Assembly: GCF_019655435.1 (NCBI RefSeq) | Contig: NZ_BPFH01000003.1 | Span: 434,001-498,000, forward strand | Source: Jannaschia pagri | GTDB lineage: Bacteria > Pseudomonadota > Alphaproteobacteria > Rhodobacterales > Rhodobacteraceae | Reading direction: 5' to 3' | Length of the DNA stretch: 64,000 bases | Translations under genes and position numbers: made by a program | Notes under the pieces: model-generated | What the model was told of the DNA's origin: nothing | Databases searched by the model: none | Seen by the model: only the letters and a program-made list of their open reading frames with translations | In this document: piece by piece, positions 1 to 64,000 of the stretch | How positions within the stretch are numbered: position 1 is the first letter of the stretch | Layout of the letters: the number at the start of each line of letters is the position of its first letter

Positions 1-1025
1 TCCGTGGGCTCTGCCTGGGAATGGTTCGTAGCGAGCGAAATCACGGTACCCGACTGCACGTGCAGGAACGTCGCCGAATTCGTGCCAAGCGTTCCGCCCT
101 GAAAACCGATGAACTGCTGGCCATAGATCGTCCCCGAGGACAGCCCGAGGCTTTCGCCCTCTAGGCTGGGGGTGCCATCTGGGGCGCGGAAGTCCAGCAT
201 TTGCTCCAGCTGCGATTGCGGGAGGAGCGTCTTCGACAGAAACAACGCATCGAAGAAGCGCACCATGTCCGATGTCGTTGATATGGCACCGCCCGCCGCG
301 CCCGCGTCCCAGGCCACATCGGTCACGTCGAGCAGTTGCCCCGGCACCAGTTCAGCGTAGCCTCGCAACATGCCGTCCTGCGCGCCGTCCGATCTCATGC
401 TGCTGTTCGTCATGCCAGCGGGCTCAAAAATGCGCGTCGAGATTTGTTCACGAAAGGAGGTGCCGGTGGTCTGCTCTATCAGCTTTTGCAGCAGCAGATA
501 GTTCGTGTTGGAGTACCCATAGGACGCACCTGGTGGGAAATCCGCAGGTTGACCCGACACGAGGTCCAGCGAGTCATCGACGCCGAAACCACCGGTCGGG
601 TCGGCCATCAAGGCCTCGATAAAGGCGGGCAGACCCATGTCGCCCGGGATCGTGTCAAAGTCGGGAATGCCAGAGCGATTGGCCAGCACTTCGCGGACCG
701 TGACCGTTTCGATGTTCGGGATCCCATCCAGCGCTGACACATCCATCTGATCCGCCAAGGGGGCGTCTAGATCGAGCTGACCTTCCTCCACCAATTGGAG
801 CACGATCACAGAGGTCATCATCTTGGTTTGGGATCCGACCTCGAACCGGTCATCGGTCGTCGCGGGGCGGGTCCCGTCGACCGAGGGGCTGCCCCGGCCA
901 TCACGAATGGACATCCCACCGCGGGCGATTTCCAACAGGCTGGCCGGGGCGGGGGTGGTCTCGGCAAAGGCATCCAGGACGCGGGCAGGGGCCTCGGACA
1001 GCGTGTTCGGGTTGAAGGGGGTCAT
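1..1025 (-). CDS. Serine hydrolase, beta-lactamase/D-Ala carboxypeptidase family (partial, C-terminus off window)
   Basis: 341 codons are visible, and the gene runs off the left edge before its stop. The translation has the class C-type active site of the beta-lactamase family (PF00144): S-Q-T-K at residues 65-68 (nucleophile Ser65, base Lys68) in the context VGSQTKMM, and a Y-S-N triad at 171-173. A third motif (KTG/HxG) would lie near the missing end. The ATG at 1025 is preceded by AGAGG at a good distance. An in-frame stop about 120 nt upstream limits any N-terminal extension, and no signal peptide is obvious from this start. Family members cleave amide or ester bonds (peptidoglycan peptides, beta-lactams, esters), and the substrate cannot be told from sequence. 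It is divergent from the neighbouring phosphatase-like gene. Confidence 0.85.
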   Translation of the reverse strand, partial: MTPFNPNTLSEAPARVLDAFAETTPAPASLLEIARGGMSIRDGRGSPSVDGTRPATTDDRFEVGSQTKMMTSVIVLQLVEEGQLDLDAPLADQMDVSALDGIPNIETVTVREVLANRSGIPDFDTIPGDMGLPAFIEALMADPTGGFGVDDSLDLVSGQPADFPPGASYGYSNTNYLLLQKLIEQTTGTSFREQISTRIFEPAGMTNSSMRSDGAQDGMLRGYAELVPGQLLDVTDVAWDAGAAGGAISTTSDMVRFFDALFLSKTLLPQSQLEQMLDFRAPDGTPSLEGESLGLSSGTIYGQQFIGFQGGTLGTNSATFLHVQSGTVISLATNHSQAEPT

Positions 1026-1260
1026 GGAAACCTCTTGTTCGAATGTCTGGGACGGCGCCTTCAGCGCCAAGGTCCCAATGCCCCCTTCGACCGGTCCTGA
1101 CGTCCGTTTGGATCGGGGCGGACATCGCAGCCGTGTCGCGATGGCAAGGGCGGACAGATCCTAGCCCATGCAGACAAACGCCCGTTGGCCCAGCCCCGGT
1201 CGTTGTCATGCGACATGGCAGCGATTGCGTCCGGCGGATGTCTGCCTATGTCTCTTGGTC

Positions 1261-2694
1261 ATGACCGCATCCCCACCCTTCACTGGCCCGATTCTCATCC
1301 TCGACGACCTGCGCGATGGGGACATGCATCTGTCCGCGTTGATCCTTGGCGGGCCGGATGGGACGCCGCCGCCGCTTCTGGTTGGGGGCGCGCGTATCCC
1401 CTGCACCGTTTTGTCCAGGTTTGCCGAGGTCACCGTCTGGCGCGCGCGCTTTACCCTGGGGCCAGACCTTGGGTCCGACTATGCCTGGAACGGACAGACG
1501 TATTCCGTGGCCTGTGACCTGACGGGCGATTTGCGGTTTGCCTATGTGTCCTGCAACGGGGAGGAACATGGCGACCTGAGCCGGGATCCAGAGGAACGGA
1601 ATGTCATGTGGCGCCGGTTGGGGGCAGACCATGATGCGTCGCCGTTCACCCTGCTGCTCCATGGGGGGGACCAGATTTATGCGGATGAGGTGACCGATGG
1701 CCACCCGCTGACCCGCGACTGGCCGCTCAAGGTGCCAGAGGTAGAGGATGCGGCCGCGTTGTCGGACCTGCGCGGCCACCTGCGCGACGCGTTCGCCCAT
1801 CGGTATGTCGCCCTCTACGCCCAACCCGCATTCGCCAAGCTGGCCGCGCGGGTGCCGTCGCTGATGCAATGGGACGACCACGACATTTGCGATGGCTGGG
1901 GGTCCCTGCCCGAAGAGGCCACGGCGTCTGCGGTGGGGCAGACGCTTTTTGCCGCCGCGCGCGAAGCTACTTTGATCTTTCAGCATGGATGTGTGGATGG
2001 GGATTTGCCGCCACGCTTTGACGACCCGTCGGGCGAACACTTGGGCTGGGCCGTCGAGGCGTCAGACCTGCGTTTGGTGGCCCCGGACCTGCGCAGCGGG
2101 CGCAGCTTGACGACGGTGATGGCCCCCGCTGGCTGGACGGCCTTCGAGGCGCAGGCCGAGGCGGCCCCATCCGGCCATACGTTTGTTCTGTCCAGTGTAC
2201 CGTTGCTGGGGCCCCGATTGTCCCTGGTCGAACGGGTCATGGGGTGGTTGCCCGGGATCCAAAAGTACGAAGACGATCTGCGAGACCAATGGCAAAGCCG
2301 CGCCCACAGGGACGCTTGGGTCCGTGTGCTGCATCTGGTGTCGCGGATGGCGCGGTCGGCCGAGGCGCGGGTCACGGCGCTCTCTGGTGAGATTCATCTG
2401 GCCACCCGGGCAGAGATGGCGTTGGCCGGAGGGAAGACACTGCATCAGTTGGTGGCCTCGGGCATTACCCATCGGGCGCCGCCCATGATGTGGGCACGGA
2501 TTCTCGGGGCGCTGGCGGCCCTTGGCGAAGACCCCGTCCCACACGCCCCGATCCGCATTTTGCCCCTGCCTGGCCAAAGACGGCGATACACCGCAGAGCG
2601 CAATGCGCTGGTGCTGACGCGCGACGCTGGGGCCTGGTCTGCGTCCTGGATGTTGGAGCGGACGGGACAAACGCCGCCCCTGCCGCTCGATTAG
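1261..2694 (+). CDS. PhoD-like metallophosphatase / alkaline phosphatase D-related protein
   Basis: 477 residues from the ATG at 1261. An upstream in-frame ATG at 1168 exists, but the added residues look non-coding. Metal-binding motifs of the PhoD-like phosphatase fold are visible: GGDQIYADE near residue 135 and WDDHDICDGWGS near residue 204, with a late ALSGEIH motif around residue 375 that supplies further metal ligands. These imply a two-metal phosphoesterase. No signal peptide or Tat motif is seen, which is unlike secreted PhoD, so a cytoplasmic member of the family is more likely. It stands alone between a divergent hydrolase and a convergent imelysin-like gene, so the substrate is not indicated by context. 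Confidence 0.8.
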   Translation: MTASPPFTGPILILDDLRDGDMHLSALILGGPDGTPPPLLVGGARIPCTVLSRFAEVTVWRARFTLGPDLGSDYAWNGQTYSVACDLTGDLRFAYVSCNGEEHGDLSRDPEERNVMWRRLGADHDASPFTLLLHGGDQIYADEVTDGHPLTRDWPLKVPEVEDAAALSDLRGHLRDAFAHRYVALYAQPAFAKLAARVPSLMQWDDHDICDGWGSLPEEATASAVGQTLFAAAREATLIFQHGCVDGDLPPRFDDPSGEHLGWAVEASDLRLVAPDLRSGRSLTTVMAPAGWTAFEAQAEAAPSGHTFVLSSVPLLGPRLSLVERVMGWLPGIQKYEDDLRDQWQSRAHRDAWVRVLHLVSRMARSAEARVTALSGEIHLATRAEMALAGGKTLHQLVASGITHRAPPMMWARILGALAALGEDPVPHAPIRILPLPGQRRRYTAERNALVLTRDAGAWSASWMLERTGQTPPLPLD

Positions 2695-2759
2695 GACAGG
2701 TGGGCGGTCTCATGAGGCAGGGTACGCCAAGGTAATCGTCGCGAGGCGCTCTACCGCCC

Positions 2760-3716
2760 CTAGCAATCGGCGATTTGCGGGCAGACAGAGCCGTCCACCG
2801 CGACGCCCAAGGGTCTTCCGATCTCCGATTGTGCTTGTGCTAGCGCATCCCGCACGGCGGTTTGGAGAGCCTCTATCCGGACCCGCGATGTGGGATTTGT
2901 CACGCCAGAGAGATCATCGCCTTCGATGCGGCCCGCTGTGGTGAGCGCGCGGGCAAAGGCTGCGTTGGTGCCCGGCGCCTCAGACATCACCGTGGCCAGC
3001 GCCTGCAGCCCGTTGAGCGCCGCGATCACCATCGGAATGGATAGGTCTGACCGATGAAGCTCCGCCAGGTCGGGCCGAGGCGCATCAAAATCAGCCAGAG
3101 GACGGCCAAGGCGCCCCTCTGACGTGGCTTCCAACCCCGCGATTAGGGCCGCGAAGAGGGTCATTTGCACCTCCCGGTCGGTCTGGAAGCGGGTGGTGCC
3201 GCCCGCAGCCGGTCGGCGCATCTGTCTTGCAAGACTGCCTGTCCAGGTGTCTTGAATTCGGCGCGCTGTCTGCGCCAAGTCTTCGGCCAGGGCGTCGGTC
3301 AAGGCGCAGGGTTGCGCCGCCGCATCCCAGATTAGACGTTCCAACGCGCCTAGACCCCGCGTCACGCTTGGGGCGCTCGCGAGGGCTTCTGGGGTCCAGG
3401 CGGTTGGGCCTTGATTGATGAGACGTGACAGGTCCTGGACAGCGGCCATTTGATCGTCCGGCCAGGCTAAGACGGCCTGTCCCAGGTCCTCATCGATGAT
3501 CGGGGGGGCGGCCAGGTGTGACATCCCTCCCCAGGCCAGGGCTGCCTCACGAAATGCGGGCTTGAGCTGCTCGGGTGCGCAGCCGGCCTGGCTCAGCGCA
3601 TCGGTCGCCCGAGTGAAGCGCGCCACGCTGGGCAGGACGTGAAGGTCGAGAACACGATTGGTGTCGGCCGCGACCGGTGAGACAAGGCAAAGCAGGGCGA
3701 GGACGCGTGTAATCAT
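2760..3716 (-). CDS. Imelysin-like periplasmic protein (iron-uptake associated)
   Basis: 318 residues. The ATG at 3716 was chosen because it gives a clean signal peptide (MITRVLALLCLVSPVAADTN), whereas the longer open frame upstream has no coding character. Imelysin-family features include RGLGALERLIWD near residue 118 and the late block RLGRPLADFDAPRPDLAELH followed by a helical segment; Cys pairs may form disulfides. Imelysins (EfeO/insulin-cleaving membrane protease relatives) are periplasmic or lipid-anchored all-helical proteins tied to iron uptake, and no protease activity should be assumed. A TGA-N9-TCA palindrome 246 nt upstream fits iron control. No di-heme peroxidase partner lies next to it, unlike many roseobacter imelysin loci. 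Confidence 0.72.
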   Translation of the reverse strand: MITRVLALLCLVSPVAADTNRVLDLHVLPSVARFTRATDALSQAGCAPEQLKPAFREAALAWGGMSHLAAPPIIDEDLGQAVLAWPDDQMAAVQDLSRLINQGPTAWTPEALASAPSVTRGLGALERLIWDAAAQPCALTDALAEDLAQTARRIQDTWTGSLARQMRRPAAGGTTRFQTDREVQMTLFAALIAGLEATSEGRLGRPLADFDAPRPDLAELHRSDLSIPMVIAALNGLQALATVMSEAPGTNAAFARALTTAGRIEGDDLSGVTNPTSRVRIEALQTAVRDALAQAQSEIGRPLGVAVDGSVCPQIADC

Positions 3717-3961
3717 GGGATCCGGTCGATGGAAATCAGGCTCGTCGCGCCGTAGGCATAAGGGTGTTTGCGGGTCTGCAATAGGGTCAAGTTTCGTCGG
3801 GGTAGGGTCTTCCCGTGCGGCGACGGTCGATCCCATCGGTATGGGTGCCGAGATGGATCTCTTGGTCGAGTCGTGTTTGGCAACGAGGCAAACACTCGTC
3901 AATCCGCACCGAGATAGTGTTTTGCCAAAGTGGCCGCAGAGATGGTTCATATCTCGGTATG

Positions 3962-3980
3962 TCTGACTATATCAGTCAGA
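3962..3980. promoter_or_regulatory. Perfect palindrome with TGA-N9-TCA core, candidate iron-responsive (IRO/RirA-type) operator
   Basis: TCTGACT-ATATC-AGTCAGA: 7-bp arms match exactly around a 5-bp centre. The core fits TGA-N9-TCA, the form of the IRO box bound by RirA-type regulators in alphaproteobacteria. It lies 33 nt before the start of the small gene at 4013 and 246 nt before the divergent imelysin-like gene. A 7-bp inverted repeat (3873-3879 / 3889-3895) sits in the imelysin leader. Binding by RirA or IscR-like proteins is inferred. Confidence 0.55.
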
Positions 3981-4012
3981 TAATGCGATGGCACTCGTCA
4001 CGGTAGGAAAAA

Positions 4013-4399
4013 ATGACTGCTATTGGCTTCCGATCCAGCGAGCAGCCTTTGCGCCCGCCTCCGACGATCTGCCTCCTCCGGTTGGCGATGTTGGAATGCC
4101 GGGCGGCGCCACGATTGGCCGCGCAGGCCTGTCTGATCTTTGCGCCGGATGCGGGACCCGAAGATTTCGCCACCTGCCTTGCGCGGATCCTGAAAAGCGC
4201 CTCCGACAGGCGTTTCGTGCTCTGGATGCCGGGGGCGCGGGATCTCTCCTTTGATGAACGCTGGCTGTTGGCATTGACACGGGCACGTCAAACCAAGGAC
4301 CGTGACAGTGAGACGTTTTTGTTGGCGCGGCGCACCAGACCGTCGATCCGTCCTGTTCTGTGCCTCTTGCTGGACCGCCTTTCACAAGGTTTAGAATAA
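4013..4399 (+). CDS. Small unknown protein in iron-linked locus
   Basis: 128 residues, family not recognised. The ATG at 4013 follows TAGGAAAAA, an acceptable ribosome site. The protein is soluble-looking, has several Cys residues in its first half (C21, C29, C40 and C53 region), and ends in a basic, Leu-rich stretch (RPVLCLLLDRLSQGLE). It lies between a TGA-N9-TCA palindrome upstream and an Irr-type box that overlaps its own stop codon, followed by the Dps gene. Placement suggests an iron-related role or at least iron-responsive expression. This is inference from context only. Confidence 0.55.
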   Translation: MTAIGFRSSEQPLRPPPTICLLRLAMLECRAAPRLAAQACLIFAPDAGPEDFATCLARILKSASDRRFVLWMPGARDLSFDERWLLALTRARQTKDRDSETFLLARRTRPSIRPVLCLLLDRLSQGLE

Positions 4400-4406
4400 T
4401 TCTAAA
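4390..4406. promoter_or_regulatory. Candidate Irr box (ICE) in front of dps
   Basis: TTTAGAA-TAA-TTCTAAA is a perfect 17-bp palindrome matching the ICE motif (TTTAGAA-N3-TTCTAAA) recognised by Irr, the heme-responsive Fur-family regulator of alphaproteobacteria. It lies 99 nt before the dps start and overlaps the stop codon of the preceding small gene. Irr often represses iron-storage genes under low iron, which fits dps. Confidence 0.75.
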
Positions 4407-4505
4407 TTCACCCTGGTCTTTAGGTCGTCGGGTCATATGTAATGGCGGGGTCAGCCAGCCGCAGCCAGCCAACCCGCCCGTTTTGACCTTCAGGAGGGAC
4501 TACTT

Positions 4506-4976
4506 ATGGCACAAACCGCTTCAGATCTTTCAACGGACGCCGTCGCCGTTATCGCGGATGCACTGAACCAAGCCGTTGCGGAAACCGTTGTCACCACGAT
4601 GCTGGCGCAGAACTACCACTGGAACGTGACCGGCATGTCGTTCGGCCCGCTCCATGCGCTGTTCCAAGAGATCTACGAAGACCACTTTGTTGGGCAGGAC
4701 GATCTGGCCGAGCGGATCCGCGCCATTGGTGCCGTCGCCGAAGGCAAGTTGGCTGGTCAGTTGGAACGTTCCAAGGTCGAAGAGGGTGACGAAGGGGCCT
4801 CTGACAAAGAGATGATCCGTCATCTGGCAGAGGCTCAGGAAACCATCGGCGCAACCCTGGCCGGATTGGGGGCTGTCGCCGCCGAACATGGCGATGCGCG
4901 GACCGAGGACTTGGCCATCGAACGGGGTCGGATCCACGACAAATTCGCATGGATCCTGCGGTCGCACCTCCGCTGA
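4506..4976 (+). CDS. dps: Dps-like ferritin (DNA-binding protein from starved cells)
   Basis: 156 residues, normal Dps length. The ferroxidase-site pattern is present: QNYHWNVTG near residue 37, FGPLHALFQEIYEDH near 46-60 and DDLAERI near 65-71, which supply the inter-subunit His/Asp/Glu ligands. The start has a strong AGGAGG nine bases upstream. Dps dodecamers oxidise Fe(II) with peroxide, store iron and protect DNA in the cytoplasm. An Irr-type palindrome 99 nt upstream points to release of expression when heme/iron is sufficient. The gene is convergent with the DUF1289 gene, ten bases away. Confidence 0.93.
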   Translation: MAQTASDLSTDAVAVIADALNQAVAETVVTTMLAQNYHWNVTGMSFGPLHALFQEIYEDHFVGQDDLAERIRAIGAVAEGKLAGQLERSKVEEGDEGASDKEMIRHLAEAQETIGATLAGLGAVAAEHGDARTEDLAIERGRIHDKFAWILRSHLR

Positions 4977-4986
4977 AAAGCAGGGG

Positions 4987-5253
4987 CTATCCGGCCTTGC
5001 GGACCACTGCGGGGACCGGGGCGCCTTTCTTCAGGCACCGCTTCATATAGGCGGCGCGCCAATGGCGGTAGCGGCCCATAACCTGCTGCTGCGCCACTAC
5101 CAGCGCAACGAAATCGGGCATGGCCTTCTTTTTGGCGGCCTTGCTGAGCTTCTTCTGGCCTTTGGTCATGGAGCAGCCGATGCAGTGATCTCCGGCGGGG
5201 CCGGGTCGCTTGAACTTGCAAACGCCAATGCAGGGGCTTGGGGCGTTGGACAT
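4987..5253 (-). CDS. DUF1289 family small cysteine protein
   Basis: 88 residues from the ATG at 5253, which follows AAGAGG. A longer in-frame start exists at 5316 but adds an uncharacteristic Arg-rich tail. The DUF1289 signature is clear: C8-x3-C12 and C24-x2-C27 (PCIGVC ... HCIGC), probably a metal or Fe-S site, followed by a Lys-rich linker and a short helix. The biochemical function of the family is not known to me. It is monocistronic, convergent with dps. Confidence 0.82.
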   Translation of the reverse strand: MSNAPSPCIGVCKFKRPGPAGDHCIGCSMTKGQKKLSKAAKKKAMPDFVALVVAQQQVMGRYRHWRAAYMKRCLKKGAPVPAVVRKAG

Positions 5254-5460
5254 GCGAAACCTCTTCCGCTTGGGGCCGGTAAGGGCCGGGTGGGAGCGGC
5301 GTCTAAAACCAGGCATACGCCGCCCCCGTTTGCGTTCTTAGTCAGATATGGAGCGTCGGTGTACCCGATCTTTGGCTAACGTCCCGACGGCCTTTGCAGG
5401 TCTGGTCTGTGGGCACATCGGCCAATACTCCGTCGATGGGTCTTCGTGCCATAACAGGTC

Positions 5461-5976
5461 TCAATGCAGCCGCGCGTCAGCGGCGCTTGTTGGGCGCAAC
5501 GCTGCTCGGCGCCAGCTTTGGCTGATGCGGAGCAGCGCCGCACCCACCTGTTCTACGGTCTGGATGGCGGGCAAGAGGCGCTCTCCTGTCACCAGGAGCG
5601 ATAGGATCAGCATGGCATCTTCGCGCGCGCCGCGTGCGGCCAGCGAGATCACCTGGGCCAGGACCGCTTCGTCTGCGCCGACGCACCGGCAGTTGACGCT
5701 ATGGCGCATGACATCGCGACGGGTGCCATCGCTGATCAGCGCGCCGAAGTCCGCCCAGGCGTCAATCGCGCCCGCACCCGCCTGTGCGCCCAGTTCCTGC
5801 AGGAAGGTCTGAGAGACGCGGGCCTGCCCCTGTGGGCCGTCGAACCAGTCGCGCAGCATTATGACGGCGAGGGCCTGGTCCCCCTCCATGGTGCGAATGT
5901 CCGCCACGGTGGCACCGCCCGGTTGGGTGCGTGCCGTATCCTCGCGGCGCGGACCATGTGGCCTAAGCATCGTCAT
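5461..5976 (-). CDS. Unknown protein, second gene of a two-gene unit
   Basis: 171 residues from the ATG at 5976, chosen because AGAAGGAT precedes it and because it overlaps the end of the upstream small gene. The protein is mostly helical with no signal peptide or membrane segment. A short Cys-containing stretch, HSVNCRCVGADEA, occurs around residue 90. I do not recognise a family. Co-translation with the 61-residue gene upstream is likely from the 14-bp overlap. Function open. Confidence 0.6.
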   Translation of the reverse strand: MTMLRPHGPRREDTARTQPGGATVADIRTMEGDQALAVIMLRDWFDGPQGQARVSQTFLQELGAQAGAGAIDAWADFGALISDGTRRDVMRHSVNCRCVGADEAVLAQVISLAARGAREDAMLILSLLVTGERLLPAIQTVEQVGAALLRISQSWRRAALRPTSAADARLH

Positions 5977-6148
5977 GTCGGATCCTTCTGTGCAGACGGT
6001 CAAACAGCACCTCTACGTCGCCTTCGGTGGGCGCGGCCCCTTCGGAAAGCGTCTCAAGCGCGGCGCGCCGACAGGCCCCCGTGGTCGGACCAGCGGCGCG
6101 CGGGCCCGGATCGGGGCGCTTGGCATTGGTATGATCGGTCGCAGACAT
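5963..6148 (-). CDS. Small unknown protein, first gene of a two-gene unit
   Basis: 61 residues if started at the ATG 6148; an in-frame ATG at 6196 would add 16 residues. A weak GGACGGG lies just before 6148. The protein is Ala/Pro/Arg-rich at its N-terminus, then helical (GDVEVLFDRLHRRI). No family was recognised. Its end overlaps the start of the next gene, which is the main support for it being real. It is divergent from arsR, with 149 bp between the two starts. Confidence 0.42.
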   Translation of the reverse strand: MSATDHTNAKRPDPGPRAAGPTTGACRRAALETLSEGAAPTEGDVEVLFDRLHRRIRHDDA

Positions 6149-6286
6149 TACCCGTCCCGGTCCTGGCGGTATCTTACTGTTTCTATCGGCTATCACAGGG
6201 CCGATCCTGAGTCACGATAATTTCTGACTTCTTTTGTCGGGTAATGGATTGGCCATCCGTGTTGTGCTCCACAGAACAATTCAATA

Positions 6287-6296
6287 AATCGCGATT
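6287..6296. promoter_or_regulatory. Candidate ArsR operator core at the arsR start
   Basis: AATCGCGATT is a perfect 10-bp palindrome just before the arsR ATG, flanked by two ATTCA half-sites (6279-6283 and 6294-6298). ArsR-family repressors typically bind A/T-rich inverted repeats overlapping their own promoter or start. The assignment is by position only. Confidence 0.35.
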
Positions 6297-6297
6297 C

Positions 6298-6630
6298 ATG
6301 GATAAGATTTCAGCACTGCGGGCGTTTTCGGCCCTTGGGCAAGAAACGCGGTTGGATGTGCTTCGCCTGTTGATCCAGGCGGGCCCCGAGGGGATGGCGG
6401 CCGGGGATCTTGTGACCACTCTGGGCGTGCGCCAAAACACCTTGTCCGCCAACCTTGGTGTGCTGTTGAACGCAGGTCTTGTTCGAAACCAACGAGAAGG
6501 TCGCTCGATCCGCTATTTCGTCGACCTGGAGGGGGTGCGCGGACTGCTGGGGTTTCTGCTCCGGGACTGCTGCGGGGGGCGGCCAGACGTCTGTCAGCCG
6601 CTGTTGGATGATCTTGCCCGTGCGACCTGA
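6298..6630 (+). CDS. arsR: ArsR-family arsenite-responsive repressor
   Basis: 110 residues from the ATG at 6298. The winged-helix DNA-binding domain spans about residues 5-85 (ALGQETRLDVLRLL at the start, recognition helix around VRQNTLSANLGVLLNAGLV). The As(III) site is C-terminal: C91, C92 and C99 (RDCCGGRPDVC). This resembles the ArsR type with a C-terminal Cys-Cys...Cys triad, as in Acidithiobacillus, rather than the classical CxCxxC in helix 3. It should repress itself and the downstream channel and reductase genes until arsenite binds. A 66-bp gap separates it from the aquaporin gene. Confidence 0.9.
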   Translation: MDKISALRAFSALGQETRLDVLRLLIQAGPEGMAAGDLVTTLGVRQNTLSANLGVLLNAGLVRNQREGRSIRYFVDLEGVRGLLGFLLRDCCGGRPDVCQPLLDDLARAT

Positions 6631-6696
6631 GCCTTGGAACCCGTCCCATCGGACGGTGGGTATTTTACCGGTAGCGCGCAGGAGACAGTGCTAATC

Positions 6697-7401
6697 ATGA
6701 CACATCCCTTCGACAGGCCGCGCCGGTTGGTTGCCGAGGCGCTGGGCACCATGCTGCTGGTCGCAACTGTCGTCGGATCCGGCGTGATGGCTGAACGCCT
6801 GACCGATGACACCGCCTTGGCGCTGCTGGGGAACACGATTCCTACGGGGGCGATCCTCGTAGTGCTGATCACGATCCTCGGGCCGATCTCAGGCGCCCAC
6901 TTCAATCCGGCAGTTACCTTCGCCATGCGGCTGCGTAGCCAGATCCCCACGTCGGAGGCGATGGCCTACGTCTGTGCGCAAATCATGGGAGGGATCGCGG
7001 GGACGATCCTCGCGCATCTCATGTTCGAGCTGACGCCACTGTCCTTGTCTCAGACCACGCGCACGGGACCCGCGCAGTGGGGGGCGGAGGTCGTCGCCAC
7101 CTTCGGTTTGCTCGGGGTTATCCTGGGGGGATTACGCTTCAACCAAACCGCGATCCCGTGGCTGGTCGGGCTCTATATCACGGCGGCCTATTGGTTCACG
7201 GCGTCCACCTCGTTTGCGAACCCTGCGGTGGCCATCGCGCGAAGCCTCACCGGTACGTTCTCGGGCATCCGTCCCATGGATGTCCCGCCGTTCATTCTGG
7301 CGCAAATGGTGGGCGCGGGTCTGGCCGTCGTGGTGTTCGGATGGCTCTTGGCGCCGTCGCCCCGAACCCCTGACACCGCCACCTCCTCTACGCAACCTTG
7401 A
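6697..7401 (+). CDS. aqpS: Aquaglyceroporin-family channel, AqpS-like arsenite channel
   Basis: 234 residues with six membrane segments and two NPA boxes: NPAVT near residue 72 and NPAVAI near residue 177. The start ATG at 6697 gives the usual short cytoplasmic N-terminus. Placed between arsR and arsC, it matches the arsR-aqpS-arsC arrangement first described in Sinorhizobium, where AqpS lets arsenite, made from arsenate by ArsC, leave the cell down its gradient instead of using an ArsB/Acr3 pump. No ArsB or Acr3 gene is in the window. The symbol is inferred from context. Confidence 0.85.
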   Translation: MTHPFDRPRRLVAEALGTMLLVATVVGSGVMAERLTDDTALALLGNTIPTGAILVVLITILGPISGAHFNPAVTFAMRLRSQIPTSEAMAYVCAQIMGGIAGTILAHLMFELTPLSLSQTTRTGPAQWGAEVVATFGLLGVILGGLRFNQTAIPWLVGLYITAAYWFTASTSFANPAVAIARSLTGTFSGIRPMDVPPFILAQMVGAGLAVVVFGWLLAPSPRTPDTATSSTQP

Positions 7402-7415
7402 AGGAATGCGACCCC

Positions 7416-7844
7416 ATGACGATCACGGTCTACCACAATCCGGCCTGCGGGACCTCTCGCAACGTCTTGGCCATCGTCCGGTCTTGCGTGGGCGACGGGT
7501 CCGTGACGGTTGTGCCCTATCTGACCCAACCGCCGTCGGCGGATCGTCTGCGACAGCTCTATGATCGGGCGGGCCTGACCCCTCGAGAGGGGATGCGCAC
7601 AAAGGGGGATGACGCTTTGATCGAGGAACTGGGCCTGTTGCCACCAGATCGCGATCCGGCGCGCGATGCCAACCGGATCCTCGCCGCGATGGCGGCGCAT
7701 CCCATTCTCATCAGCCGCCCCCTGGTGGAGACGCCGATGGGCGTCGTCCTGGCCCGTCCGTGTGAGCGCGTGGCCGAGGTTCTGGACAACCCGCCGAAGA
7801 CCTGGACCAAGGAAAACGGCGACGTCATCCACCTGCGGTCATGA
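7416..7844 (+). CDS. arsC: Arsenate reductase, glutaredoxin-dependent ArsC type
   Basis: 142 residues. The start ATG at 7416 follows GAAGGA twelve bases upstream; an in-frame TTG at 7398 overlaps the previous stop but is less likely. The catalytic Cys11 lies in HNPACGTSRN, and the later Arg residues expected to bind arsenate are present (ISRPLVETPMG near residue 101). It reduces arsenate to arsenite with glutathione/glutaredoxin in the cytoplasm, feeding the AqpS-like channel encoded just before it. Convergent with the next gene, 26 bp away. Confidence 0.92.
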   Translation: MTITVYHNPACGTSRNVLAIVRSCVGDGSVTVVPYLTQPPSADRLRQLYDRAGLTPREGMRTKGDDALIEELGLLPPDRDPARDANRILAAMAAHPILISRPLVETPMGVVLARPCERVAEVLDNPPKTWTKENGDVIHLRS

Positions 7845-7870
7845 TCCCGGTCGGGCGGCGCCCTTGCCGT

Positions 7871-9316
7871 TCAGGTTGGAGCCGGTTCTGCCTGACTGGC
7901 GCGGGCCGCGTAGGTCCGCAGCATATGGGCGTCATAGAGCGGCATGGCGGTCACATCCTCACCGATCACGGTCGTCGCCGGCGACAGGTGCCGCACCATG
8001 GGCGCTTTGGTCCGGCATTGGGCGCCCACCTTCAGCCCACGGCTGATGGGGCAGACCTCGATCAGACCTTGGCGCAGCATGTCTTGGGTCAGCGGATCAT
8101 AGGTCGACCGCGCCCCCGCCCCCGCACAGTTGACGACAAAGCCCGTCTTGCGTGTGGTTTCCATACCAGCGGTGTCCCGGATGCGTACCACGGCCCCATC
8201 TGGGCCGTGTTCGATCTTCGTAACGATCCCCGGCAGGATCTCCGTCCGGTTTTCCGCGATCAGGCGGCGCATCTCTAGGATGGTGTCCCGTGTACCGCCC
8301 CGGAGCCATAGCCGCAGATGCGCGGGGACGCGCAGGGCTTCGGCCTTGTCCGTCAGGTGATCGGCCAGGGGATTGACAAGAAAGTAGGCCCGGAACCCGG
8401 CGCGGATCTCGCTCATCTCATGACCGGCGTCCCGGGCGTAGGCGATGGTGCGTTCGACCTCCGCCAGCAGACTGTCCGCGCTGGTGTGGTCCCGAGACAG
8501 GTTAGGCTGCAACGGTCGCCGGGGCAGCCGTGGGATCAGCGGTTCCGGCAATTCGCCTTCGGGGGCGCAGGCTAGGAACTTCAGCGCGTCTTCTGGCACT
8601 AGGCTCTGACATAGGCGCAGCACGTCGAGCATTGCCGCGTTTCCACCGATGCACAGGATCTCGGCGCCCGCGCGAATGTGCTCTGCGATCCGCTCTTCCT
8701 GACCAAAGACCGTGGGTGCCGCAAAGGGGCCGTCGTCGCCGTCTATTCGCAGGGTCGAGGGGCCGCCCGGCGCGACGTCCAGGCTTTGGGCGACGAAGGT
8801 TGTGCCGATGTCGGTGTGCACGGTAACCTGTCCGCCCTCCACATCTAGGGCCGTGGCACTGGCATCGACGCAGCGAACCTCCACCCCTCGGGCGGCCAGG
8901 GTAGCGATGGCTTTCTTGGCCTGCTCCTCGATGAAGTCCCCATAGATCTCACGCGGGGCATTGACCCCTTGGATATCCCCAGCCGCCACCAGCGGATCTG
9001 CCCAGGCCAACCAATCTGGGGCCCGCCCTGCCATCGTCTCGCGCACCGCATCCCAGCGATCGGCCAGCCAATCGGCAAACGCCGGGTCGATGTCATAGGC
9101 CGGGGAGTTCAGCAGGTACGCATACCGCCAGGGCGTGCCTGGCGTGCCCGTGGCATAGGCCACGCCACGTCCCAGGGCTGACGCCTGTTTTCCGATGACG
9201 ACGACGAGATCGCCCGCCGTGGCTGTGCAATGCTCCAGAAAGGCGAGGGCCGTGATGCCATCGCCCACGATCAGATGGGCAGCCGCACAGAGTTTCGCGG
9301 ACGAAAGTTCGTTCAT
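7871..9316 (-). CDS. FAD/NAD(P)-binding protein (COG4529 / NAD_binding_9 type)
   Basis: 481 residues. The N-terminal dinucleotide-binding region (HLIVGDGITALAFLEHC) is followed by the family-typical GRGVAYATGTPG and YLLNSPA blocks. A second glycine-rich fold occurs near residue 230 (EILCIGGNAAMLDVLR), and VVNCAGAG near residue 410 closes the FAD domain. This matches the uncharacterised flavoprotein family often annotated FAD/NAD(P)-binding protein. The reaction is unknown. It is monocistronic and lies beyond arsC, which it faces tail to tail; nothing links it to arsenic chemistry beyond position. Confidence 0.8.
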   Translation of the reverse strand: MNELSSAKLCAAAHLIVGDGITALAFLEHCTATAGDLVVVIGKQASALGRGVAYATGTPGTPWRYAYLLNSPAYDIDPAFADWLADRWDAVRETMAGRAPDWLAWADPLVAAGDIQGVNAPREIYGDFIEEQAKKAIATLAARGVEVRCVDASATALDVEGGQVTVHTDIGTTFVAQSLDVAPGGPSTLRIDGDDGPFAAPTVFGQEERIAEHIRAGAEILCIGGNAAMLDVLRLCQSLVPEDALKFLACAPEGELPEPLIPRLPRRPLQPNLSRDHTSADSLLAEVERTIAYARDAGHEMSEIRAGFRAYFLVNPLADHLTDKAEALRVPAHLRLWLRGGTRDTILEMRRLIAENRTEILPGIVTKIEHGPDGAVVRIRDTAGMETTRKTGFVVNCAGAGARSTYDPLTQDMLRQGLIEVCPISRGLKVGAQCRTKAPMVRHLSPATTVIGEDVTAMPLYDAHMLRTYAARASQAEPAPT

Positions 9317-9537
9317 AGGGGGATCTGTCCTTGGGGTACAAGCGGTAGACTAGCGCTTGGGCCGGGGCCGCGTCAACGCAGGCGCGGCTCACGGCAGCAC
9401 GGCATAGGCTGCCCCTGCCCAATGGCCCGGCCGTGGGCGGGCGTATTGCTCACCCGCTGGGCAGTGTCGGTGCAGACGTGATTTGACCTGACCGTGTGCT
9501 GCGTCATCTTGTCCACGTCACCTATCGGAGAGACCCC

Positions 9538-11088
9538 ATGAGACCGTTTCTGACCGCAGCCCTCCTGGCCGCAGCTTTGCCCGCAGGCGCGGCAGAGCTG
9601 CGCTATGCCGCCACCAGCGACCCGAACACCCTGGACCCGAATGCGGGCAATTCCGCCCCCGTGTTCAGCCTGCTGGGCAACGTCTATGAGGGGCTGGTTC
9701 GGCGCGGTCGGGACATGTCCATCGAACCCGCCCTCGCCACCGCGTGGGAGCCTATCGGCGACGGCGAGGGCTGGAGATTCACGCTGCGGCAAGGCGTGAC
9801 GTTCCATGGCGGCGAAGCCTTCACCGCTGAAGATGTCATCTTTAGCTATGAACGGGCCAGCAGCGAGGAATCTGATACCTCCAGCTGGTTTGCACCCGTC
9901 TCGGAGGTGGTGATGGTCGACGATTACACCGTCGATTTTATGACGACGGCGCCGAACCCCATTTTTCCCGACAGCATCGCCAACTGGATGATGATGGATT
10001 CCGGTTGGGCCGCCGCCAATGGGGCGGAGCGGCCAAATATCGAACAGGGGAACTACGCCACGCTGAACGCCAACGGCACCGGCCCCTACCGTGTCACCGA
10101 GCGTCAGCCGGGTCTGCGCACCGTGCTAGAGGCCTATGACGGCTGGTGGGGCGAAGACCGGGGCAATGTGACCCGGGCGGTGTTCACACCGGTCCAGAAC
10201 GCCGCCACGTCGGTCGCGGCGCTGCTCTCTGGCGAATTGGACCTGATCGAGCCGGTGCCCGTCCAAGATGCGAACCGCGTCGACACGGCGGATGGTGTCC
10301 AGGTCGTGCGCGGCATCGAGGCGCGGGTGATCATGCTGGGCTTTCCCCATGATGCCGATGGGCTGATCGCGGGGGGCGAGGGCAATCCCTTCCAAGATGC
10401 CCGCGTCCGCCAAGCCGTGGCCAAAGCGATCAACGTGCCCGCGATTTTGCAGACTGTCATGCGCGGCTCTGCCGAGCCTGTTGCGCAATTGGTTGGCGAA
10501 GGCATGCGCGGCTACACCGATGGGTTGGAGCGTCCGGCCTACGACTTGGAAGGGGCCAAGGCCCTTCTGGCCGAGGCAGGGTACCCCGATGGCTTCCGCT
10601 TCAGTCTCAAGTGCCCGAACGACCGCTATCTCAACGACGAAGCCGTCTGCACGGCCATCAACGCCATGCTCGCGCAACTGGGCTTGGAGCCCGCATTCGA
10701 GACCATGCCCGTCGCCAACTATTGGCCGACCCTGCGGGAAGACGACCACGACATGTATTTGTTGGGCTGGTCGCCAGGCACCTTCGATGCCGAACACCCG
10801 ATCCGCTTCCTGTTGTCGACACCCAACGCCGAAAAGCGCCTGGGGTCCTGGAACTTCGGTGGGTATTCGAACGCTCGCATCGACGAATTGCTGCCGATGA
10901 TCCAGTCGGAGATCGACGACACCAAACGCCAGGCCATGCTGGACGAGGTGGCGCAGATCCAACTGGATGACGTGGCTTACGTCCCGCTCTACGTGCAGCC
11001 GCTGATCTGGGGCGTGAAGGACGGGGTCGAGGTGGTCCAACGTCCCGACAACTTTCTGGTGCTGCGGTGGATGAACGTGGCCGGGTGA
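9538..11088 (+). CDS. ABC transporter substrate-binding protein, peptide/nickel (SBP_bac_5) family
   Basis: 516 residues from the ATG at 9538, preceded by GGAGA. It has a signal peptide (MRPFLTAALLAAALPAGAAE), and the mature protein starts LRYAATSDPNTLDPN, a classic start for family-5 binding proteins. NVYEGLV, then WRFTLRQGVTFHGGEAFTAEDV near residue 75 and the DARVRQAVAKAIN block near residue 285 confirm the family. It delivers a peptide-like ligand to the permease pair encoded downstream. It is the first gene of the importer operon; the ligand is not predictable. Confidence 0.92.
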   Translation: MRPFLTAALLAAALPAGAAELRYAATSDPNTLDPNAGNSAPVFSLLGNVYEGLVRRGRDMSIEPALATAWEPIGDGEGWRFTLRQGVTFHGGEAFTAEDVIFSYERASSEESDTSSWFAPVSEVVMVDDYTVDFMTTAPNPIFPDSIANWMMMDSGWAAANGAERPNIEQGNYATLNANGTGPYRVTERQPGLRTVLEAYDGWWGEDRGNVTRAVFTPVQNAATSVAALLSGELDLIEPVPVQDANRVDTADGVQVVRGIEARVIMLGFPHDADGLIAGGEGNPFQDARVRQAVAKAINVPAILQTVMRGSAEPVAQLVGEGMRGYTDGLERPAYDLEGAKALLAEAGYPDGFRFSLKCPNDRYLNDEAVCTAINAMLAQLGLEPAFETMPVANYWPTLREDDHDMYLLGWSPGTFDAEHPIRFLLSTPNAEKRLGSWNFGGYSNARIDELLPMIQSEIDDTKRQAMLDEVAQIQLDDVAYVPLYVQPLIWGVKDGVEVVQRPDNFLVLRWMNVAG

Positions 11089-11188
11089 CCTCACCTGGGC
11101 AGGACCCCGCGACGATCCGCATCGGATGGGGGCTTGCCTGACGCGGTTCGTCTGGGCTTGATCGCGCCATGCCCTGCGAGCCGATGCC

Positions 11189-12094
11189 ATGAACAGCCTG
11201 CGCCTTGTCCTCTACTTCGTGATCGTCGGGGCCGTTCTGGCCCTAACGACGCTCGCCATTCGCGACCTGATCCCGCCCAAGACCGTGCGCTTTGCCGCCG
11301 GCATTCAGGACGGCGGATACTGGCGCTATGCGGAGCGATACCGCGATATCCTGGCGCGGGATGGGATCGTGCTGGACTTGGTTGCGACCGCCGGGTCCGT
11401 TGAGAATGCCGACCTGTTGGATCGCCGCGCGGTGGATGTGGGGTTCCTGCAGGGCGCCTTCGCGCTGTCGCCGCCGCTGCCGCCAACCGAGACGCGGCTG
11501 CTGTCGCTGGTCGCGCGCTTGGTGGCGGCGCCGGACCTGCATCCCGCGCTGGTCGACCGCCTGGTCGAAGCGGCAGTGGAGGTTCACGGTCAGGGAGACT
11601 TGCTCTCGGCGGAGGGGACGTATCCTAGCGTCGAGAACACCTCTCTGCCGGTCCATCACTATGTCCGCGATCGACTTATGAACGGGCCGTCGAACCTGGC
11701 GCCGTATCTGCCCTATTGGGCGACGGCGCAGATTGAGCGGTTGGCCATCCTGCTGCTGCCGATCATCTTTCTGCTCCTGCCGCTGCTGCGGACATTGCCG
11801 GGCCTCTACCGTTGGGGCATCCGCTCACGCGTGTTTCGCCATTATGCCCGGATCTTGGAAATCGACGACGCGCTGGACGGGCTAGCTGACGCTGCGCGGT
11901 TTCGAGAACTGGACCGCGAACTGCGGGGGCTGGACCGAAAGATCGCTGCGCTGAAGCTGCCGCTGGCCTATGCGGACTATGCCTATAATGCGCGCCTACA
12001 TATCGAATTGCTACGCCGCAAAATCGAGCGGGAGGGGCCGACCGATAGCGGACGTCACGGCAACGGCGGCTCTGCCCCGCTCCCAGGGCCATGA
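11189..12094 (+). CDS. TAXI-family-like membrane-anchored protein with a large internal deletion
   Basis: 301 residues. Residues 5-25 form an N-terminal membrane anchor, followed by lobe-1-like sequence (VRFAAGIQDGGYWRYAERYR ... GSVENADLLDRRAVDVGFLQG, about 33-93). The sequence then jumps to the end of the binding domain (TRLLSLVARLVAAPDLHPALVDRL), a second hydrophobic segment around 185-205 (LAILLLPIIFLLLPLLRTLP) and a cytoplasmic helical tail. Membrane-anchored TAXI proteins of this type are about 420-450 residues, so roughly 140 residues between the lobes are missing in frame. It sits between the binding-protein and permease genes of an ABC operon, an unusual place. It may be a decayed or repurposed protein. 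Confidence 0.68.
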   Translation: MNSLRLVLYFVIVGAVLALTTLAIRDLIPPKTVRFAAGIQDGGYWRYAERYRDILARDGIVLDLVATAGSVENADLLDRRAVDVGFLQGAFALSPPLPPTETRLLSLVARLVAAPDLHPALVDRLVEAAVEVHGQGDLLSAEGTYPSVENTSLPVHHYVRDRLMNGPSNLAPYLPYWATAQIERLAILLLPIIFLLLPLLRTLPGLYRWGIRSRVFRHYARILEIDDALDGLADAARFRELDRELRGLDRKIAALKLPLAYADYAYNARLHIELLRRKIEREGPTDSGRHGNGGSAPLPGP

Positions 12095-12133
12095 CGCCTT
12101 GACCAAAGGCCGATGAGGCGCAACACCCTAGGG

Positions 12134-13111
12134 ATGCTCGCCTACATCATTCGTCGAATCTTTCAGTCGATTGTCGTCCTGCTTGCCGTGGGACTGGTCG
12201 CGTTTTCCATGTTTCGCTTCGTTGGGGACCCCATCGAGCAGCTTTTGGGGCAAGAGCGCACGGTCCAAGATGTGGAACGTCTGCGCGAGGCTCTGGGTCT
12301 GAACGACCCCTTTCCGGTGCAGTACTTCGATTTCCTCGTGCGTGCGGCCCAGGGGGATTTCGGCATAAGCTACCGGCAGTCGCGTCCCGTGGCCGACATC
12401 CTGCTGGAACGCGCGCCCGCAACGCTTGAGCTGGCCTTGGTGTCGGGCCTCCTGGCCTTGGCGGTCGGGATCGGACTGGGCGTGTTCACGGCGATCCGCC
12501 GGGATGGGTGGGCCGCCAACATCATCATGTCCGCGTCGCTGATCGGGGTTAGCTTGCCGACCTTCCTGATCGGGATCCTGCTGATCTACGTCTTCGGTGT
12601 CCAACTGCGATGGCTGCCGACCTTCGGGCGGGGGGATGTGGTTGATCTGGGCTGGTGGACGACCGGCTTCCTGACGAGTTCGGGCCTGAAGTCCCTCATC
12701 CTGCCGTCCATCACGCTGGGCCTGTTCCAGATGACACTGATCATGCGCTTGGTCCGGTCTGAGATGTTAGAGGTTCTGCGCCAGGACTACATCCGCTTCG
12801 CCCGCGCGCGGGGTTTGTCGGCCAAGGCTGTCAACTTTCGCCACGCCCTTAAGAACACGATGATCCCGGTGATTACGGTCACCGGCCTGCAACTGGGCGC
12901 GATCATCGCCTTTGCGATCATCACCGAGACGGTGTTCCAATGGCCGGGCGTCGGGCTGCTCTTCATCAACGCGGTACAGTTCGTGGATATCCCCGTGATG
13001 GCCGCCTACCTGATGTTGATTTCCGTGATGTTCGTGATGATCAACCTGTTGGTCGATATCCTCTATGTCTGGGTCGATCCCCGCCTGCGCATCGACGGGA
13101 GGCACGCATGA
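12134..13111 (+). CDS. ABC transporter permease, DppB/OppB type
   Basis: 325 residues from the ATG at 12134 (MLAYIIRRIFQSI, the usual start of this family); an in-frame ATG at 12113 with an AAAGG ahead is an alternative adding seven residues. Six membrane helices, the long periplasmic loop after helix 1 and the EAA loop (RSEMLEVLRQDYIRFARARG, then LSAKAVNFRHALKN) that contacts the ATPase are visible. It pairs with the DppC-type permease encoded next, overlapping by four bases. Confidence 0.93.
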   Translation: MLAYIIRRIFQSIVVLLAVGLVAFSMFRFVGDPIEQLLGQERTVQDVERLREALGLNDPFPVQYFDFLVRAAQGDFGISYRQSRPVADILLERAPATLELALVSGLLALAVGIGLGVFTAIRRDGWAANIIMSASLIGVSLPTFLIGILLIYVFGVQLRWLPTFGRGDVVDLGWWTTGFLTSSGLKSLILPSITLGLFQMTLIMRLVRSEMLEVLRQDYIRFARARGLSAKAVNFRHALKNTMIPVITVTGLQLGAIIAFAIITETVFQWPGVGLLFINAVQFVDIPVMAAYLMLISVMFVMINLLVDILYVWVDPRLRIDGRHA

Positions 13112-14064
13112 CCGATACGCCCGACACCAATAGCCCTGCGCCGCCCCAGCCATCGCGCCTGCGGGTCGCTTGGGACAGCGATATCGCCTATTCGTTCCGG
13201 CGGTCGCCGGTCGCCATGGGCGCGGCCTTCGTGACGCTGATCCTTGTGCTTGCGGCTGTCTTTGCCCCCCTGGTGGCGACGACGAACCCGTTCGATCCGG
13301 CCTCGCTGAACCTGATGAATGGCTTTTCCGAGCCGGGCGTGCCCAATGCCTTCACCGGAGAGACGTTCTTCCTTGGCACCGACGACCAGGGGCGCGACGT
13401 CTATTCCACCATCCTCTACGGCCTGCGTATCTCTCTGTTTGTGGGGTTCATGGCCGTTTTGTTCGCCATGGTGATTGGCGTCTTACTGGGCCTTGTGGCG
13501 GGCTACGTCGGCGGCTGGACCGAGACGATCATCATGCGCGTGGCCGATGTGCAGCTGACCTTTCCCTCGATCCTTGTGGCGCTGCTGATCTTTGGCGTGG
13601 CGCGTGGGGTGATCCCCATTGAGTACCGGGATCAGATGGCGATTTGGGTTCTGATCATTGCCATTGGCCTGTCCGATTGGGTGCAGTTCGCTCGGGTCGT
13701 GCGGGGGGCCACCTTGGTCGAGAAGAACAAGGAATATGTTCAGGCGGCGCGTTTGATCGGACGGAAGCCTGGGGCGATCATGTTGCGGCATATCCTGCCC
13801 AACGTGCTGTCGCCGGTTCTGGTCATCGCGACGATTTCCCTGGCCCTGGCGATCATCGCTGAGGCGACGCTGTCCTTCCTGGGGGTCGGCGCGCCGCCGA
13901 CGCAGCCGAGCCTTGGGACGCTGATCCGTATTGGTCAGGACTTCTTGTTCTCCGGAGAGTGGTGGATTCTGTTCTTCCCGGCCTGCACGCTTCTGGCGCT
14001 GGCGCTGTCGGTGAACCTGCTGGGCGATTGGTTGCGGGACGCCCTGAACCCGAGGTTACGGTGA
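13108..14064 (+). CDS. ABC transporter permease, DppC/OppC type
   Basis: 318 residues from the ATG at 13108, which overlaps the previous stop (ATGA). A Pro-rich N-terminus is followed by helix 1 (VAMGAAFVTLILVLAAVFAPL), the LGTDDQGRDVYSTILYGLRISL block typical of DppC, and the EAA loop (KNKEYVQAARLIGRKPGAIM). It forms the channel with the DppB-type subunit. It is translationally coupled at both ends: a GTG start of the next small gene overlaps its stop. Confidence 0.93.
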   Translation: MTDTPDTNSPAPPQPSRLRVAWDSDIAYSFRRSPVAMGAAFVTLILVLAAVFAPLVATTNPFDPASLNLMNGFSEPGVPNAFTGETFFLGTDDQGRDVYSTILYGLRISLFVGFMAVLFAMVIGVLLGLVAGYVGGWTETIIMRVADVQLTFPSILVALLIFGVARGVIPIEYRDQMAIWVLIIAIGLSDWVQFARVVRGATLVEKNKEYVQAARLIGRKPGAIMLRHILPNVLSPVLVIATISLALAIIAEATLSFLGVGAPPTQPSLGTLIRIGQDFLFSGEWWILFFPACTLLALALSVNLLGDWLRDALNPRLR

Positions 14065-14372
14065 GTGACCCGTTCAAGGGCACTTTATTCTGGCGTCCGT
14101 CGGAGGCGGAGCGCGCGTCGCTGCGCGGCCATCTGATGGCGGAGCTTCCGGCTGGGCATATCCTCTGGACCCACCGCGACACCTTGGCTGTTGAGGGGCG
14201 GGACCAGACTGGGGACCGTTTGGCTGTGACCTCTGCTGACCCGAGCGTTCCCGCCGCCGTGGTCCAGATGACCTGGACCGGACGGCCTGGCATGGCGCCG
14301 TTTCTGCCGGAAACGGAGGTCTATGCCTCCGTCCCGGCAATGATCGAAGCCCTTCTGGAGGAGGCGCAATGA
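14061..14372 (+). CDS. Small unknown protein coupled to the ABC importer
   Basis: 103 residues from the GTG at 14061, which overlaps the permease stop by four bases (GTGA). No longer start is plausible because it would run back into the permease gene. The protein is soluble, with no signal peptide or membrane segment (FWRPSEAERASLRGHLMAEL near the start, PFLPETEVYASVPAMIEALL at the end). Family not recognised. Tight coupling suggests it works with, or on the substrate of, the importer. Confidence 0.6.
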   Translation: MSDPFKGTLFWRPSEAERASLRGHLMAELPAGHILWTHRDTLAVEGRDQTGDRLAVTSADPSVPAAVVQMTWTGRPGMAPFLPETEVYASVPAMIEALLEEAQ

Positions 14373-14380
14373 CCCCGTGG

Positions 14381-14581
14381 TCACTCCACCCGGAGCGAGG
14401 CCAAACGTTGCATCGTGTCGATTTGGGGGGCCATGGTGCACCAGTGTTCCCCGTCCCCAGCGGCGACCCAATGGGCGTCGCGGGTTTCGGCGTGGACGAT
14501 ATAGCGCCCGGGTTCGGCACTGATTTGATCCGGGCCCATCAAGGTCAGGAACATGGCGAGGTAAGAGGCAGTCAAACACAT
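14381..14581 (-). CDS. Small possible exported protein, antisense within the ABC operon
   Basis: 66 residues from the ATG at 14581, which has AAAGGA eight bases upstream. A hydrophobic N-terminal stretch (MCLTASYLAMFLTLMGPDQISAEP) could be a signal peptide, followed by a short domain with YIVHAETRDAHWVAAGDG and a single Cys. It sits on the opposite strand in the 354-bp gap between the small coupled gene and the first ATPase gene. No family recognised. Support is the ribosome site and signal-like start only. Confidence 0.4.
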   Translation of the reverse strand: MCLTASYLAMFLTLMGPDQISAEPGRYIVHAETRDAHWVAAGDGEHWCTMAPQIDTMQRLASLRVE

Positions 14582-14726
14582 GGCGTCATCCTTTCGTTGC
14601 TGCGGCCCTCCCTTGCCGATGCGCCTGACCCTACTCTGAAATCGCGCCGGTTTCGCTGCAATGCAGCAGATATTTGCGCCGCAACGCAGCATTTGCTGAA
14701 AGATCAATCGCGTTTGCACAAGGAAT

Positions 14727-15725
14727 ATGCATTTGTCTGATGCTTCGACCCCCGTTCTGTCCTTGCGCGACCTGACGGTCGACATCCCGACGCGGCACGG
14801 CACCTTGCGGCCCGTGGATCGGGTCAGCTGGGATATCCACGCCGGAGAGATCCTGGGCGTGGTGGGCGAATCCGGTGCGGGCAAGTCCATGACCGGCAAT
14901 GCGGTGATCGGTCTGTTGGATCCTCCGGCCCATATTTCGGGCGGTGAGGTCCTGCTGGAAGGGGAGCGGATCGACCACTACACCCTGCCGCAGATGCGCC
15001 GGGTGCGTGGCAAGCGGATCGGGATGGTGTTCCAGGATCCCCTGACCTCGCTCAACCCACTTCTGACCGTAGGCGAGCAGTTGGAGGAGACGATCTTGCG
15101 TCACCTCCCCGTCAGTCGCGACGAAGCGGCGGCTCGCGCCATTCGGGGCCTGGACGAGGTCGGCATTCCCTCCGCCAAGAACCGTATGGGCGCCTATCCG
15201 CATGAGTTCTCCGGCGGGATGCGGCAGCGTGTGGTGATTGCCCTGGCCCTCTGCGCCGAGCCGACGTTCTTGATCGCCGATGAGCCGACGACCGCCTTGG
15301 ATGTTTCGGTCCAGGCCCAGATCACGGCCCTGCTCAAACGGCTGTGTCGCGAACGGGGGATGGCCGCGATGCTGGTTACCCACGATATGGGCGTGATCGC
15401 CGAGACGGCGGACCGCGTCGCCGTGATGTATGCGGGCCGTCTGGCCGAGATCGGCCCCGTGTCCGAGATCGTGGGCCGCCCGCGCCACCCTTATACGGAC
15501 GGGCTGATGGCCTCGACCCCCGCCGCCAGCGCCGGACAGGCCCGTTTGCGCCAGATCCCCGGCAACATGCCGCGCCTGGGCAAACTGCCCCAAGGCTGCG
15601 CCTTCAACCCGCGCTGCCCCCGGGCCGAGGCCAAGTGTCGTCAGGACCCGGCCCCCCGGGTTGGCGATGCCGATGCCCGTGCCGCTTGCTGGTTTCCCAT
15701 TGCTGACACGGGGGCTGCCGCATGA
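14727..15725 (+). CDS. ABC transporter ATP-binding protein, DppD/OppD type
   Basis: 332 residues. Walker A GESGAGKS lies near residue 52, Q-loop [10 protein letters not shown] near 103, signature FSGGMRQR near 159 and Walker [12 protein letters not shown] near 180. The C-terminal oligopeptide-type extension carries the Cys set [20 protein letters not shown] precedes the ATG at 14727. It powers the importer with the DppF-type subunit encoded next (four-base overlap). The 354-bp interval back to 14372 may hold its own promoter, with the small antisense gene inside it. Confidence 0.95.
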
Positions 15726-16741
15726 AGCCGCTCGTCTCTGTCCAATCCCTGACCCGCGTCTTCGACGTCTCAAAACCCTGGCTGAACCGCGTGATCGAGC
15801 GGTTGCCCAAGCGTTTCTTGACCGCCGTGTCGGACGTCAGCTTCGACATCCCGGCCCGCTCGACCTATGCGCTTGTGGGGGAAAGCGGCTCGGGCAAATC
15901 GACCATCGGTAAGATGGCCGTGGGCCTGTTGCGGCCCTCCGAAGGCCGGGTGGAGATCGACGGCGTTGATCTGGTGACCGAGAGCGACCCAACGGTCATC
16001 GACCGCATCCGCACCGATATCCAGATGATCTTTCAGGATCCCTTTGCCTCGCTCAACCCGCGCTGGCGGGTCCGCGACATCATCACGGAACCCGTGGCGG
16101 CCCGCGGTGGCGACGTGACGGGGCTGGCCGAAAGGCTGCTGCTGCAAGTCGGTCTGGCCGCTGAGGATGCGGGCAAGTACCCACACCAGTTCTCGGGCGG
16201 GCAGCGGCAGCGGCTCTGCGTGGCCCGTGCCCTGGCCTCCGAGCCGAAGCTGATCGTCTGCGATGAGCCGACCTCGGCCCTGGATGTGTCGGTCCAGGCC
16301 CAGGTGTTGAACCTCATGAGCGACCTGAAGGACGAGCACGGGCTAACGTACCTGTTCATCAGTCACGATCTGACCGTTGTGCGGCACATGGCCGATGCTA
16401 TCGGCGTGCTCTATTTGGGTCGTCTGGTTGAAGAGGCCGCGCCAGACGATCTGTTCACCCGACCCGCGCATCCCTACACCGCCATGTTGATCGACGCGGC
16501 GCCCAAGCTGGATGCCTTCGGGCGCGAAGTGACCCCGCCCGAGGGCGAAATCCCCGATCCCATCGACCCGCCCAAGGGCTGTGCCTTTCACCCGCGCTGT
16601 CCCCTGGCCATCGCCAAGTGCAGCGCGGAACGACCGACGTTGCAGCCGTTTGGCAGGGGCCGTGTGGCGTGCCACCGCGCCGGCGAGGTCACCTTGGAGA
16701 GTGCGCAGACCGGCCCGCTCCGCGCCCGCGCGGACGCTTAG
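15722..16741 (+). CDS. ABC transporter ATP-binding protein, DppF/OppF type
   Basis: 339 residues from the ATG at 15722 overlapping the previous stop. Walker A GESGSGKS near residue 54, signature FSGGQRQR near 159, Walker B LIVCDEPTSALD near 177 and the C-terminal GCAFHPRCPLAIAKC cysteine block identify it as the second ATPase of an oligopeptide-type importer. An insertion near the N-terminus (KPWLNRVIERLPKRFLTAV) is often seen in this subfamily. It is the last gene of the operon and is convergent with the Lin0512 gene 18 bp away. Confidence 0.95.
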   Translation: MKPLVSVQSLTRVFDVSKPWLNRVIERLPKRFLTAVSDVSFDIPARSTYALVGESGSGKSTIGKMAVGLLRPSEGRVEIDGVDLVTESDPTVIDRIRTDIQMIFQDPFASLNPRWRVRDIITEPVAARGGDVTGLAERLLLQVGLAAEDAGKYPHQFSGGQRQRLCVARALASEPKLIVCDEPTSALDVSVQAQVLNLMSDLKDEHGLTYLFISHDLTVVRHMADAIGVLYLGRLVEEAAPDDLFTRPAHPYTAMLIDAAPKLDAFGREVTPPEGEIPDPIDPPKGCAFHPRCPLAIAKCSAERPTLQPFGRGRVACHRAGEVTLESAQTGPLRARADA

Positions 16742-16759
16742 CGACGGCGTGCGCGGCGC

Positions 16760-17122
16760 TTAGGCGCTGAGCGTAAAAGGGCTGTTCTCGGTGTCCAGGA
16801 AGGCACGCACACCCGCGATGACCAGCGTCGTGTCCGAGCTTCCGCCCATCCCCTCGTCGGTCAAGCCCCCCTCGACACAAGTCACCTCGACCGTGCCATA
16901 GGGCAGGGCGGCGGCCACGGCGGCCTTGTCCACGGCCTCCGGGTCGGGGCAGGCGATGGTCAGCTCGATCCGCATCTTCTGCGGGACCTTCCAAGCATAA
17001 AAGACCGACAGGGACGAATGCCGGATCGCATCGGACACGGCGCGCAGAGCGGCCTTGGTCATATCGTGCCCATGCACATCGGCGCCCATCCCGATCTCCA
17101 GGATCAACTGCTGCTCGGCCAT
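16760..17122 (-). CDS. Lin0512-family protein (paralog 2)
   Basis: 120 residues. It shares the pattern EIGMGxDxxGxDxTKAAxRAVxDA at the N-terminus and PDPxxVDxxxVAAxxPYGTV in the middle with the gene immediately upstream, so the two are tandem paralogs. This is the Lin0512 family (PF09585), whose activity is unknown to me. The start ATG overlaps the stop of paralog 1 (TGATG), implying a complex or at least coupled translation. As the end of a ureide-breakdown operon, it may act on a small amide or ring product of that pathway; this is inference. Confidence 0.82.
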   Translation of the reverse strand: MAEQQLILEIGMGADVHGHDMTKAALRAVSDAIRHSSLSVFYAWKVPQKMRIELTIACPDPEAVDKAAVAAALPYGTVEVTCVEGGLTDEGMGGSSDTTLVIAGVRAFLDTENSPFTLSA

Positions 17123-17475
17123 CAGGCGACCTCCCCTGTGATCTTCACGTCGAAGCTGACTGAGACGATGGCATTGGCGACGATCACCGTCTTTGCCCGT
17201 GACGGCAGGGCGGCGCCGCCCTTCACGGCCTCCACCGTCACGGTGCCATAGGGCGCCTCGGCGGCCACGCGGTCGGTGTCCACCTGAGAGGGGTCGGGCG
17301 TGCCGACGCGGATATCCACCAGCATGGCGTCCCGCTCAAACCCGAAGGCCGGGCCAATGGTCAGGGAGTTGCGGTGCAACGCGTCGAACACGGCACGGCA
17401 GGCGGCCTTCGTATGGTCCTCGCCGGTCAGGTCGGTGCCCATGCCCATCTCGATGGCGAATTGCGTCTTTGGCAT
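17122..17475 (-). CDS. Lin0512-family protein (paralog 1)
   Basis: 117 residues, same family as its downstream neighbour (IEMGMGTDLTGEDHTKAA, then TPDPSQVDTDRVAAEAPYGT). The C-terminal half has GGAALPSRAKTVIVANAIVSV, a beta-rich end shared in outline with paralog 2. It follows the ureidoglycolate lyase gene by one base. Two adjacent, diverged copies suggest a hetero-oligomer. The function is unknown, and a role in the ureide pathway is inferred from operon position. Confidence 0.82.
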   Translation of the reverse strand: MPKTQFAIEMGMGTDLTGEDHTKAACRAVFDALHRNSLTIGPAFGFERDAMLVDIRVGTPDPSQVDTDRVAAEAPYGTVTVEAVKGGAALPSRAKTVIVANAIVSVSFDVKITGEVA

Positions 17476-17476
17476 C

Positions 17477-17941
17477 TTAGCTCCCTATGATCCACGGTGT
17501 GGCGTAGTGGTGTTCTTCCAGGTTGTCGGCGGTCTGTTCCCGGTCGATCACGGCAAACAGACCGGGGCTATGCAAGGGCGTCAACACGCCGTGCCAGGTG
17601 CCTCGGTGGAACTGGATGCCCTGATGTGGCGCGGTGACGAAGGCCTTTGGCGTTGCGTCTGGTCCGTCCGCCACAATCACCAGAAACGGGTGTTCGGTCA
17701 TGGGCAGGAACGCTTGGCTGCCCTTCGGATGACGCTCGATCAGGTCTAGCGTGTAGGGCAGGCTGCGCGGCTCCGCGTCAAACAGGCTGACTGAGACCGC
17801 GCCATCCACATCCGGGCGACAGCGGTCATGCCACCGCGTGCAAAGGCCCCCGTTGATGCGCCGCGCGTCGCCACCGGCGCAGGCGATGAGCGTGCCGTAA
17901 GGCGCGAAGAGCTTCTCTGTTATGGGGATCGGGACAATCAC
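17477..17941 (-). CDS. allA: Ureidoglycolate lyase
   Basis: 154 residues from the GTG at 17941, which overlaps the stop of the allantoinase fusion gene (GTGA). Cupin-like AllA features are present: FAPYGTLI at the start, the central block HPKGSQAFLPM and the late HRGTWHGVLTPL. AllA splits ureidoglycolate into glyoxylate and urea. With the fused enzyme upstream, the operon could run from OHCU through allantoin to allantoate and release glyoxylate, although allantoicase/allantoate amidohydrolase is not in the window. Confidence 0.9.
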   Translation of the reverse strand: MIVPIPITEKLFAPYGTLIACAGGDARRINGGLCTRWHDRCRPDVDGAVSVSLFDAEPRSLPYTLDLIERHPKGSQAFLPMTEHPFLVIVADGPDATPKAFVTAPHQGIQFHRGTWHGVLTPLHSPGLFAVIDREQTADNLEEHHYATPWIIGS

Positions 17942-19407
17942 CAGTCCAGCGCCTCCAGCCGCAGGCGCGCGATCCGTTCCACCTGGGCGCAGGCCTCCGT
18001 GAACTCCGCAGCGCTGTCATTGGCAATGCGTCGGTGGAAGGCGTCCAGGATGCTGTCCTTGGTGTGGTCTCGCACGGCGATGATGAACGGAAAGCCATGG
18101 CGCGCGACGTAGTCTGTGTTGAGCCGCTGAAACGTGTCCCGCTCCCCATCGGTCAACAGGTCGAGGCCCGCGCTGGCCTGCTCGGCGGTGCTATCCTCGG
18201 TCAGGCGCCCGGCAGAGGCGAGCTTGCCCGCCAGGTCCGGGTGCGCGCGCAGCACCGCGAGGCGCTCCTCCTCTGTCCCGCCGCGGAAGGCGCGGGCCAT
18301 GGCCGCCGCCAGGCCCGCAGGATGGTGGTGCGCGGGTCCAAGCTCCAACGCCCAGGCGCGTTCCGCCACCCAGGGGGAGTGCTCATAGATCCCACCGAAC
18401 CGCGCAACGAAGGCGTCGCAGTCCATCTCATGGGCCATCTCGCCGGGGGGCACCGGGATATCCGACAATTCCGGGATGGCATCGCGGACAATGTCGCGGC
18501 CTGCGGGGACGTTGACGGCACCCACCGGGTGTACCCTGTCCCAATGGTCCGCAATCTGGGCGCGCGTTGCGATCCAAACGCCCTCGTGGTCGCGCACATG
18601 GTCCAGGAAGCGCTTTAGCGCCATGGCCCGTCCGGGCCGCCCGGCGAGGCGGCAGTGCAGGCCAATGGTCATCATGCGTCCGCCTTCTGCATAGAGACAG
18701 TCGAAACTATCGCGCAGATACGTCTCCCACGAAGCGCCGTCGGCGTGACCCGCTTGGATAGCAAACCGCATATCGTTGGCGTCCAGCGTGTAGGGCAGGA
18801 TCAACTGGCTGCGGTCGCCAAGCCGCACGCGGTACGGCAGGTCATCGGCATAGCTGTCCGAGATATAGGCGAGGTCCCCTTCCTCCGCCGCCAACCGGAC
18901 CGTGTTCATGGAACAGCGCCCCGTGTACCAGCCGCGCGGGGGTGCACCGGTGGTGGCCCGGTGCAGATCCAGAGCTTCGCGGATGGCGGCCCGTTCGTCG
19001 TCAGGCGACATGTCTTTGTGTTCCACCCATTTCAGCCCGTGGGAGGCGATCTCCCACTTGGCACCTTGCATGGCCTCTACCTGCAAAGGCGACCGGGCGA
19101 GGGCCGTCGCGACCCCATAGACCGTCACCGGCAAATCGCGCAGCATCCGGTGCAGCCGCCAGAACCCGGCGCGGGCGCCGTACTCATAGATGGATTCCAT
19201 GTTCCAATGGCGTTGATCCGGCCAGGGCTGGGCACCCGTGATCTCCGACAGGAACGCCTCGGAGGTCGGATCCCCGTGCAGCACGTTGTTCTCGCCCCCC
19301 TCCTCGTAGTTCAGCACGATGGACAGGGCGAGCCGTGCGCCGCCGGGCCAGTGGGCATCGGGCGGGGTCGGGCCGTGGCCCAGAAGGTCACGAGGGTAGC
19401 GGTTCAT
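17938..19407 (-). CDS. puuE-uraD: Fused allantoinase (PuuE) - OHCU decarboxylase (UraD)
   Basis: 489 residues from the ATG at 19407, preceded by GGAGA; an in-frame ATG at 19440 is less likely. Residues 1 to about 310 are a polysaccharide-deacetylase-like allantoinase: MNRYPRDLLGHGPTPPDAHW at the start, GGENNVLHGDPTSE, a late GLHCRLAGRPGRA. Residues about 325-489 are an OHCU decarboxylase with AHPDLAGKLA (the catalytic His region) and STAEQASAGLD. UraD converts OHCU to S-allantoin, and PuuE opens allantoin to allantoate, so consecutive steps share one chain. No urate oxidase or HIU hydrolase is nearby. Confidence 0.93.
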   Translation of the reverse strand: MNRYPRDLLGHGPTPPDAHWPGGARLALSIVLNYEEGGENNVLHGDPTSEAFLSEITGAQPWPDQRHWNMESIYEYGARAGFWRLHRMLRDLPVTVYGVATALARSPLQVEAMQGAKWEIASHGLKWVEHKDMSPDDERAAIREALDLHRATTGAPPRGWYTGRCSMNTVRLAAEEGDLAYISDSYADDLPYRVRLGDRSQLILPYTLDANDMRFAIQAGHADGASWETYLRDSFDCLYAEGGRMMTIGLHCRLAGRPGRAMALKRFLDHVRDHEGVWIATRAQIADHWDRVHPVGAVNVPAGRDIVRDAIPELSDIPVPPGEMAHEMDCDAFVARFGGIYEHSPWVAERAWALELGPAHHHPAGLAAAMARAFRGGTEEERLAVLRAHPDLAGKLASAGRLTEDSTAEQASAGLDLLTDGERDTFQRLNTDYVARHGFPFIIAVRDHTKDSILDAFHRRIANDSAAEFTEACAQVERIARLRLEALDW

Positions 19408-19470
19408 CGGGGTCTCCGGCAGGGGCGTTCCGATGACCATGGCGCGCGTCCGCCTGCGGGTCCAGGGGCG

Positions 19471-20238
19471 TCAGTCGGTCACCAGGGCCGCCAATTGCTG
19501 GGCCGCTTCCTTGAGGCGCGGCAAGCAGGCGCGGGCGCCATCCAGGTCCATGCGTTGGGTCGGCGCGTGAACGGACAACGTCGCGAGCAGCCGGTTGTTC
19601 GGGTCGAGGATTGGGACGGCAACGGCCACCATATCTGGCATGAACTCGCCCCGATCTTCGGAATGGCCCCGTCGCCGGATCGTTGCCAACGCCGACTCCA
19701 GACTGGCGCGATCCGTGTAGGTGTCCGGCGTCTGGGCCTCAAGCTCCGTGGTATCGAGATAGGTCTCCAGGGTGCGCGGGGACAGGGTCGACAGGAACAT
19801 CTTGCCCGATGCCGTGCAATACATGGGAACACGCGTCCCCGGCGGGAGCTGAATGCGCAGGGGCCATTCGGTTTCCACCCGCTCCAGATAGACCATACGG
19901 TCGCCCTCTGGCAGCGCGATGTTGCAGGTCTCACCGATGGAATGGGACAGCTGCGTCAAGATCGACTTGCGCGCCGTTTGGATCTGAGCGGAGGAGAGAA
20001 CCCCCCCGGCCAGGCGGCGCAATCGGGCACCGGGCAGATAGGCCCGGCCCCCGATGTCGCGTTGCAGAAACCCTTCGTCCAAAAGCGTCGAGAACAACCG
20101 GTGGATGGTGGGTTTCGGCAGGCCGAGGCGGGCATTCACCTCGGTCGGGGTGATCGGGACACCGGCGCGCGCCACTTCTTCTAGCACCATGAGAAGGCGC
20201 AGATTGGTGGGGATGCTGTCGGACCGGTGTCCATCCAT
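19471..20238 (-). CDS. IclR-family transcriptional regulator
   Basis: 255 residues. The N-terminal winged helix-turn-helix covers about 8-70 (PITPTEVNARLGLPKPTIHR is the recognition region). The C-terminal effector domain follows, with GETCNIALPEGDRMVYLERV and the family motif YCTASGKMFLS near residue 140. It starts seven bases after the TRAP permease gene and precedes the allantoinase fusion on the same strand, so it likely regulates this operon in response to a ureide or a downstream acid. A near-perfect palindrome in front of dctP is a candidate site. Confidence 0.9.
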   Translation of the reverse strand: MDGHRSDSIPTNLRLLMVLEEVARAGVPITPTEVNARLGLPKPTIHRLFSTLLDEGFLQRDIGGRAYLPGARLRRLAGGVLSSAQIQTARKSILTQLSHSIGETCNIALPEGDRMVYLERVETEWPLRIQLPPGTRVPMYCTASGKMFLSTLSPRTLETYLDTTELEAQTPDTYTDRASLESALATIRRRGHSEDRGEFMPDMVAVAVPILDPNNRLLATLSVHAPTQRMDLDGARACLPRLKEAAQQLAALVTD

Positions 20239-20245
20239 CGGGTCG

Positions 20246-21607
20246 TTACCTCATGAGTTCCACAAGCCCGGTCGAAAGGCCTGGTACAAGGGCCACAACC
20301 AGCCAAACCAGAAGCAGCGCAACAAGATAGGGCACCGTGTAGGGCAAAAGCCGGAAGTATGGAACGCCAGTCACCCCAGATGCGACATAGAGGTTCAGGC
20401 CATAGGGCGGCGTAATGAACCCGATGGAGGCCCCGACGAGGAAGATCACTGCGAATTGCACCGGCTCCACGCCCACCTCATGGGCAATCGGCGCGAGGAT
20501 GGGCGCCAGGATGATCGTCACCGGCAGCGACTCCAGGACCATGCCGCAGATGAAGACGATGGCCATGGCGGTGAACAGCACTGCGTAGTAGCCGCCCATG
20601 CCCGTCACGAAATCGCCGATGGTCTGCTGCGCGCCCAGAACCGACAGGTTCTGCTGCATCACGACCGAGACCGCGATCAGCGGCGCCAGGATGCCAGTGA
20701 TCTGGGCCGACCGCATGGTGATCGACGGCAATTCGATGGGGCTGAAGCCCTGGACCAGCAGCATCTCAGCAAAGGACTTATCCTCCAGCGGGCGGTCCTC
20801 CTCTTTGCCCATCATCTTGTAGAGGGGCAGACAGATAAACCCGACGATCACGCAGAAGCCGACGGTCACGCCAGCGGCCTCGGTCGGGCTAAAGCGACCC
20901 GTGTAGATGCCCCAGAGAACAAGGCCGATGGCGAAGAAGCCGAGCCATGCGCCGATGCCAGTTTTGAGCATCCGCGCGAAGGACAGGTTGATCAGGATCC
21001 CCCACTTGTTCACGAAGGACAGCACGAAGGCCACGATCATCATAGCCAGGACCATCATGGCGCCGGGCACGATGCCCGCGATGAACAACTCTGAGATCGG
21101 CAGGTTCATCAAGAAGCCGTAGACGATGAAGATGATCGACGGCGGGATGATGATCCCGACGCAACCGCCCGCCGCCGCCGTGGCCGCCGAGAAGCGTTCG
21201 TCATAGCCGCCTTTGACCATCTCCGGATGCAGCATCGATCCGATGGTGGCCGTTGTGGCTGAGTTGGAGCCCGAGATGGCCGCAAACAGGCCACAGGCGC
21301 CGAGCGCGGCCATGGACAGACCGCCCCGGATCCAGCCGAGGCAGGCATAGGCATAATCCGACAGCCGCCGCGCGATGCCCGAGCGGTTAATGAGGTCACC
21401 GGTCAGGATGAACAGCGGCATGGCCAGCAAGGCAAAGCCATTGGTGAACACATCCGACAGGGCTTGCCCAATATTCAACAGCGGCAGCGACAGCACGAAG
21501 GACGTGCCGATAACCCAATAACCGATCACCAGAAAGACCGGCACGCCTAACATGAACAGGACGGTCACGCCGACTGAGATCAGGGTGATGAGAGTTCCGT
21601 CGGTCAT
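20246..21607 (-). CDS. dctM: TRAP transporter large permease, DctM type
   Basis: 453 residues with about twelve membrane segments. Family blocks include LFILTGDLINRSGIARRLSD near residue 62 and AISGSNSATTATIGSMLHPEM near 110, as in DctM subunits. It exchanges substrate for sodium together with DctQ and the DctP binding protein. Its start overlaps the dctQ stop by four bases. It belongs to the minus-strand operon leading to the ureide genes. Confidence 0.95.
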   Translation of the reverse strand: MTDGTLITLISVGVTVLFMLGVPVFLVIGYWVIGTSFVLSLPLLNIGQALSDVFTNGFALLAMPLFILTGDLINRSGIARRLSDYAYACLGWIRGGLSMAALGACGLFAAISGSNSATTATIGSMLHPEMVKGGYDERFSAATAAAGGCVGIIIPPSIIFIVYGFLMNLPISELFIAGIVPGAMMVLAMMIVAFVLSFVNKWGILINLSFARMLKTGIGAWLGFFAIGLVLWGIYTGRFSPTEAAGVTVGFCVIVGFICLPLYKMMGKEEDRPLEDKSFAEMLLVQGFSPIELPSITMRSAQITGILAPLIAVSVVMQQNLSVLGAQQTIGDFVTGMGGYYAVLFTAMAIVFICGMVLESLPVTIILAPILAPIAHEVGVEPVQFAVIFLVGASIGFITPPYGLNLYVASGVTGVPYFRLLPYTVPYLVALLLVWLVVALVPGLSTGLVELMR

Positions 21608-22278
21608 GCGTCACCTCCGATCACGGCTTGCTCGATGAGGGTGTTGCCCTCGCGGAAATTCTTGAGGTCTTTGACCAGGTTCTCCTGCACGCGTGCTGAC
21701 AGCGCCAGGAAGGCCAGGGGGACGGAGGCCAGGAACCACCACTGCATCACGTTGTCGGTGCCCGCCATGAAGCGGAAGTTGGCGGCGGCTGCGATGGTGT
21801 CTTGGGTCGTTGTCACGATGACGATCCAGGCAAAGACGATCCAGAGGACGGCGTCCAAGACCAGGCAGGCGATCTGCCCCGTCCGCGGCATGGCCGTGCG
21901 GAACTCAGAAAATGCCAGGTGCGTGCGCAGCTTGACGTTATAGCTGCACCCGACCCAGGTCATGATCAGGAACAGGAACGGGGGCAGTGTCGTCGACCAG
22001 GGCTTTTGCCCATCGAAGTAGAACCGCTCCAACACGCCTTCAAAGATGATGTAGCCGATGGCCAGATAGCTGACGACCATGACCGTCGGTTCAAGGTACC
22101 GCTCAATGAATGGCACGAGGCGGTAGATCGTCGCCAGCAGTGCCCCGCCCAAGATCGTGACAAGCAAGCCAAGGGACCAGCCTGCCGTTTGGTTCTGCCG
22201 GATGGCATCCCCAAGCATCCATGCGTCGTTTCCGAAAAAGGCGGAGATTATCTCGCCCATGCCGCCGAAGACTTCCAT
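21604..22278 (-). CDS. dctQ: TRAP transporter small permease, DctQ type
   Basis: 224 residues with four predicted membrane segments (around 35-55, 65-85, 130-150, 175-200), long for a DctQ subunit. WVGCSYNVKLRTHLAFSEFR is the family-typical conserved cytoplasmic region. The first about 30 residues (MGEIISAFFGNDAWMLGDAI region) are an extra N-terminal part. It lies between dctP (137-bp gap with a hairpin) and dctM (overlap). Confidence 0.88.
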   Translation of the reverse strand: MEVFGGMGEIISAFFGNDAWMLGDAIRQNQTAGWSLGLLVTILGGALLATIYRLVPFIERYLEPTVMVVSYLAIGYIIFEGVLERFYFDGQKPWSTTLPPFLFLIMTWVGCSYNVKLRTHLAFSEFRTAMPRTGQIACLVLDAVLWIVFAWIVIVTTTQDTIAAAANFRFMAGTDNVMQWWFLASVPLAFLALSARVQENLVKDLKNFREGNTLIEQAVIGGDA

Positions 22279-22369
22279 CGACGCACCCTCCCAAATGTGT
22301 CCTTGCGACCCTCCCGGTCGCGTCCGGGGATCCTATCACGCCATGTCAGCGTGCGTCCCTTCGTGAAAC

Positions 22370-22388
22370 CGGGCGCCGATGGCGCCCG
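22370..22388 (-). terminator. Hairpin between dctP and dctQ (attenuating or mRNA-stabilising)
   Basis: CGGGCGCC-ATC-GGCGCCCG, a perfect 8-bp stem read from the minus strand (or the same stem on plus). There is no clear T-run after it in the dctP direction, so it more likely protects the dctP transcript or partly terminates. Such hairpins explain higher levels of binding protein than permease. Confidence 0.5.
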
Positions 22389-22415
22389 ATCCGTTTTGTC
22401 TGGATCCGAGAGGGA

Positions 22416-23645
22416 TCAGGCTTTCCACCAGCGACGCGGCTCGACGTTTTCGGCCAGCGTGTGGGTGTTTTCGCGCGCGATACGGTAGATCTCGGCGTAG
22501 GTGTCGAGACCGCCGGACCAACCGTTGAGGCGCTCGCGCCACTGTTCCCACTCGGCGGGCTGGAACTCGGGCGAGCACATTTCCTCGGCCATCTTGATCT
22601 GCTCAGCCGACAGATCCGCAACGCGGACGTTGTTCTCCGCAAAGATCGTGCCGGGCTTTTGCGGGTTCGAGGCGCCGACGGTGTTGACCAGGGCGGCTTC
22701 GTTGGCGGCCTGGACGTGGACCTGGGTCAGGTAGGCCGATTCCATCACGGCATCCTGCAACTCACCCGACAGGCTGTCGAAGACCGAGGCCGACATGGCG
22801 GTGTGCTCGGTGCCGCAGAAGAAGCGCAGATCGACTGACTGGGACACAACCGGCGACATGTTGGCGTAGGCCACGGCCGAGGCCCAGGTTTCCGCGCCGT
22901 CGATCAGGCCCTGCTTGAGACCGTCGAGGGTTTCTTCCCAGGCGACCGGTACCGGGTTCAGGTTCAGCAGGCGCATGGCGATCCGGCCTAGCTGGGTCCC
23001 CGTCACGCGGTTCTTCGTGCCAAACAGCTCTTCGATCGAGGTGACCGTGGGCTTATCGGCAAAGGTCGAGCCCATCTGCAGGCCGCGCAGTTCGGCGTGG
23101 CTGAACAGGAACTTCAGGCCGTGGCGCTTTTCGTAGGGATCCCGCAGCAGCGGCACCGACTCGGGCGAGTAGAGGAAGTGGTATTGGTCGGCCCGGGTCC
23201 GGAACTGGTACGCATAGTCCAGCACGTTCAGATAGGGCGCACCACCGGCGGAGTTCTGAGTCGAGGCGGCGTACATGTCGACGATGCCGGACTGGGTTTT
23301 CTCGACGCAGGACGTCTGACCACAGATCTGGTTGTCGCCAATGAACTCCACCCGGATCTCACCGTCGGTGCGGCTTTCCAGGTCGCGGGCGAACTCCAAA
23401 ACGCCGGCGCGTTCGATCAGCAGGTTTCTTTGGTTGAAACCAGCGGCACCAAGCTTGAAGGTGTGCTTAGCTTCTTTGGCGAAGCGCTTTTCGTAGCTCG
23501 ACTCGGCTGCGCGGGCGACATCTCCCAAAGTCACGGCGCCGGTCAGTGTGGCCGCCCCGAGGACGACAGACGACATGCCGTACTGGCTTGTCAGTTTGAA
23601 GAAGTCGCGGCGCGAAATGCCCGCGAGTGCGTTGGACGCTTTCAT
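22416..23645 (-). CDS. dctP: TRAP transporter substrate-binding protein, DctP type, Tat-exported
   Basis: 409 residues. The N-terminus carries a twin-arginine signal (SRRDFFKLTSQYG, then a hydrophobic stretch to about DVARAAES), implying folding before export to the periplasm. The DctP fold follows (AAGFNQRNLLIERAGVLEFA start of the mature domain, and LRGLQMGSTFADKPTVTSIE near residue 190 with the conserved Arg that binds a carboxylate). This supports an acidic ligand. The neighbours are purine-breakdown genes, so a ureide such as allantoate or ureidoglycolate is a possible ligand (inference). Confidence 0.92.
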   Translation of the reverse strand: MKASNALAGISRRDFFKLTSQYGMSSVVLGAATLTGAVTLGDVARAAESSYEKRFAKEAKHTFKLGAAGFNQRNLLIERAGVLEFARDLESRTDGEIRVEFIGDNQICGQTSCVEKTQSGIVDMYAASTQNSAGGAPYLNVLDYAYQFRTRADQYHFLYSPESVPLLRDPYEKRHGLKFLFSHAELRGLQMGSTFADKPTVTSIEELFGTKNRVTGTQLGRIAMRLLNLNPVPVAWEETLDGLKQGLIDGAETWASAVAYANMSPVVSQSVDLRFFCGTEHTAMSASVFDSLSGELQDAVMESAYLTQVHVQAANEAALVNTVGASNPQKPGTIFAENNVRVADLSAEQIKMAEEMCSPEFQPAEWEQWRERLNGWSGGLDTYAEIYRIARENTHTLAENVEPRRWWKA

Positions 23646-23662
23646 GTATTCCTCCCTGAGTG

Positions 23663-23681
23663 TGCAAATATGATACTTGCA
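23663..23681. promoter_or_regulatory. Palindrome between dctP and the GMC gene, candidate operator
   Basis: TGCAAATATGATACTTGCA matches its reverse complement at 8 of 9 position pairs. It sits 18 bases before the dctP start, inside the 121-bp divergent interval with the GMC oxidoreductase gene. IclR proteins bind palindromes of this size, and an iclR gene lies in the same operon. Binding is inferred. Confidence 0.45.
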
Positions 23682-23766
23682 GTCTCAATATTCAGCATTC
23701 TAAGCTGGCGCTGACAAGCTTTTCTTTCGCAAATCCTGCGCAAAGATCGGATGGGAGGGTCTGAAC

Positions 23767-25383
23767 ATGGCTGAAGTCACGGCTGATTACGTGGTTGTGG
23801 GGGCTGGATCGGCGGGGTGTGTCCTTGCGAACCGGCTCTCGGCAGACCCGAAAAACAAGGTGATTCTGCTCGAAGCAGGGCCGCGCGATTGGAACCCCTG
23901 GATCCACGTGCCGGTCGGGTACTTCAAAACGATGCACAATCCGACCGTCGACTGGTGCTACCGCACGGAACCTGATCCGGGCCTGAACGGACGTCAGATC
24001 GATTGGCCGCGTGGCAAGGTCTTGGGAGGGTCCTCGTCGCTCAACGGTCTGCTGTACGTGCGCGGCCAACCCGAAGACTACGACCGCTGGCGCCAGATGG
24101 GCAATTCCGGTTGGGGTTGGGAGGACGTGCTGCCCCTGTTCAAACGGTCCCAGCACCAAGAACGGGGTGCCGATGATTTCCACGGCGCAGATGGGCCGCT
24201 CTGGGTCTCAAACATGCGCCTGCAACGGCCCATTTGCGACGCTTGGGTCGCGGCGGCCCAGAACGCGGGATACCCGTTCAACCCCGATTACAACGGTGCC
24301 ACGCAGGAGGGCGCGAGCTACTTCCAGCTGACTACCAAAAAGGGGCGGCGCTGTTCCTCGGCGGTGGCCTTCCTGAACCCGGCGCGGTCGCGTGACAATC
24401 TGACGATCATCACGAACGCTCCGGCCAGCCGTTTGATTCTAGAGGGTTCTCGCTGCGTGGGCGTCGCCTATAAAGACAAAGCCGGTGTGGAGCAGATCGT
24501 TCGCGCCGGACGCGAGGTCGTGGTCTCGGGTGGCGCGATCAACTCGCCCCAACTGCTGATGCTATCGGGCATTGGCGAGGCGGCGCAGCTTCAGGAGCAC
24601 GGGATTGACGTGCACACGGATCTGCCCGGCGTGGGTAAGAACCTCCAGGATCACCTGCAAGCGCGTCTGGTCTACAAATGTAACGAGCCGACCCTGAACG
24701 ACGAAGTGCGCAGCCTGTTCAATCAGGCGCGGATCGCCCTGAAATACGCGATGTTCCGGTCTGGCCCCATGACCATGGCGGCCTCGCTGGCGACAGGATT
24801 CTTTAAAACCGGGGACCATGTGGCGACGCCGGATATCCAGTTCCACGTGCAGCCCTGGTCGGCGGACAGCCCCGGCGAAGGCGTGCATCCGTTCAGCGCC
24901 TTTACCATGTCGGTCTGTCAGCTAAGGCCCGAAAGCCGTGGGGAAATTCGCCTCGCCTCGCCGGAGGCAGGCGTCTATCCGAAGATCATTCCCAAGTACC
25001 TCAGCGAAGAGGTCGACTGCCGTACCATCGTGGACGGCATCAAGATCGCCCGCCGAATCGCCCAGCACGCGCCGCTAAAGGACAAGATCTCGGAGGAGTT
25101 CCGTCCGACCGCTGATCTGGCCATGGACGACTATGAGGGCACGCTGGATTGGGCGCGCAACAACTCCGTCTCGATCTATCACCCGACAGGGACCTGTAAG
25201 ATGGGACAGGGGCCGGGGGCCGTGGTGGATGAGCGGTTGCGGGTCCATGGGATCAGCGGCCTGCGCGTCGCGGATTGTTCGATCATGCCTGAAATCGTGT
25301 CGGGCAATACCAATGCACCGGCGATCATGATTGGCGAAAAGGCCTCTGACTTGGTGCTGGAAGACGCCCGCGTGGGCGCCTGA
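23767..25383 (+). CDS. GMC-family FAD oxidoreductase (choline-dehydrogenase-like)
   Basis: 538 residues. The N-terminal FAD motif is VVGAGSAGCVLANRL. The GMC signature is near residue 80 (GKVLGGSSSLNGLLYVRG), and the second signature is near 258 (VSGGAINSPQLLMLSGIG). The active-site His lies in IYHPTGTCKMG near residue 470, with GNTNAPAIMIGEKA following. Such flavoenzymes oxidise alcohols to aldehydes or acids. Divergence from the TRAP/ureide operon suggests a common inducer, but a true choline substrate is not shown, as no betB or choline transporter is present. Confidence 0.9.
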   Translation: MAEVTADYVVVGAGSAGCVLANRLSADPKNKVILLEAGPRDWNPWIHVPVGYFKTMHNPTVDWCYRTEPDPGLNGRQIDWPRGKVLGGSSSLNGLLYVRGQPEDYDRWRQMGNSGWGWEDVLPLFKRSQHQERGADDFHGADGPLWVSNMRLQRPICDAWVAAAQNAGYPFNPDYNGATQEGASYFQLTTKKGRRCSSAVAFLNPARSRDNLTIITNAPASRLILEGSRCVGVAYKDKAGVEQIVRAGREVVVSGGAINSPQLLMLSGIGEAAQLQEHGIDVHTDLPGVGKNLQDHLQARLVYKCNEPTLNDEVRSLFNQARIALKYAMFRSGPMTMAASLATGFFKTGDHVATPDIQFHVQPWSADSPGEGVHPFSAFTMSVCQLRPESRGEIRLASPEAGVYPKIIPKYLSEEVDCRTIVDGIKIARRIAQHAPLKDKISEEFRPTADLAMDDYEGTLDWARNNSVSIYHPTGTCKMGQGPGAVVDERLRVHGISGLRVADCSIMPEIVSGNTNAPAIMIGEKASDLVLEDARVGA

Positions 25384-25465
25384 ACCGTAGGTATGATCCA
25401 GGGGTGACCCTGGGGTGATCTGTGTCGGACGTGCGGACATCTGAAGGTCGGCACGTCCTCGACGG

Positions 25466-25506
25466 AAAGGCGGTGTGTCAGAGAGCCTGGCGCACCGCCT
25501 TTTTCC
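25466..25506 (+). terminator. Rho-independent terminator after the GMC gene
   Basis: AAAGGCGGTG pairs with CACCGCCTTT (10-bp stem, 17-base loop) followed by a short T-run in the plus direction. It overlaps the stop codon of the convergent uxuB gene, so the same DNA ends both transcription units. Confidence 0.75.
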
Positions 25507-26767
25507 ATCGCGCGTCTGCGAAAACGTCGGTTCCATCCAGACCGGGGACCTGGACCAGGGCGCTGACCGGATCGTCCTGCCGCGCCGCGTCTTGCAAGGC
25601 GTCGGCCAGCGGGTCGCTGATTCCTTCGGCGGTGCGTAGATAGCGCAGCCAGGCGGCGGTGGCCTGTGCATGGGCGGTGACGTCTCCGCCAACGGGCAGC
25701 AGGTCTCGGACAGGGGCGAAGATGCGTTGGGGCATCTTTTGACTGCCATCCATGGCGATTTGTAGACAGCGGTGGTCGATGGTCGGATTGGCGAAGCGGT
25801 CGATCAGGGCACGGGCATAGGCCGACGTATCGAGTGTCGCGGGCAGGGTCCGCGCGGCCGCATCCATAACGGCCCTGACGCGGGGCATCAGGGCCCGGTC
25901 GGCCATGACATCGCGCACATAGGCATGGCCTGCCAGGGCCCCCATGTAGGCGATGGCTGAATGCGCCCCGTTCAGCATCCGCAGTTTCATCATTTCATAG
26001 GGAGCAACCTCTGCCACGACCTCCGCCCCGACGGCCTGCCAGTCGGGGATGGGGCCTGCGAAACGGTCCTCGATCACCCATTGGGTAAACGGCTCCGTTT
26101 CAACCGCCAGGGGGTCGGTCCGTCCGGTCTCGGTGCGGACCAGTTCCAGGGTCGCATCGCTCGTGGCCGGGGTGATTCGGTCCACCATGGTGTTGGGAAA
26201 GGTGCAGGTCTGGGTGATCCAGGCCCGCAAATCCGGGTGTGCTCGGGCCGCCGTCAGGTGGATCAGGCGTTCCAACACCCGCCCATTATCGGGCAGATTG
26301 TCGCAGCTGATGATCGTAAGCGGGCCTGCGTCCGCGGCCTTCCGGGCGGCTAGGCCCAACAGAAGGGTCCCGATCAGGCCCCTTGGCGCCTCTGGGGTGG
26401 CTAAGTCATGGGCCATTGTCGGATGGGTGTGGTCCGGCCCGCCCGTCGCGCGGTCCAATCCATATCCTTTTTCGGTGACGGTGATCGTGACGACCTGGAC
26501 CGCTGGATCGGCCAACCGTTCGACGATGGGGGCGGCGCCGCGCGACAGGGCATGGCCGCGCTCGATCACGTCGATCTGGCGCAGGGTCGGGCCGTCGGGC
26601 GCACGGGTGACGAGGGTGTAGCTTGGGTGGGTTTCAATCGCATCGGCGAGGCTGGGGTCGCGCATGGACACCGCCTCGATCCGCCACCCGCCGGCATCCT
26701 CGGTATAGACAGCCTGGTGTGCTCGGTGAAACGCGCCAAGGCCGAAGTGCAGGATCGTCGGCTTCAT
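25478..26767 (-). CDS. uxuB: Fructuronate reductase / mannitol dehydrogenase family
   Basis: 429 residues. The family start is HFGLGAFHRAHQAVY (NAD binding), and the catalytic block is KLRMLNGAHSAIAYMG near residue 259, with the K-x4-N-x2-H set. The mannitol dehydrogenase family includes fructuronate, altronate and polyol enzymes. Here the gene follows uxaC and uxuA with a four-base overlap, which fits fructuronate reduction to mannonate with NADH. Its 3' end carries the terminator stem of the convergent gene. Confidence 0.88.
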   Translation of the reverse strand: MKPTILHFGLGAFHRAHQAVYTEDAGGWRIEAVSMRDPSLADAIETHPSYTLVTRAPDGPTLRQIDVIERGHALSRGAAPIVERLADPAVQVVTITVTEKGYGLDRATGGPDHTHPTMAHDLATPEAPRGLIGTLLLGLAARKAADAGPLTIISCDNLPDNGRVLERLIHLTAARAHPDLRAWITQTCTFPNTMVDRITPATSDATLELVRTETGRTDPLAVETEPFTQWVIEDRFAGPIPDWQAVGAEVVAEVAPYEMMKLRMLNGAHSAIAYMGALAGHAYVRDVMADRALMPRVRAVMDAAARTLPATLDTSAYARALIDRFANPTIDHRCLQIAMDGSQKMPQRIFAPVRDLLPVGGDVTAHAQATAAWLRYLRTAEGISDPLADALQDAARQDDPVSALVQVPGLDGTDVFADARWKKAVRQAL

Positions 26768-27921
26768 ACCAGTGCCGCCATGGCGCCGCGCAGCTCCGCC
26801 AACCCGCGCAGGCGCCCTATCGCGGGATAGCCCGGAGCGGTGTCGCGGGTGTGGTCGTCCAGGATCATCTGGCCGTGGTCGGGGCGCATGGGGATTTGGG
26901 CATCCTCGCGCCCAGCGGCGGCACGCCGGGCCTGCTCGGCCAGCAGGGCGCGGATCACGGCGATCATGTCGGTGGAGCCCTCCAGATGCGCATCCTCAAA
27001 GAAAGAGGTCGGAATGGTCTCGGCCTCGCGCCGGACATTGCGCAGGTGGGCGAAGTGGATGTGCGGCCCGAGCCGCTGGGCCATGCCTGGCAGGTCAACA
27101 TCGGGCCGGGCGCCCAGGCTGCCGGTGCAGAATGTGATGCCGTTCGCGGGCGACGGCGCGGCGGCCAGCAGCGACAGGTAATCGGCCTCGGTTGAGACGA
27201 TTCGGGGCAGGCCGAACAGCGGCCAGGGCGGGTCGTCGGGGTGGCAGCACAGGCGCATGCCGAGGTCTTCGGCTACAGGGACCACGGACTGGAGGAAGGC
27301 GGCGAGATTGGCGCGCAATCCGTCCTCGCCCACATCGGCATAGGTCATCAGTTGGGTGCGGAAACTGTCCAGGGTCCAAGCCTCCATCGCGCCGGGCAGA
27401 CCTGCGAGGATGGTGGCGGTCAGGCGGTCAGGGTCGATGCCGCGGGTCATAGCGGCCTCGGTGACCTCTGGCGCATAGGTCCCGTCTCGGCCCAGCACGC
27501 GCAGGTCGAAGGCCGCGAAATCCACCAAGTCGAACCGCAGGGCGCGCGCGCCGTCAGGGCGGGGCCAGGCGAGGTCGGTGCGCGTCCAATCCAGGATCGG
27601 CATGAAGTTGTAGCAGATGGTCCGCAGCCCGGCGGCGTGACAGGCCCGCAGGCTATTAATCCAGGTGTCTGTATCTGCTTTGGCCTTGGGCCCGCCGGTC
27701 TTGATGGCCTCGGTCACGGGCAGGCTTTCGACCACGTCCCATGTCATACCCGCCGCTTCGATCTGCGCTTTGCGGGCCAGCAATGTCTCCACGGGCCATT
27801 CGGTGCCGGGCGGCAGATCGTAGAGCGCCGTCACGATCCCCTCGACCCCCGCTTGTCGAATGTAGCGGAGTGGGATGGCGTCCGAGGGGCCGAACCAGCG
27901 CCAAGTCTGTCGCATCATCAT
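26764..27921 (-). CDS. uxuA: Mannonate dehydratase
   Basis: 385 residues. The ATG at 27921 overlaps the uxaC stop (ATGA), and the long open frame upstream is only the shadow of uxaC. TIM-barrel UxuA features are RQTWRWFGPSDAIPLRYIRQ at the start, the metal-binding block LCCHPDDPPWPLFGLPRI near residue 225 and HFAHLRNVRR near 295. It dehydrates D-mannonate to 2-keto-3-deoxygluconate in the cytoplasm. KdgK/KdgA for the last steps are not in the window. Confidence 0.94.
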   Translation of the reverse strand: MMMRQTWRWFGPSDAIPLRYIRQAGVEGIVTALYDLPPGTEWPVETLLARKAQIEAAGMTWDVVESLPVTEAIKTGGPKAKADTDTWINSLRACHAAGLRTICYNFMPILDWTRTDLAWPRPDGARALRFDLVDFAAFDLRVLGRDGTYAPEVTEAAMTRGIDPDRLTATILAGLPGAMEAWTLDSFRTQLMTYADVGEDGLRANLAAFLQSVVPVAEDLGMRLCCHPDDPPWPLFGLPRIVSTEADYLSLLAAAPSPANGITFCTGSLGARPDVDLPGMAQRLGPHIHFAHLRNVRREAETIPTSFFEDAHLEGSTDMIAVIRALLAEQARRAAAGREDAQIPMRPDHGQMILDDHTRDTAPGYPAIGRLRGLAELRGAMAALV

Positions 27922-29312
27922 AGGGTGTACGCCTTTCGCGCGAGGCCCCCTGCCAGGTCGATGGCTAGGCGCGCGGCCTCCTCTTCCGACAGGCGGTGGG
28001 TGACGACCTGCTGCGCCAAGAACGTGCAATCGACGCGCCGGGCCATGTCGTGGCGCGCCGGGATGGAGCAGAGCGCACGCGTGTCGTCGTTGAACCCAGC
28101 GGTATTCGCGAAGCCCGCCGTTTCGGTCACCCTTTCGCGGTAGCGGAGCATCCCCTCGGGGCTGTCGTGGAACCACCACGGCGGGCCGAGCTTGAGGCAG
28201 GGATAGGCCCCGGCCAGGGGGGCGAGTTCGCGGGCATAGGTCGTCTCATCCAGTGTAAACAGGATCAGGGTCAGACGTGGGTCCAGGCCCACAGCGTTTA
28301 GGAGCGGCCCAAGCCCCCCCACCCAATCGGTGCGGGCGGGAATGTCGAAGCCCCGGTCGCGGCCATAGGCGCGGTGGACCTGGGTGGAATGGTTACGACT
28401 GGACCCCGCGTGGAGCTGCATGACCAGGCCGTCATCCAGGGACATGCGCGCCATCTCGGTCAGCATCTGGGCGCGGAAGGCCTCGGCGTCTTGGGCGCTG
28501 GCTGCGCCTCGGGTGACGCGGTCGAAAAGGGCGGTGGCCTCCGCCTCGGGCAGGTCGAGGGTGGCCGCCGTGGGGTGGCCGTGATCCGTGGCCGTGGCGC
28601 CCATGGCGATGAAATAGGCCCGGCGTTTGCGATGGGCCTCCAGGTATCCTTGCCAGGTGGTCGTGTCGCAGCCCGTCAGCGCGCCGAGGGTGTCTACGTT
28701 GGCGGCGAAGCCCTCGAATGCGGGATCAACGCAGGCGTCGGGTCGGTAGGTCGGCACGACCCGGCCCGTCCAGTCGCTGTCCTGTACCGTTTGGTGGTGG
28801 GCCAGGTCGTCCAGCGCGCTGTCGGTCGTTGCGATCACCTCGATGTTGAACCGGTCATAGAGCGCCCGGGGGCGGAACGCTGGGGTTGCCAGCGCCTCAC
28901 CGATGGTGTCGTAGAAGGTGTCGGCCGTGGCGTCAGTCAGTCGTTGGGTCAAGCCGAAGACCGTTTGAAACGCGTGATCCAGCCAGAGCCGCGACGGCGT
29001 GGCGGCAAACAGATGGTAATGGGCGGCAAAGGTCCGCCAGACCGCGCGCGGGTCGGCCTTGGCGCCGATGCCGAGCGCCTCGAACGGCACGCCCTGGCTG
29101 ACCAACATGCGCACGACATAATGGTCGGGGATCACGAACAGATCCGCCGCGTTGGTAAAGGCCGGGTTTTCGCCCCACCAGGCCGGGTCCGTGTGCCCAT
29201 GGGGGGAGACGATCGGCAGTGTCTCGACCGTTTGAAACAGATCGCGCGCCAGACGTCGGGTCGTCGGATCGGTTGGGAACAGGCGGTCAGGGTGGAGCGT
29301 GGCGTCAGTCAT
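27918..29312 (-). CDS. uxaC: Glucuronate/galacturonate isomerase
   Basis: 464 residues, standard length for UxaC. Conserved blocks include PIVSPHGHTDPAWWGENP near residue 33 (metal His pair), FGLTQRLTDATADTFYD near 118, and LKLGPPWWFHDSPEGMLRYR near 370. It isomerises glucuronate to fructuronate, the first step of the uxaC-uxuB-uxuA route encoded in order downstream. A 73-bp gap separates it from the methyltransferase gene upstream on the same strand. Confidence 0.95.
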   Translation of the reverse strand: MTDATLHPDRLFPTDPTTRRLARDLFQTVETLPIVSPHGHTDPAWWGENPAFTNAADLFVIPDHYVVRMLVSQGVPFEALGIGAKADPRAVWRTFAAHYHLFAATPSRLWLDHAFQTVFGLTQRLTDATADTFYDTIGEALATPAFRPRALYDRFNIEVIATTDSALDDLAHHQTVQDSDWTGRVVPTYRPDACVDPAFEGFAANVDTLGALTGCDTTTWQGYLEAHRKRRAYFIAMGATATDHGHPTAATLDLPEAEATALFDRVTRGAASAQDAEAFRAQMLTEMARMSLDDGLVMQLHAGSSRNHSTQVHRAYGRDRGFDIPARTDWVGGLGPLLNAVGLDPRLTLILFTLDETTYARELAPLAGAYPCLKLGPPWWFHDSPEGMLRYRERVTETAGFANTAGFNDDTRALCSIPARHDMARRVDCTFLAQQVVTHRLSEEEAARLAIDLAGGLARKAYTL

Positions 29313-29385
29313 GGGATGGGCTTAGCAGGAAAGGACTGGGGCGAGGCAAGGGCCTTGCGGGTTCGTGTCGCCCGCCCATCGTGGC

Positions 29386-29982
29386 TTAGGGATCCCGCTG
29401 GGCCAGCCAGACGGTGGCGCCGCCGCAAGTTGGGTCCTCTGACCGGTGGTCACAAAGAGTGAACCCAGCGTCGCGGAGCAGGTTGCGATAGGTCCCGGGC
29501 GCGAGGCTCGCGTGGTAGAGCGGCTGACCTTCGAGGGTGCCATAGGACTCCCCGGCCGTGTGGCCTGTCGTGAACAGCAATGGCGCGCCAGGTTTGGCCA
29601 ATGACGCCAGCTGCGCGAACAGGGTGCGCTGCGCCGGGTCGGTCAGGTGAAACAGGCTGTGCCAGAGCAGGAGACCATCCGCCGGGGGCAGGGGCGGCAG
29701 GGCGCGCAGGTCCGCGGTGTGCCAAGTGTGCTCGGAGAAACGGGCGCTGGCGCGGGCGATAATGGCGGGCGCCCCGTCCACACCGGTGACGCGGCACCCC
29801 GCGTCGATCAGATAAGCGGCCATGGGGACACCGGTGCCGCATCCGAGGTCGAGGACGTTTGGGCCGGGCAGCCGCGTCCGAAAGGCGTCGAGCCAGGGAC
29901 GCTCGAACAGGTCTTGGCGGCGCGCGGCGGCGAAGGCTCCGGCGTGGCGGTCATAGAGGGAGATGACCTCCGGTTCAGCCAT
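29386..29982 (-). CDS. Class I SAM-dependent methyltransferase
   Basis: 198 residues. Motif I VLDLGCGTGVP is near residue 43, with the acidic end of strand 2 in VTGVDGAP near 65 and the motif IV region DGLLLWHSLFHLTD near 100. The start overlaps the end of the reductive dehalogenase-like gene by eight bases, so translation is coupled. No substrate clue. A small-molecule or thiol methyltransferase is most likely by size and fold. Confidence 0.85.
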   Translation of the reverse strand: MAEPEVISLYDRHAGAFAAARRQDLFERPWLDAFRTRLPGPNVLDLGCGTGVPMAAYLIDAGCRVTGVDGAPAIIARASARFSEHTWHTADLRALPPLPPADGLLLWHSLFHLTDPAQRTLFAQLASLAKPGAPLLFTTGHTAGESYGTLEGQPLYHASLAPGTYRNLLRDAGFTLCDHRSEDPTCGGATVWLAQRDP

Positions 29983-32900
29983 GTTTTGGCAGGTCGATGT
30001 CGATCACGCCACCGGGCTCGGCGGCGCGGCTACGGCAGAGGATCATGCGGGTCTCGCGTTGGGCCTTGGACAAGACGAAATCCCGGTGTTCGACCGCGCC
30101 CGATGTGACGCCGCAGGCGCAGACGCCGCAGAGGCCATCGGCGCATTTCACATCGACCTTCACGCCCGCCCGCAGCAACGCATCGGTGGCGGGTTCTTCC
30201 GCGTCGACCAGGATCTCGCGCCCATCGGTCAGGCGCAGGCGGAAGCTGTAATTGTCGTACTCTGGTTCTTCGGGGACGGAGAAATACTCCAGGTGCTGGG
30301 CGTCCTCTGGGTAGCCACCCGCTGCTGCGGCGGCGAGAACGGCGGACATGTAGCGATCTGGCCCGCAGGTATAGACGTGGTGCCCGGGGCGCCATTGGCC
30401 GAGGATGGCGTGCAGGTCCGCGCGGGTGCCTTCGTCGCTGACGTGCAGGTGGACGGCCTCGGCCCAGGGCATGGCAGCCAGGTCGTCGATGTAACCGGCC
30501 TGGGTGCGCGAGGGGACGGAGTAGTGGAGCGCGAAGGGCCGTCCAAGGGCGTGCAAGCGGTGGGCCATGGCGATCATAGGGGTGACCCCGATGCCGCCGC
30601 CCATCAGGTGGGTCATGGTGGCGTCTTCGACCAGGGGAAAGTGATTTACGGGCGGTGCGATGAACACCCGGCGGCCCGGCGTGAAGATCCGATGCAGCAG
30701 CTTGGAGCCCCCGCGCCCTGCGTCCTCGCGCAGGACACCGATCTGATAGCGGCTACGGTCGGCGGGGTCGCCGGACATGGAGTATTGCCGCAGGTATTCA
30801 GGGGCCACCACGATGTCGAGGTGGGCGCCTGCGGTCCAGGCGGGCAGGGGGCCGCCGTCCATGGCCTCGAACTCGTATTTGGTCACATCCGCTGACATGG
30901 CCTCTGCCTTGGCGACGCGCACGGGAATGACCGGGCTGTCGCGGTCGGCGGTGTAGCGGTGGACATGGCTCTCGTCCCCCGCTGCGATGCGGACGCGGTA
31001 GTCTTCGGGGGAGAGCATGGCGCCATAGGCCGCGATCCCCGCCTCCCTGTCCATGGGGTCAGGATAGGGATGTGGATGGGCGGCGAGCGGCGCAGGATAG
31101 ACGGCGAGGGTCTGATCCTCGTGCCGCAGGTCGAGGTCCGGTTGAATGTCGCGTGCGTTCACCGGATGGCGGGTGGGGCGATAGGCACCGTCCTCCGACA
31201 GCTCCAGATCCCACCACCATTTCTTGACCGGATTGAGGTTTCCGCGCCCCATCTTGTCGTCCAGCTTGGCCAAGATCGGCGCCGCCTGGGGCAGGTTCAT
31301 CGCGGCCCAACGGATCGGCGCCTCGGCAAACAGCCCCTCCAGGTTCCAGGGGCAGGTCTTCATACAGCGCCCACACATGGCGCCGCCTTCGGTCGAGACG
31401 CGGTAGGTGGCGCATTTCTGGCTGTCGGATTTCCAGATCTCATAGCCATTGAACATGCGCTTCGGCCCGGCGGTGATCGCGCCGGAGGGGCATTCGCGGG
31501 CGCATTTGTTGCAGGTCTCGCAGAAGCGTTGCAGGCCGAAGTCGATGGGTTTGTCGTGGGCCAGCGGCATGTCGGTGGTGACCACACCTGATTTCAGGCG
31601 GGGGCCGAGGAAGGGGTTCAGGATGACCTCTCCGATCCGGCTGACCTCGCCCAGGCCGGACAGCAGCAATAGGGGCGGTTGCAGGACCTCACCGTCGATG
31701 ACCGTATGGGCCTTGGCCTTGTAGCCAAGCGATCGGATCAGCCGCGCGACGACCCCGCCCAGGAGGGAAAACCGCAGATAGGCGCGCATGGACTGGGCGA
31801 CGCTGATCCAGTCGTCGCCCGAGGCGCCCTCCATCGTCTCGTAGCCCTGGTCCACGATCATGCTGATCGCTTGGTCGTGGGGCGGGTCGATGGGGGTGCC
31901 GGTGGCGTCGTGGCTATACCAGGCCCAATCGGGGCAGCGGCTGAGACCTACGGCGTCCACTCCGAGCCAATAGGCGGCGGCCTTCACGTTGGCGGCGTTC
32001 TGTGTCGGGTCGGTTGGGCGCGGTCCCGGATCGCTGTCGCCGTCTTGCAGCAGGGTGAAAGCGCCTAGCATCCGCCGCTGGGCCGAGGACGTGGCCGCCT
32101 TGCGCACGTAGTAGCCGCCGGTCGCCTTGGCCTGAACTGCTTTGCCCATGTCCCCGAATTGGATGCGCGCAAACAGATCGGCGCGCTTTGGCACGCGCGG
32201 GACGCGGGGTTCGTCGATATAGGTCGTCGGGCTGTCCACACGCTTGAGCGTCTCGAACGGATGGGGGCCAAGGTGATAGTCCCGCCGCTCGAACGGGTTG
32301 CGGTTCAGCCCCGAGCGGCGGCTGCCCATCCCGAGCCACCAGCGCGCATCGAAGGGCTGTGTCGTCGCCAAGGGGGCGTCGTGGGCCATCTCGAAGGTCG
32401 TGGTGACGGCGGCAATGCCGAAGCGTTGGCCCAGGAACGGGGTCACGACCTTACCATCGTTCAGGGTCAGCACCCCCGCCGCTACGCCCAATTTATGGAG
32501 GTCCACATCCGTGGACGTCTGGGTATGGGCCACGGCATCAAACCCCATGAGCCGCAGGTAGGTGGCCAGGATCACCGCCGTTTCCGCAGCGCGCAGGCAG
32601 GCACGATGGGCGCAGGCGTCTCGAATCCAGTCGCTGCCCGGCTCATCCGCGCGCGGGGGGCGGGGCTTCTCATCCAGGACCACAATGGCGTGGCCATGGC
32701 CCTCAATGCCCGAAGGCGGCGCATCCATCTGATCCCGGAGGTCAGCCATGATCGCGTCGATGCCCGAAGCCAGGGTCTTCGTTTGTCGTGTGCGGAGGGC
32801 TTGGGCCAGGGCGTCAATGCCGGGATTGCGCAGGGGCGTGTTGAGGTGGGCTGTACGTGGGACGGGCCCGATGCCCATCAGCGCAGCGTCGTTGAAGTAG

Positions 32901-33160
32901 CCAAAGGCCTTGAGGTGCTGGGCACGTTCCACCGGATCGTCGGGCACTTCGGACGGGACACCATTCACCAGGCCGTCGCGGATCGCATCCATGGTTGCCT
33001 GGTATTCGTCCATGGCACGGACAATCGGCCCGCCCGTGTCAAACGCCAGTGGGTCCGGCGGCGGCACCGCGCCGAGATCCGGCATCGGACCCCGCCGCAA
33101 TCGATCCAACGGAAAGGGACCAAGGTGGACCGCACGATCCTTGGTGGAGAAGACTTGCAT
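29975..33160 (-). CDS. Self-sufficient reductive dehalogenase fused to a flavin/[2Fe-2S] reductase
   Basis: 1061 residues from the ATG at 33160; an ATG at 33232 would add 24 uncharacteristic residues. In order: an N-terminal region (about 200-260) that repeats the cobalamin-core fold, the core (about 400-540, with YSHDATG near 415 and a GYKAKAHT stretch), and two [4Fe-4S] motifs (CETCNKCARECP near 545; a Cys, then CGRCMKTCPW near 595). A ferredoxin-reductase-type FAD/NAD(P)H module follows (RQYSMSGDPADRSRYQIGV near 795, GGIGVTPM near 855, CGPDRYM near 930) and a plant-type [2Fe-2S] domain (CADGLCGVCACG near 1005, last Cys near 1038). There is no Tat signal or membrane anchor partner. This matches the NAD(P)H-driven catabolic dehalogenases of the BhbA/NpRdhA group, active in aerobes. 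The substrate is likely a brominated phenolic (family knowledge). Confidence 0.9.
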   Translation of the reverse strand: MQVFSTKDRAVHLGPFPLDRLRRGPMPDLGAVPPPDPLAFDTGGPIVRAMDEYQATMDAIRDGLVNGVPSEVPDDPVERAQHLKAFGYFNDAALMGIGPVPRTAHLNTPLRNPGIDALAQALRTRQTKTLASGIDAIMADLRDQMDAPPSGIEGHGHAIVVLDEKPRPPRADEPGSDWIRDACAHRACLRAAETAVILATYLRLMGFDAVAHTQTSTDVDLHKLGVAAGVLTLNDGKVVTPFLGQRFGIAAVTTTFEMAHDAPLATTQPFDARWWLGMGSRRSGLNRNPFERRDYHLGPHPFETLKRVDSPTTYIDEPRVPRVPKRADLFARIQFGDMGKAVQAKATGGYYVRKAATSSAQRRMLGAFTLLQDGDSDPGPRPTDPTQNAANVKAAAYWLGVDAVGLSRCPDWAWYSHDATGTPIDPPHDQAISMIVDQGYETMEGASGDDWISVAQSMRAYLRFSLLGGVVARLIRSLGYKAKAHTVIDGEVLQPPLLLLSGLGEVSRIGEVILNPFLGPRLKSGVVTTDMPLAHDKPIDFGLQRFCETCNKCARECPSGAITAGPKRMFNGYEIWKSDSQKCATYRVSTEGGAMCGRCMKTCPWNLEGLFAEAPIRWAAMNLPQAAPILAKLDDKMGRGNLNPVKKWWWDLELSEDGAYRPTRHPVNARDIQPDLDLRHEDQTLAVYPAPLAAHPHPYPDPMDREAGIAAYGAMLSPEDYRVRIAAGDESHVHRYTADRDSPVIPVRVAKAEAMSADVTKYEFEAMDGGPLPAWTAGAHLDIVVAPEYLRQYSMSGDPADRSRYQIGVLREDAGRGGSKLLHRIFTPGRRVFIAPPVNHFPLVEDATMTHLMGGGIGVTPMIAMAHRLHALGRPFALHYSVPSRTQAGYIDDLAAMPWAEAVHLHVSDEGTRADLHAILGQWRPGHHVYTCGPDRYMSAVLAAAAAGGYPEDAQHLEYFSVPEEPEYDNYSFRLRLTDGREILVDAEEPATDALLRAGVKVDVKCADGLCGVCACGVTSGAVEHRDFVLSKAQRETRMILCRSRAAEPGGVIDIDLPKHG

Positions 33161-33362
33161 CGGAGCATCAAGCGCAGCCCCGCGCCCGGATCGCAAGCAC
33201 GGATGACAGCGCAATTTCGTATCGAATGCCACGCAGTTGGGCTGGAACCGTTAGGGTTTCATTAAGGCACGAGGACTACGCCAGAGAGCGCCAAGAATGG
33301 CAGATCGGGGATGATCCCGAACGGCAGAATGTCGCGAAGTCCGCGATTGTGGACGCTCACAT

Positions 33363-33377
33363 GCCTGCGAAGCAGGC
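33363..33377 (+). promoter_or_regulatory. Hairpin in the flagellin 5' leader
   Basis: GCCTGC-GAA-GCAGGC forms a 6-bp GC stem ending 19 bases before the flagellin start, next to the AAGGA ribosome site. In Caulobacter, FlbT acts on flagellin mRNA leaders to limit translation, and flbT lies in this locus, so the hairpin is a candidate target. Confidence 0.4.
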
Positions 33378-33396
33378 GCATTCTTAAGGAACTGAA

Positions 33397-34692
33397 ATGT
33401 CCAGCATTCTGACGAACAATGGCGCAATGGTTGCGCTGCAGACCCTGCAAGGTATCAACAAAAGTCTGGGGATGACCCAGTCTGAGATTTCGACCGGTAA
33501 GTCGGTCGCCAACGCCAAGGATAACTCCGCTGTTTGGGCCATCTCCAAGCAGATGGAATCGGACGTGAAGGGCTTCAAGGCGATCTCCGAGAGCCTGTCC
33601 TTGGGTGAGTCCACTGTCACCGTGGCCCGGAACGCCGCTGAGACGGTGACGGACCTGCTGACGCAGATCAAAGGCAAGGTTGTCGCGTCCCAGGAAGAAA
33701 ACGTGGACCGTGACAAGATCCAGTCGGATCTGACGGCCCTGCGGGACCAAATCAAATCCGTGGTCGGCGCCGCTCAGTTCAACGGCCTGAACCTGCTCAA
33801 CAACACCGAAACCGAAACGGATTCGCGCAACGTCGATATCCTGTCGTCGCTGGATCGGTCCGGCTCCGGTATTGCCGCATCCAACATCAGCGTGGGCAAG
33901 CAGGATCTTGGGACTGGCGCAGCCGGCGCTGGGACAGCCAGCTCTGACGTCTCTGTCAACTCCGCCGCTGTTGCAGTTGGGGCGACCGCCGAATTTACAA
34001 CCTTTGATGGTGTCGGCGCGACCGATCAGCTCGTGGCCGGGGCCACCTTCAAGGTGACCGGCGGCGCTGGCGCAAACTTTGACGGCGATACCTCTGGCGA
34101 TGCCTATGACTTCTCGGAAGACGTCGTTTACGTCGCCCGGGACGGCGACTCGCTGACCGATGTCGTGAACAACATGGTTGAGCGTCTCAACTTCCAGGCG
34201 AAGAAAGACGGTCTAGAGATCACATTCGCAGCCAATGCAACGACTGCGGGTCAGATTGATTTCACCAATAACTATGATGAGGCGATCTCAGATTCCAACA
34301 GCGTTGTGGAGCAATCCGACAACGCTGACCTGGCCACTCTGGAAAGCGAAGCCGATGGAACCGTCGGCGGTGGCCTAGAACTGCTCGAAGACTTCGACAT
34401 CACCACCGACGATGGTGCAGCGGCTGCGCTGGAAGCGGTCGAAGGGTTGATCCAGACCTCCATCGACTCCGCCGCAGCGTTCGGCTCGGTCCAGGGACGT
34501 ATCGAGACCCAGTCCGATTTCGTGTCGAAACTGACCGACTCGCTGAAGTCGGGGATCGGTTCGCTCGTGGATGCCAACATGGAAGAGGCGTCCGCCCGCC
34601 TGCAGGCCCTTCAGGTGCAGCAGCAGTTGGCAACCCAGTCGCTGTCCATCGCCAACCAGGCGCCGCAGTCGATCCTGTCGCTGTTCCGGTAA
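33397..34692 (+). CDS. fliC: Flagellin
   Basis: 431 residues. The conserved N-terminal D0/D1 helices (SSILTNNGAMVALQTLQGIN ... NAKDNSAVWAISKQM) and C-terminal D1/D0 (QVQQQLATQSLSIANQAPQS ending in LSLFR) frame a variable middle rich in Ala, Thr and Asp (about residues 150-320). AAGGA precedes the ATG. It is exported through the flagellar type III apparatus and polymerises into the filament. It is divergent from the dehalogenase gene and followed by a strong hairpin, then flaF and flbT. Confidence 0.96.
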   Translation: MSSILTNNGAMVALQTLQGINKSLGMTQSEISTGKSVANAKDNSAVWAISKQMESDVKGFKAISESLSLGESTVTVARNAAETVTDLLTQIKGKVVASQEENVDRDKIQSDLTALRDQIKSVVGAAQFNGLNLLNNTETETDSRNVDILSSLDRSGSGIAASNISVGKQDLGTGAAGAGTASSDVSVNSAAVAVGATAEFTTFDGVGATDQLVAGATFKVTGGAGANFDGDTSGDAYDFSEDVVYVARDGDSLTDVVNNMVERLNFQAKKDGLEITFAANATTAGQIDFTNNYDEAISDSNSVVEQSDNADLATLESEADGTVGGGLELLEDFDITTDDGAAAALEAVEGLIQTSIDSAAAFGSVQGRIETQSDFVSKLTDSLKSGIGSLVDANMEEASARLQALQVQQQLATQSLSIANQAPQSILSLFR

Positions 34693-34699
34693 GCAAGGA

Positions 34700-34730
34700 T
34701 GGATCACCCCATACCCTTTGGGGTGATCCA
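34700..34730 (+). terminator. Strong hairpin after flagellin
   Basis: TGGATCACCCC pairs with GGGGTGATCCA (11-bp perfect stem, 9-base loop), eight bases after the flagellin stop. It lacks a T-run, so it may end most transcripts or protect the 3' end of the abundant flagellin mRNA while allowing some read-through into flaF-flbT. Confidence 0.7.
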
Positions 34731-34803
34731 ACTGTCTGAATGACTGGCCCTTGGCCAATAAGCCGCCGAAGCGCGGCATGCCTTGCAGAAAGTGAGCAGT
34801 AAG

Positions 34804-35178
34804 ATGCTGAACGTCCATTCCGCGGCCGTAGAAGCCTACGGCAGTATTGATGCCCGGATCGTCGCGCCGGCTCGTGCCGAGGCGCTTGTTTTCGCCGGGG
34901 TGACGCGTCGCCTTGAGGCGGTATACGCAGATGAGCAGTCCAGCGATGCCGCGCGGGTTGCGGTGTTGCACGATAACCGAAGGCTGTGGTTGGCCGCTGC
35001 CGCCGCTGTGGCCGATGACGGCAATGCGATGCCTGACGGGTTGCGCACTAGCCTTTTGGGGTTGGCGGCCTTTGTCGATCGGCACACCAGATACGTGATG
35101 CGCGGCGAGGAAGACCCGAAAATCCTGTTTGAGATCAACCGCCGCGTCGTCGGCGGGCTGTCCCACGGGGCGCAGTGA
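34804..35178 (+). CDS. flaF: Flagellar biosynthesis regulator FlaF
   Basis: 124 residues from the ATG at 34804; the TTG at 34783 would add seven residues. The FlaF pattern is clear: HSAAVEAYG near the start, RRLEAVYADE, LHDNRRLWLAAAAAV, the ending region FVDRHTRYV ... LFEINRRVVGGL. FlaF is needed for flagellin production and secretion in alphaproteobacteria and opposes FlbT. It lies between flagellin and flbT. Confidence 0.9.
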   Translation: MLNVHSAAVEAYGSIDARIVAPARAEALVFAGVTRRLEAVYADEQSSDAARVAVLHDNRRLWLAAAAAVADDGNAMPDGLRTSLLGLAAFVDRHTRYVMRGEEDPKILFEINRRVVGGLSHGAQ

Positions 35179-35179
35179 T

Positions 35180-35584
35180 ATGGCTGGCTTAATGCTAAAA
35201 TTCCCGGCTGGGGACCGCATCGTGTTAAACGGCGCAGTTATCGAGAACGTGGGTCGCGGCGCCCGCCTTCGGGTCCTGACGCCCAATACGCAGTTGCTGC
35301 GCTTGCGCGACGCTATCAACCCCGAAGAGGCCGTCACGCCTGTGGGCCGCCTGTGCCACGCCACACAACTTATGTTGGTTGGCGAATGCGACGTAGATGC
35401 CGTTTTGGCCGAGACCTTTGCGGCCCTCGTTCCCCTTCATGAGGCGTTCATGGACGAAGAGGATAAGCTGTGCGTCCAAGAAATTCGCACCCAATTGTCT
35501 GACCGGGACTTTTATCGCGCGCTCCGCACGCTCGGGCGGCTACGCAAACGGGAGGCGATCCTGCTGTCGCGTGTGCCCCAATGA
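35180..35584 (+). CDS. flbT: Flagellin mRNA regulator FlbT
   Basis: 134 residues. The ATG at 35180 starts one base after the flaF stop; the N-terminus MAGLMLKFPAGDRIVLNGAV is typical of FlbT (LKLPPGERVxINGAVI pattern). FlbT represses flagellin translation post-transcriptionally in Caulobacter. The end overlaps the next gene by four bases. A leader hairpin in front of flagellin is a possible target. Confidence 0.92.
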   Translation: MAGLMLKFPAGDRIVLNGAVIENVGRGARLRVLTPNTQLLRLRDAINPEEAVTPVGRLCHATQLMLVGECDVDAVLAETFAALVPLHEAFMDEEDKLCVQEIRTQLSDRDFYRALRTLGRLRKREAILLSRVPQ

Positions 35585-36372
35585 CGTTTCAGCCCTATGT
35601 TCCAACGGGCGGATTGGCGGGATGGCGGTTCCTCCAAAACACCATTGCCAGCCAGAAAGACGCGTTCTCCGCGTCGGCAGTTGTCCAGCGAGATATGGAG
35701 TACTTCCGAGAAAAGATCTCGGACGTGGAAACGCCTGAGCAGTTGGTGAATGATTTCCGACTCTTGTCAGTTGCGCTGAACGCTTTCGGGCTATCGGAGG
35801 ACATCAATAATAAATTTCTAATCCGAAAGGTGCTGGAAGAGGGCACCCTCGATCCAGAGGCGCTCGCAAATCGGCTGTCTGACACCCGGTATCGGGATAT
35901 GGCGCGTGCGTTTGGGTTTGGGGATTTTCCAGTGCCCAATACGGCTTTGAGCGATTTCCCGGATAGGATCGCTGCGCGCTACGTCGATCAGAGCTTTGAG
36001 CAAGCCTTGGGGAACACGAACAACACCATGCGTCTCGCGCTCAACGCGCAGCGCGAATTGGTCAACATCGCTGAGGAGGACAGTTCCAACCGGACAAAGT
36101 GGTTTCGGATCATGGGGACGCCGCCCCTGCGGCAGGTCTTTGAAGGAGCCTTCAACTTACCGACGAGTTTTGGCACCTTAGATCTGGATCGACAGCTGAC
36201 TGTGTTTGAGGAACGGACCGAGGCCGCCTTCGGTACATCAGACATCAGCGAGCTGGCGCAACCGGAAACCCTCGAACGTCTCTTGGACCGCTTCGCGGCT
36301 GTCGCTGGTTTGACCGCATCCTTCGGAACGCAGGTGACGTCACCCGCTTTGGTTTTGTTGCGCGGGTTTTAA
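35581..36372 (+). CDS. DUF1217 family flagellar protein
   Basis: 263 residues, coupled to flbT by an ATGA overlap. A soluble helical protein (REKISDVETPEQLVNDFRLL near residue 43, FLIRKVLEEGTLDPEALANR near 78, KWFRIMGTPPLRQVFEGAF near 170), matching the DUF1217 family that accompanies flagellar genes in Rhodobacteraceae. The exact role is not known to me. It is the last gene before the coding-poor interval. Confidence 0.8.
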   Translation: MTFQPYVPTGGLAGWRFLQNTIASQKDAFSASAVVQRDMEYFREKISDVETPEQLVNDFRLLSVALNAFGLSEDINNKFLIRKVLEEGTLDPEALANRLSDTRYRDMARAFGFGDFPVPNTALSDFPDRIAARYVDQSFEQALGNTNNTMRLALNAQRELVNIAEEDSSNRTKWFRIMGTPPLRQVFEGAFNLPTSFGTLDLDRQLTVFEERTEAAFGTSDISELAQPETLERLLDRFAAVAGLTASFGTQVTSPALVLLRGF

Positions 36373-37866
36373 GATCGAGGCCAGTTGGTGCTTCGGATCG
36401 TCTACATTCGGAACGCTCTCGAGTTTACGGTTCCAGCCGCCCACGTCAATTCGCAGCGCAGTCGTGGGTGTTCTGGGTTGCTTTGACATGAGCGGGGACG
36501 CTCAAGCACCTGTCAAGGGTGTGTGGTCTTAGCGAGCGACGAAAGTCTTGTTCAGAGGATCGGGGTGTTTCGATACGTATGGTGTAGGGCGCGAAAGCGG
36601 TGTCCACGCCTCGAGGCAGTCGATTTGCCGTTTTCAGTTTACGTGCCATCTCTAGAGCATGCTTCATCTCACGGCTCAGTCATCGCGCACGATAAGCCCG
36701 TATTGCCTCCTTCAACTGTGAGCATTGTGGGAGTTTTTGTCTGCCATCATTCTGGTCGTTGAGGATGGAGATTGGGAAGGGAAAGCGTTGGGTGATTGCG
36801 GTTACCCTTCGCCCAGTCGCCTAGGCGGCCTAACCGCTACTTTCTAATTCCAGGTTGGATGCTGTTCGTTGGGCTAGGGATAGTTAACGTTTGCCGCGAC
36901 GGTCGTATCATTGAGGTACTATGCAATAGATCGGTCAGCATTTGTGCGAAGAGATCCACCTCGTTCGATCGTTTTCAGCGGCTGAGCAGCGTCTTGTGTG
37001 GGCCAACTTCCGCAGGCGCAGTGTGCTTGGGCGCTCAATTCCGATTGAGGATGGGACGCCGGGGAAAGCGATCCGTAAGATCGCTATCGTATCGGGGTAG
37101 CGCCCACCAAGCACAGGTTGATCATCAGCCTGTGGCTTGCCGTATGATTTCGCGCCGTGAGGGTCCAGGCGCGAGATCTGCGTCTCCGTTAACCGAGCAG
37201 ATAGCGCATGTTACTTTTCGTCACTCTCGACAGCTAACCATATGCCAATCAGCCCATCACTTGGGTTTGTGGCCTCGGAAAGGTAGTCTGATGGTCGGCT
37301 TCATGTAAGAACCGATAGGGCGGTTCGGACCTCACCAATTCACGTGTCGATTTCTTCCTCGGGTTCAGCCTGGCCCGTTAGTCCCGATGATCTTCATTGA
37401 CGATCTGCGCGGGAAATCCACTCCGCTGCGATAGATCTCTCGTACCGGGCAAGAGAAGTAGGCCTTTGGAGGGGCAAAGTACGTTCTTTGCGATCAGGAT
37501 ATTCTGACGGCGAGACCCCGCACCTCGGCGAAGTGCTGTCCAATTGAAAAGGATCCTCCACCACTTGCGTCCGATGGGTGTCGGGGCCTGTCTGATGCTA
37601 CGCTGAAAGCTACCTCGGTTCATTGGCACGTCTGGATGCAGCACGCATGTCGACTGATTGGTAGTCGTACTTCCGCGTCGGGCGGCACAGTAGGACTTTT
37701 CCCGCTTGCAAAGGCTGTCGGATTGCAGACGCGTCTGGTCTCGTGAGCGAAAGCTGGGCATGCCTGGTCCATCTAAGCGGATCGTTATCATCTTCCGACG
37801 TGCGATAAGTCGAATGACCAAGGGGACGAGCCGGCGCTTCCTTTCAAAGCCGCGGCGCCGAGGCCG
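36373..37866. other. 1.5 kb coding-poor interval inside the flagellar cluster
   Basis: No convincing gene is seen on either strand. Open frames are short (the longest about 170 codons at 36796-37308 plus and 147 at 37378-37821 minus), Cys/Ser/Arg-rich, and lack ribosome sites and family motifs. Base composition looks visibly less GC-rich than the flanking genes. I saw no transposase motif, terminal repeats, tRNA or rRNA. It may be decayed genes at a cluster rearrangement, or hold a non-coding RNA. Confidence 0.6.
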
Positions 37867-39207
37867 TTACCGAGGCGCTCCAAAGACTTGTCCAACAGCG
37901 GACGCGACGGCTTTGAAACTTTCCATTGTGGACCGCTCGTCGGATTTGCAGAAGGCGCTGTGCAGCCGTGGTGCGAAGGCAACGGCGCGGTCGATGTCAG
38001 GGCTAGAACCCCGTTCATAGAGGCCCGAACTCACCATCAGGTCAGATTTTTCGTGGACAGACAGCACATGCCGGACATCGCCGATTAGTGCGTTTTCAGC
38101 GGATGTCGCGACGCCTGGCAAGCTGCGGGATACGGATCGAAGCACATCGACTGCCGGAAAGCGGCCGCTTTCGGCGATGTCGCGGGACAAGACAATATGG
38201 CCGTCCAATTGCCCCCTTAGGGTATCGGCGACGGGGCCGTCCATGTCGGAGCCTGCCACGAGGACCGACAGTACCGCCGTGATGTCGCCCTGTGTGTCCG
38301 CACCGGGCCCAGCCCGTTCGGCGAGTGCGGCCAGCAAGGGGGTGAGGCTGGGCTGTTGGCCCGTTTGATCGCACGTCTCCCCGGCGGCGGTTGCGACCTC
38401 GCGATGGGCCTCGGCGAGGCGGGTGATGCTGTCACAGAGAAACAGGACTTTGCGCCCCTGATCTCGGAAGTGCTCCGCGACGGTGATGGCCGCTAAGGGG
38501 CAGCGTCTGCGCATGGTTGCCGGTTGGTCCGAGGTGGCCGCGACGACCACGGTGCGGGCCATGCCTTCGGGGCCTAGGACGGTGTTACAGAACTCCGACA
38601 CTTCACGCCCGCGTTCGCCCACAAGCGCGAGCACGCAGACATCGGCCTGCATGTTCTTGGCCAAGGATCCCAGAAGGGTCGATTTGCCCACACCAGATCC
38701 TGCGAAGAGGCCGACCCGTTGGCCCGCCGCAATCGGGAGCATGGTGTCCAACACCGTGAACCCGGTCGTCAGTCGCGCGCCCATCCCCCGTCGGTGTCCG
38801 GGTGCCGGGGGCGCCGCGCGGAGAGGTCTTGCAATCCCGCCGCCGATGGGTCGTCCGTCCAGGGGTCGCCCGAGAGGATCGATGACCCGCCCAATCCAGC
38901 TTTGACCGGGGGCAAGGCGCGGGGCGCCCAACGGCTCCACCGCGAGGCCGATCTGGAGGCCGTCGACAGCGCTGAACGGCGTCGCCCAGAGCCCGTCGCG
39001 GTTGATCTTGACCACCTCGGCCCGCTGCTGAAACCCGTCTAGATCGCGATAGGCGACCTCATCCCCGAGGCGCGCGTGGTCCGATAACCCCTCGACCCAA
39101 ATGCCACCGGCCTCTAACCGCGTGATCCGTCCGAGGGGTGACATTCGGTCAATGCCGCGCAGCATGTCCCGAATTGTCGCGAAGGGGTCTAGCACGTCGA
39201 CGGCCAT
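37867..39207 (-). CDS. fliI: Flagellum-specific ATPase FliI
   Basis: 446 residues from the ATG at 39207, which has GAGGAT ahead; ATG 39219 is an alternative. Walker A GSGVGKST is near residue 168, Walker B KVLFLCDSITRLAEA near 250, and the F1-ATPase-like block DITAVLSVLVAGSDMDGPVAD near 310. It energises export of flagellar subunits with FliH and FliJ. It is divergent from flgB across 62 bp that hold a perfect 13-bp palindrome. Confidence 0.95.
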   Translation of the reverse strand: MAVDVLDPFATIRDMLRGIDRMSPLGRITRLEAGGIWVEGLSDHARLGDEVAYRDLDGFQQRAEVVKINRDGLWATPFSAVDGLQIGLAVEPLGAPRLAPGQSWIGRVIDPLGRPLDGRPIGGGIARPLRAAPPAPGHRRGMGARLTTGFTVLDTMLPIAAGQRVGLFAGSGVGKSTLLGSLAKNMQADVCVLALVGERGREVSEFCNTVLGPEGMARTVVVAATSDQPATMRRRCPLAAITVAEHFRDQGRKVLFLCDSITRLAEAHREVATAAGETCDQTGQQPSLTPLLAALAERAGPGADTQGDITAVLSVLVAGSDMDGPVADTLRGQLDGHIVLSRDIAESGRFPAVDVLRSVSRSLPGVATSAENALIGDVRHVLSVHEKSDLMVSSGLYERGSSPDIDRAVAFAPRLHSAFCKSDERSTMESFKAVASAVGQVFGAPR

Positions 39208-39219
39208 GGCAATCCTCAT

Positions 39220-39232
39220 CCGTTTGAAACGG
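39220..39232. promoter_or_regulatory. Palindrome between fliI and flgB
   Basis: CCGTTT-G-AAACGG is perfect over 13 bp in the short divergent interval that must hold both promoters. No regulator can be named, and chance is possible at this length. Confidence 0.3.
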
Positions 39233-39269
39233 TTTCTAAAGGAATCACTCTTAAAGCTTCGTTTCAGGA

Positions 39270-39656
39270 ATGACGGAGAATCCGCCTGTGACCGAGATGC
39301 CTGCCCTGTTCAGCCTGGCGGCGCAGGCTGCGAAACACGCAGCCGCCCGCCAACAAGTGATCGCAACCAATGTGGCCAACGCGGATACGCCTGGCTACCG
39401 CGCCCGTGATGTGGCGCCCTTTTTGGTGGTCGAAGACGGGGCGGCGCTGCGCCGGTCTCACCCGGGCCACATGGCCGGAACCCCGCGAACCGCGCGCATT
39501 TTCGAAGAGGTGGGCGTCGCCGCAGACCCCAATGGAAACACCGTCTCGCTTCAGGATCAGATCTTGCGCGGCATTGACGCCTCCCGCGCGCACAACCGCG
39601 CGCTGACCGTCTATCAATCCTCGCTCGACGTCCTGCGGGCGAGCCTTGGGCGATAA
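39270..39656 (+). CDS. flgB: Flagellar rod protein FlgB
   Basis: 128 residues from the ATG at 39270; a GTG at 39288 with GGAGAA upstream is an equally good start. The rod-protein signature is ATNVANADTPGYRARD near residue 32. The C-terminal helix (NRALTVYQSSLDVLRASLG) is typical. It forms the proximal rod with FlgC, FlgF and FliE. First gene of a long plus-strand rod operon. Confidence 0.94.
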   Translation: MTENPPVTEMPALFSLAAQAAKHAAARQQVIATNVANADTPGYRARDVAPFLVVEDGAALRRSHPGHMAGTPRTARIFEEVGVAADPNGNTVSLQDQILRGIDASRAHNRALTVYQSSLDVLRASLGR

Positions 39657-39668
39657 GGAGAGGCTAGA

Positions 39669-40061
39669 ATGGCTGGATTTTCGCAGACAATGGCAATTCT
39701 GAGTTCGGGGATGCGCGGGCAAAGCCAGCGCATTGGCCATATCTCAGAAAACATCGCAAACGCTGACACGCCCGGGTACCGCCGCAAGACAATAGATTTC
39801 CGCGCCGAGGTTGTGGATGGGCGCCGCTCCGGCGCTGTCGAAACGGGGGCCGTGCGCCTTGATCGGGCGGAGCTCCACCGTATCCACGAGCCGTCGCATC
39901 CGATGGCCGATGATGAGGGGTATTACTTCGGGTCGAACGTGGATTTGGTCACCGAACTCGCCGACGCCCGGGAGGCGCAGCGCAGCTACGAAGCAAACCT
40001 TAAGATGTTTGAACAGGTCCGCCGCATGTCCTCGGCGGTGATGGACATTATCAAGCGATAG
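39669..40061 (+). CDS. flgC: Flagellar rod protein FlgC
   Basis: 130 residues with AAGGAG before the start. The rod signature ISENIANADTPGYRRK is near residue 26 and the C-terminal NVDLVTELADAREAQRSYEA block near 95. Rod subunit of the basal body, exported by the flagellar apparatus. Twelve bases after flgB. Confidence 0.95.
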   Translation: MAGFSQTMAILSSGMRGQSQRIGHISENIANADTPGYRRKTIDFRAEVVDGRRSGAVETGAVRLDRAELHRIHEPSHPMADDEGYYFGSNVDLVTELADAREAQRSYEANLKMFEQVRRMSSAVMDIIKR

Positions 40062-40071
40062 GAGACATCCG

Positions 40072-40347
40072 ATGGAGATGAACACGATTTCGGCCCTCGC
40101 TACGGGGGCCGGGGCGGGCGGCGCTGTGCCCAATGGCATGGGGCGCGCAGCTATGGACGCCGTTACCGGATTTGCCCAAGCGCTTACCAACGCCGAGACC
40201 CAAGCAACCGCAGCCATTACAACCGGCGCCGATCCACATGCCCTGGTCACCGCAATTGCCGAGACACAGTTCGCGGTCGAAACGGTTGTAACCGTGCGGG
40301 ACAGGGCCGTCGAAGCCTATCAGGAAATCCTGCGGATGCCGGTCTAA
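40072..40347 (+). CDS. fliE: Flagellar hook-basal body protein FliE
   Basis: 91 residues, short for FliE, but the C-terminal half is typical (GADPHALVTAIAETQFAVET, then VRDRAVEAYQEILRMPV). It joins the MS ring to the rod. GGAGA precedes the ATG. The gene lies between flgC and fliQ as in related clusters. Confidence 0.9.
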   Translation: MEMNTISALATGAGAGGAVPNGMGRAAMDAVTGFAQALTNAETQATAAITTGADPHALVTAIAETQFAVETVVTVRDRAVEAYQEILRMPV

Positions 40348-40351
40348 GGCC

Positions 40352-40618
40352 ATGCAGGACGCGCTTTTCTATGACGTGCTGCGCCAGGGACTTTGGGTCG
40401 CCGTCCTGGCATCTGCGCCCATCCTTGCGGTTGCCTTGGTGGTTGGTGTGACCATCGGCTTGTTGCAGGCGCTGACCTCCGTCCAGGAGATGACGTTGAC
40501 CTTCGTGCCCAAAATGGCCGCCATGCTCGCCGTTTTCTGGGCGTCCATGGGTTTCATGAGCCTCACGCTGGGACGGTATTTCACAGACACGCTCATCCCC
40601 ATTATCGAGGGCTTCTGA
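40352..40618 (+). CDS. fliQ: Flagellar export apparatus protein FliQ
   Basis: 88 residues with two membrane helices (about 15-40 and 55-75). The family core ILAVALVVGVTIGLLQALTS is followed by QEMTLTFVPKM. Part of the export gate with FliP, FliR, FlhA and FlhB, all encoded in this window. Tightly packed between fliE and flgF. Confidence 0.94.
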   Translation: MQDALFYDVLRQGLWVAVLASAPILAVALVVGVTIGLLQALTSVQEMTLTFVPKMAAMLAVFWASMGFMSLTLGRYFTDTLIPIIEGF

Positions 40619-40619
40619 C

Positions 40620-41336
40620 ATGACCGATGGGATTTACCCGGCGCTTGGCCGTCAATCTGGCCTGCTGCGTGAAATGAACACGATCGCCCAGAACATCGCC
40701 AACGCGAATACCACCGGGTATCGCAGCGAAAGCGTGCTCTTCTCCGAACATGTCGTGGATACGGGGCGCGGAAATCCGTCGGTGTCGCTGGCCCACGCAA
40801 ACGCGCAAACCATGAACCTGACCCAAGGTGCGATGGAACCCACGGGCGGTGTGCTCGATCTGGCGATCGAGGGGGACGGCTTCTTTCTCGTGGACCGCAA
40901 CGGAGAGCAATATCTGACCCGTGCCGGTGCCTTCGTCTTGGGGGCAGATGGTGGCGTACAGACGGTAGAGGGGGACCCGGTTTTGGATGCAGGCGGGGCG
41001 CCCGTGGTCGTGCCGCCTGGTTCAGATGCCATCCACATCGGGCAGGACGGGACGCTCTCGGCGGATGGGGAGCCCCTGGCTCAGATCGGTGTGGTTGTCC
41101 CCAACGCGCCGGACCGTTTGACCCGGTTGGTTGGCACGCTGTTTGCGGCGCCCGGTGGGACCCAGCCGGTCGAGACGCCGCGCGTCATGCAGGGCTTTCT
41201 TGAGGCGTCCAACGTCAACCCAGTGCTGGAGATTGCGCGCATGGTGACGGTGCAGAACGCCTATGAGCTCGGCCAAAGCTTTATGGAGCGAGAGGACGAG
41301 CGTCTCCGCTCGATCTTTCGATTGATGGAACAATAA
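40620..41336 (+). CDS. flgF: Flagellar basal-body rod protein FlgF
   Basis: 238 residues. The N-terminal rod signature is MNTIAQNIANANTTGYRSES near residue 19. The mid-domain LDLAIEGDGFFLVDRNGEQY and the C-terminal VQNAYELGQSFM helix are typical of FlgF/FlgG. The order flgF-flgG and the shorter length favour FlgF. One base after the fliQ stop. Confidence 0.93.
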   Translation: MTDGIYPALGRQSGLLREMNTIAQNIANANTTGYRSESVLFSEHVVDTGRGNPSVSLAHANAQTMNLTQGAMEPTGGVLDLAIEGDGFFLVDRNGEQYLTRAGAFVLGADGGVQTVEGDPVLDAGGAPVVVPPGSDAIHIGQDGTLSADGEPLAQIGVVVPNAPDRLTRLVGTLFAAPGGTQPVETPRVMQGFLEASNVNPVLEIARMVTVQNAYELGQSFMEREDERLRSIFRLMEQ

Positions 41337-41349
41337 CAGGAGGTTCGCC

Positions 41350-42135
41350 ATGCGCGCCCTGAGTATCGCGGCCACTGGGATGTCCGCCCAACAAATGCGG
41401 GTCGAGGTGATTTCGAACAACCTCGCGAATATGAACACCACCGCTTACAACGCGCGGCGGGCCGAATTCGCCGATCTGCACTATCAACAGATGACCCGCG
41501 CGGGTTCCATCGCGGCGGCCACGGGGGCGATTATCCCGACCGGCGTGCAACTGGGCCTGGGCGTGCGTCCGTCCGCCGTGTCGATGGACGTAGCGCAAGG
41601 CACATTGGCGCAGACCAATGGGGACCTCGATATCGCCATTGAGGGCAAGGGTTATTTGGAGGTGACCATGCCATCGGGCGCCGCGGCCTACACCCGCGAC
41701 GGAGCCTTGAAGCGGACGGGCGATGGCCTGCTCGTAACCTCCGACGGACATCCGGTCGTGCCGGACCTTACAATCCCAGACGATGCGCGCTCCATCAGCA
41801 TCAGCCCAGACGGCGAGGTCTATGCTTACTTCCGCGACCGGACGGAGCCGGAGCAGTTGGGTCAGTTAACCCTCGTGGGCTTCTCGAATGAGAAGGGGCT
41901 CGAAGCGATGGGCTCGAACCTCTACGCGGAAACAAACGCCTCTGGCGCGCCCTTGGTTGGCTTTGCCGGTGAGGATGGGCTGGGGCTTTTCCGTCAAGGC
42001 TATCTGGAAGACAGCACCGTCGATGCCGTGCGAGAGATCACCGATCTAATCGAGGCGCAGCGCGGCTATGAGATGAACGCCAAAGTCATCACCGCCGCCG
42101 ATCAGATGATGTCCGCCACGACACAGATCCGGTGA
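41350..42135 (+). CDS. flgG: Flagellar distal rod protein FlgG
   Basis: 261 residues, typical FlgG length. The signature VEVISNNLANMNTTAYNARR is near residue 18, with DIAIEGKGYLEVTMPSG near 95 and the C-terminal EITDLIEAQRGYEMNAKVIT helix. AGGAGG precedes the ATG. It forms the distal rod. Confidence 0.96.
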   Translation: MRALSIAATGMSAQQMRVEVISNNLANMNTTAYNARRAEFADLHYQQMTRAGSIAAATGAIIPTGVQLGLGVRPSAVSMDVAQGTLAQTNGDLDIAIEGKGYLEVTMPSGAAAYTRDGALKRTGDGLLVTSDGHPVVPDLTIPDDARSISISPDGEVYAYFRDRTEPEQLGQLTLVGFSNEKGLEAMGSNLYAETNASGAPLVGFAGEDGLGLFRQGYLEDSTVDAVREITDLIEAQRGYEMNAKVITAADQMMSATTQIR

Positions 42136-42139
42136 TGTG

Positions 42140-42556
42140 ATGCGCACTCTTCTCGCCTGCCTGTTGATGTCCGTCGCCGTGCCCGCCGGGGCGCAATCGG
42201 TTATGGTCCTGCATCCCGTCCGTGCCGGAGACGCCTTGGGGGCGGATGCCTTGTCCTTCGCGGAAATCACCATCCCCGACGGATTTGACGACCCGCGCGA
42301 TTTGATCGGGCTGGAGGCGCGCGTGAACCTCTATCCCGGTCGCCCGGTGCGCCAGAGGGAAGTCGGGATGCCAACGGTCATCCAACGCAATGCTGTGGTG
42401 CCGCTGATCTTTCGCCGCGGCGGTTTGGTCATAACGCTCGAAGGTCGCGCGTTGCAGCGGGCCGGCGACGGAGAGCCCGTGCGCGTCATGAACCTGTCGT
42501 CCCGATCCACAGTGACCGGCATCGCCACGGCCTCTGGCGCCGTCATCGTCCAGTGA
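42140..42556 (+). CDS. flgA: P-ring assembly chaperone FlgA
   Basis: 138 residues from the ATG at 42140 (a GTG codon precedes it directly). It has a signal peptide (MRTLLACLLMSVAVPAGAQS) and an SAF-type domain (VRAGDALGADALSF, LYPGRPVRQREVG, VITLEGRALQRAGDGEPVRV). FlgA helps FlgI form the P ring in the periplasm. It is on the short side because it lacks the N-terminal wing domain. flgI itself is not in the window. Confidence 0.92.
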   Translation: MRTLLACLLMSVAVPAGAQSVMVLHPVRAGDALGADALSFAEITIPDGFDDPRDLIGLEARVNLYPGRPVRQREVGMPTVIQRNAVVPLIFRRGGLVITLEGRALQRAGDGEPVRVMNLSSRSTVTGIATASGAVIVQ

Positions 42557-42570
42557 ACCCAGGAGGGGAA

Positions 42571-43305
42571 ATGACCCTACACAAGACTGTTTCTCTGGCC
42601 CTTTGTACCTTGGCGGTCGTCGGGTGTGCTCGACTAGAGCAGGTGGGGCAAGCGCCCGAGTTCACGCCCGTCCAGACCGGGGCAGAGGCCTATGCCATCG
42701 CCCAGCCGGTCTTTGAGGAAACCAAGGTCGATGAGGTGCCGGCCCATTCCGCCTCGCTTTGGACCGGAGGGCGGCGGTCCTTGCTGGGTGATCGGCGGGC
42801 GCGGGACCGGGGCGATATCATGACCGTCGTTATTGAGATCGACGAGAACGCCGAGATTAACAACTCTACAAACCGGTCTCGCAACGGCTCCGAAAGCCTG
42901 GCCATCCCGGAGTTTTTCGGCCTGCCGCAGAGTATCGACCGCCGCTTGCCCGAGGGGGCGTCCTTGGGTGAGGCCGTGTCCCTCGACAGCTCCGGATCGT
43001 CCTCCGGTTCCGGCGGGGTGCGGCGTCGCGAGAAACTCACTTTAAGGATCGCGGCCACGGTGACGAATGTGTTGCCCAGCGGAGTTTTACAGATCGAAGG
43101 CAGACAGGAGGTGCGCGTGAATTTCGAACTGCGTGAAATGCTTGTGACGGGGTATGTCCGTCCCGAAGATGTGTCCCGCCAGAACGAGATCACCTACGAC
43201 AAGATCGCCGCGGCGCGCATCTCCTATGGCGGGCGTGGTCAGATCACGGACGTGCAACAACCTCGGATTGGCCAGCAGGTCGCCGACATCATCTTGCCGT
43301 TCTGA
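42571..43305 (+). CDS. flgH: Flagellar L-ring lipoprotein FlgH
   Basis: 244 residues from the ATG at 42571, with AGGAGG upstream; an in-frame GTG at 42553 overlaps flgA but is less likely. The lipobox VVGC places the lipidated Cys at residue 19. The family blocks SLWTGGRRSLLGDRRARDRG, then GDIMTVVIEIDENAEINNST and the end GGRGQITDVQQPRIGQQVAD are clear. It forms the outer-membrane L ring. Confidence 0.95.
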   Translation: MTLHKTVSLALCTLAVVGCARLEQVGQAPEFTPVQTGAEAYAIAQPVFEETKVDEVPAHSASLWTGGRRSLLGDRRARDRGDIMTVVIEIDENAEINNSTNRSRNGSESLAIPEFFGLPQSIDRRLPEGASLGEAVSLDSSGSSSGSGGVRRREKLTLRIAATVTNVLPSGVLQIEGRQEVRVNFELREMLVTGYVRPEDVSRQNEITYDKIAAARISYGGRGQITDVQQPRIGQQVADIILPF

Positions 43306-43307
43306 CC

Positions 43308-43766
43308 ATGGGAAAGATCATCGCCGCAGCCGTTGTCTTGATCGCTCTGCTTGGTGGGGCAGGAGCAGGCCATGTTTTGCGCCCGCCTCCGCCCGAGCCT
43401 GAAGAACCGGTCGTGCCTGAAGTCGAGGAGACGGATCTCTCCTCACCCGAAGTCGTGGCTTTCCGCGACCCATTTGTCGTTCCCGTGTTGCGAGATGGAC
43501 GCGTCTGGTCCCACCTGGTTCTGTCCCTTGGGGTGGAATCCCACGCGGTGGCACGGGAAACCATTCTGCTCCAGGAACCTCTGCTGCGCGATGGCATGAA
43601 CGAGGTTCTCTACCTCCATGCCTCACTGGGTGGATTTGACGGAGACTTCACCGCCTCCCCGGCGATGACCCGTCTTCGACAGCGGCTCGATGATGTGGTG
43701 TCCCAGAGGTTAGAGGACGACGATGCGCGGGTCCTCATCATGTCAATGGTCCGCCAGAATGGCTGA
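43308..43766 (+). CDS. FliL-like membrane-anchored protein
   Basis: 152 residues: an N-terminal membrane helix (IIAAAVVLIALLGGAGAG), a Pro/Glu-rich linker (30-50) and a periplasmic domain ending LIMSMVRQNG. The layout is that of FliL, but the sequence is remote and a clearer FliL lies at 51.9-52.4 kb. It follows flgH by two bases, so it belongs to the basal-body operon. Best called a FliL-like flagellar protein of uncertain role. Confidence 0.6.
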   Translation: MGKIIAAAVVLIALLGGAGAGHVLRPPPPEPEEPVVPEVEETDLSSPEVVAFRDPFVVPVLRDGRVWSHLVLSLGVESHAVARETILLQEPLLRDGMNEVLYLHASLGGFDGDFTASPAMTRLRQRLDDVVSQRLEDDDARVLIMSMVRQNG

Positions 43767-43835
43767 TTTACGCTCGATGGATTGTGAGAGGCAGGCGTAA
43801 GCCAACGCGCGCCTCTCCTCCACGAAGCGTCATAC

Positions 43836-44177
43836 CTATGCTCGCCGTCGCCTGTTCTGGGTCGCCATTAGTCGTTCAATGACCTTGGCCCGGGCCGTAT
43901 CGCGGGCATGGGCTTCGCGATAGGGTTGCGCTGCGGCCTGCGCCTGGGCCAGCTGGAGTGTGAGGCGCGACAGTTGATCGGCTCTCCACAGGTCATGTTT
44001 TTCCTGCACCATCAACTGAGAGATGTCAGCGGTTTCGCAACTGGCGGTCTGTCGCAGCGGGGCGGCCTGCGCTTCGAGCGCTGAGACCACAGTCTGGCGC
44101 TTGGCCAGGTCGGCGGCCGACCGCAGAGCCCGCAGCTCGGCGAGCTTATGCAAGGCGCGAAGGTCTGCTTTGGTCAT
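43836..44177 (-). CDS. FliJ-like coiled-coil protein, last gene of the flhA operon
   Basis: 113 residues, almost entirely helical and charged (LHKLAELRALRSAADLAKRQ at the start, LTLQLAQAQAAAQPYREAHA later), which fits a short coiled-coil export chaperone such as FliJ. Sequence alone does not prove it. Its start overlaps the flhB stop by four bases. If it is FliJ it would work with FliI at the export gate. Confidence 0.5.
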   Translation of the reverse strand: MTKADLRALHKLAELRALRSAADLAKRQTVVSALEAQAAPLRQTASCETADISQLMVQEKHDLWRADQLSRLTLQLAQAQAAAQPYREAHARDTARAKVIERLMATQNRRRRA

Positions 44178-45253
44178 TTTGCTTTAGCCTTTTGCTGCAT
44201 TTCTTGCGCGAAGCGGATTGCAGCGGCAACGGCGGCAAAGTGCTCCCGGTCGATGATGTCGCCCAGATCCACGCTTGCGTGCAGCGCCCGTGCCGTGGGC
44301 GGATCGCTAAAGATCGGCACGTCGTTGTCGGTCGCCACTTCGCGGATCTTGGCCGCAATTTCATCGACGCCTTTTGCCACGCAGACCGGCGGGGTCGGAT
44401 CCATCGGAGACCACTTCAAAGCCACGGCATAGTGCGTCGGGTTGACGACAATGACGGCCGCATCAGGCACGTCCTGCAACATCTTGTTGGTGGCAAGCTC
44501 TTGGCCCCGCTGCCGACGGCGCGCCTTTAGGTGGGGATCGCCTTCGGATTGCTTTGTTTCATCGAGAACCTCCTGCCGGGTCATGCGGTGCTTGGCCAAG
44601 TGGCTGTGCCGCTGCCAAAGGTAATCGGCGGTCGCGATTGTTGCCGAAGCGATGATGACCGCCAAAAGAAACTGACCCAGCATATCCGGAATCAAGGTGA
44701 CCACCTTGCGCGGTTCGAGCGCCGCGGAAACCACGATGTCGTCCAAGTTGGACGTGATGACGTAAGCCAACAGCGCAGAGTAGGTCGCCATCTTTGCCGC
44801 CGATTTCGCGAATTCGAACAATCCGTTGGCGCCGAACTTGTTCTTTGCGTTCGAGAGGATCGAAATCTTGGAGAGCCGTGGGCGGAGTTTGGACGGTGCG
44901 ACCACGATCGCCTGCTGCGCAAAGAGCACGACGAGAACGAGCCCCGCCATTGGCCCCACCAGGAGTCCAGTGCTGCCGAGGGTCGCCCAGAGGACAACAC
45001 CGCCGTAGCCGCTACCGCGATCGCGCAAGGCCTCCGCCATGCCATCGGCATCCTGCAACAAAGCGCCGCCCGCATTGATCAAGAGGTCCGTCGCTGGTCC
45101 TGCTGCAATCGCGAGGCAGAGAAACGCGCCGATGTAGGATGCGGCAACTGCCACGTCCTGGGATTTGACGATCTCACCCTTTTTCCGAGCCTCGCTCAGT
45201 TTTTGGGGTGTGGCCTCATGGGTCTTTTCGGCCCCGCTTTCCTCCTGGCTCAC
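44174..45253 (-). CDS. flhB: Flagellar export switch protein FlhB
   Basis: 359 residues with four membrane helices, then a cytoplasmic domain carrying the autocleavage site NPTHYAV near residue 266. The N-terminus EKTHEATPQKLSEARKKGEI is typical. FlhB switches export from hook to filament subunits after self-cleavage between Asn and Pro. It overlaps fliR and the FliJ-like gene by four bases each. Confidence 0.96.
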   Translation of the reverse strand: MSQEESGAEKTHEATPQKLSEARKKGEIVKSQDVAVAASYIGAFLCLAIAAGPATDLLINAGGALLQDADGMAEALRDRGSGYGGVVLWATLGSTGLLVGPMAGLVLVVLFAQQAIVVAPSKLRPRLSKISILSNAKNKFGANGLFEFAKSAAKMATYSALLAYVITSNLDDIVVSAALEPRKVVTLIPDMLGQFLLAVIIASATIATADYLWQRHSHLAKHRMTRQEVLDETKQSEGDPHLKARRRQRGQELATNKMLQDVPDAAVIVVNPTHYAVALKWSPMDPTPPVCVAKGVDEIAAKIREVATDNDVPIFSDPPTARALHASVDLGDIIDREHFAAVAAAIRFAQEMQQKAKAK

Positions 45254-46005
45254 GGCACGCCTCCGGAAATTGGGTCGACCAGCAGCGCGACCATCGCCGT
45301 GTGCCAGGTCGACAGGATGACCGGCGCAGCAAGCATCAGGATGACGCCGGTCAGACCTGTGATCGCCGGCGCACCAACCAGAGCGACCATAAGCTGCGGC
45401 ATCGCGCGGTTTATGACGCCGAGCGCCATGTTGTAGAGGATTGCCACCAACGCAAAGGGCGCCGCCAACGCGAAGGCGAGGGCAAACGCGTGGGACAGGC
45501 GACCAACACCCCAGCTTGCCACATCTGAGCCTGGCATAATCGCGCCAATGGGCAAGATATCATAGCTGCGCACCAGCAGGTCGATGACGTACAGGGGCAG
45601 GCCCGTCGCCATCAACAGGCAGAGACCCGCGAGGTTGAGCACATTTCCGATGGCGGAGGATGGTTCAGTCGTGCCGAAGAGCTGAGACAGGGACGTGAGC
45701 TGCGCCGCCATCATACCTGCCATCAAAAGCGCTTGGGCCAAGAAACGGAGTACGGCGCCAAATGCGAGGCCGATCAGCCCCTCTGTCAGGATCATTTGAA
45801 ACGGAATGGTGGTTGGTGTTGTGACGGTCGGCGTTATGGCCACCGCAAGGCTGAACCCTGCAACCAGCCGCACGCGTGTCGGGATTAACCGATCCCCCAG
45901 GCCGGGCAGCAGAAGCATGATGCCACCGACCCGCAGAAAGACCGTTAAAAATGAGATGACGAGTGGCCCCGCCCCCTCCGTCAGCGCCAACAGCGCATCA
46001 ATCAT
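45250..46005 (-). CDS. fliR: Flagellar export apparatus protein FliR
   Basis: 251 residues, about six membrane helices. VISFLTVFLRVGGIMLLLPG near the N-terminus and RVRLVAGFSLAVAITPTV are family patterns. The gate core with FliP and FliQ. It overlaps flhA and flhB by four bases, a single translational unit. Confidence 0.94.
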   Translation of the reverse strand: MIDALLALTEGAGPLVISFLTVFLRVGGIMLLLPGLGDRLIPTRVRLVAGFSLAVAITPTVTTPTTIPFQMILTEGLIGLAFGAVLRFLAQALLMAGMMAAQLTSLSQLFGTTEPSSAIGNVLNLAGLCLLMATGLPLYVIDLLVRSYDILPIGAIMPGSDVASWGVGRLSHAFALAFALAAPFALVAILYNMALGVINRAMPQLMVALVGAPAITGLTGVILMLAAPVILSTWHTAMVALLVDPISGGVP

Positions 46006-48059
46006 GCTGCGACGGACCCGACGATCGCGGGGACGGCTGCGCTGCCGATTTCTTCGTATGAGATGACCGGATTCGGCAGGCCCCGAGAGGATAAGACAGT
46101 CCGTACAAACCGTCGTCTTCGTGCCGACGTGACGACGGCCGCATGGGTTCCTTGCTCCGCCGCACGTCCGATGCCGGCGACCAGATTTTCGCCCAGCTTT
46201 TGGAAGAGATCAGGGGGCAGGGCGATATCGCGGCCCCCGCCCTGCCCGTCCATTTGGTGGCGCGCGAACATCTCTTCCCAACGCGGCTCCAACTGTAAAA
46301 GCGGGATCGTTCCATCGTCGCGCTTGAGCCCAGCGGTGATCTGCTCGGACAGCCGTTGGCGCACATGCTCCGCGACATCCTCTGGGGACAGACCTTGGTC
46401 GCGGCGCTCGGAAACTGCTTCCAAAATGACGGGGAGGTTTCGGACGGATACCCGCTCGGCCAAAAGGTGACGCAGGACAGCCAGCAGGAGTTCCTGTGGG
46501 ACCTTTGACGGGATGAGTTCATCCAGGAGGCGGCGATTTGCGACGGATTTCTCCGGGGATGAAACCTTGGCGAAAGCGTCCAGAAGACGTTGGAGACCCT
46601 TGAGGCCCAGCAGGCGCGGAAAGTTTGATTTGATGATTTCCAGAAGATGCGTCGCCAAGACCTCGGTTGGCGTGACCGAGGTATGGCCGAGCATTGCGTC
46701 GGCCTCATCCGCGGGCACCCAGCGGGCCGGTGCGCCATAGACCGGTTCCTTCACGTCACGGCCTGGCAACACCGCCTGGGACCCGGCGCCGGTAAGTACG
46801 AGGAGGTGGTTCTTTTCCAAGCGGTCGCGCGCCATTTCAACGCCCTGTATGCGAATGACGTATGTGCCGGAAGGGAGCCCCGCATCATCAGTCATTCTGA
46901 TTTCCGGAAGGATGATCCCGTAGCTTTCGGCAATATGATTGCGCAGCCCGCCGATCCGCCGTTCAAGGCCGTTGCTTGGATCCAGCGCAAGATCCACAAG
47001 GTCCAGCGCGAATTCCACGCGGATATCATCGAGGTCTAAGATGTCGCCAATTTCTCGCTCAGGTGGGGCTTGGTCGGCCTCATCCTCGACCATCGGCTCT
47101 GGCACTTCGGGTCGCATGCGCCAGACCGCCGTCGCCCCAAGGACCAATGCGCCGAGTATGAATGGGATGAAGGGCAATCCGGGCACGAAAGCAAAGACTG
47201 CCATGATCAAGGCCACGGTCGCCAAAGCCGCTGGATGCCGTCCAATCTGAGCAAAAATTGCCGTATCAATCGCGCCGCTGTTGCCTCCTTTGGCCAACAA
47301 CAGGCCCGATGCGATTGAGATGATGACCGCTGGGATCTGCGACACCAACCCATCGCCAACGGTCAAGATCGCGTAGGTTTCGATTGCCTGCGACAGTGGC
47401 ATGCCGTGCGCGATCATCCCCGCACTGAGCCCAACGACCAGATTCAGGATCGTGATCAGCAACCCGGCTATGGCGTCACCCTTCACGAATTTAGACGCCC
47501 CATCTAGCGATCCGAAGAAAGTCGTTTCGGACAGATCTAACTCGCGGCGGCGCTTGGCCTCTGCGTGGTCGATGGCGCCCGCCGCGACATCGCTGTCGAT
47601 GGCCAATTGTTTGCCGGGCATTCCATCAAGAGCGAAGCGCGCACCCACCTCGGCCATGCGGGTGGCCCCCTTTGTGATGACCACAAAGTTTACGATCAAC
47701 AGAACGCCGAACACCACAAGCCCAAGCGCGACGCTGCCTCCCATCACGAAGTTCGCAAAGCCTTCGATGACATGACCTGCCGCGTCGGTCCCCGTATGTC
47801 CTTCGCCGATGATAAGCTTTGTCGACGACACGTTGAGTGACAGCCGAAGCATAAGCGAGGCCAGAAGGATCGTTGGGAAAGCCGAAAAATCCAGCGGGCG
47901 TTCAATGAACAGTGTTGTCGTAAAGATAAGGATCGCGATGGCGAAGGACGCTGATAGGCCAATGTCCAGAACCCAGGATGGCATTGGCAGGATCATCATG
48001 AGAATGATCGACATAAGTGCCAAGGTCATCAGAACGGTTGGCTGAAACAACGATCTCAT
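46002..48059 (-). CDS. flhA: Flagellar export gate protein FlhA
   Basis: 685 residues from the ATG at 48059, with GAGG seven bases ahead; the in-frame TTG at 48071 is unlikely. The N-terminal half has about eight membrane helices (LIFTTTLFIERPLDFSAFPT region), the FHIPEP-type loop region around DGMPGKQLAIDSDVAAGAID near 150, and a cytoplasmic domain docking chaperones. A near-consensus CtrA site lies about 55 nt upstream. First gene of flhA-fliR-flhB-fliJ-like. Confidence 0.96.
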   Translation of the reverse strand: MRSLFQPTVLMTLALMSIILMMILPMPSWVLDIGLSASFAIAILIFTTTLFIERPLDFSAFPTILLASLMLRLSLNVSSTKLIIGEGHTGTDAAGHVIEGFANFVMGGSVALGLVVFGVLLIVNFVVITKGATRMAEVGARFALDGMPGKQLAIDSDVAAGAIDHAEAKRRRELDLSETTFFGSLDGASKFVKGDAIAGLLITILNLVVGLSAGMIAHGMPLSQAIETYAILTVGDGLVSQIPAVIISIASGLLLAKGGNSGAIDTAIFAQIGRHPAALATVALIMAVFAFVPGLPFIPFILGALVLGATAVWRMRPEVPEPMVEDEADQAPPEREIGDILDLDDIRVEFALDLVDLALDPSNGLERRIGGLRNHIAESYGIILPEIRMTDDAGLPSGTYVIRIQGVEMARDRLEKNHLLVLTGAGSQAVLPGRDVKEPVYGAPARWVPADEADAMLGHTSVTPTEVLATHLLEIIKSNFPRLLGLKGLQRLLDAFAKVSSPEKSVANRRLLDELIPSKVPQELLLAVLRHLLAERVSVRNLPVILEAVSERRDQGLSPEDVAEHVRQRLSEQITAGLKRDDGTIPLLQLEPRWEEMFARHQMDGQGGGRDIALPPDLFQKLGENLVAGIGRAAEQGTHAAVVTSARRRRFVRTVLSSRGLPNPVISYEEIGSAAVPAIVGSVAA

Positions 48060-48112
48060 CGAAACCCTCAAACGAACGTGTAGGCTGTCTCTGTAGGGCT
48101 ACGCTGTTTGGG

Positions 48113-48127
48113 TTAATGCGCCGTTAC
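48113..48127 (-). promoter_or_regulatory. Near-consensus CtrA site before flhA
   Basis: TTAA-TGCGCCG-TTAC on plus (GTAA-N7-TTAA on minus), 7 of 8 conserved positions of the CtrA motif TTAA-N7-TTAA. It overlaps the stop of the 626-residue gene and sits about 55 bases before the flhA start. CtrA controls flagellar genes in this family. Confidence 0.4.
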
Positions 48128-50004
48128 TGCTCCCGAATACTCTGGCCCTCGTTCAGCAAGGCGGAAATCACCGACGATACGCTTCGGCTGCTGTCCAAAA
48201 GGTATTCGGCGCGCGTGAAGTCGTCCGACGGCAGAGTGGTGTCGTTGCGTTCCACAACATATTGGGCTAGCAAGCTGCGCGGTGTTTGGCTTTCGGTTAC
48301 TTCTTCTTCGGCAACCCGCGTGAAGTCCCGTTCTAACCAAGCCTGGTCTATGGACGTTAAAGGGTCCCCTTCGGCGGTCGCTGGATCCCGGGCCAGCACT
48401 GGACGCGCCGGTAGGCCTTCACCGGGCCGGATGGCTTCGTACTCGGCCGCAGCTTCCGTCAGACCAAAGGTGCGCATCAAACGGGCAACGTCGTCAATGA
48501 CGGCCGCATTACTGGGAAGGCTTGGACGCAGCCGGACGGCGATTTCCAACGCGTCCTCCGGCGGTCTTTCGTCCAGAACCATGGCGAGCATTTCCGCCGC
48601 GCGATCAGGTGATTTATCAATGACGTCAATAGCTTCGTCTGTGTGGCCGGACAGCAGGAGACCTTGGGCCAAGGCATCGTCAAACTCGTCCTTCAGGGGG
48701 CCATCTGGAATGGATCGCCGCAGCGCCAGCGCATTGCCAAGAATCGTGCGTTGCGCATCCGATAGTGGAGCCGGGCTGTTCCGCAAGAGATCGAGTGTTG
48801 CCCGGATCGCCTGTTCATCGGTCCCGGCAGCAGTGATCTCCGCCGAGACCGCGCCTTCCGTTTGCTGACGGGCGGGCCTTGAGGTGAGGCGCGCCAGTGT
48901 CTCCTCCTTACCAAGGCGGACGAGACCGTCGCGCAAGCGGGGTTCTAGATCTCGTCTGCGGATGGGCGGTAGCCGATCTATGAAATGAACGAGTGCCTCT
49001 GCGTCTACGGCGTCCCAATCGATATCTCCGGGTCCGGAAATCAGTAGCAGGCTGGTTGTGGCGGGGCCACAGGCGGGATCGCCGAGTACCTGATCGTCGC
49101 CAAAGTTGGGAGAGGCATCCAGCGCAGTCGCCACGATCCGTCGAGGGATATCTTGGTCGGCTTCGAGTTGGTCCAAAATATGTAGGGCTTCGGTACCCCA
49201 GCCGAGAGACAGATACGTATCGACCAAGGTCTGGAGACCTTCGGGAGAACGGTTGCCAGCGCTATCCACAACGTTCACGCGATTTACCGGCAAGTCCGCC
49301 AGGGCGTTACTCGGGTCGCTGTTCAGCACCTCTGCTGCGCGCGCTTCAATCGCGCAAGCTGCAATCGAAAGACGGTCTTGCTCGGAAGTCGATGCCGTAA
49401 ACGGGAGAAGTGACGGTCGTGTCTGGTCCTGGATCCTGATTTGGACGGGTGGGGAGGTCGCGCCGCTAGTGGCGGGGTTTTCTTGCTGCGTTTCGGCGGA
49501 CGCTACAGAGGAAGATGTGACAGATAGGCCACGTGATAGGGTGGCCACTGGTGATAGTTTCAGCGGCAGGACGGTCGGTTCGGCTGCAGGCGTGAGCGAA
49601 GGCTGATCATCCGGTGCGTCAAGAGCGGCCGTCGGCGCAACGGTTGGGTCGTTGACGTCGATGACAATATGGCCCGATGGGATTTGAAACACGCGAACGT
49701 CGCAGTCACACGCAAGCGAAAGCTCCAATTCCCCGTCGCCCCCACGGATATCGCGTAGTCTTTGCCTCGGGATCCGATCGAACACCCCGCTTGTGTTGAA
49801 CGCGACACGTGGTTCACCAAAGTCGATCAAGACCGTGTCGGTGTCAGATGTGACCGTCCAGGAAAGATCGGTGGGCGATGGAAAGACGAGGCGCGAGAAC
49901 GAGGCGTGTTCACCGGATGTAACGACGCGCGTCGCCTGAGCCCACGCTGGATGGCTCAGGGCAACCGTCACACCGATGAGTATTGTTCCGATCCGTCTCA
50001 TCAT
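48124..50004 (-). CDS. Large unknown periplasmic protein in the motor/flhA locus
   Basis: 626 residues. The signal peptide ends near PAWAQA (residue 23). Residues about 30-120 form a beta-rich domain resembling AMIN-type modules (LSWTVTSDTDTVLIDFGEPR, HIVIDVND). A low-complexity Pro/Ser/Thr linker follows (about 125-200), then a long helical region with repeat-like units (LVDTYLSLGWGTEALHILDQ; ALAQGLLLSGHTDEAIDVID). This is TPR-like in spacing. The start overlaps the motA stop, so it is co-translated with motA. Similar proteins accompany flagellar genes in roseobacters, but the function is unknown. Confidence 0.75.
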   Translation of the reverse strand: MMRRIGTILIGVTVALSHPAWAQATRVVTSGEHASFSRLVFPSPTDLSWTVTSDTDTVLIDFGEPRVAFNTSGVFDRIPRQRLRDIRGGDGELELSLACDCDVRVFQIPSGHIVIDVNDPTVAPTAALDAPDDQPSLTPAAEPTVLPLKLSPVATLSRGLSVTSSSVASAETQQENPATSGATSPPVQIRIQDQTRPSLLPFTASTSEQDRLSIAACAIEARAAEVLNSDPSNALADLPVNRVNVVDSAGNRSPEGLQTLVDTYLSLGWGTEALHILDQLEADQDIPRRIVATALDASPNFGDDQVLGDPACGPATTSLLLISGPGDIDWDAVDAEALVHFIDRLPPIRRRDLEPRLRDGLVRLGKEETLARLTSRPARQQTEGAVSAEITAAGTDEQAIRATLDLLRNSPAPLSDAQRTILGNALALRRSIPDGPLKDEFDDALAQGLLLSGHTDEAIDVIDKSPDRAAEMLAMVLDERPPEDALEIAVRLRPSLPSNAAVIDDVARLMRTFGLTEAAAEYEAIRPGEGLPARPVLARDPATAEGDPLTSIDQAWLERDFTRVAEEEVTESQTPRSLLAQYVVERNDTTLPSDDFTRAEYLLDSSRSVSSVISALLNEGQSIREQ

Positions 50005-50864
50005 GCTGCTTTGCGGGCCTTCAGTGCTTCTTCGAGCTCCGCATATGTGGGACGCATGTGGGTCGGAGTGTTTTGGCGGCCCACCTCGATACAGATGTTC
50101 GTCGCGTGATTGTGCAGGTTCGCGACCAGAACCTCTTGGATGAGCGCGTAGAAATGTCCGTCCTGTTCACTGATAGATTTGAGGCGAACGGCAAATGGTC
50201 CGACGATGCCGTAGGCCAGAAACACGCCCAGGAACGTCCCGACGAGGGCGCCGCCAATCAGTTTCCCAAGGACTTCTGGTGGTTGGTCGATTGACCCCAT
50301 AGTTTTGATGACGCCGAGCACCGCCGCGACAATTCCCAAGGCAGGAAGTGCGTCGGCCACCGATTGAAGTGCGTGGCTCGAATGCCCCGCATGGTGCTGA
50401 TTTTCTTCTATGCGTTTGCTGAGAACTTCCTCGACTTGGTGGGGGTCATCGTAATTCATCGACATCGCGCGAAGCGTATCGCTGATCATGGCAATGGCTT
50501 CGCGATCCGTCAGAAGCTTTGGGTAATTGCTAAAAATGTCCGAGGAGTCCGGATCTTCGATGTGTTCTTCAAGGGCCACGGGGTTCTGCCGCCCAAGCCG
50601 GATCAACTCGAACAGGAGGCAGAGGAGATCCCGGTAGTCATCCGGTTTCCACTTCGGTCCCTTGAACACTTTGCCCACGTCCTTGAGCGTATGTTTTACC
50701 TCAGCCGCGCCATTGCTCAGCAGGAACGCGCCAACGGCGGCGCCGCCGATCATGGTCATTTCATAAGGGAGCGATTTCAAGATGATGCCCATCTTGCCAC
50801 CTGCCAGCAGGTAGCCGCCAAAGACCATGACAAAGACGCAGATAATTCCAGCAATCCCAAGCAT
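50001..50864 (-). CDS. motA: Flagellar stator protein MotA
   Basis: 287 residues from the ATG at 50864, preceded by GGAGG. Four membrane helices: the first pair near 3-55 (GIICVFVMVFGGYLLAGGKM) and the second pair near 170-225 (ALPALGIVAAVLGVIKTMGS, then LGKLIGGALVGTFLGVFLAY). The cytoplasmic loop contacts FliG. It forms the proton channel with MotB, which is not in the window. Upstream is a MotE-like gene. Confidence 0.95.
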   Translation of the reverse strand: MLGIAGIICVFVMVFGGYLLAGGKMGIILKSLPYEMTMIGGAAVGAFLLSNGAAEVKHTLKDVGKVFKGPKWKPDDYRDLLCLLFELIRLGRQNPVALEEHIEDPDSSDIFSNYPKLLTDREAIAMISDTLRAMSMNYDDPHQVEEVLSKRIEENQHHAGHSSHALQSVADALPALGIVAAVLGVIKTMGSIDQPPEVLGKLIGGALVGTFLGVFLAYGIVGPFAVRLKSISEQDGHFYALIQEVLVANLHNHATNICIEVGRQNTPTHMRPTYAELEEALKARKAA

Positions 50865-50865
50865 A

Positions 50866-51444
50866 TCAACCTCCGGTAGCGGCGTTTGCGTTGCGTCCGG
50901 CCATAACAACACTAAGGGCGTAGGCCTTTTCCGGCGATAGGTTCGAGAAGATCGCCGCCGCCGCATCCGGTCGCATCCGCGCCAAGAAACCCGCAGCAAA
51001 GTTCGACTCCATTGTCTCGAACAAGACCGCGGCGTCCTTCGGTTTCATTCCCTCATAGACCTCGGTCAAGCGCGCCACATCGGTTTCCGAAGCCTCATTC
51101 GATTGGTACATGCGCGCGGCCAACCGTTCTTCTGCTTGGGTCAAGTCTTCGAGAGATCGGCGGATCTCTTGGGTTGCGATACGGGTGTCTTGCTCCCGTA
51201 GGGCGACACGCGCCTCCCGCGCGTCAAGCTCCGCATCACGGGCCGCGATTTGCCGGAGCAGGTTTGCGACTTCTTCCGACGGGGGGCACAGCAGGGCGGC
51301 CGTCTCTTGGAGGTTCTCGACCGGTGGCTCCGCCGGTTGCGCAGACAGGCTCGCGGAAATGACGCGGGCGAGTGCGGAAACCAGAAGAAGCGTGAACACT
51401 GCACCGAAAACCAGGCGCTTTCCTTGTGTGAGCAGAAAGTTCAT
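50866..51444 (-). CDS. MotE-like motility protein
   Basis: 192 residues: an N-terminal membrane helix (LVFGAVFTLLLVSALARVIS), a coiled coil about 70-115 (AARDAELDAREARVALREQD) and a C-terminal MgtE-N-type helical domain (YEGMKPKDAAVLFETMESNF, then AAAIFSNLSPEKAYALSVVM). In Rhizobiales, MotE is a periplasmic partner of the stator protein MotC. Next to motA, it likely supports stator function. Confidence 0.72.
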   Translation of the reverse strand: MNFLLTQGKRLVFGAVFTLLLVSALARVISASLSAQPAEPPVENLQETAALLCPPSEEVANLLRQIAARDAELDAREARVALREQDTRIATQEIRRSLEDLTQAEERLAARMYQSNEASETDVARLTEVYEGMKPKDAAVLFETMESNFAAGFLARMRPDAAAAIFSNLSPEKAYALSVVMAGRNANAATGG

Positions 51445-51884
51445 CTCGTCATGTCTCCGGAAGGGGTCGCAACCATGGGATGGCTCCGGGTTGGGCGGAA
51501 CTGTGGGATGGTGATCGTATCCTCTGCGGCATCTGCCGCGTCGGCAGCATCTGCCCGCATCACGAGGTCTGTTTCGATCTCTTCCAGCCCTGCCAAAAGG
51601 ATCTCAATCCGACCGATCCTGTCATCTGCACGGTCGATTTGCGCGGCGAGTTGGTCCGCCGTCGGGTCGGGCGCCAAAGTTTCCTCGGTAGCGGGGCTGT
51701 TTCGCAGCGCTTCCACGTCTGCGCGCAGCGCGTCGACCGCCTGTGTCAGATGATCGATCTCAGCCGCTTGGGGCGCGGGCGAAGGCGGTGCCGCCAGCCG
51801 CTTCGACAAGACCCAACAATAGGTCGCCATACCGAGTGTTGCGATAACCAGAAGGCCGTCTGAAAGGAGCGCGAGATATGTCAT
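51441..51884 (-). CDS. Unknown membrane-anchored flagellar-locus protein
   Basis: 147 residues: an N-terminal membrane helix (LLSDGLLVIATLGMATYCWV), then a coiled-coil stretch about 40-110 with an Ala/Asp-rich run. It resembles small bitopic proteins found next to fliL in alphaproteobacterial flagellar clusters. It overlaps fliL and the MotE-like gene by four bases. Function not known. Confidence 0.6.
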   Translation of the reverse strand: MTYLALLSDGLLVIATLGMATYCWVLSKRLAAPPSPAPQAAEIDHLTQAVDALRADVEALRNSPATEETLAPDPTADQLAAQIDRADDRIGRIEILLAGLEEIETDLVMRADAADAADAAEDTITIPQFRPTRSHPMVATPSGDMTR

Positions 51885-52360
51885 GTCACTACGAAATCGA
51901 TGATGAGCAGGTCAGAGACAGCGTCCGGGCCCGTCAAAAGATGCAGGCGACGCAAAAGCTGGGCGCGTATTCGAATGAGAGCAGCGGGGTCTTCCAATGT
52001 GTCCGGACCTAAAGCCCTGAGATAGGTCGAAAAAATATCTAGGATCCTTGGCTGGAGCGTCACCACATGGTCCGATCCATCATGGGGCACCTCTAAGAAA
52101 GCCCGGAATTTCAACTGCTTGATCGACCCCGGACCACCGACCGTCACAAGCATCGGTTCCAACTCCACAAACTTGGGACCGTCTTGCTCTGCTACAGGGT
52201 GCGGTGCCGGTTTGGCGGCAAATTGGTCGGCCACAAGTCCAGAGTACGTCGCATAAAAGCCGCCGCCGCCCAGGACCGCCGCAAGAATCACAACGATCAA
52301 CCAGCCCTTCAGGCCCATCCCGGCCTTTTTTTCCTCAGTCTCTTCGGTGTCTTCGGCCAT
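51881..52360 (-). CDS. fliL: Flagellar basal body-associated protein FliL
   Basis: 159 residues from the ATG at 52360. Charged N-terminus, a single helix (GWLIVVILAAVLGGGGFYAT) near residues 18-38, and a periplasmic domain with FVELEPMLVTVGGPGSIKQL and the ending LLIIDFVVT. FliL stabilises stators. Divergent from fliF across 121 bp with a candidate CtrA site. First gene of fliL - 147 aa - motE-like - motA - 626 aa, tightly overlapped. Confidence 0.9.
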   Translation of the reverse strand: MAEDTEETEEKKAGMGLKGWLIVVILAAVLGGGGFYATYSGLVADQFAAKPAPHPVAEQDGPKFVELEPMLVTVGGPGSIKQLKFRAFLEVPHDGSDHVVTLQPRILDIFSTYLRALGPDTLEDPAALIRIRAQLLRRLHLLTGPDAVSDLLIIDFVVT

Positions 52361-52404
52361 CTCGGCACTCCCGTTGTCTGAGATCTGTCCTAACCGATGG
52401 CTGG

Positions 52405-52419
52405 CTAACCAAATCTTAA
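52405..52419 (+). promoter_or_regulatory. Near-consensus CtrA site between fliL and fliF
   Basis: CTAA-CCAAATC-TTAA matches the CtrA motif TTAA-N7-TTAA at 7 of 8 positions. It lies 63 bases before the fliF TTG start and 45 bases before fliL, so it could serve both operons. Confidence 0.45.
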
Positions 52420-52481
52420 AGGGAATCGGGAATTTTACCGGCGAGGCCCAGAACGGGCTGACCATTCCGGAGGATGGACAT

Positions 52482-54158
52482 TTGGAGAGTTTCGCAGCCT
52501 ATTGGCAGGCTCAGGACAAGCGTCGTTTGACGGTGTTGGCCGCCGCCACCTTGGTGACCTTTCTATCCATTTTCATGTTGACCCGCATCGCGACGGCCCC
52601 CCGGATGGAGCTGTTGTTTGCGCGCCTGGACCCAGCTGCCGCTGGTGAGGTTGTCGCCAGCCTGGAGGCCCGCGGCGTCACCCACGAGGTGCGCGGGGAT
52701 GCGATCTACGTGTCAGGTGAGGAGCGCGATGCCCTGCGTCTGCAATTGGCGGGTGAGGGGCTGCCGCGCACAGATGGGGCCGGATACGAACTTCTGGATG
52801 GGCTCTCAGGCTTTGGCACCACGTCCCAGATGTTCGACGCTGCCTATTGGCGCGCCCGGGAAGGGGAGCTGACGCGTACCATTCTCGCCGCGAATGGTGT
52901 GAAAGCTGCGCGGGTTCATATTGCGACCGCAGATGCCTCGCCCTTCTCGCGGGAGCGGGAGGCCAGCGCGTCTGTCACCATTCAGATGGTCGCGGGCGCG
53001 GTGGGCGCTTCGCTTGCGCAGTCCGTTCAATCGCTTGTGGCTGGGGCGGTTCCAAACCTCGCGCCCGAAGCGGTCACGGTAATCGACTCCGCCAGCGGAC
53101 GGGTCGTCGGCGGCGATCTCTATGGCGCAGAGCGCGAAGCGCGCGACAACCGCGTGGCTGAGATGCGCAATGCCGTTGAGAACCTTCTGGCCGCGCGCGT
53201 CGGTGAGGGCCGTTATGTCGTGGAACTGGCGGTCGAGACACGGTCAGACCGCGAAATCATCACCGAACGGGTCCTCGATCCTGAGAGTCGTGTGGTCATC
53301 TCCACCGATACCGAAGAACGCACCAGCAGCGAACGGGGGGCGGCAGGCGCTGGCGTCACGGTCGCCAGCAACCTCCCGGAGGGTGACGCGCCGGGCGGAG
53401 ATAGCGAAGCCAACAATGCGGAAACGCGGGAGCGTGTGAACTACGATTTCTCCGCCATCGAACGGCAGGTTGAGCGCGGGCCAGGGAGTATTGAGCGGGT
53501 GACCGTCGCCGTGATGGTTGATGGCCTGCGCACAGCGGCCGAAGACGGAGCTGCCACCTGGGCGCCGCGCCCAGAGGAAGAATTGTCGACGATCCGGGAA
53601 CTGGTCCAATCCGCAGTCGGATTCCGCGAAGACCGCGGCGACGTTGTCACGGTCCATTCCATGGAGTTCGAACTTCCGGCGGCACCGGATGCCGCACCTG
53701 CGTTGTCCTTGCCTTGGCTGACCGGTGGCCAGGCCACTCAACTTGGGACGGCGGCGCTCTTGGCACTGGTGGCCATAGCGGCCTTGGCGTTCTTCGTGCG
53801 TCCGACCTTGCGCGGCCTTCTCATGCCGCAGGCTTTGCCCGCCCCTTCTGAAGGGCTGGCGGGCGCCACGGCGCCCTTGGTCGGTGATGACAGATCGGAT
53901 GTGCCTCCAGCGCCGCAACTCGCCTTGAACGGGCCTGACCCGGCCACCGCCGATGCTCCGGGTGAGGCGCCCGCCGCTTTGCCAGACCTGGGCGATCTGT
54001 CGAATTTGCCCGATCTCGGCGACGGCACCTTCGCAGAAGAAGACGCGCCGGCGGAGGATCCTGTCGAGCGGCTCCGCCAACTGATTTCCGAGCGGCGTGA
54101 AGAAACCATCGAAGTGCTGCGCGGTTGGATGGATGAGACACCGGAGGATGCCCGATGA
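52482..54158 (+). CDS. fliF: Flagellar MS-ring protein FliF
   Basis: 558 residues from a TTG at 52482 with GGAGG seven bases upstream. An ATG-initiated frame back to 52347 would run into fliL and leave no promoter, so TTG is preferred. Helix 1 (LTVLAAATLVTFLSIFMLTR) near residue 20, the RBM domain with GYELLDGLSGFGTTSQMFDA near 110, and helix 2 (TAALLALVAIAALAFFVRPT) near 425. The C-terminal FliG-binding end is RREETIEVLRGWMDETP. fliG itself is not here. Confidence 0.93.
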   Translation: MESFAAYWQAQDKRRLTVLAAATLVTFLSIFMLTRIATAPRMELLFARLDPAAAGEVVASLEARGVTHEVRGDAIYVSGEERDALRLQLAGEGLPRTDGAGYELLDGLSGFGTTSQMFDAAYWRAREGELTRTILAANGVKAARVHIATADASPFSREREASASVTIQMVAGAVGASLAQSVQSLVAGAVPNLAPEAVTVIDSASGRVVGGDLYGAEREARDNRVAEMRNAVENLLAARVGEGRYVVELAVETRSDREIITERVLDPESRVVISTDTEERTSSERGAAGAGVTVASNLPEGDAPGGDSEANNAETRERVNYDFSAIERQVERGPGSIERVTVAVMVDGLRTAAEDGAATWAPRPEEELSTIRELVQSAVGFREDRGDVVTVHSMEFELPAAPDAAPALSLPWLTGGQATQLGTAALLALVAIAALAFFVRPTLRGLLMPQALPAPSEGLAGATAPLVGDDRSDVPPAPQLALNGPDPATADAPGEAPAALPDLGDLSNLPDLGDGTFAEEDAPAEDPVERLRQLISERREETIEVLRGWMDETPEDAR

Positions 54159-54742
54159 CCCGGATCATCCTAGAAGACTTTGGGCAAAGCGCGCGCCCGG
54201 CGCCCGTCCATGAAACCGTGACGCAGGACGTCCCAGATGCGGGCTTTGACGAAGCGTATAACGCGGGGTGGGACGATGCCATGGCCCAGGTCGATGCCGA
54301 ACAGGGTCGCGTCTCAGAGAAGCTACGCGAACGGCTCCTCCTGTTGGAGCGGGATCAGCAAGCGGCGGTCGCCTCGGCGATCTCTGCCTTGGAGCCGTTG
54401 CTCCACGACGTTTTCGACAAGCTGTTGCCCCGCGCTGCGGAGCGATCATTTATCCCCCTGCTCCTAGAAGAGGTGGAGCAGGTGCTGGCGGATGGCGCGG
54501 GGCATCTGGTGATCCTCGTCGCCCCGGAGGAGGCCGCGTCGTTGGCACGCCTTCTTGAGCGCTCGGACCTGTCGCCCGACCAGGTCTCCGTCAAGTCCGA
54601 GCCCGCGCTCAGCCTGTCCCAAGCCCTCGTCAGATGGGACGATCAAGAGCGGCGCATTGATCTGGAGGCGGCCCTGTCTGCCCTGGACCAGGCGCTCGAA
54701 ACCTTCCTCGCTTCCGTAGAAATGGATCCATCCGATGGTTGA
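54155..54742 (+). CDS. fliH: FliH-like (FlbE) export regulator
   Basis: 195 residues, coupled to fliF by a four-base overlap. Central charged helix (VSEKLRERLLLLERDQQAAV) and a C-terminal domain with LVILVAPEEAASLARLLERS, then SLSQALVRWDDQERRIDLEA, in line with FliH. Position fliF-X-fliN is that of flbE/fliH in Caulobacter, with fliG missing. It would inhibit and position FliI at the gate. Confidence 0.75.
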   Translation: MTRIILEDFGQSARPAPVHETVTQDVPDAGFDEAYNAGWDDAMAQVDAEQGRVSEKLRERLLLLERDQQAAVASAISALEPLLHDVFDKLLPRAAERSFIPLLLEEVEQVLADGAGHLVILVAPEEAASLARLLERSDLSPDQVSVKSEPALSLSQALVRWDDQERRIDLEAALSALDQALETFLASVEMDPSDG

Positions 54743-55007
54743 CCGTCCCGCCGATACCAAGAACGCCCTGTCCCGCGTTCCCGTCGAAATCACGATTTCC
54801 GTGGGCCGCGCACATCCCACGGTGTCCGAACTCCTGACCTTGAAGCGTGACGCCGTCTTGCCGCTGGATCGCAGCGTGGATGACCCGGTGGAACTCTATG
54901 CAGGCGACCGGCTCATTGCCCGGGGCCAATTGCAGGAGGTGGAGGGCGAAGAAGGTCGTCTGGCTGTGCGCCTGACGGAAGTGTCTGAGCCGGATTCAGT
55001 CGCGTGA
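54735..55007 (+). CDS. fliN: Flagellar motor switch protein FliN
   Basis: 90 residues: a short N-terminal part and the SpoA domain (LSRVPVEITISVGRAHPTVS, then DPVELYAGDRLIARGQLQEV). Part of the C ring with FliM and FliG, neither of which is in the window. Overlaps the previous gene by eight bases and fliP by four. Confidence 0.93.
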   Translation: MVDRPADTKNALSRVPVEITISVGRAHPTVSELLTLKRDAVLPLDRSVDDPVELYAGDRLIARGQLQEVEGEEGRLAVRLTEVSEPDSVA

Positions 55008-55726
55008 GGCACACAAGGTGGCTGGTCGGGGCGCTTTTGGTCGGAGTGGCGCTCGCCGTTCCAGGCGCGGCCATAGCCCAGGATGTGTCGCTCAGTCTTG
55101 GGGATGGCGACTCGCTTTCGCTCCGGACGATGCAGCTCATCGCCCTGCTGACCGTGCTCAGCTTGGCGCCGGGGATTGCGATTACCGTCACATGCTTCCC
55201 GTTCATCGTGACGGTGTTGTCCATCCTGCGACAGGCCATCGGATTGCAGGCCTCTCCACCGAACATGTTGATCGTCAGCCTGGCGCTGTTCCTGACGTAC
55301 TTCGTGATGGAGCCGGTCTTTGTGGCGGCATACCGCGACGGCCTCGCCCCGCTGGCCGAGGGGACTTTGGACCCGGAGGAGGCGTTTGTCGCGACGATGG
55401 AGCCGTTCCGAGCCTTCATGTCCGCCCGTGTCGATCCAGAGACCCTGGAGCATCTTCGCGCCCTCCGTCCGGGGGCCGAGGCCGACGCCCTATCCGTCCT
55501 GGTTCCGTCATTTCTGTTGAGCGAGATTAGCCGCGCCTTTCAGATCGGGTTTCTGGTGTTCATGCCGTTTTTGATTATCGACATGGTTGCCGCTGCGGTT
55601 CTCATGTCGATGGGCATGATGATGGTGCCCCCGGCTATCGTGTCCTTACCGTTTAAACTTGCGTTCTTCGTTGTGGTCGATGGCTGGGCCCTGGTGACCG
55701 GCGCCCTTGTCCGCAGTTATCTTTAG
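55004..55726 (+). CDS. fliP: Flagellar export apparatus protein FliP
   Basis: 240 residues from a GTG at 55004 overlapping the fliN stop. It has a cleavable-type signal (GALLVGVALAVPGAAIAQD), as known for FliP, then four helices with LSLAPGIAITVTCFPFIVTV and SMGMMMVPPAIVSLPFKLAF. Gate core subunit with FliQ and FliR. Confidence 0.96.
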   Translation: MRHTRWLVGALLVGVALAVPGAAIAQDVSLSLGDGDSLSLRTMQLIALLTVLSLAPGIAITVTCFPFIVTVLSILRQAIGLQASPPNMLIVSLALFLTYFVMEPVFVAAYRDGLAPLAEGTLDPEEAFVATMEPFRAFMSARVDPETLEHLRALRPGAEADALSVLVPSFLLSEISRAFQIGFLVFMPFLIIDMVAAAVLMSMGMMMVPPAIVSLPFKLAFFVVVDGWALVTGALVRSYL

Positions 55727-55739
55727 GGAGACACGTCAT

Positions 55740-56522
55740 ATGCTTCGTTTTCGCAGGTCGACGGCCACCAAACCCGAAGAGACCCCATCACCCGATGCCT
55801 CCCGTCCAGACACGCCAAAGGATCGGGCGCAGGCCCTCTTGGCCCTGCTGGGTGAAGACGGGAGCATCGATACTCAAGGGGGGGCTGCGCCGATGCCGCC
55901 GGAGCGGCTCCGCGAGTTGGCGCGTGATCTGATCGCTCAAGTGGAGGCGCGGTCGGGGGGAAGCGAGCCATCGGGGGACGAGGTGCGGGCCGCTCCGCCA
56001 GGGGCTGCCCCCAATCCGGAACCGCAAGAAGAAGACGGCACCTCTCCCGCGCATCCCCTCGGTACGCACCGCGTGTTTCGGTCCGATGCGCCGTTGGCGT
56101 TTTCCGAGGTGCTGGAACAAACCGCTCCGCCACCCGACCCTCAGCCAGTAGAGACGCCGACACAGCCTGCGGTGGAGCCGACGGATGACCACGTGTCGTT
56201 GCCGGAGGTTCTGTCCCCAACGCCGCAGCCCCAAGCGGATCAGCTTGCTCCAAGCTCGCCCCTGCTCAGCCAGGACGACGTGATGCGATTGGTTGACGGC
56301 GGAATCGATCGCCAGGCGGTCTCCCAAGAACATTCGCACATCATTGCGCTGTCCTTGCGAAACCTCCCTCCGCTGGATCAAGCCGCCGCGTTGCGGGCTT
56401 TGCCGCGCGGAATGGTGCGGGCGGTCCATCGGGCCATGCGATTGATCGAAGCGATGGCGGATGCCGGTCCTGGAGCGGTGTCGTCGCACGACGAAGACGC
56501 CTCGCCCGCCCCAAACCTGTAG
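55740..56522 (+). CDS. Unknown Pro/Ala-rich protein at the end of the fliF operon
   Basis: 260 residues from the ATG at 55740, with GGGAG nine bases upstream. No signal peptide or membrane helix. Long Pro/Glu-rich disordered region (about 10-170), then a helical C-terminal part (DDVMRLVDGGIDRQAVSQEH and LRNLPPLDQAAALRALPRGM). Family not recognised. It follows fliP by 13 bases. Low-complexity sequence recalls hook-length or assembly proteins, but that is speculation. Confidence 0.6.
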   Translation: MLRFRRSTATKPEETPSPDASRPDTPKDRAQALLALLGEDGSIDTQGGAAPMPPERLRELARDLIAQVEARSGGSEPSGDEVRAAPPGAAPNPEPQEEDGTSPAHPLGTHRVFRSDAPLAFSEVLEQTAPPPDPQPVETPTQPAVEPTDDHVSLPEVLSPTPQPQADQLAPSSPLLSQDDVMRLVDGGIDRQAVSQEHSHIIALSLRNLPPLDQAAALRALPRGMVRAVHRAMRLIEAMADAGPGAVSSHDEDASPAPNL

Positions 56523-56683
56523 CTGAACGCGGGCCAAAGACCTGATGTTTCAGGGTCGAAGGCCGTGTTTCGACCAAACCGCCTGGCGATGGTAACCTGT
56601 CTCACCATTGGTCAAACGACCGACCCTACTGAGGACGTCAATCGACGACCGTGCGATCAGAGTGACTGGGTCGGGCGGTAACC

Positions 56684-56710
56684 GGACCGTCGCTGTCAGG
56701 CGGACGGTCC
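56684..56710 (-). terminator. Weak hairpin after ettA
   Basis: GGACCGTC pairs with GACGGTCC across an 11-base loop, 31 bases beyond the ettA stop. No T-run follows in either direction, so termination here is uncertain. The 218-bp interval 56523-56740 otherwise shows nothing. Confidence 0.3.
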
Positions 56711-56740
56711 AGGTCTTCGTTGGGAGTCGATGCCGGGGCG

Positions 56741-58396
56741 CTACCGGGTGAACTTCTTATACTTCACGCGGGTCGGCTCCAGGGCATCTGGGCCGAGCCG
56801 ACGCGCCTTGTCCTCTTCATAGGCTTCGAAATTGCCCTCGAACCATTCCACGTGGCTCCCGCCTTCGAAGGCGAGGATATGCGTGCACAGCCGGTCCAGG
56901 AAGAAGCGGTCGTGGCTGATGACCACGGCACAGCCAGCGAAATCCGCGATGGCGTCCTCCAGGGCGCGCAGGGTTTCCACATCGAGGTCGTTCGTCGGCT
57001 CGTCCAGCAGCAGGACGTTTCCGCCATCCTTCAGCAGGCGCGCCATGTGGACACGGTTCCGCTCCCCGCCCGACAGCAGGCCGACCTTCTTTTGCTGGTC
57101 GCCACCTTTAAAATTGAACGACCCACAGTAAGCGCGGGAGTTGACCTCCGCATCGCCCAGCTTGATCAGTTCAGCCCCGCCCGAAATGGCCTCCCAAACG
57201 GTTTCATTGGCGTCCAGGTCGTCGCGCGACTGGTCCACGTACGACAGTTTGACGGTATCGCCGTATTCGACGGTGCCGGTGTCGGGCTGCTCTTGCCCGG
57301 TCAACATGCGGAACAGCGTCGATTTCCCCGCGCCGTTGGGGCCAATGACGCCGACGATGCCGCCGGGGGGCAAGGCAAAGGACAGATCGTCGATCAACAA
57401 CCGGTCGCCGTAGGCCTTGCTGAGACCGTTGACCTCAATGACCTTAGCACCCAACCGCGGCCCGTTGGGGATGACAATCTGGGCGCGACCAACTTTGTCA
57501 CGCTCCGACTGTCCGGCCATTTCCTCATAGGCTTTGATCCGGGCCTTCGACTTTGCCTGTCGCGCCTTGGCGCCAGACCGGATCCATTCCAGTTCCCGCT
57601 CCAGCGTCTTCGACCGGGATTTGTCGTCCTTGGCCTCCTGCTCCAATCGTTTGGCCTTTTGCTCCAACCAGGCGGAGTAGTTGCCCTCGTAGGGGATGCC
57701 GCGGCCGCGGTCCAACTCCAGGATCCAACCGGTGATGTCGTCCAGAAAGTACCGGTCGTGGGTGACGATGAGGCAGGTGCCTTTGTAGTCGATCAGGTGC
57801 CGCTGCAACCAAGCGATGGTCTCGGCGTCCAGGTGGTTGGTCGGCTCGTCCAACAGCAGCATGTCGGGCGCTTCGAGCAGCAGTTTGCAGAGCGCGACGC
57901 GCCGACGCTCCCCGCCCGACAGGTTGGCGGGGTTCGCATCGTCGGGTGGGCAGCGTAGCGCTTCCAGCGAGACGTCGATCTGTGCGTCCAGATCCCAGAG
58001 GTTCTGACTGTCGATCTCGTCCTGGAGTTTGGCCATCTCCTCGGCGGTCTCGTCCGAGTAGTTCATGGCCAGCTCGTTGTAGCGGTCCAGGATCGCTTTC
58101 TTTTCGGCCACGCCCAGCATGACGTTTTCGCGGACGGTGAGGCTGTCGTCCAGCACCGGCTCCTGCGGAAGGTATCCGACCTTCGCGCCTTCGGCGGCCC
58201 AGGCTTCGCCCTGAAAATCTGGGTCTTGCCCGGCCATGATCTTCATCAGCGTGGATTTACCGGTGCCGTTGACGCCCACGACGCCGATTTTGACGCCGGG
58301 CAGGAACGATAGGCGGATGTTTTCGAACACCTTTTTGCCGCCGGGATAGGTCTTGGACACGCCGTCCATGTGATAGACGTATTGATAGGCTGCCAT
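56741..58396 (-). CDS. ettA: Energy-dependent translational throttle protein EttA (ABC-F)
   Basis: 551 residues from the ATG at 58396, preceded by GGAGG. Two ABC domains in one chain: Walker [10 protein letters not shown] near 39 and GPNGAGKST near 356, signatures LSGGERRR near 162 and LSGGERNR near 454. Between them is the arm/linker typical of ABC-F proteins. No membrane segment. EttA binds the ribosomal E site and gates the first peptide bonds according to ATP/ADP ratio. It may be read from the tetR-pspA-yiaA unit upstream. Confidence 0.96.
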
Positions 58397-58493
58397 GGAG
58401 TCCTCCGCACGCTGTCGAAGCTGTCCCATACCGCGAAGGCGGCAGCCGGGGAAGGGGCAGAATGGCCGATGCCGTCCTGCCCCTCGGGTGCGG

Positions 58494-58775
58494 TCACGCG
58501 GCCTTGTCGGTGCCCACGTATTCCTCCAACAGGCGCTCGTTGCGGGCCTCTTCGATCTTGGTGATGCGGTCGCCAGACAGGCGGGCGTCAAAACGGTATT
58601 TGACGAAATTCACCAGGCTGAGCGTCAAGAGCAGGATGCCAATCGCCCAGAACCCTTTGGTGGCCAGGGGAACTTCGGTCGACAGCCAGAGCGAAAGGCC
58701 GAGCAGGCCATAGGCGGCGACGACGCCAGCAAAGTTGAAGGCGGTGATCAGGCGGGAGTCTTCGGTGCGGTCCAT
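58494..58775 (-). CDS. Small membrane protein, YiaA/B-like
   Basis: 93 residues with two hydrophobic helices (about 10-32, 38-58) followed by a charged tail ([20 protein letters not shown]). The two-helix layout and position beside a PspA-family gene fit the YiaA/YiaB inner-membrane family. It is 32 bases after pspA and 97 bases before ettA, on the same strand, so it is likely in the TetR-controlled unit. Confidence 0.6.
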
Positions 58776-58807
58776 GGGATGTGTCCTCGTGTGTGTTTGG
58801 GCTGGGG

Positions 58808-59512
58808 TTAGTTTTGGGTTTTGAGGCGCGCCAAGACGTCGGCGGCGCGGGTGCGGGTCGGGGGGCCGTAGCCGCCATCGGCCAGACGTTCTGGCAGGGC
58901 GACATCGTTCAGGTCGCGGTCGATGTCCGACAGGATGTCAGCCTCTTCGCCGGGGTCGTCCCGCGACAGGACGCGGTCGATCAGATCCTGCGCTTCGGCG
59001 GCGGGGCTTTGGCCGAGGTTGGTGCTGCGCAAACGTGTTTGCAGGTCTTGTTCGCGGCGCAATGCCCGCGCCGCCGTTGCCCCTTGGCGCAGGTCGAAGA
59101 GGCGCCTGTGGGCTGTCTCGACCGTGCCGCGCAGGCGGATCACCCGGGCTTCGAGGCGGGCGAGCGTTTCTTGGCGCTGGTTGGCCTCATCCTCTTGCCG
59201 GGCGATGGCCTCGGCGGCCTCCGCCGCCAGATCGTCGCGCCCATCGGCCAGGGCTTGGCGGGCCCGCTCGGTCAGATCGGCGGTGCGGGCGGTCAGCGCG
59301 TCCAACTGGCGCCGTTCCGCGCGCTCCCGCTGGATCAGGCTGGCCAGGCCCGCCTTGGCCGTCCGGAGGGCGGTGTCCGCCTCTCGGATCTTCTGGTCGA
59401 TCAGTTCGATGGCGTAGCGGTCGCGCGTCGCCTCCTCTGCCCGGGCGGAGGCGCCACGTAGGAGGGTTGAAAGGGTCTGTAACACGTCGATGTCTCCGTG
59501 AACGTTGTTCAT
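58808..59512 (-). CDS. pspA: PspA/IM30-family membrane stress protein
   Basis: 234 residues, coiled-coil throughout (LQTLSTLLRGASARAEEAT at the start, then LIDQKIREADTALRTAKAGL). PspA/IM30 proteins bind and protect the inner membrane. The ATG at 59512 lies inside one palindromic operator (59499-59511); two further copies sit just upstream. No PspF or PspBC is nearby, so regulation by the adjacent TetR instead of the enterobacterial system is likely. Confidence 0.85.
   Translation of the reverse strand: MNNVHGDIDVLQTLSTLLRGASARAEEATRDRYAIELIDQKIREADTALRTAKAGLASLIQRERAERRQLDALTARTADLTERARQALADGRDDLAAEAAEAIARQEDEANQRQETLARLEARVIRLRGTVETAHRRLFDLRQGATAARALRREQDLQTRLRSTNLGQSPAAEAQDLIDRVLSRDDPGEEADILSDIDRDLNDVALPERLADGGYGPPTRTRAADVLARLKTQN
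59499..59511. promoter_or_regulatory. TetR operator copy 1 (overlaps pspA start)
   Basis: TGAAC-GTT-GTTCA, one of four copies of the palindrome TGAAC-N3-GTTCA around tetR and pspA. This one covers the first bases of the pspA gene, where a bound repressor could block translation or elongation. Confidence 0.75.
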
Positions 59513-59531
59513 GAAGACTGTATGGCTTAAC

Positions 59532-59548
59532 CTTGAACGGCGTTCAAG
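59532..59548. promoter_or_regulatory. TetR operator copy 2 (pspA promoter)
   Basis: CTTGAAC-GGC-GTTCAAG has 7-bp perfect arms, the longest of the four copies. It lies 20 bases before the pspA start. Confidence 0.8.
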
Positions 59549-59556
59549 AATAAAAC

Positions 59557-59569
59557 TGAACGACGTTCA
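59557..59569. promoter_or_regulatory. TetR operator copy 3 (end of tetR)
   Basis: TGAAC-GAC-GTTCA overlaps the stop codon of tetR (59567-59569) and lies 25 bases from copy 2 centre to centre (about 2.3 helical turns), which allows cooperative binding. Confidence 0.75.
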
Positions 59570-60175
59570 AATGACGCTACGTCGCGTCGTTGAGGTGATG
59601 ATAAAACGGATCATATCCGGCAAGCGGTCCTCTTCCACTGCCGAGATCCGCCGCTCTAGCCCCAGCAGGGTGATCCCATGCACCGACGAAAAGAGCGCGC
59701 GGGTCCGAACGCGGACTTCGCTGGGGCTTAGGTCTGGAAAGACCTCCACGAGAGGGGCGTCGATAATGGAGAGCAGTTGATCCAATGCGGACAGGTACCA
59801 GTCCGGGACCTCCGTATCGCGGCTCATCTCGACATCGAAGAGCGCGCGCCACAGCAATGGGTTTTCGGCGGCAAAGCCCAGATAGGCTTCGGACATGGCA
59901 ATCAGCCGCTCGGTCGGATCGGCGTTTTCGGCCGGGGCGACTGCCTCGACGACATGGGCCCCCAGCCTGCGAAAGGTCTCTCCGTTAACGGCCAGAACGA
60001 GGTCGCCCAAATCGCCGAACACATTGTATATGGCGCCCACGGAGCATCCAGCCTCTGCCGCAAGCGCGCGGGCCTTGAGCGCCGCGCTCCCGTCTTGGGC
60101 GATGCGGCGCGTGGCGAGCTCGATGAGCGTATCGCGCAGGGCGGCGCGGCGGTCGGTCGTGGTGGCGCGGGCCAT
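59567..60175 (-). CDS. TetR-family regulator of the pspA unit
   Basis: 202 residues from the ATG at 60175, which follows a perfect AGGAGG; an in-frame ATG at 60292 would swallow the operator and is rejected. The N-terminal helix-turn-helix is about 15-60 ([20 protein letters not shown], typical recognition helix). The C-terminal ligand domain covers 70-200. One operator copy lies directly upstream of its ribosome site, and three more lie at pspA. It likely represses itself and pspA. The ligand or signal is unknown. Confidence 0.9.
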
Positions 60176-60185
60176 GGAATCCTCC

Positions 60186-60198
60186 TGAACGGAGTTCA
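60186..60198. promoter_or_regulatory. TetR operator copy 4 (tetR promoter)
   Basis: TGAAC-GGA-GTTCA, 11 bases before the tetR start and touching its ribosome site. It also lies 78 bases before nadD, so nadD could be affected. Placement implies autoregulation. Confidence 0.75.
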
Positions 60199-60276
60199 CG
60201 GATAGGGCGGTCGCGGGCCAAGGTCCAGCCAGGGGGTTGCGCCCACGGGGTGGCTGCGCAAAGGCTTCGCGCTGTG

Positions 60277-60873
60277 CGAGAGGGGTTTCCATATGCGGTG
60301 CCAGGTATGGTCGTGGGCCTGTTGGGCGGGTCGTTCGATCCCGCCCATGGGGGTCACGTGCATATCACGCGAGAGGCTCTGCGCCGGTTTGGCCTTGACC
60401 GCGTGTGGTGGTTGGTCAGTCCCGGAAATCCGCTCAAGACACGGGGCCCCGCACCGCTTGATCGCCGCTTAGACCATGCCCGCCAGATCATGCAGCACCC
60501 GCGCGTGACCGTGACCGATATCGAGACACGACTGGGCACCCGATACACCGCCCAGACCATCGCGCGCTTGCAACGGTTCTACCCGGGTGTGCGGTTCGTC
60601 TGGCTCATGGGGGCCGACAACCTGGCGCAGTTCCACCTGTGGGAGGATTGGCGCAGCATCATCGGTGCCGTGCCCATAGGTGTCTTGGCGCGACCCGGTG
60701 ATAGGATTGCGGCGCGCACCTCCCGCGCGGCGACCATCTATCGCGATGCGCGCGTCCCGGCCCTGGGCGCCCAGCGACTGGGTCGCATGCCGGCGCCGGC
60801 TTGGGCGTTTGTAAATGTGCCCATGCACGGGGCCTCGTCATCGGCGATCCGCGCGGGTGGCGGCTGGTCCTAG
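60277..60873 (+). CDS. nadD: Nicotinate-nucleotide adenylyltransferase
   Basis: 198 residues from the GTG at 60277, with AAAGG nine bases upstream; a GTG at 60250 and ATG at 60307 are other options. The signature is [16 protein letters not shown] near residue 14 (HxGH nucleotidyl-transfer motif) and the later SSSAIRAG near the end (ISSTxIR motif). It adenylates NaMN in NAD synthesis. Divergent from tetR. Confidence 0.93.
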
Positions 60874-61712
60874 CGCCGCAGCAGGACCGTCCCGACACCC
60901 GCCGAGATCAGAACGGCCAGACCGATCAAAGCCACGGCATTGGGGAAGGTGCCAAACACTGTCCAGCCAAGCGCCGCCGCGGACAGCAATTGAAAGTACA
61001 CGAACGGCGCCAGAACGGTCGCATCGCTGCGCCGGTACGCCACGATGAGCAGCAGGTTCCCAGAGGCCGAAGCCACACCGGAAAACAACAGAAGGCCGCT
61101 CACTGTGACATCAAAGGTCGGGATCTCCGTCACGCCCAGAGGCGCCAGGAGGACCGTGCCCAGGACCGTCTGGGTGAGCATCAGCTGCCGGGGCGGCGCG
61201 ATATCCGACAACCAGCGCGAGGCGGTCAGGTAGGCGCCGTAAAACAAGCCCGCTGCCACGGCGAAGAGGATATTGACGCTCATCCCGGCGCCCGGTTGCA
61301 CGACCAACAGCACACCGCAAAAGCCCAAAGCCAGCAGGACGGACTGGAGAGGCGTGACCCGTTCTCCCAGCAGGACAATCGACAGGATGTAGCTGAAGAT
61401 CGGGCCGATGAAGAACGCGCCGAACACAGTGGCCAGGTCTTCGGTCTGCAGGGCGGTGAGAATGCAGGCGATGCCCGCTGCGATCAGCGCCGCGCGCCCC
61501 CAGACGCGCCAGTCCCGATAAAGATGCCACTGAACCCGTCCGCCGACGATCACAAAAATCATCGCTGCCCCGACCGCAAAGCGGCTGAAGGCCACAAAGA
61601 ACGGGGTGACGCCGTGCTCGGTGGTCAGCAATTTGCCCGCTGTGTCCCCCATGGGGATCAGCGACATGGCCAGGAACATCAGCCCGACAGATCCAAGGAG
61701 AGTCCGATTCAT
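60870..61712 (-). CDS. EamA/DMT-family membrane transporter
   Basis: 280 residues with ten predicted membrane segments in two repeated five-helix halves (first EamA domain about 10-140, second about 150-280). Segments include [20 protein letters not shown] at the start and [20 protein letters not shown] near the end. DMT carriers export small metabolites; the substrate cannot be predicted. Convergent with nadD (four-base overlap) and divergent from dacB. Confidence 0.87.
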
Positions 61713-61815
61713 GGCGCGGCGCTATCACCCCGCACGCCAAAGGCCCAGAGCGGGGTTCACATCCTTTGGTCTTGGGGGCATCAAGTCCACACTGGTTGCG
61801 GAGGATGACTGAGTG

Positions 61816-63270
61816 ATGAAGCGGCGTTCCTTTTTGACGGCTACCTTGGCGACGGCTGCCTTGCCCGCCTGCGCCAATGCGCCGGAGCGGTCCGGGCGCC
61901 CGACGGGAAAGCCAGCGGACGCCCTTGCGCGATCGGCCCCGGCGGCGGATCGTTTGGTGGCCGAGGCGGGTCTGGGCGGCAAGGTCGGCTTCGTCCTCGC
62001 CGATGCGCGCAGCGGCCGCATTTTGGAGACCTATAATCCCGTCCGGCCCCTGCCACCTGCCTCCGTGGCCAAGGCGGTGACCGCGCTCTACGCCCTTGAA
62101 ACGCTCGGCCCCTCGCACCGCTTTTCGACCCGTTTGATCGCGACCGGTCCGGTGTCCAATGGCCGTGTGAACGGGGATCTGGTGCTGGTGGGCGGCGGTG
62201 ACCCGGCCTTGGATACGGATGGGTTGCACGATCTGGCGACCCAAGCGCGGGCCGCAGGCATCCGGGAGATTTCGGGCCGGTTTCTCGTGGCCGATGGGGC
62301 CTTGCCAAGGATCGACCGGATCGACCGGACCCAACCGGAACACGTGGGCTACAACCCCTCCGTCGGGGGGCTGAACCTGAACTTCAATCGGGTGCATTTC
62401 GGGTGGCGGCGGGCTGGGTCCTCTTATGCCATCGAAATGGATGCCCGCACGGATCGCTTTCGTCCTGCGGTCAACACGGCGCGGATGCGCATCGCGGATC
62501 GCTCCCTGCCGGTCTACACCTACCAACGTCAGGGAGAACTCGACAGTTGGACGGTGGCGCGCTCCCAACTCGGCGGGTCTGGGGCCCGGTGGCTGCCGGT
62601 GCGGAACCCGGCGCTCTATGCCGGGGACGTGATGCGCACCATGCTGCGCGCGAACGGCATCGTGGTGCCCGCCGCCCAGCGGACCAACAGCGCGCCAGCG
62701 GGGACCGAGATCGCGCGCGTCGAAAGCGCCGACCTGAACCGCGTCGCGCGCAACATGCTGCGCTTCTCCACCAACCTGACGGCAGAGGTTCTGGGCCTGT
62801 CCGCGACCCGCGCGCGGGGCCAAGCGCCGAGCGGGTTGGGGGCCTCGGCTGATATCATGTCCGCGTGGCTGCAAGACCGGACAGGCGCCCGTCGCGCCGA
62901 TTTCGACGACCACTCCGGTCTGAACGGGACCACTCGGATCAGTGCGTCGGACATGGTCACCTCGCTCACTGCGCGGGGCGCGGCTCAGCGTTTGCGTCCA
63001 ATCATGAAAGAGCTGACTATTGAAGGCGACGTGAACATCCCGGTGCAATGCAAGACAGGCACGCTGAATTTCGTCTCTGGCCTTGCGGGATACTTCAAAG
63101 CCAGGGGCGGGCGAGAGCTGGCCTTCGCAACCTTTTGTGCGGACGTGGAGCGCCGCAATCGTCTGTCGGTGTCCGAGCGGGACCGGCCCGAAGGCGGGCG
63201 CGCTTGGGGTCGGCGGGCGCGCAGTCTGCAATTCGATCTGATCGAGCGGTGGGAACGGGTCCACACGTGA
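61816..63270 (+). CDS. dacB: D-alanyl-D-alanine carboxypeptidase/endopeptidase, PBP4 (DacB) type
   Basis: 484 residues from the ATG at 61816 (a GTG lies directly before). The N-terminus has both a twin-Arg pattern (KRRSFLTATLATAAL) and a lipobox-like LPAC, so export route is open. Catalytic set: S83-V-A-K86, S318-T-N320, and K413-T-G. The large insert between the first and second motif is typical of class C PBP4. It trims or cuts peptidoglycan cross-links in the periplasm. Coupled to trmL by a GTGA overlap. Confidence 0.93.
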   Translation: MKRRSFLTATLATAALPACANAPERSGRPTGKPADALARSAPAADRLVAEAGLGGKVGFVLADARSGRILETYNPVRPLPPASVAKAVTALYALETLGPSHRFSTRLIATGPVSNGRVNGDLVLVGGGDPALDTDGLHDLATQARAAGIREISGRFLVADGALPRIDRIDRTQPEHVGYNPSVGGLNLNFNRVHFGWRRAGSSYAIEMDARTDRFRPAVNTARMRIADRSLPVYTYQRQGELDSWTVARSQLGGSGARWLPVRNPALYAGDVMRTMLRANGIVVPAAQRTNSAPAGTEIARVESADLNRVARNMLRFSTNLTAEVLGLSATRARGQAPSGLGASADIMSAWLQDRTGARRADFDDHSGLNGTTRISASDMVTSLTARGAAQRLRPIMKELTIEGDVNIPVQCKTGTLNFVSGLAGYFKARGGRELAFATFCADVERRNRLSVSERDRPEGGRAWGRRARSLQFDLIERWERVHT

Positions 63271-63737
63271 CCGCCCAGCGTCCGGCCATTGTGCTGTTCC
63301 AGCCCGAGATCCCCGGCAACACCGGCACAATCGGGCGCACCTGCGTGGCCCTGGACATCGATCTGTGCCTGATCCGACCCTACGGGTTTGCCTTGACCGA
63401 CAAAACGGTGCGCCGGGCCGGGCTGGACTATTGGCAGCATGTGTCGCTGTTTGAATACGACGATTGGGACGACTTCTTGGCCAAGCGCGCGCCACGCCCC
63501 GATGCGATCTTCCTTCTAGAGGAGTTCGGAGGCCGCACCGTCTATGAGCCGGACTATCCGCCCGACGTGCATCTGGTGTTTGGGCGGGAGACCTCTGGCC
63601 TGCCACCCGAGGTCCTGGCGGGGCGGGAGGGGAACACACTGCGCCTGCCCATGCGCTCCCGCCACATCCGGTCCCTGAACCTGGCCAATGCCGCGACCGC
63701 CGTGGCCTATCAAGCGTTGCGCGTCGCTCTGTCATAG
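63267..63737 (+). CDS. trmL: tRNA (cytidine/uridine(34)-2'-O)-methyltransferase
   Basis: 156 residues from the GTG at 63267, which overlaps the dacB stop. SPOUT-fold features are IVLFQPEIPGNTGTIGRTCV at the start, LVFGRETSGLPPEVL near residue 103, and the knot end RSLNLANAATAVAYQALR. TrmL methylates the wobble base ribose of certain leucine tRNAs. Monofunctional SpoU-type length. Confidence 0.95.
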   Translation: MTAQRPAIVLFQPEIPGNTGTIGRTCVALDIDLCLIRPYGFALTDKTVRRAGLDYWQHVSLFEYDDWDDFLAKRAPRPDAIFLLEEFGGRTVYEPDYPPDVHLVFGRETSGLPPEVLAGREGNTLRLPMRSRHIRSLNLANAATAVAYQALRVALS

Positions 63738-63782
63738 GCGGCCCGACTCGACACAAAGGACCCGTCGCCTACAACTAGGGGG

Positions 63783-64000
63783 ATGGTTCACAATGGCACC
63801 AACAGCCGGTTCCCTTCGGTCCGCCTGCCCGATGACGGACCGATATCGCCGGAGGCCTGGTCACAGCGTCCGGCATTCGGGGATCTGACCCGCTTTTGGT
63901 TGTCCCGCCACCAGATGTTTCGTGACCTGATGTCGGATCTGCGTGCAAGGCTCCGGGCCTGCGAAGGCGGCGACCTGGACCCCACGGATCCGGACACCGC
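63783..64000 (+). CDS. Unknown protein, 5' part only (runs off window)
   Basis: 72 codons visible from the ATG at 63783 to the right edge, open throughout. A run of G lies directly before the ATG, too close for an ideal ribosome site. The visible part has RFWLSRHQMFRDLMSDLRAR, a His-containing helical start that could belong to a hemerythrin-like helix bundle. That reading is tentative. Confidence 0.5.
   Translation, partial: MVHNGTNSRFPSVRLPDDGPISPEAWSQRPAFGDLTRFWLSRHQMFRDLMSDLRARLRACEGGDLDPTDPDT

What the first reader, a model, noticed from the sequence alone, without database searches (positions are those of the whole stretch)
29975..33160. Single-chain, cytoplasmic, NAD(P)H-driven reductive dehalogenase in an aerobe-type genome
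One 1061-residue gene joins a cobalamin-type dehalogenase core, two [4Fe-4S] motifs, a flavin/NAD(P)H reductase and a plant-type [2Fe-2S] domain, with no Tat signal and no membrane anchor partner. This is the layout of the catabolic, self-sufficient dehalogenases (BhbA/NpRdhA group), not of organohalide respiration. The electron path NAD(P)H - flavin - 2Fe2S - 4Fe4S - B12 is contained in one protein. Marine brominated phenols are plausible natural substrates.
Basis: partly seen in the sequence, partly recalled or inferred. Interest (0 to 1): 0.8.

Follow-up and report, generated by a model that had tools for sequence, protein, structure and literature searches.

The report
Self-sufficient bromophenol-type reductive dehalogenase
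The gene very probably makes a single-protein, NAD(P)H-driven, vitamin-B12 enzyme that strips bromine or iodine from phenols; it is a clear member of a family already studied in the laboratory and common in marine relatives of this bacterium, so it is sound but ordinary.

Summary
On the minus strand, 33160..29975, an intact 1061-residue ORF joins an RdhA core, two [4Fe-4S] motifs, a flavin/NAD(P)H reductase and a plant-type [2Fe-2S] domain, with no Tat-like signal or membrane segment. It is 50.5% identical to BhbA over residues 1-1057 and 38.8% to NpRdhA. Six NpRdhA active-site residues (F291, S422, M423, Y426, K488, R552) are identical here and in 109 of 109 relatives.

It is not rare: I count it in 152 of 394 sampled genomes of the family. 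No close neighbour recurs in more than 11 of 81 loci. The host genome has pobA, pcaD, pcaB and pcaH homologs, BluB and three cobalamin riboswitches. Substrate, oxygen tolerance and role in the cell remain inferred.

Two cautions. The 2026 'Roseobacter debrominase' Ros_A3X954 is a different, short enzyme. The statistical link to pobA disappears after conditioning on hmgA. Verdict: new member of a known kind, low interest.

The parts
29975..33160 (-). rdhA: self-sufficient reductive dehalogenase, 1061 aa
32126..33160 (-). residues 1-345: N-terminal region holding the vestigial duplicate of the cobalamin-binding domain
   Evidence: hhalign of residues 60-345 against 375-640: E 5e-20, 161 columns, 29% identity; control of 60-345 against 745-1055: E 1
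32702..32866 (-). residues 99-153: stretch about 40 residues longer than in NpRdhA, with many residues invariant among 34 aligned sequences; possibly the insert that PMC10463259 describes for RdhA-reductase fusions (inferred)
31241..32038 (-). residues 375-640: cobalamin-binding core plus two [4Fe-4S] motifs (Cys 547, 550, 553, 557 and 583, 596, 599, 603)
31778..31780 (-). Y461 codon, equivalent of NpRdhA Y426
31592..31594 (-). K523 codon, equivalent of NpRdhA K488
31400..31402 (-). R587 codon, equivalent of NpRdhA R552
30281..30928 (-). residues 745-960: flavin and NAD(P)H-binding reductase part (phthalate dioxygenase reductase type)
30023..30223 (-). residues 980-1046: plant-type [2Fe-2S] domain (Cys 1006, 1011, 1014, 1042)
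29386..29982 (-). class I SAM-dependent methyltransferase ORF, same strand, its start overlaps the 3' end of rdhA by 8 bases; relevance unknown
   Evidence: no homolog (tblastn E 1e-10, over half its length) in the stretches held of 80 related loci

Best explanation
A soluble, cytoplasmic, self-sufficient catabolic reductive dehalogenase. NAD(P)H reduces a flavin in the C-terminal phthalate-dioxygenase-reductase-like module. Electrons pass through the [2Fe-2S] domain and the two [4Fe-4S] clusters to base-off cobalamin. The cobalt acts on the halogen of an ortho-halogenated (bromo- or iodo-) phenol while Tyr461 with Lys523/Arg587 binds and protonates the substrate, releasing halide and the dehalogenated phenol. 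In this host the likely use is to remove bromine from aromatic acids such as bromo-4-hydroxybenzoate or bromo-4-hydroxyphenylacetate, so that ordinary ring-cleavage pathways can consume them. Shown here: architecture, active-site residues, presence of some pathway and cobalamin genes. Inferred from relatives: electron path, halogen preference, substrate, role in the cell.
For: Homology: BhbA 50.5% over residues 1-1057, NpRdhA 38.8% over residues 1-709 (3e-158 by phmmer), PDR 2pia 5.5e-48. F330, S457, M458, Y461, K523, R587, eight 4Fe-4S and four 2Fe-2S cysteines kept in 109 of 109 relatives (two searches whose genomes partly overlap, so not independent). Internal duplication as in NpRdhA. Foldseek's first 14 hits for the predicted model are NpRdhA chains, then reductase-fused P450s and PDR. 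Tree of 85 rows: nests in a clade of 82 rows apart from BhbA plus Nitratireductor OM-1. The host has pobA (637 bits, cut-off 539), pcaD (311, cut-off 256) and pcaB (271, below its cut-off 356) behind it, pcaH (331, cut-off 296), BluB about 90 bases behind one of three cobalamin riboswitches. JtRdhA, of the same architecture, was purified and is NADPH-driven, debrominating and deiodinating (PMC10463259). In some relatives rdhA lies beside pobA (L125, 12 bases; L126; L127, divergent; L094, under 10 bases) or in the same stretch as hmgA (L146, L085).
Against: No assay or structure of this protein. Pfam's Dehalogenase model PF13486 gave no match at E 0.001. The AlphaFold model is poor (mean pLDDT 66.9, segments 487-521 and 540-608 below 50), so pocket geometry was not tested. 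In this window rdhA is not beside any aromatic pathway gene. rdhA-pobA co-occurrence (120 of 152 against 144 of 242, p 7e-5) vanishes within hmgA-positive and hmgA-negative genomes (p 0.18 and 0.31). JtRdhA's sequence could not be retrieved for direct alignment. Other pca genes and de novo corrin synthesis were not tested (two models tried for the latter were badly chosen).
Confidence: 0.93

Rival explanations
1. A respiratory (organohalide-respiring) reductive dehalogenase.
For: Shares the TIGR02486 core and matches PceA 4uqu at 2.3e-34.
Against: No Tat-like signal, no membrane helix, no anchor candidate beside it, fused NAD(P)H reductase; far closer to the catabolic NpRdhA and BhbA.
Confidence: 0.01
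2. An epoxyqueuosine reductase (QueG) or another Fe-S oxidoreductase of the class III cobalamin superfamily.
For: Weak match to TIGR00276 at 22.1 bits.
Against: RDH model 212.1 bits, over its cut-off; QueG far below its cut-off of 200; NpRdhA catalytic residues kept.
Confidence: 0.01
3. A narrower reading of the role, compatible with the best explanation and not exclusive of it: the enzyme serves mainly to debrominate or deiodinate tyrosine-derived 4-hydroxyphenyl acids of marine natural products, feeding the homogentisate route, rather than bromo-4-hydroxybenzoate feeding pobA.
For: rdhA goes with hmgA more strongly than with pobA (134 of 152 against 134 of 242, odds ratio 6.0, p 2e-12; p 6e-6 and 8e-5 within pobA strata); hmgA, a MarR gene and a flavin monooxygenase lie in the same stretch in L146 and L085; JtRdhA turns over 3-bromo-4-hydroxyphenylacetate at 99.3% of its best rate and iodophenols at 66-72%.
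Against: The test ignores phylogeny and genome size; the neutral control gene (phaC, 381 of 394) was too common to use; hmgA lies in the held stretch of only 1 of 81 loci, pobA in 2; 16 weak rdhA matches were counted as negatives.
Confidence: 0.3

Closest known systems
JtRdhA of Jhaorihella thermophila (Fisher et al. 2023, PMC10463259)
   Same: Same domain order by the paper's description: duplicated core, two 4Fe-4S, fused reductase with 2Fe-2S, no Tat signal, Y426/K488/R552 equivalents; marine bacterium. JtRdhA is about 39% identical to NpRdhA; this protein 38.8%.
   Different: JtRdhA has been assayed; this protein has not. Identity between the two not measured here.
BhbA of Comamonas sp. 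7D-2, plasmid pBHB (NC_021077.1)
   Same: 50.5% identity over residues 1-1057, same architecture.
   Different: BhbA sits on an IncP plasmid near protocatechuate 4,5-dioxygenase, porin and substrate-binding-protein genes; here the gene is on a 575-kb contig (replicon type not determined) among methyltransferase, uronate and flagellar genes.
NpRdhA of Nitratireductor pacificus (PDB 4ras, 6zxu, 6zy0)
   Same: 38.8% identity over the dehalogenase part; six active-site residues identical.
   Different: NpRdhA lacks the reductase module.
Ros_A3X954 of Roseobacter sp. MED193 (PMC13101508)
   Same: Also a Tat-less RDase of a marine Roseobacter, acting on 2,6-dibromophenol.
   Different: A short RDase without reductase; its printed Fe-S motifs CDICTKCADACP and CAICMRVCP are in L145 (392-codon reading, domain positions within 3 residues of the paper's), not in the MED193 counterpart of this gene, L047/L143. 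Reported as highly oxygen-sensitive.

Membership tests
Self-sufficient catabolic reductive dehalogenase (BhbA/JtRdhA) | RdhA core with corrinoid-binding domain | tested here: met
   TIGR02486 212.1 bits over cut-off 160.35; NpRdhA 3e-158; but PF13486 no match at 0.001
Self-sufficient catabolic reductive dehalogenase (BhbA/JtRdhA) | Catalytic Tyr and Lys/Arg of NpRdhA | tested here: met
   Y461, K523, R587
Self-sufficient catabolic reductive dehalogenase (BhbA/JtRdhA) | Two [4Fe-4S] motifs | tested here: met
   Fer4_16 547-606; eight cysteines kept in 109 of 109
Self-sufficient catabolic reductive dehalogenase (BhbA/JtRdhA) | Vestigial duplicate of the core at the N terminus | tested here: met
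   hhalign E 5e-20 against control E 1
Self-sufficient catabolic reductive dehalogenase (BhbA/JtRdhA) | C-terminal phthalate-dioxygenase-reductase and plant-type 2Fe-2S module | tested here: met
   2pia 5.5e-48 over 742-1054; Fer2 over cut-off
Self-sufficient catabolic reductive dehalogenase (BhbA/JtRdhA) | No Tat signal, no membrane anchor partner | tested here: met
   hydropathy and neighbouring ORFs only, no RdhB model searched
Self-sufficient catabolic reductive dehalogenase (BhbA/JtRdhA) | Bound cobalamin, FMN and Fe-S clusters; NAD(P)H-coupled dehalogenation | not testable with these tools
   needs purified enzyme
Respiratory reductive dehalogenase | Tat signal peptide and membrane-anchor gene | tested here: not met
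Epoxyqueuosine reductase QueG | TIGR00276 over its cut-off | tested here: not met
   22.1 bits against 200

The most novel reading that the evidence does not exclude
The mostly stand-alone self-sufficient dehalogenases of marine Rhodobacteraceae serve chiefly to debrominate tyrosine-derived 4-hydroxyphenyl acids feeding the homogentisate route, a widespread aerobic bromine-stripping step of marine organic-matter turnover; in this strain a possibly co-translated methyltransferase may act on the same phenols.
Probability: 0.12. Interest if true: 0.45.

Novelty: new member of a known kind. Interest (0 to 1): 0.18.

Why it matters
It adds a well-conserved member to a family useful for aerobic removal of bromine from phenols. 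About four in ten sampled genomes of the host's family carry such a gene (152 of 394 by my count), which makes its natural role in the marine bromine cycle a fair and testable question. The protein itself changes no current view.

Tried and rejected
Respiratory RDase and QueG readings were rejected on signal, domain and score grounds. I first equated Ros_A3X954 with the MED193 counterpart of this gene (note); a search of that genome and the paper's Fe-S motifs showed it to be a second, short RDase, L145, and I withdrew the claim (note). A pobA association looked significant but disappeared after conditioning on hmgA; hmgA's own association may reflect kinship or genome size. phaC as a neutral control failed because 381 of 394 genomes have it. 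TIGR02484 and TIGR02485, tried as cobalamin markers, were badly chosen and say nothing. The AlphaFold model is too weak for pocket geometry; 34 of the 81 sequences available (80 named loci and the window) went into its alignment. A search for a conserved neighbourhood gave none; the first count failed to place rdhA in 17 loci and was redone, where 58 of 81 loci had 3 kb on both sides. Gene calls in scripts are heuristic (long ORFs by codon-position GC), so neighbour counts are approximate.

Rows dropped: of 168 family genomes with a match at E 1e-60 or better, 16 with E between 1e-61 and 1e-73 were treated as not RdhA, because such values may come from the reductase domain alone; their alignments were not inspected. 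The other 152 have E of 1.5e-95 or better. Leaving the 16 out altogether did not change the pobA test (p 5e-5); they stayed in as rdhA-negative. Searches used E 1e-100 as the limit for pobA and hmgA.
Full report
WHAT IS THERE. The minus strand carries an ORF of 1085 codons from GTG 33232, or 1061 codons from ATG 33160, to a stop at 29975. The ATG is preferred because it aligns with residue 1 of NpRdhA. Library searches find TIGR02486 (reductive dehalogenase, 212.1 bits, cut-off 160.35), a 4Fe-4S double-cluster domain at 547-606 and a plant-type 2Fe-2S domain at 980-1046. Pfam's own Dehalogenase model did not match at E 0.001. Against solved structures the best matches are NpRdhA (4ras, 3e-158, residues 154-734 plus 1-98), two self-sufficient P450s through their reductase modules, and phthalate dioxygenase reductase (2pia, 5.5e-48, residues 742-1054). 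The protein has no hydrophobic stretch of membrane-helix strength and no Tat-like h-region.

ACTIVE SITE. In the alignment, and again in a multiple alignment with 109 relatives, NpRdhA F291, S422, M423, Y426, K488 and R552 correspond to F330, S457, M458, Y461, K523 and R587, identical in all 109. The same holds for the eight 4Fe-4S cysteines (547, 550, 553, 557, 583, 596, 599, 603) and four 2Fe-2S cysteines (1006, 1011, 1014, 1042). The 109 rows come from two searches (29 loci, 80) whose genomes partly overlap, so they are not independent. Residue roles are from PMC10463259, sections 4 and 15. The N-terminal region is a degenerate copy of the core: hhalign gives E 5e-20 over 161 columns against E 1 for a control comparison with the reductase part. 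PMC10463259 names this duplication as a mark of catabolic RdhAs.

RELATIVES. In 394 genomes of the same family, nearly all of different genera, 168 match at E 1e-60 or better; 152 of these I count as RdhA, and 16 weak ones I set aside uninspected. The best 80 of 542 confirmed stretches in named genomes are 66-74% identical and nearly all from Rhodobacterales by their titles. Among 72,556 plasmid records, 8 carry a homolog at E 1e-60 or better, including BhbA (50.5%), Nitratireductor OM-1 (49.9%) and Ruegeria sp. TM1040 (70.3%). A quick maximum-likelihood tree of 85 rows puts the window protein inside a clade of 82 rows (SH-aLRT 100), apart from BhbA plus OM-1; its exact place in that clade is weakly supported. 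The host is probably a Jannaschia: G310, the one same-genus genome in the draw, holds its rdhA at the same contig number and coordinates as the Jannaschia marina genome behind L107. In J. marina the gene lies a few genes from partition genes of the plasmid RepA/ParB kind, both below the models' cut-offs, and Jannaschia sp. M317 has it on a 60-kb plasmid. Within the genus it has therefore probably moved.

STRUCTURE. A model from 34 sequences reached mean pLDDT 66.9, with 487-521 and 540-608 below 50. Foldseek still ranks 14 NpRdhA chains first (E 9.7e-47 to 1.0e-44), then reductase-fused P450s and PDR. I draw no conclusion on pocket geometry.

SURROUNDINGS. Behind rdhA on the same strand lies a class I methyltransferase whose start overlaps by 8 bases; no homolog was found in the stretches held of 80 related loci, and no NCBIfam model reaches its cut-off on it. 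Further on come glucuronate isomerase, an ORF that I read by eye as mannonate dehydratase (not scanned), a mannitol-dehydrogenase-type reductase, a GMC oxidoreductase, TRAP transporter parts and an IclR regulator, apparently a uronate cluster. On the other side come a flagellin-like ORF (not scanned), FlbT and a DUF1217 protein. None explains rdhA. In the 80 loci and the window no neighbour recurs widely: the commonest family within three genes of rdhA is in 11 of 81. The molybdenum hydroxylase set behind rdhA in 8 loci is given under things noticed.

PATHWAY CONTEXT IN THE GENOME. The genome holds pobA (637 bits, cut-off 539), followed by pcaD (over cut-off) and pcaB (271 bits, below its cut-off of 356), pcaH elsewhere and hmgA. 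BluB stands about 90 bases behind a cobalamin riboswitch, one of three. Debrominated 4-hydroxybenzoate or 4-hydroxyphenyl acids could therefore plausibly be consumed, and the cofactor's lower ligand made. Other pca genes and corrin-ring synthesis were not tested. One rdhA and one hit to the reductase part alone were found in this genome.

WHAT THE GENE IS FOR. In some relatives rdhA touches aromatic genes: pobA in L125 (12 bases downstream), L126 (same strand, a masked stretch between), L127 (divergent) and L094 (upstream, under 10 bases). In two more regions fetched, L128 and L129, pobA is about 10 kb away. hmgA, a MarR regulator and a flavin monooxygenase lie near it in L146 and L085. A fumarylacetoacetate-hydrolase family gene lies within three genes in 5 of 81 loci. 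L125-L129 and L146 were picked because coordinates looked close, and those lists show only the best matches, so they are examples, not a rate. Of the 80 named loci plus the window, 1 has hmgA and 2 have pobA in the stretch held. By co-occurrence, rdhA goes with pobA (120 of 152 against 144 of 242, p 7e-5) and more strongly with hmgA (134 of 152 against 134 of 242, p 2e-12). The pobA link vanishes within hmgA strata (p 0.18, 0.31), while the hmgA link stays within pobA strata (p 6e-6, 8e-5). Phylogeny and genome size were not controlled, and a neutral control failed. This hints at 4-hydroxyphenyl acids rather than proving them; JtRdhA turns over 3-bromo-4-hydroxyphenylacetate at 99.3% of its best rate.

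LITERATURE. PMC10463259 (abstract, introduction, sections 4, 10 and 15 read) describes this kind of enzyme: NADPH-driven, active on brominated and iodinated phenols, aerobic and anaerobic, with chlorinated ones only inhibiting. PMC13101508 (abstract, results part 1 of 2, phylogeny section, discussion and passages read) describes a Roseobacter debrominase that could be mistaken for the counterpart of this gene. The Fe-S motifs it prints are in L145, the short second RDase of that strain; it was reported as oxygen-sensitive. Searches joining reductive dehalogenase with homogentisate and marine, with bromotyrosine, or with 4-hydroxybenzoate 3-monooxygenase listed 1, 2 and 2 papers, none on such a link by title or start of abstract (listings only, in a library of openly licensed papers).

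VERDICT. A textbook self-sufficient catabolic reductive dehalogenase: observation confirmed, interpretation supported, novelty low. What would be new is its natural substrate, which the sequence does not settle.

Noticed in passing
window 29386-29982 (-): Methyltransferase ORF overlapping the rdhA 3' end by 8 bases; no homolog in the stretches held of 80 relatives.
   Followed up: partly
L145 (Roseobacter sp. MED193): Short RDase whose motifs match the published debrominase Ros_A3X954; the same genome also holds the long self-sufficient homolog L047/L143.
   Followed up: yes
L086, L089, L096, L097, L100, L104, L108, L109 (Ruegeria and Silicibacter): A three-gene molybdenum hydroxylase set stands as the next three genes behind rdhA in 8 of 81 loci; scanned in L086 only, it is of the xanthine dehydrogenase/4-hydroxybenzoyl-CoA reductase kind, below every cut-off.
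   Followed up: partly
L146, L085, L107/L138: hmgA, a MarR regulator and a flavin monooxygenase near rdhA in L146 and L085; a similar MarR gene directly follows rdhA in L107/L138.
   Followed up: partly
L138 (G310, Jannaschia marina contig): rdhA lies a few genes from RepA/ParB-type partition genes and beside what looks by eye like a toxin-antitoxin pair, suggesting a plasmid location.
   Followed up: partly
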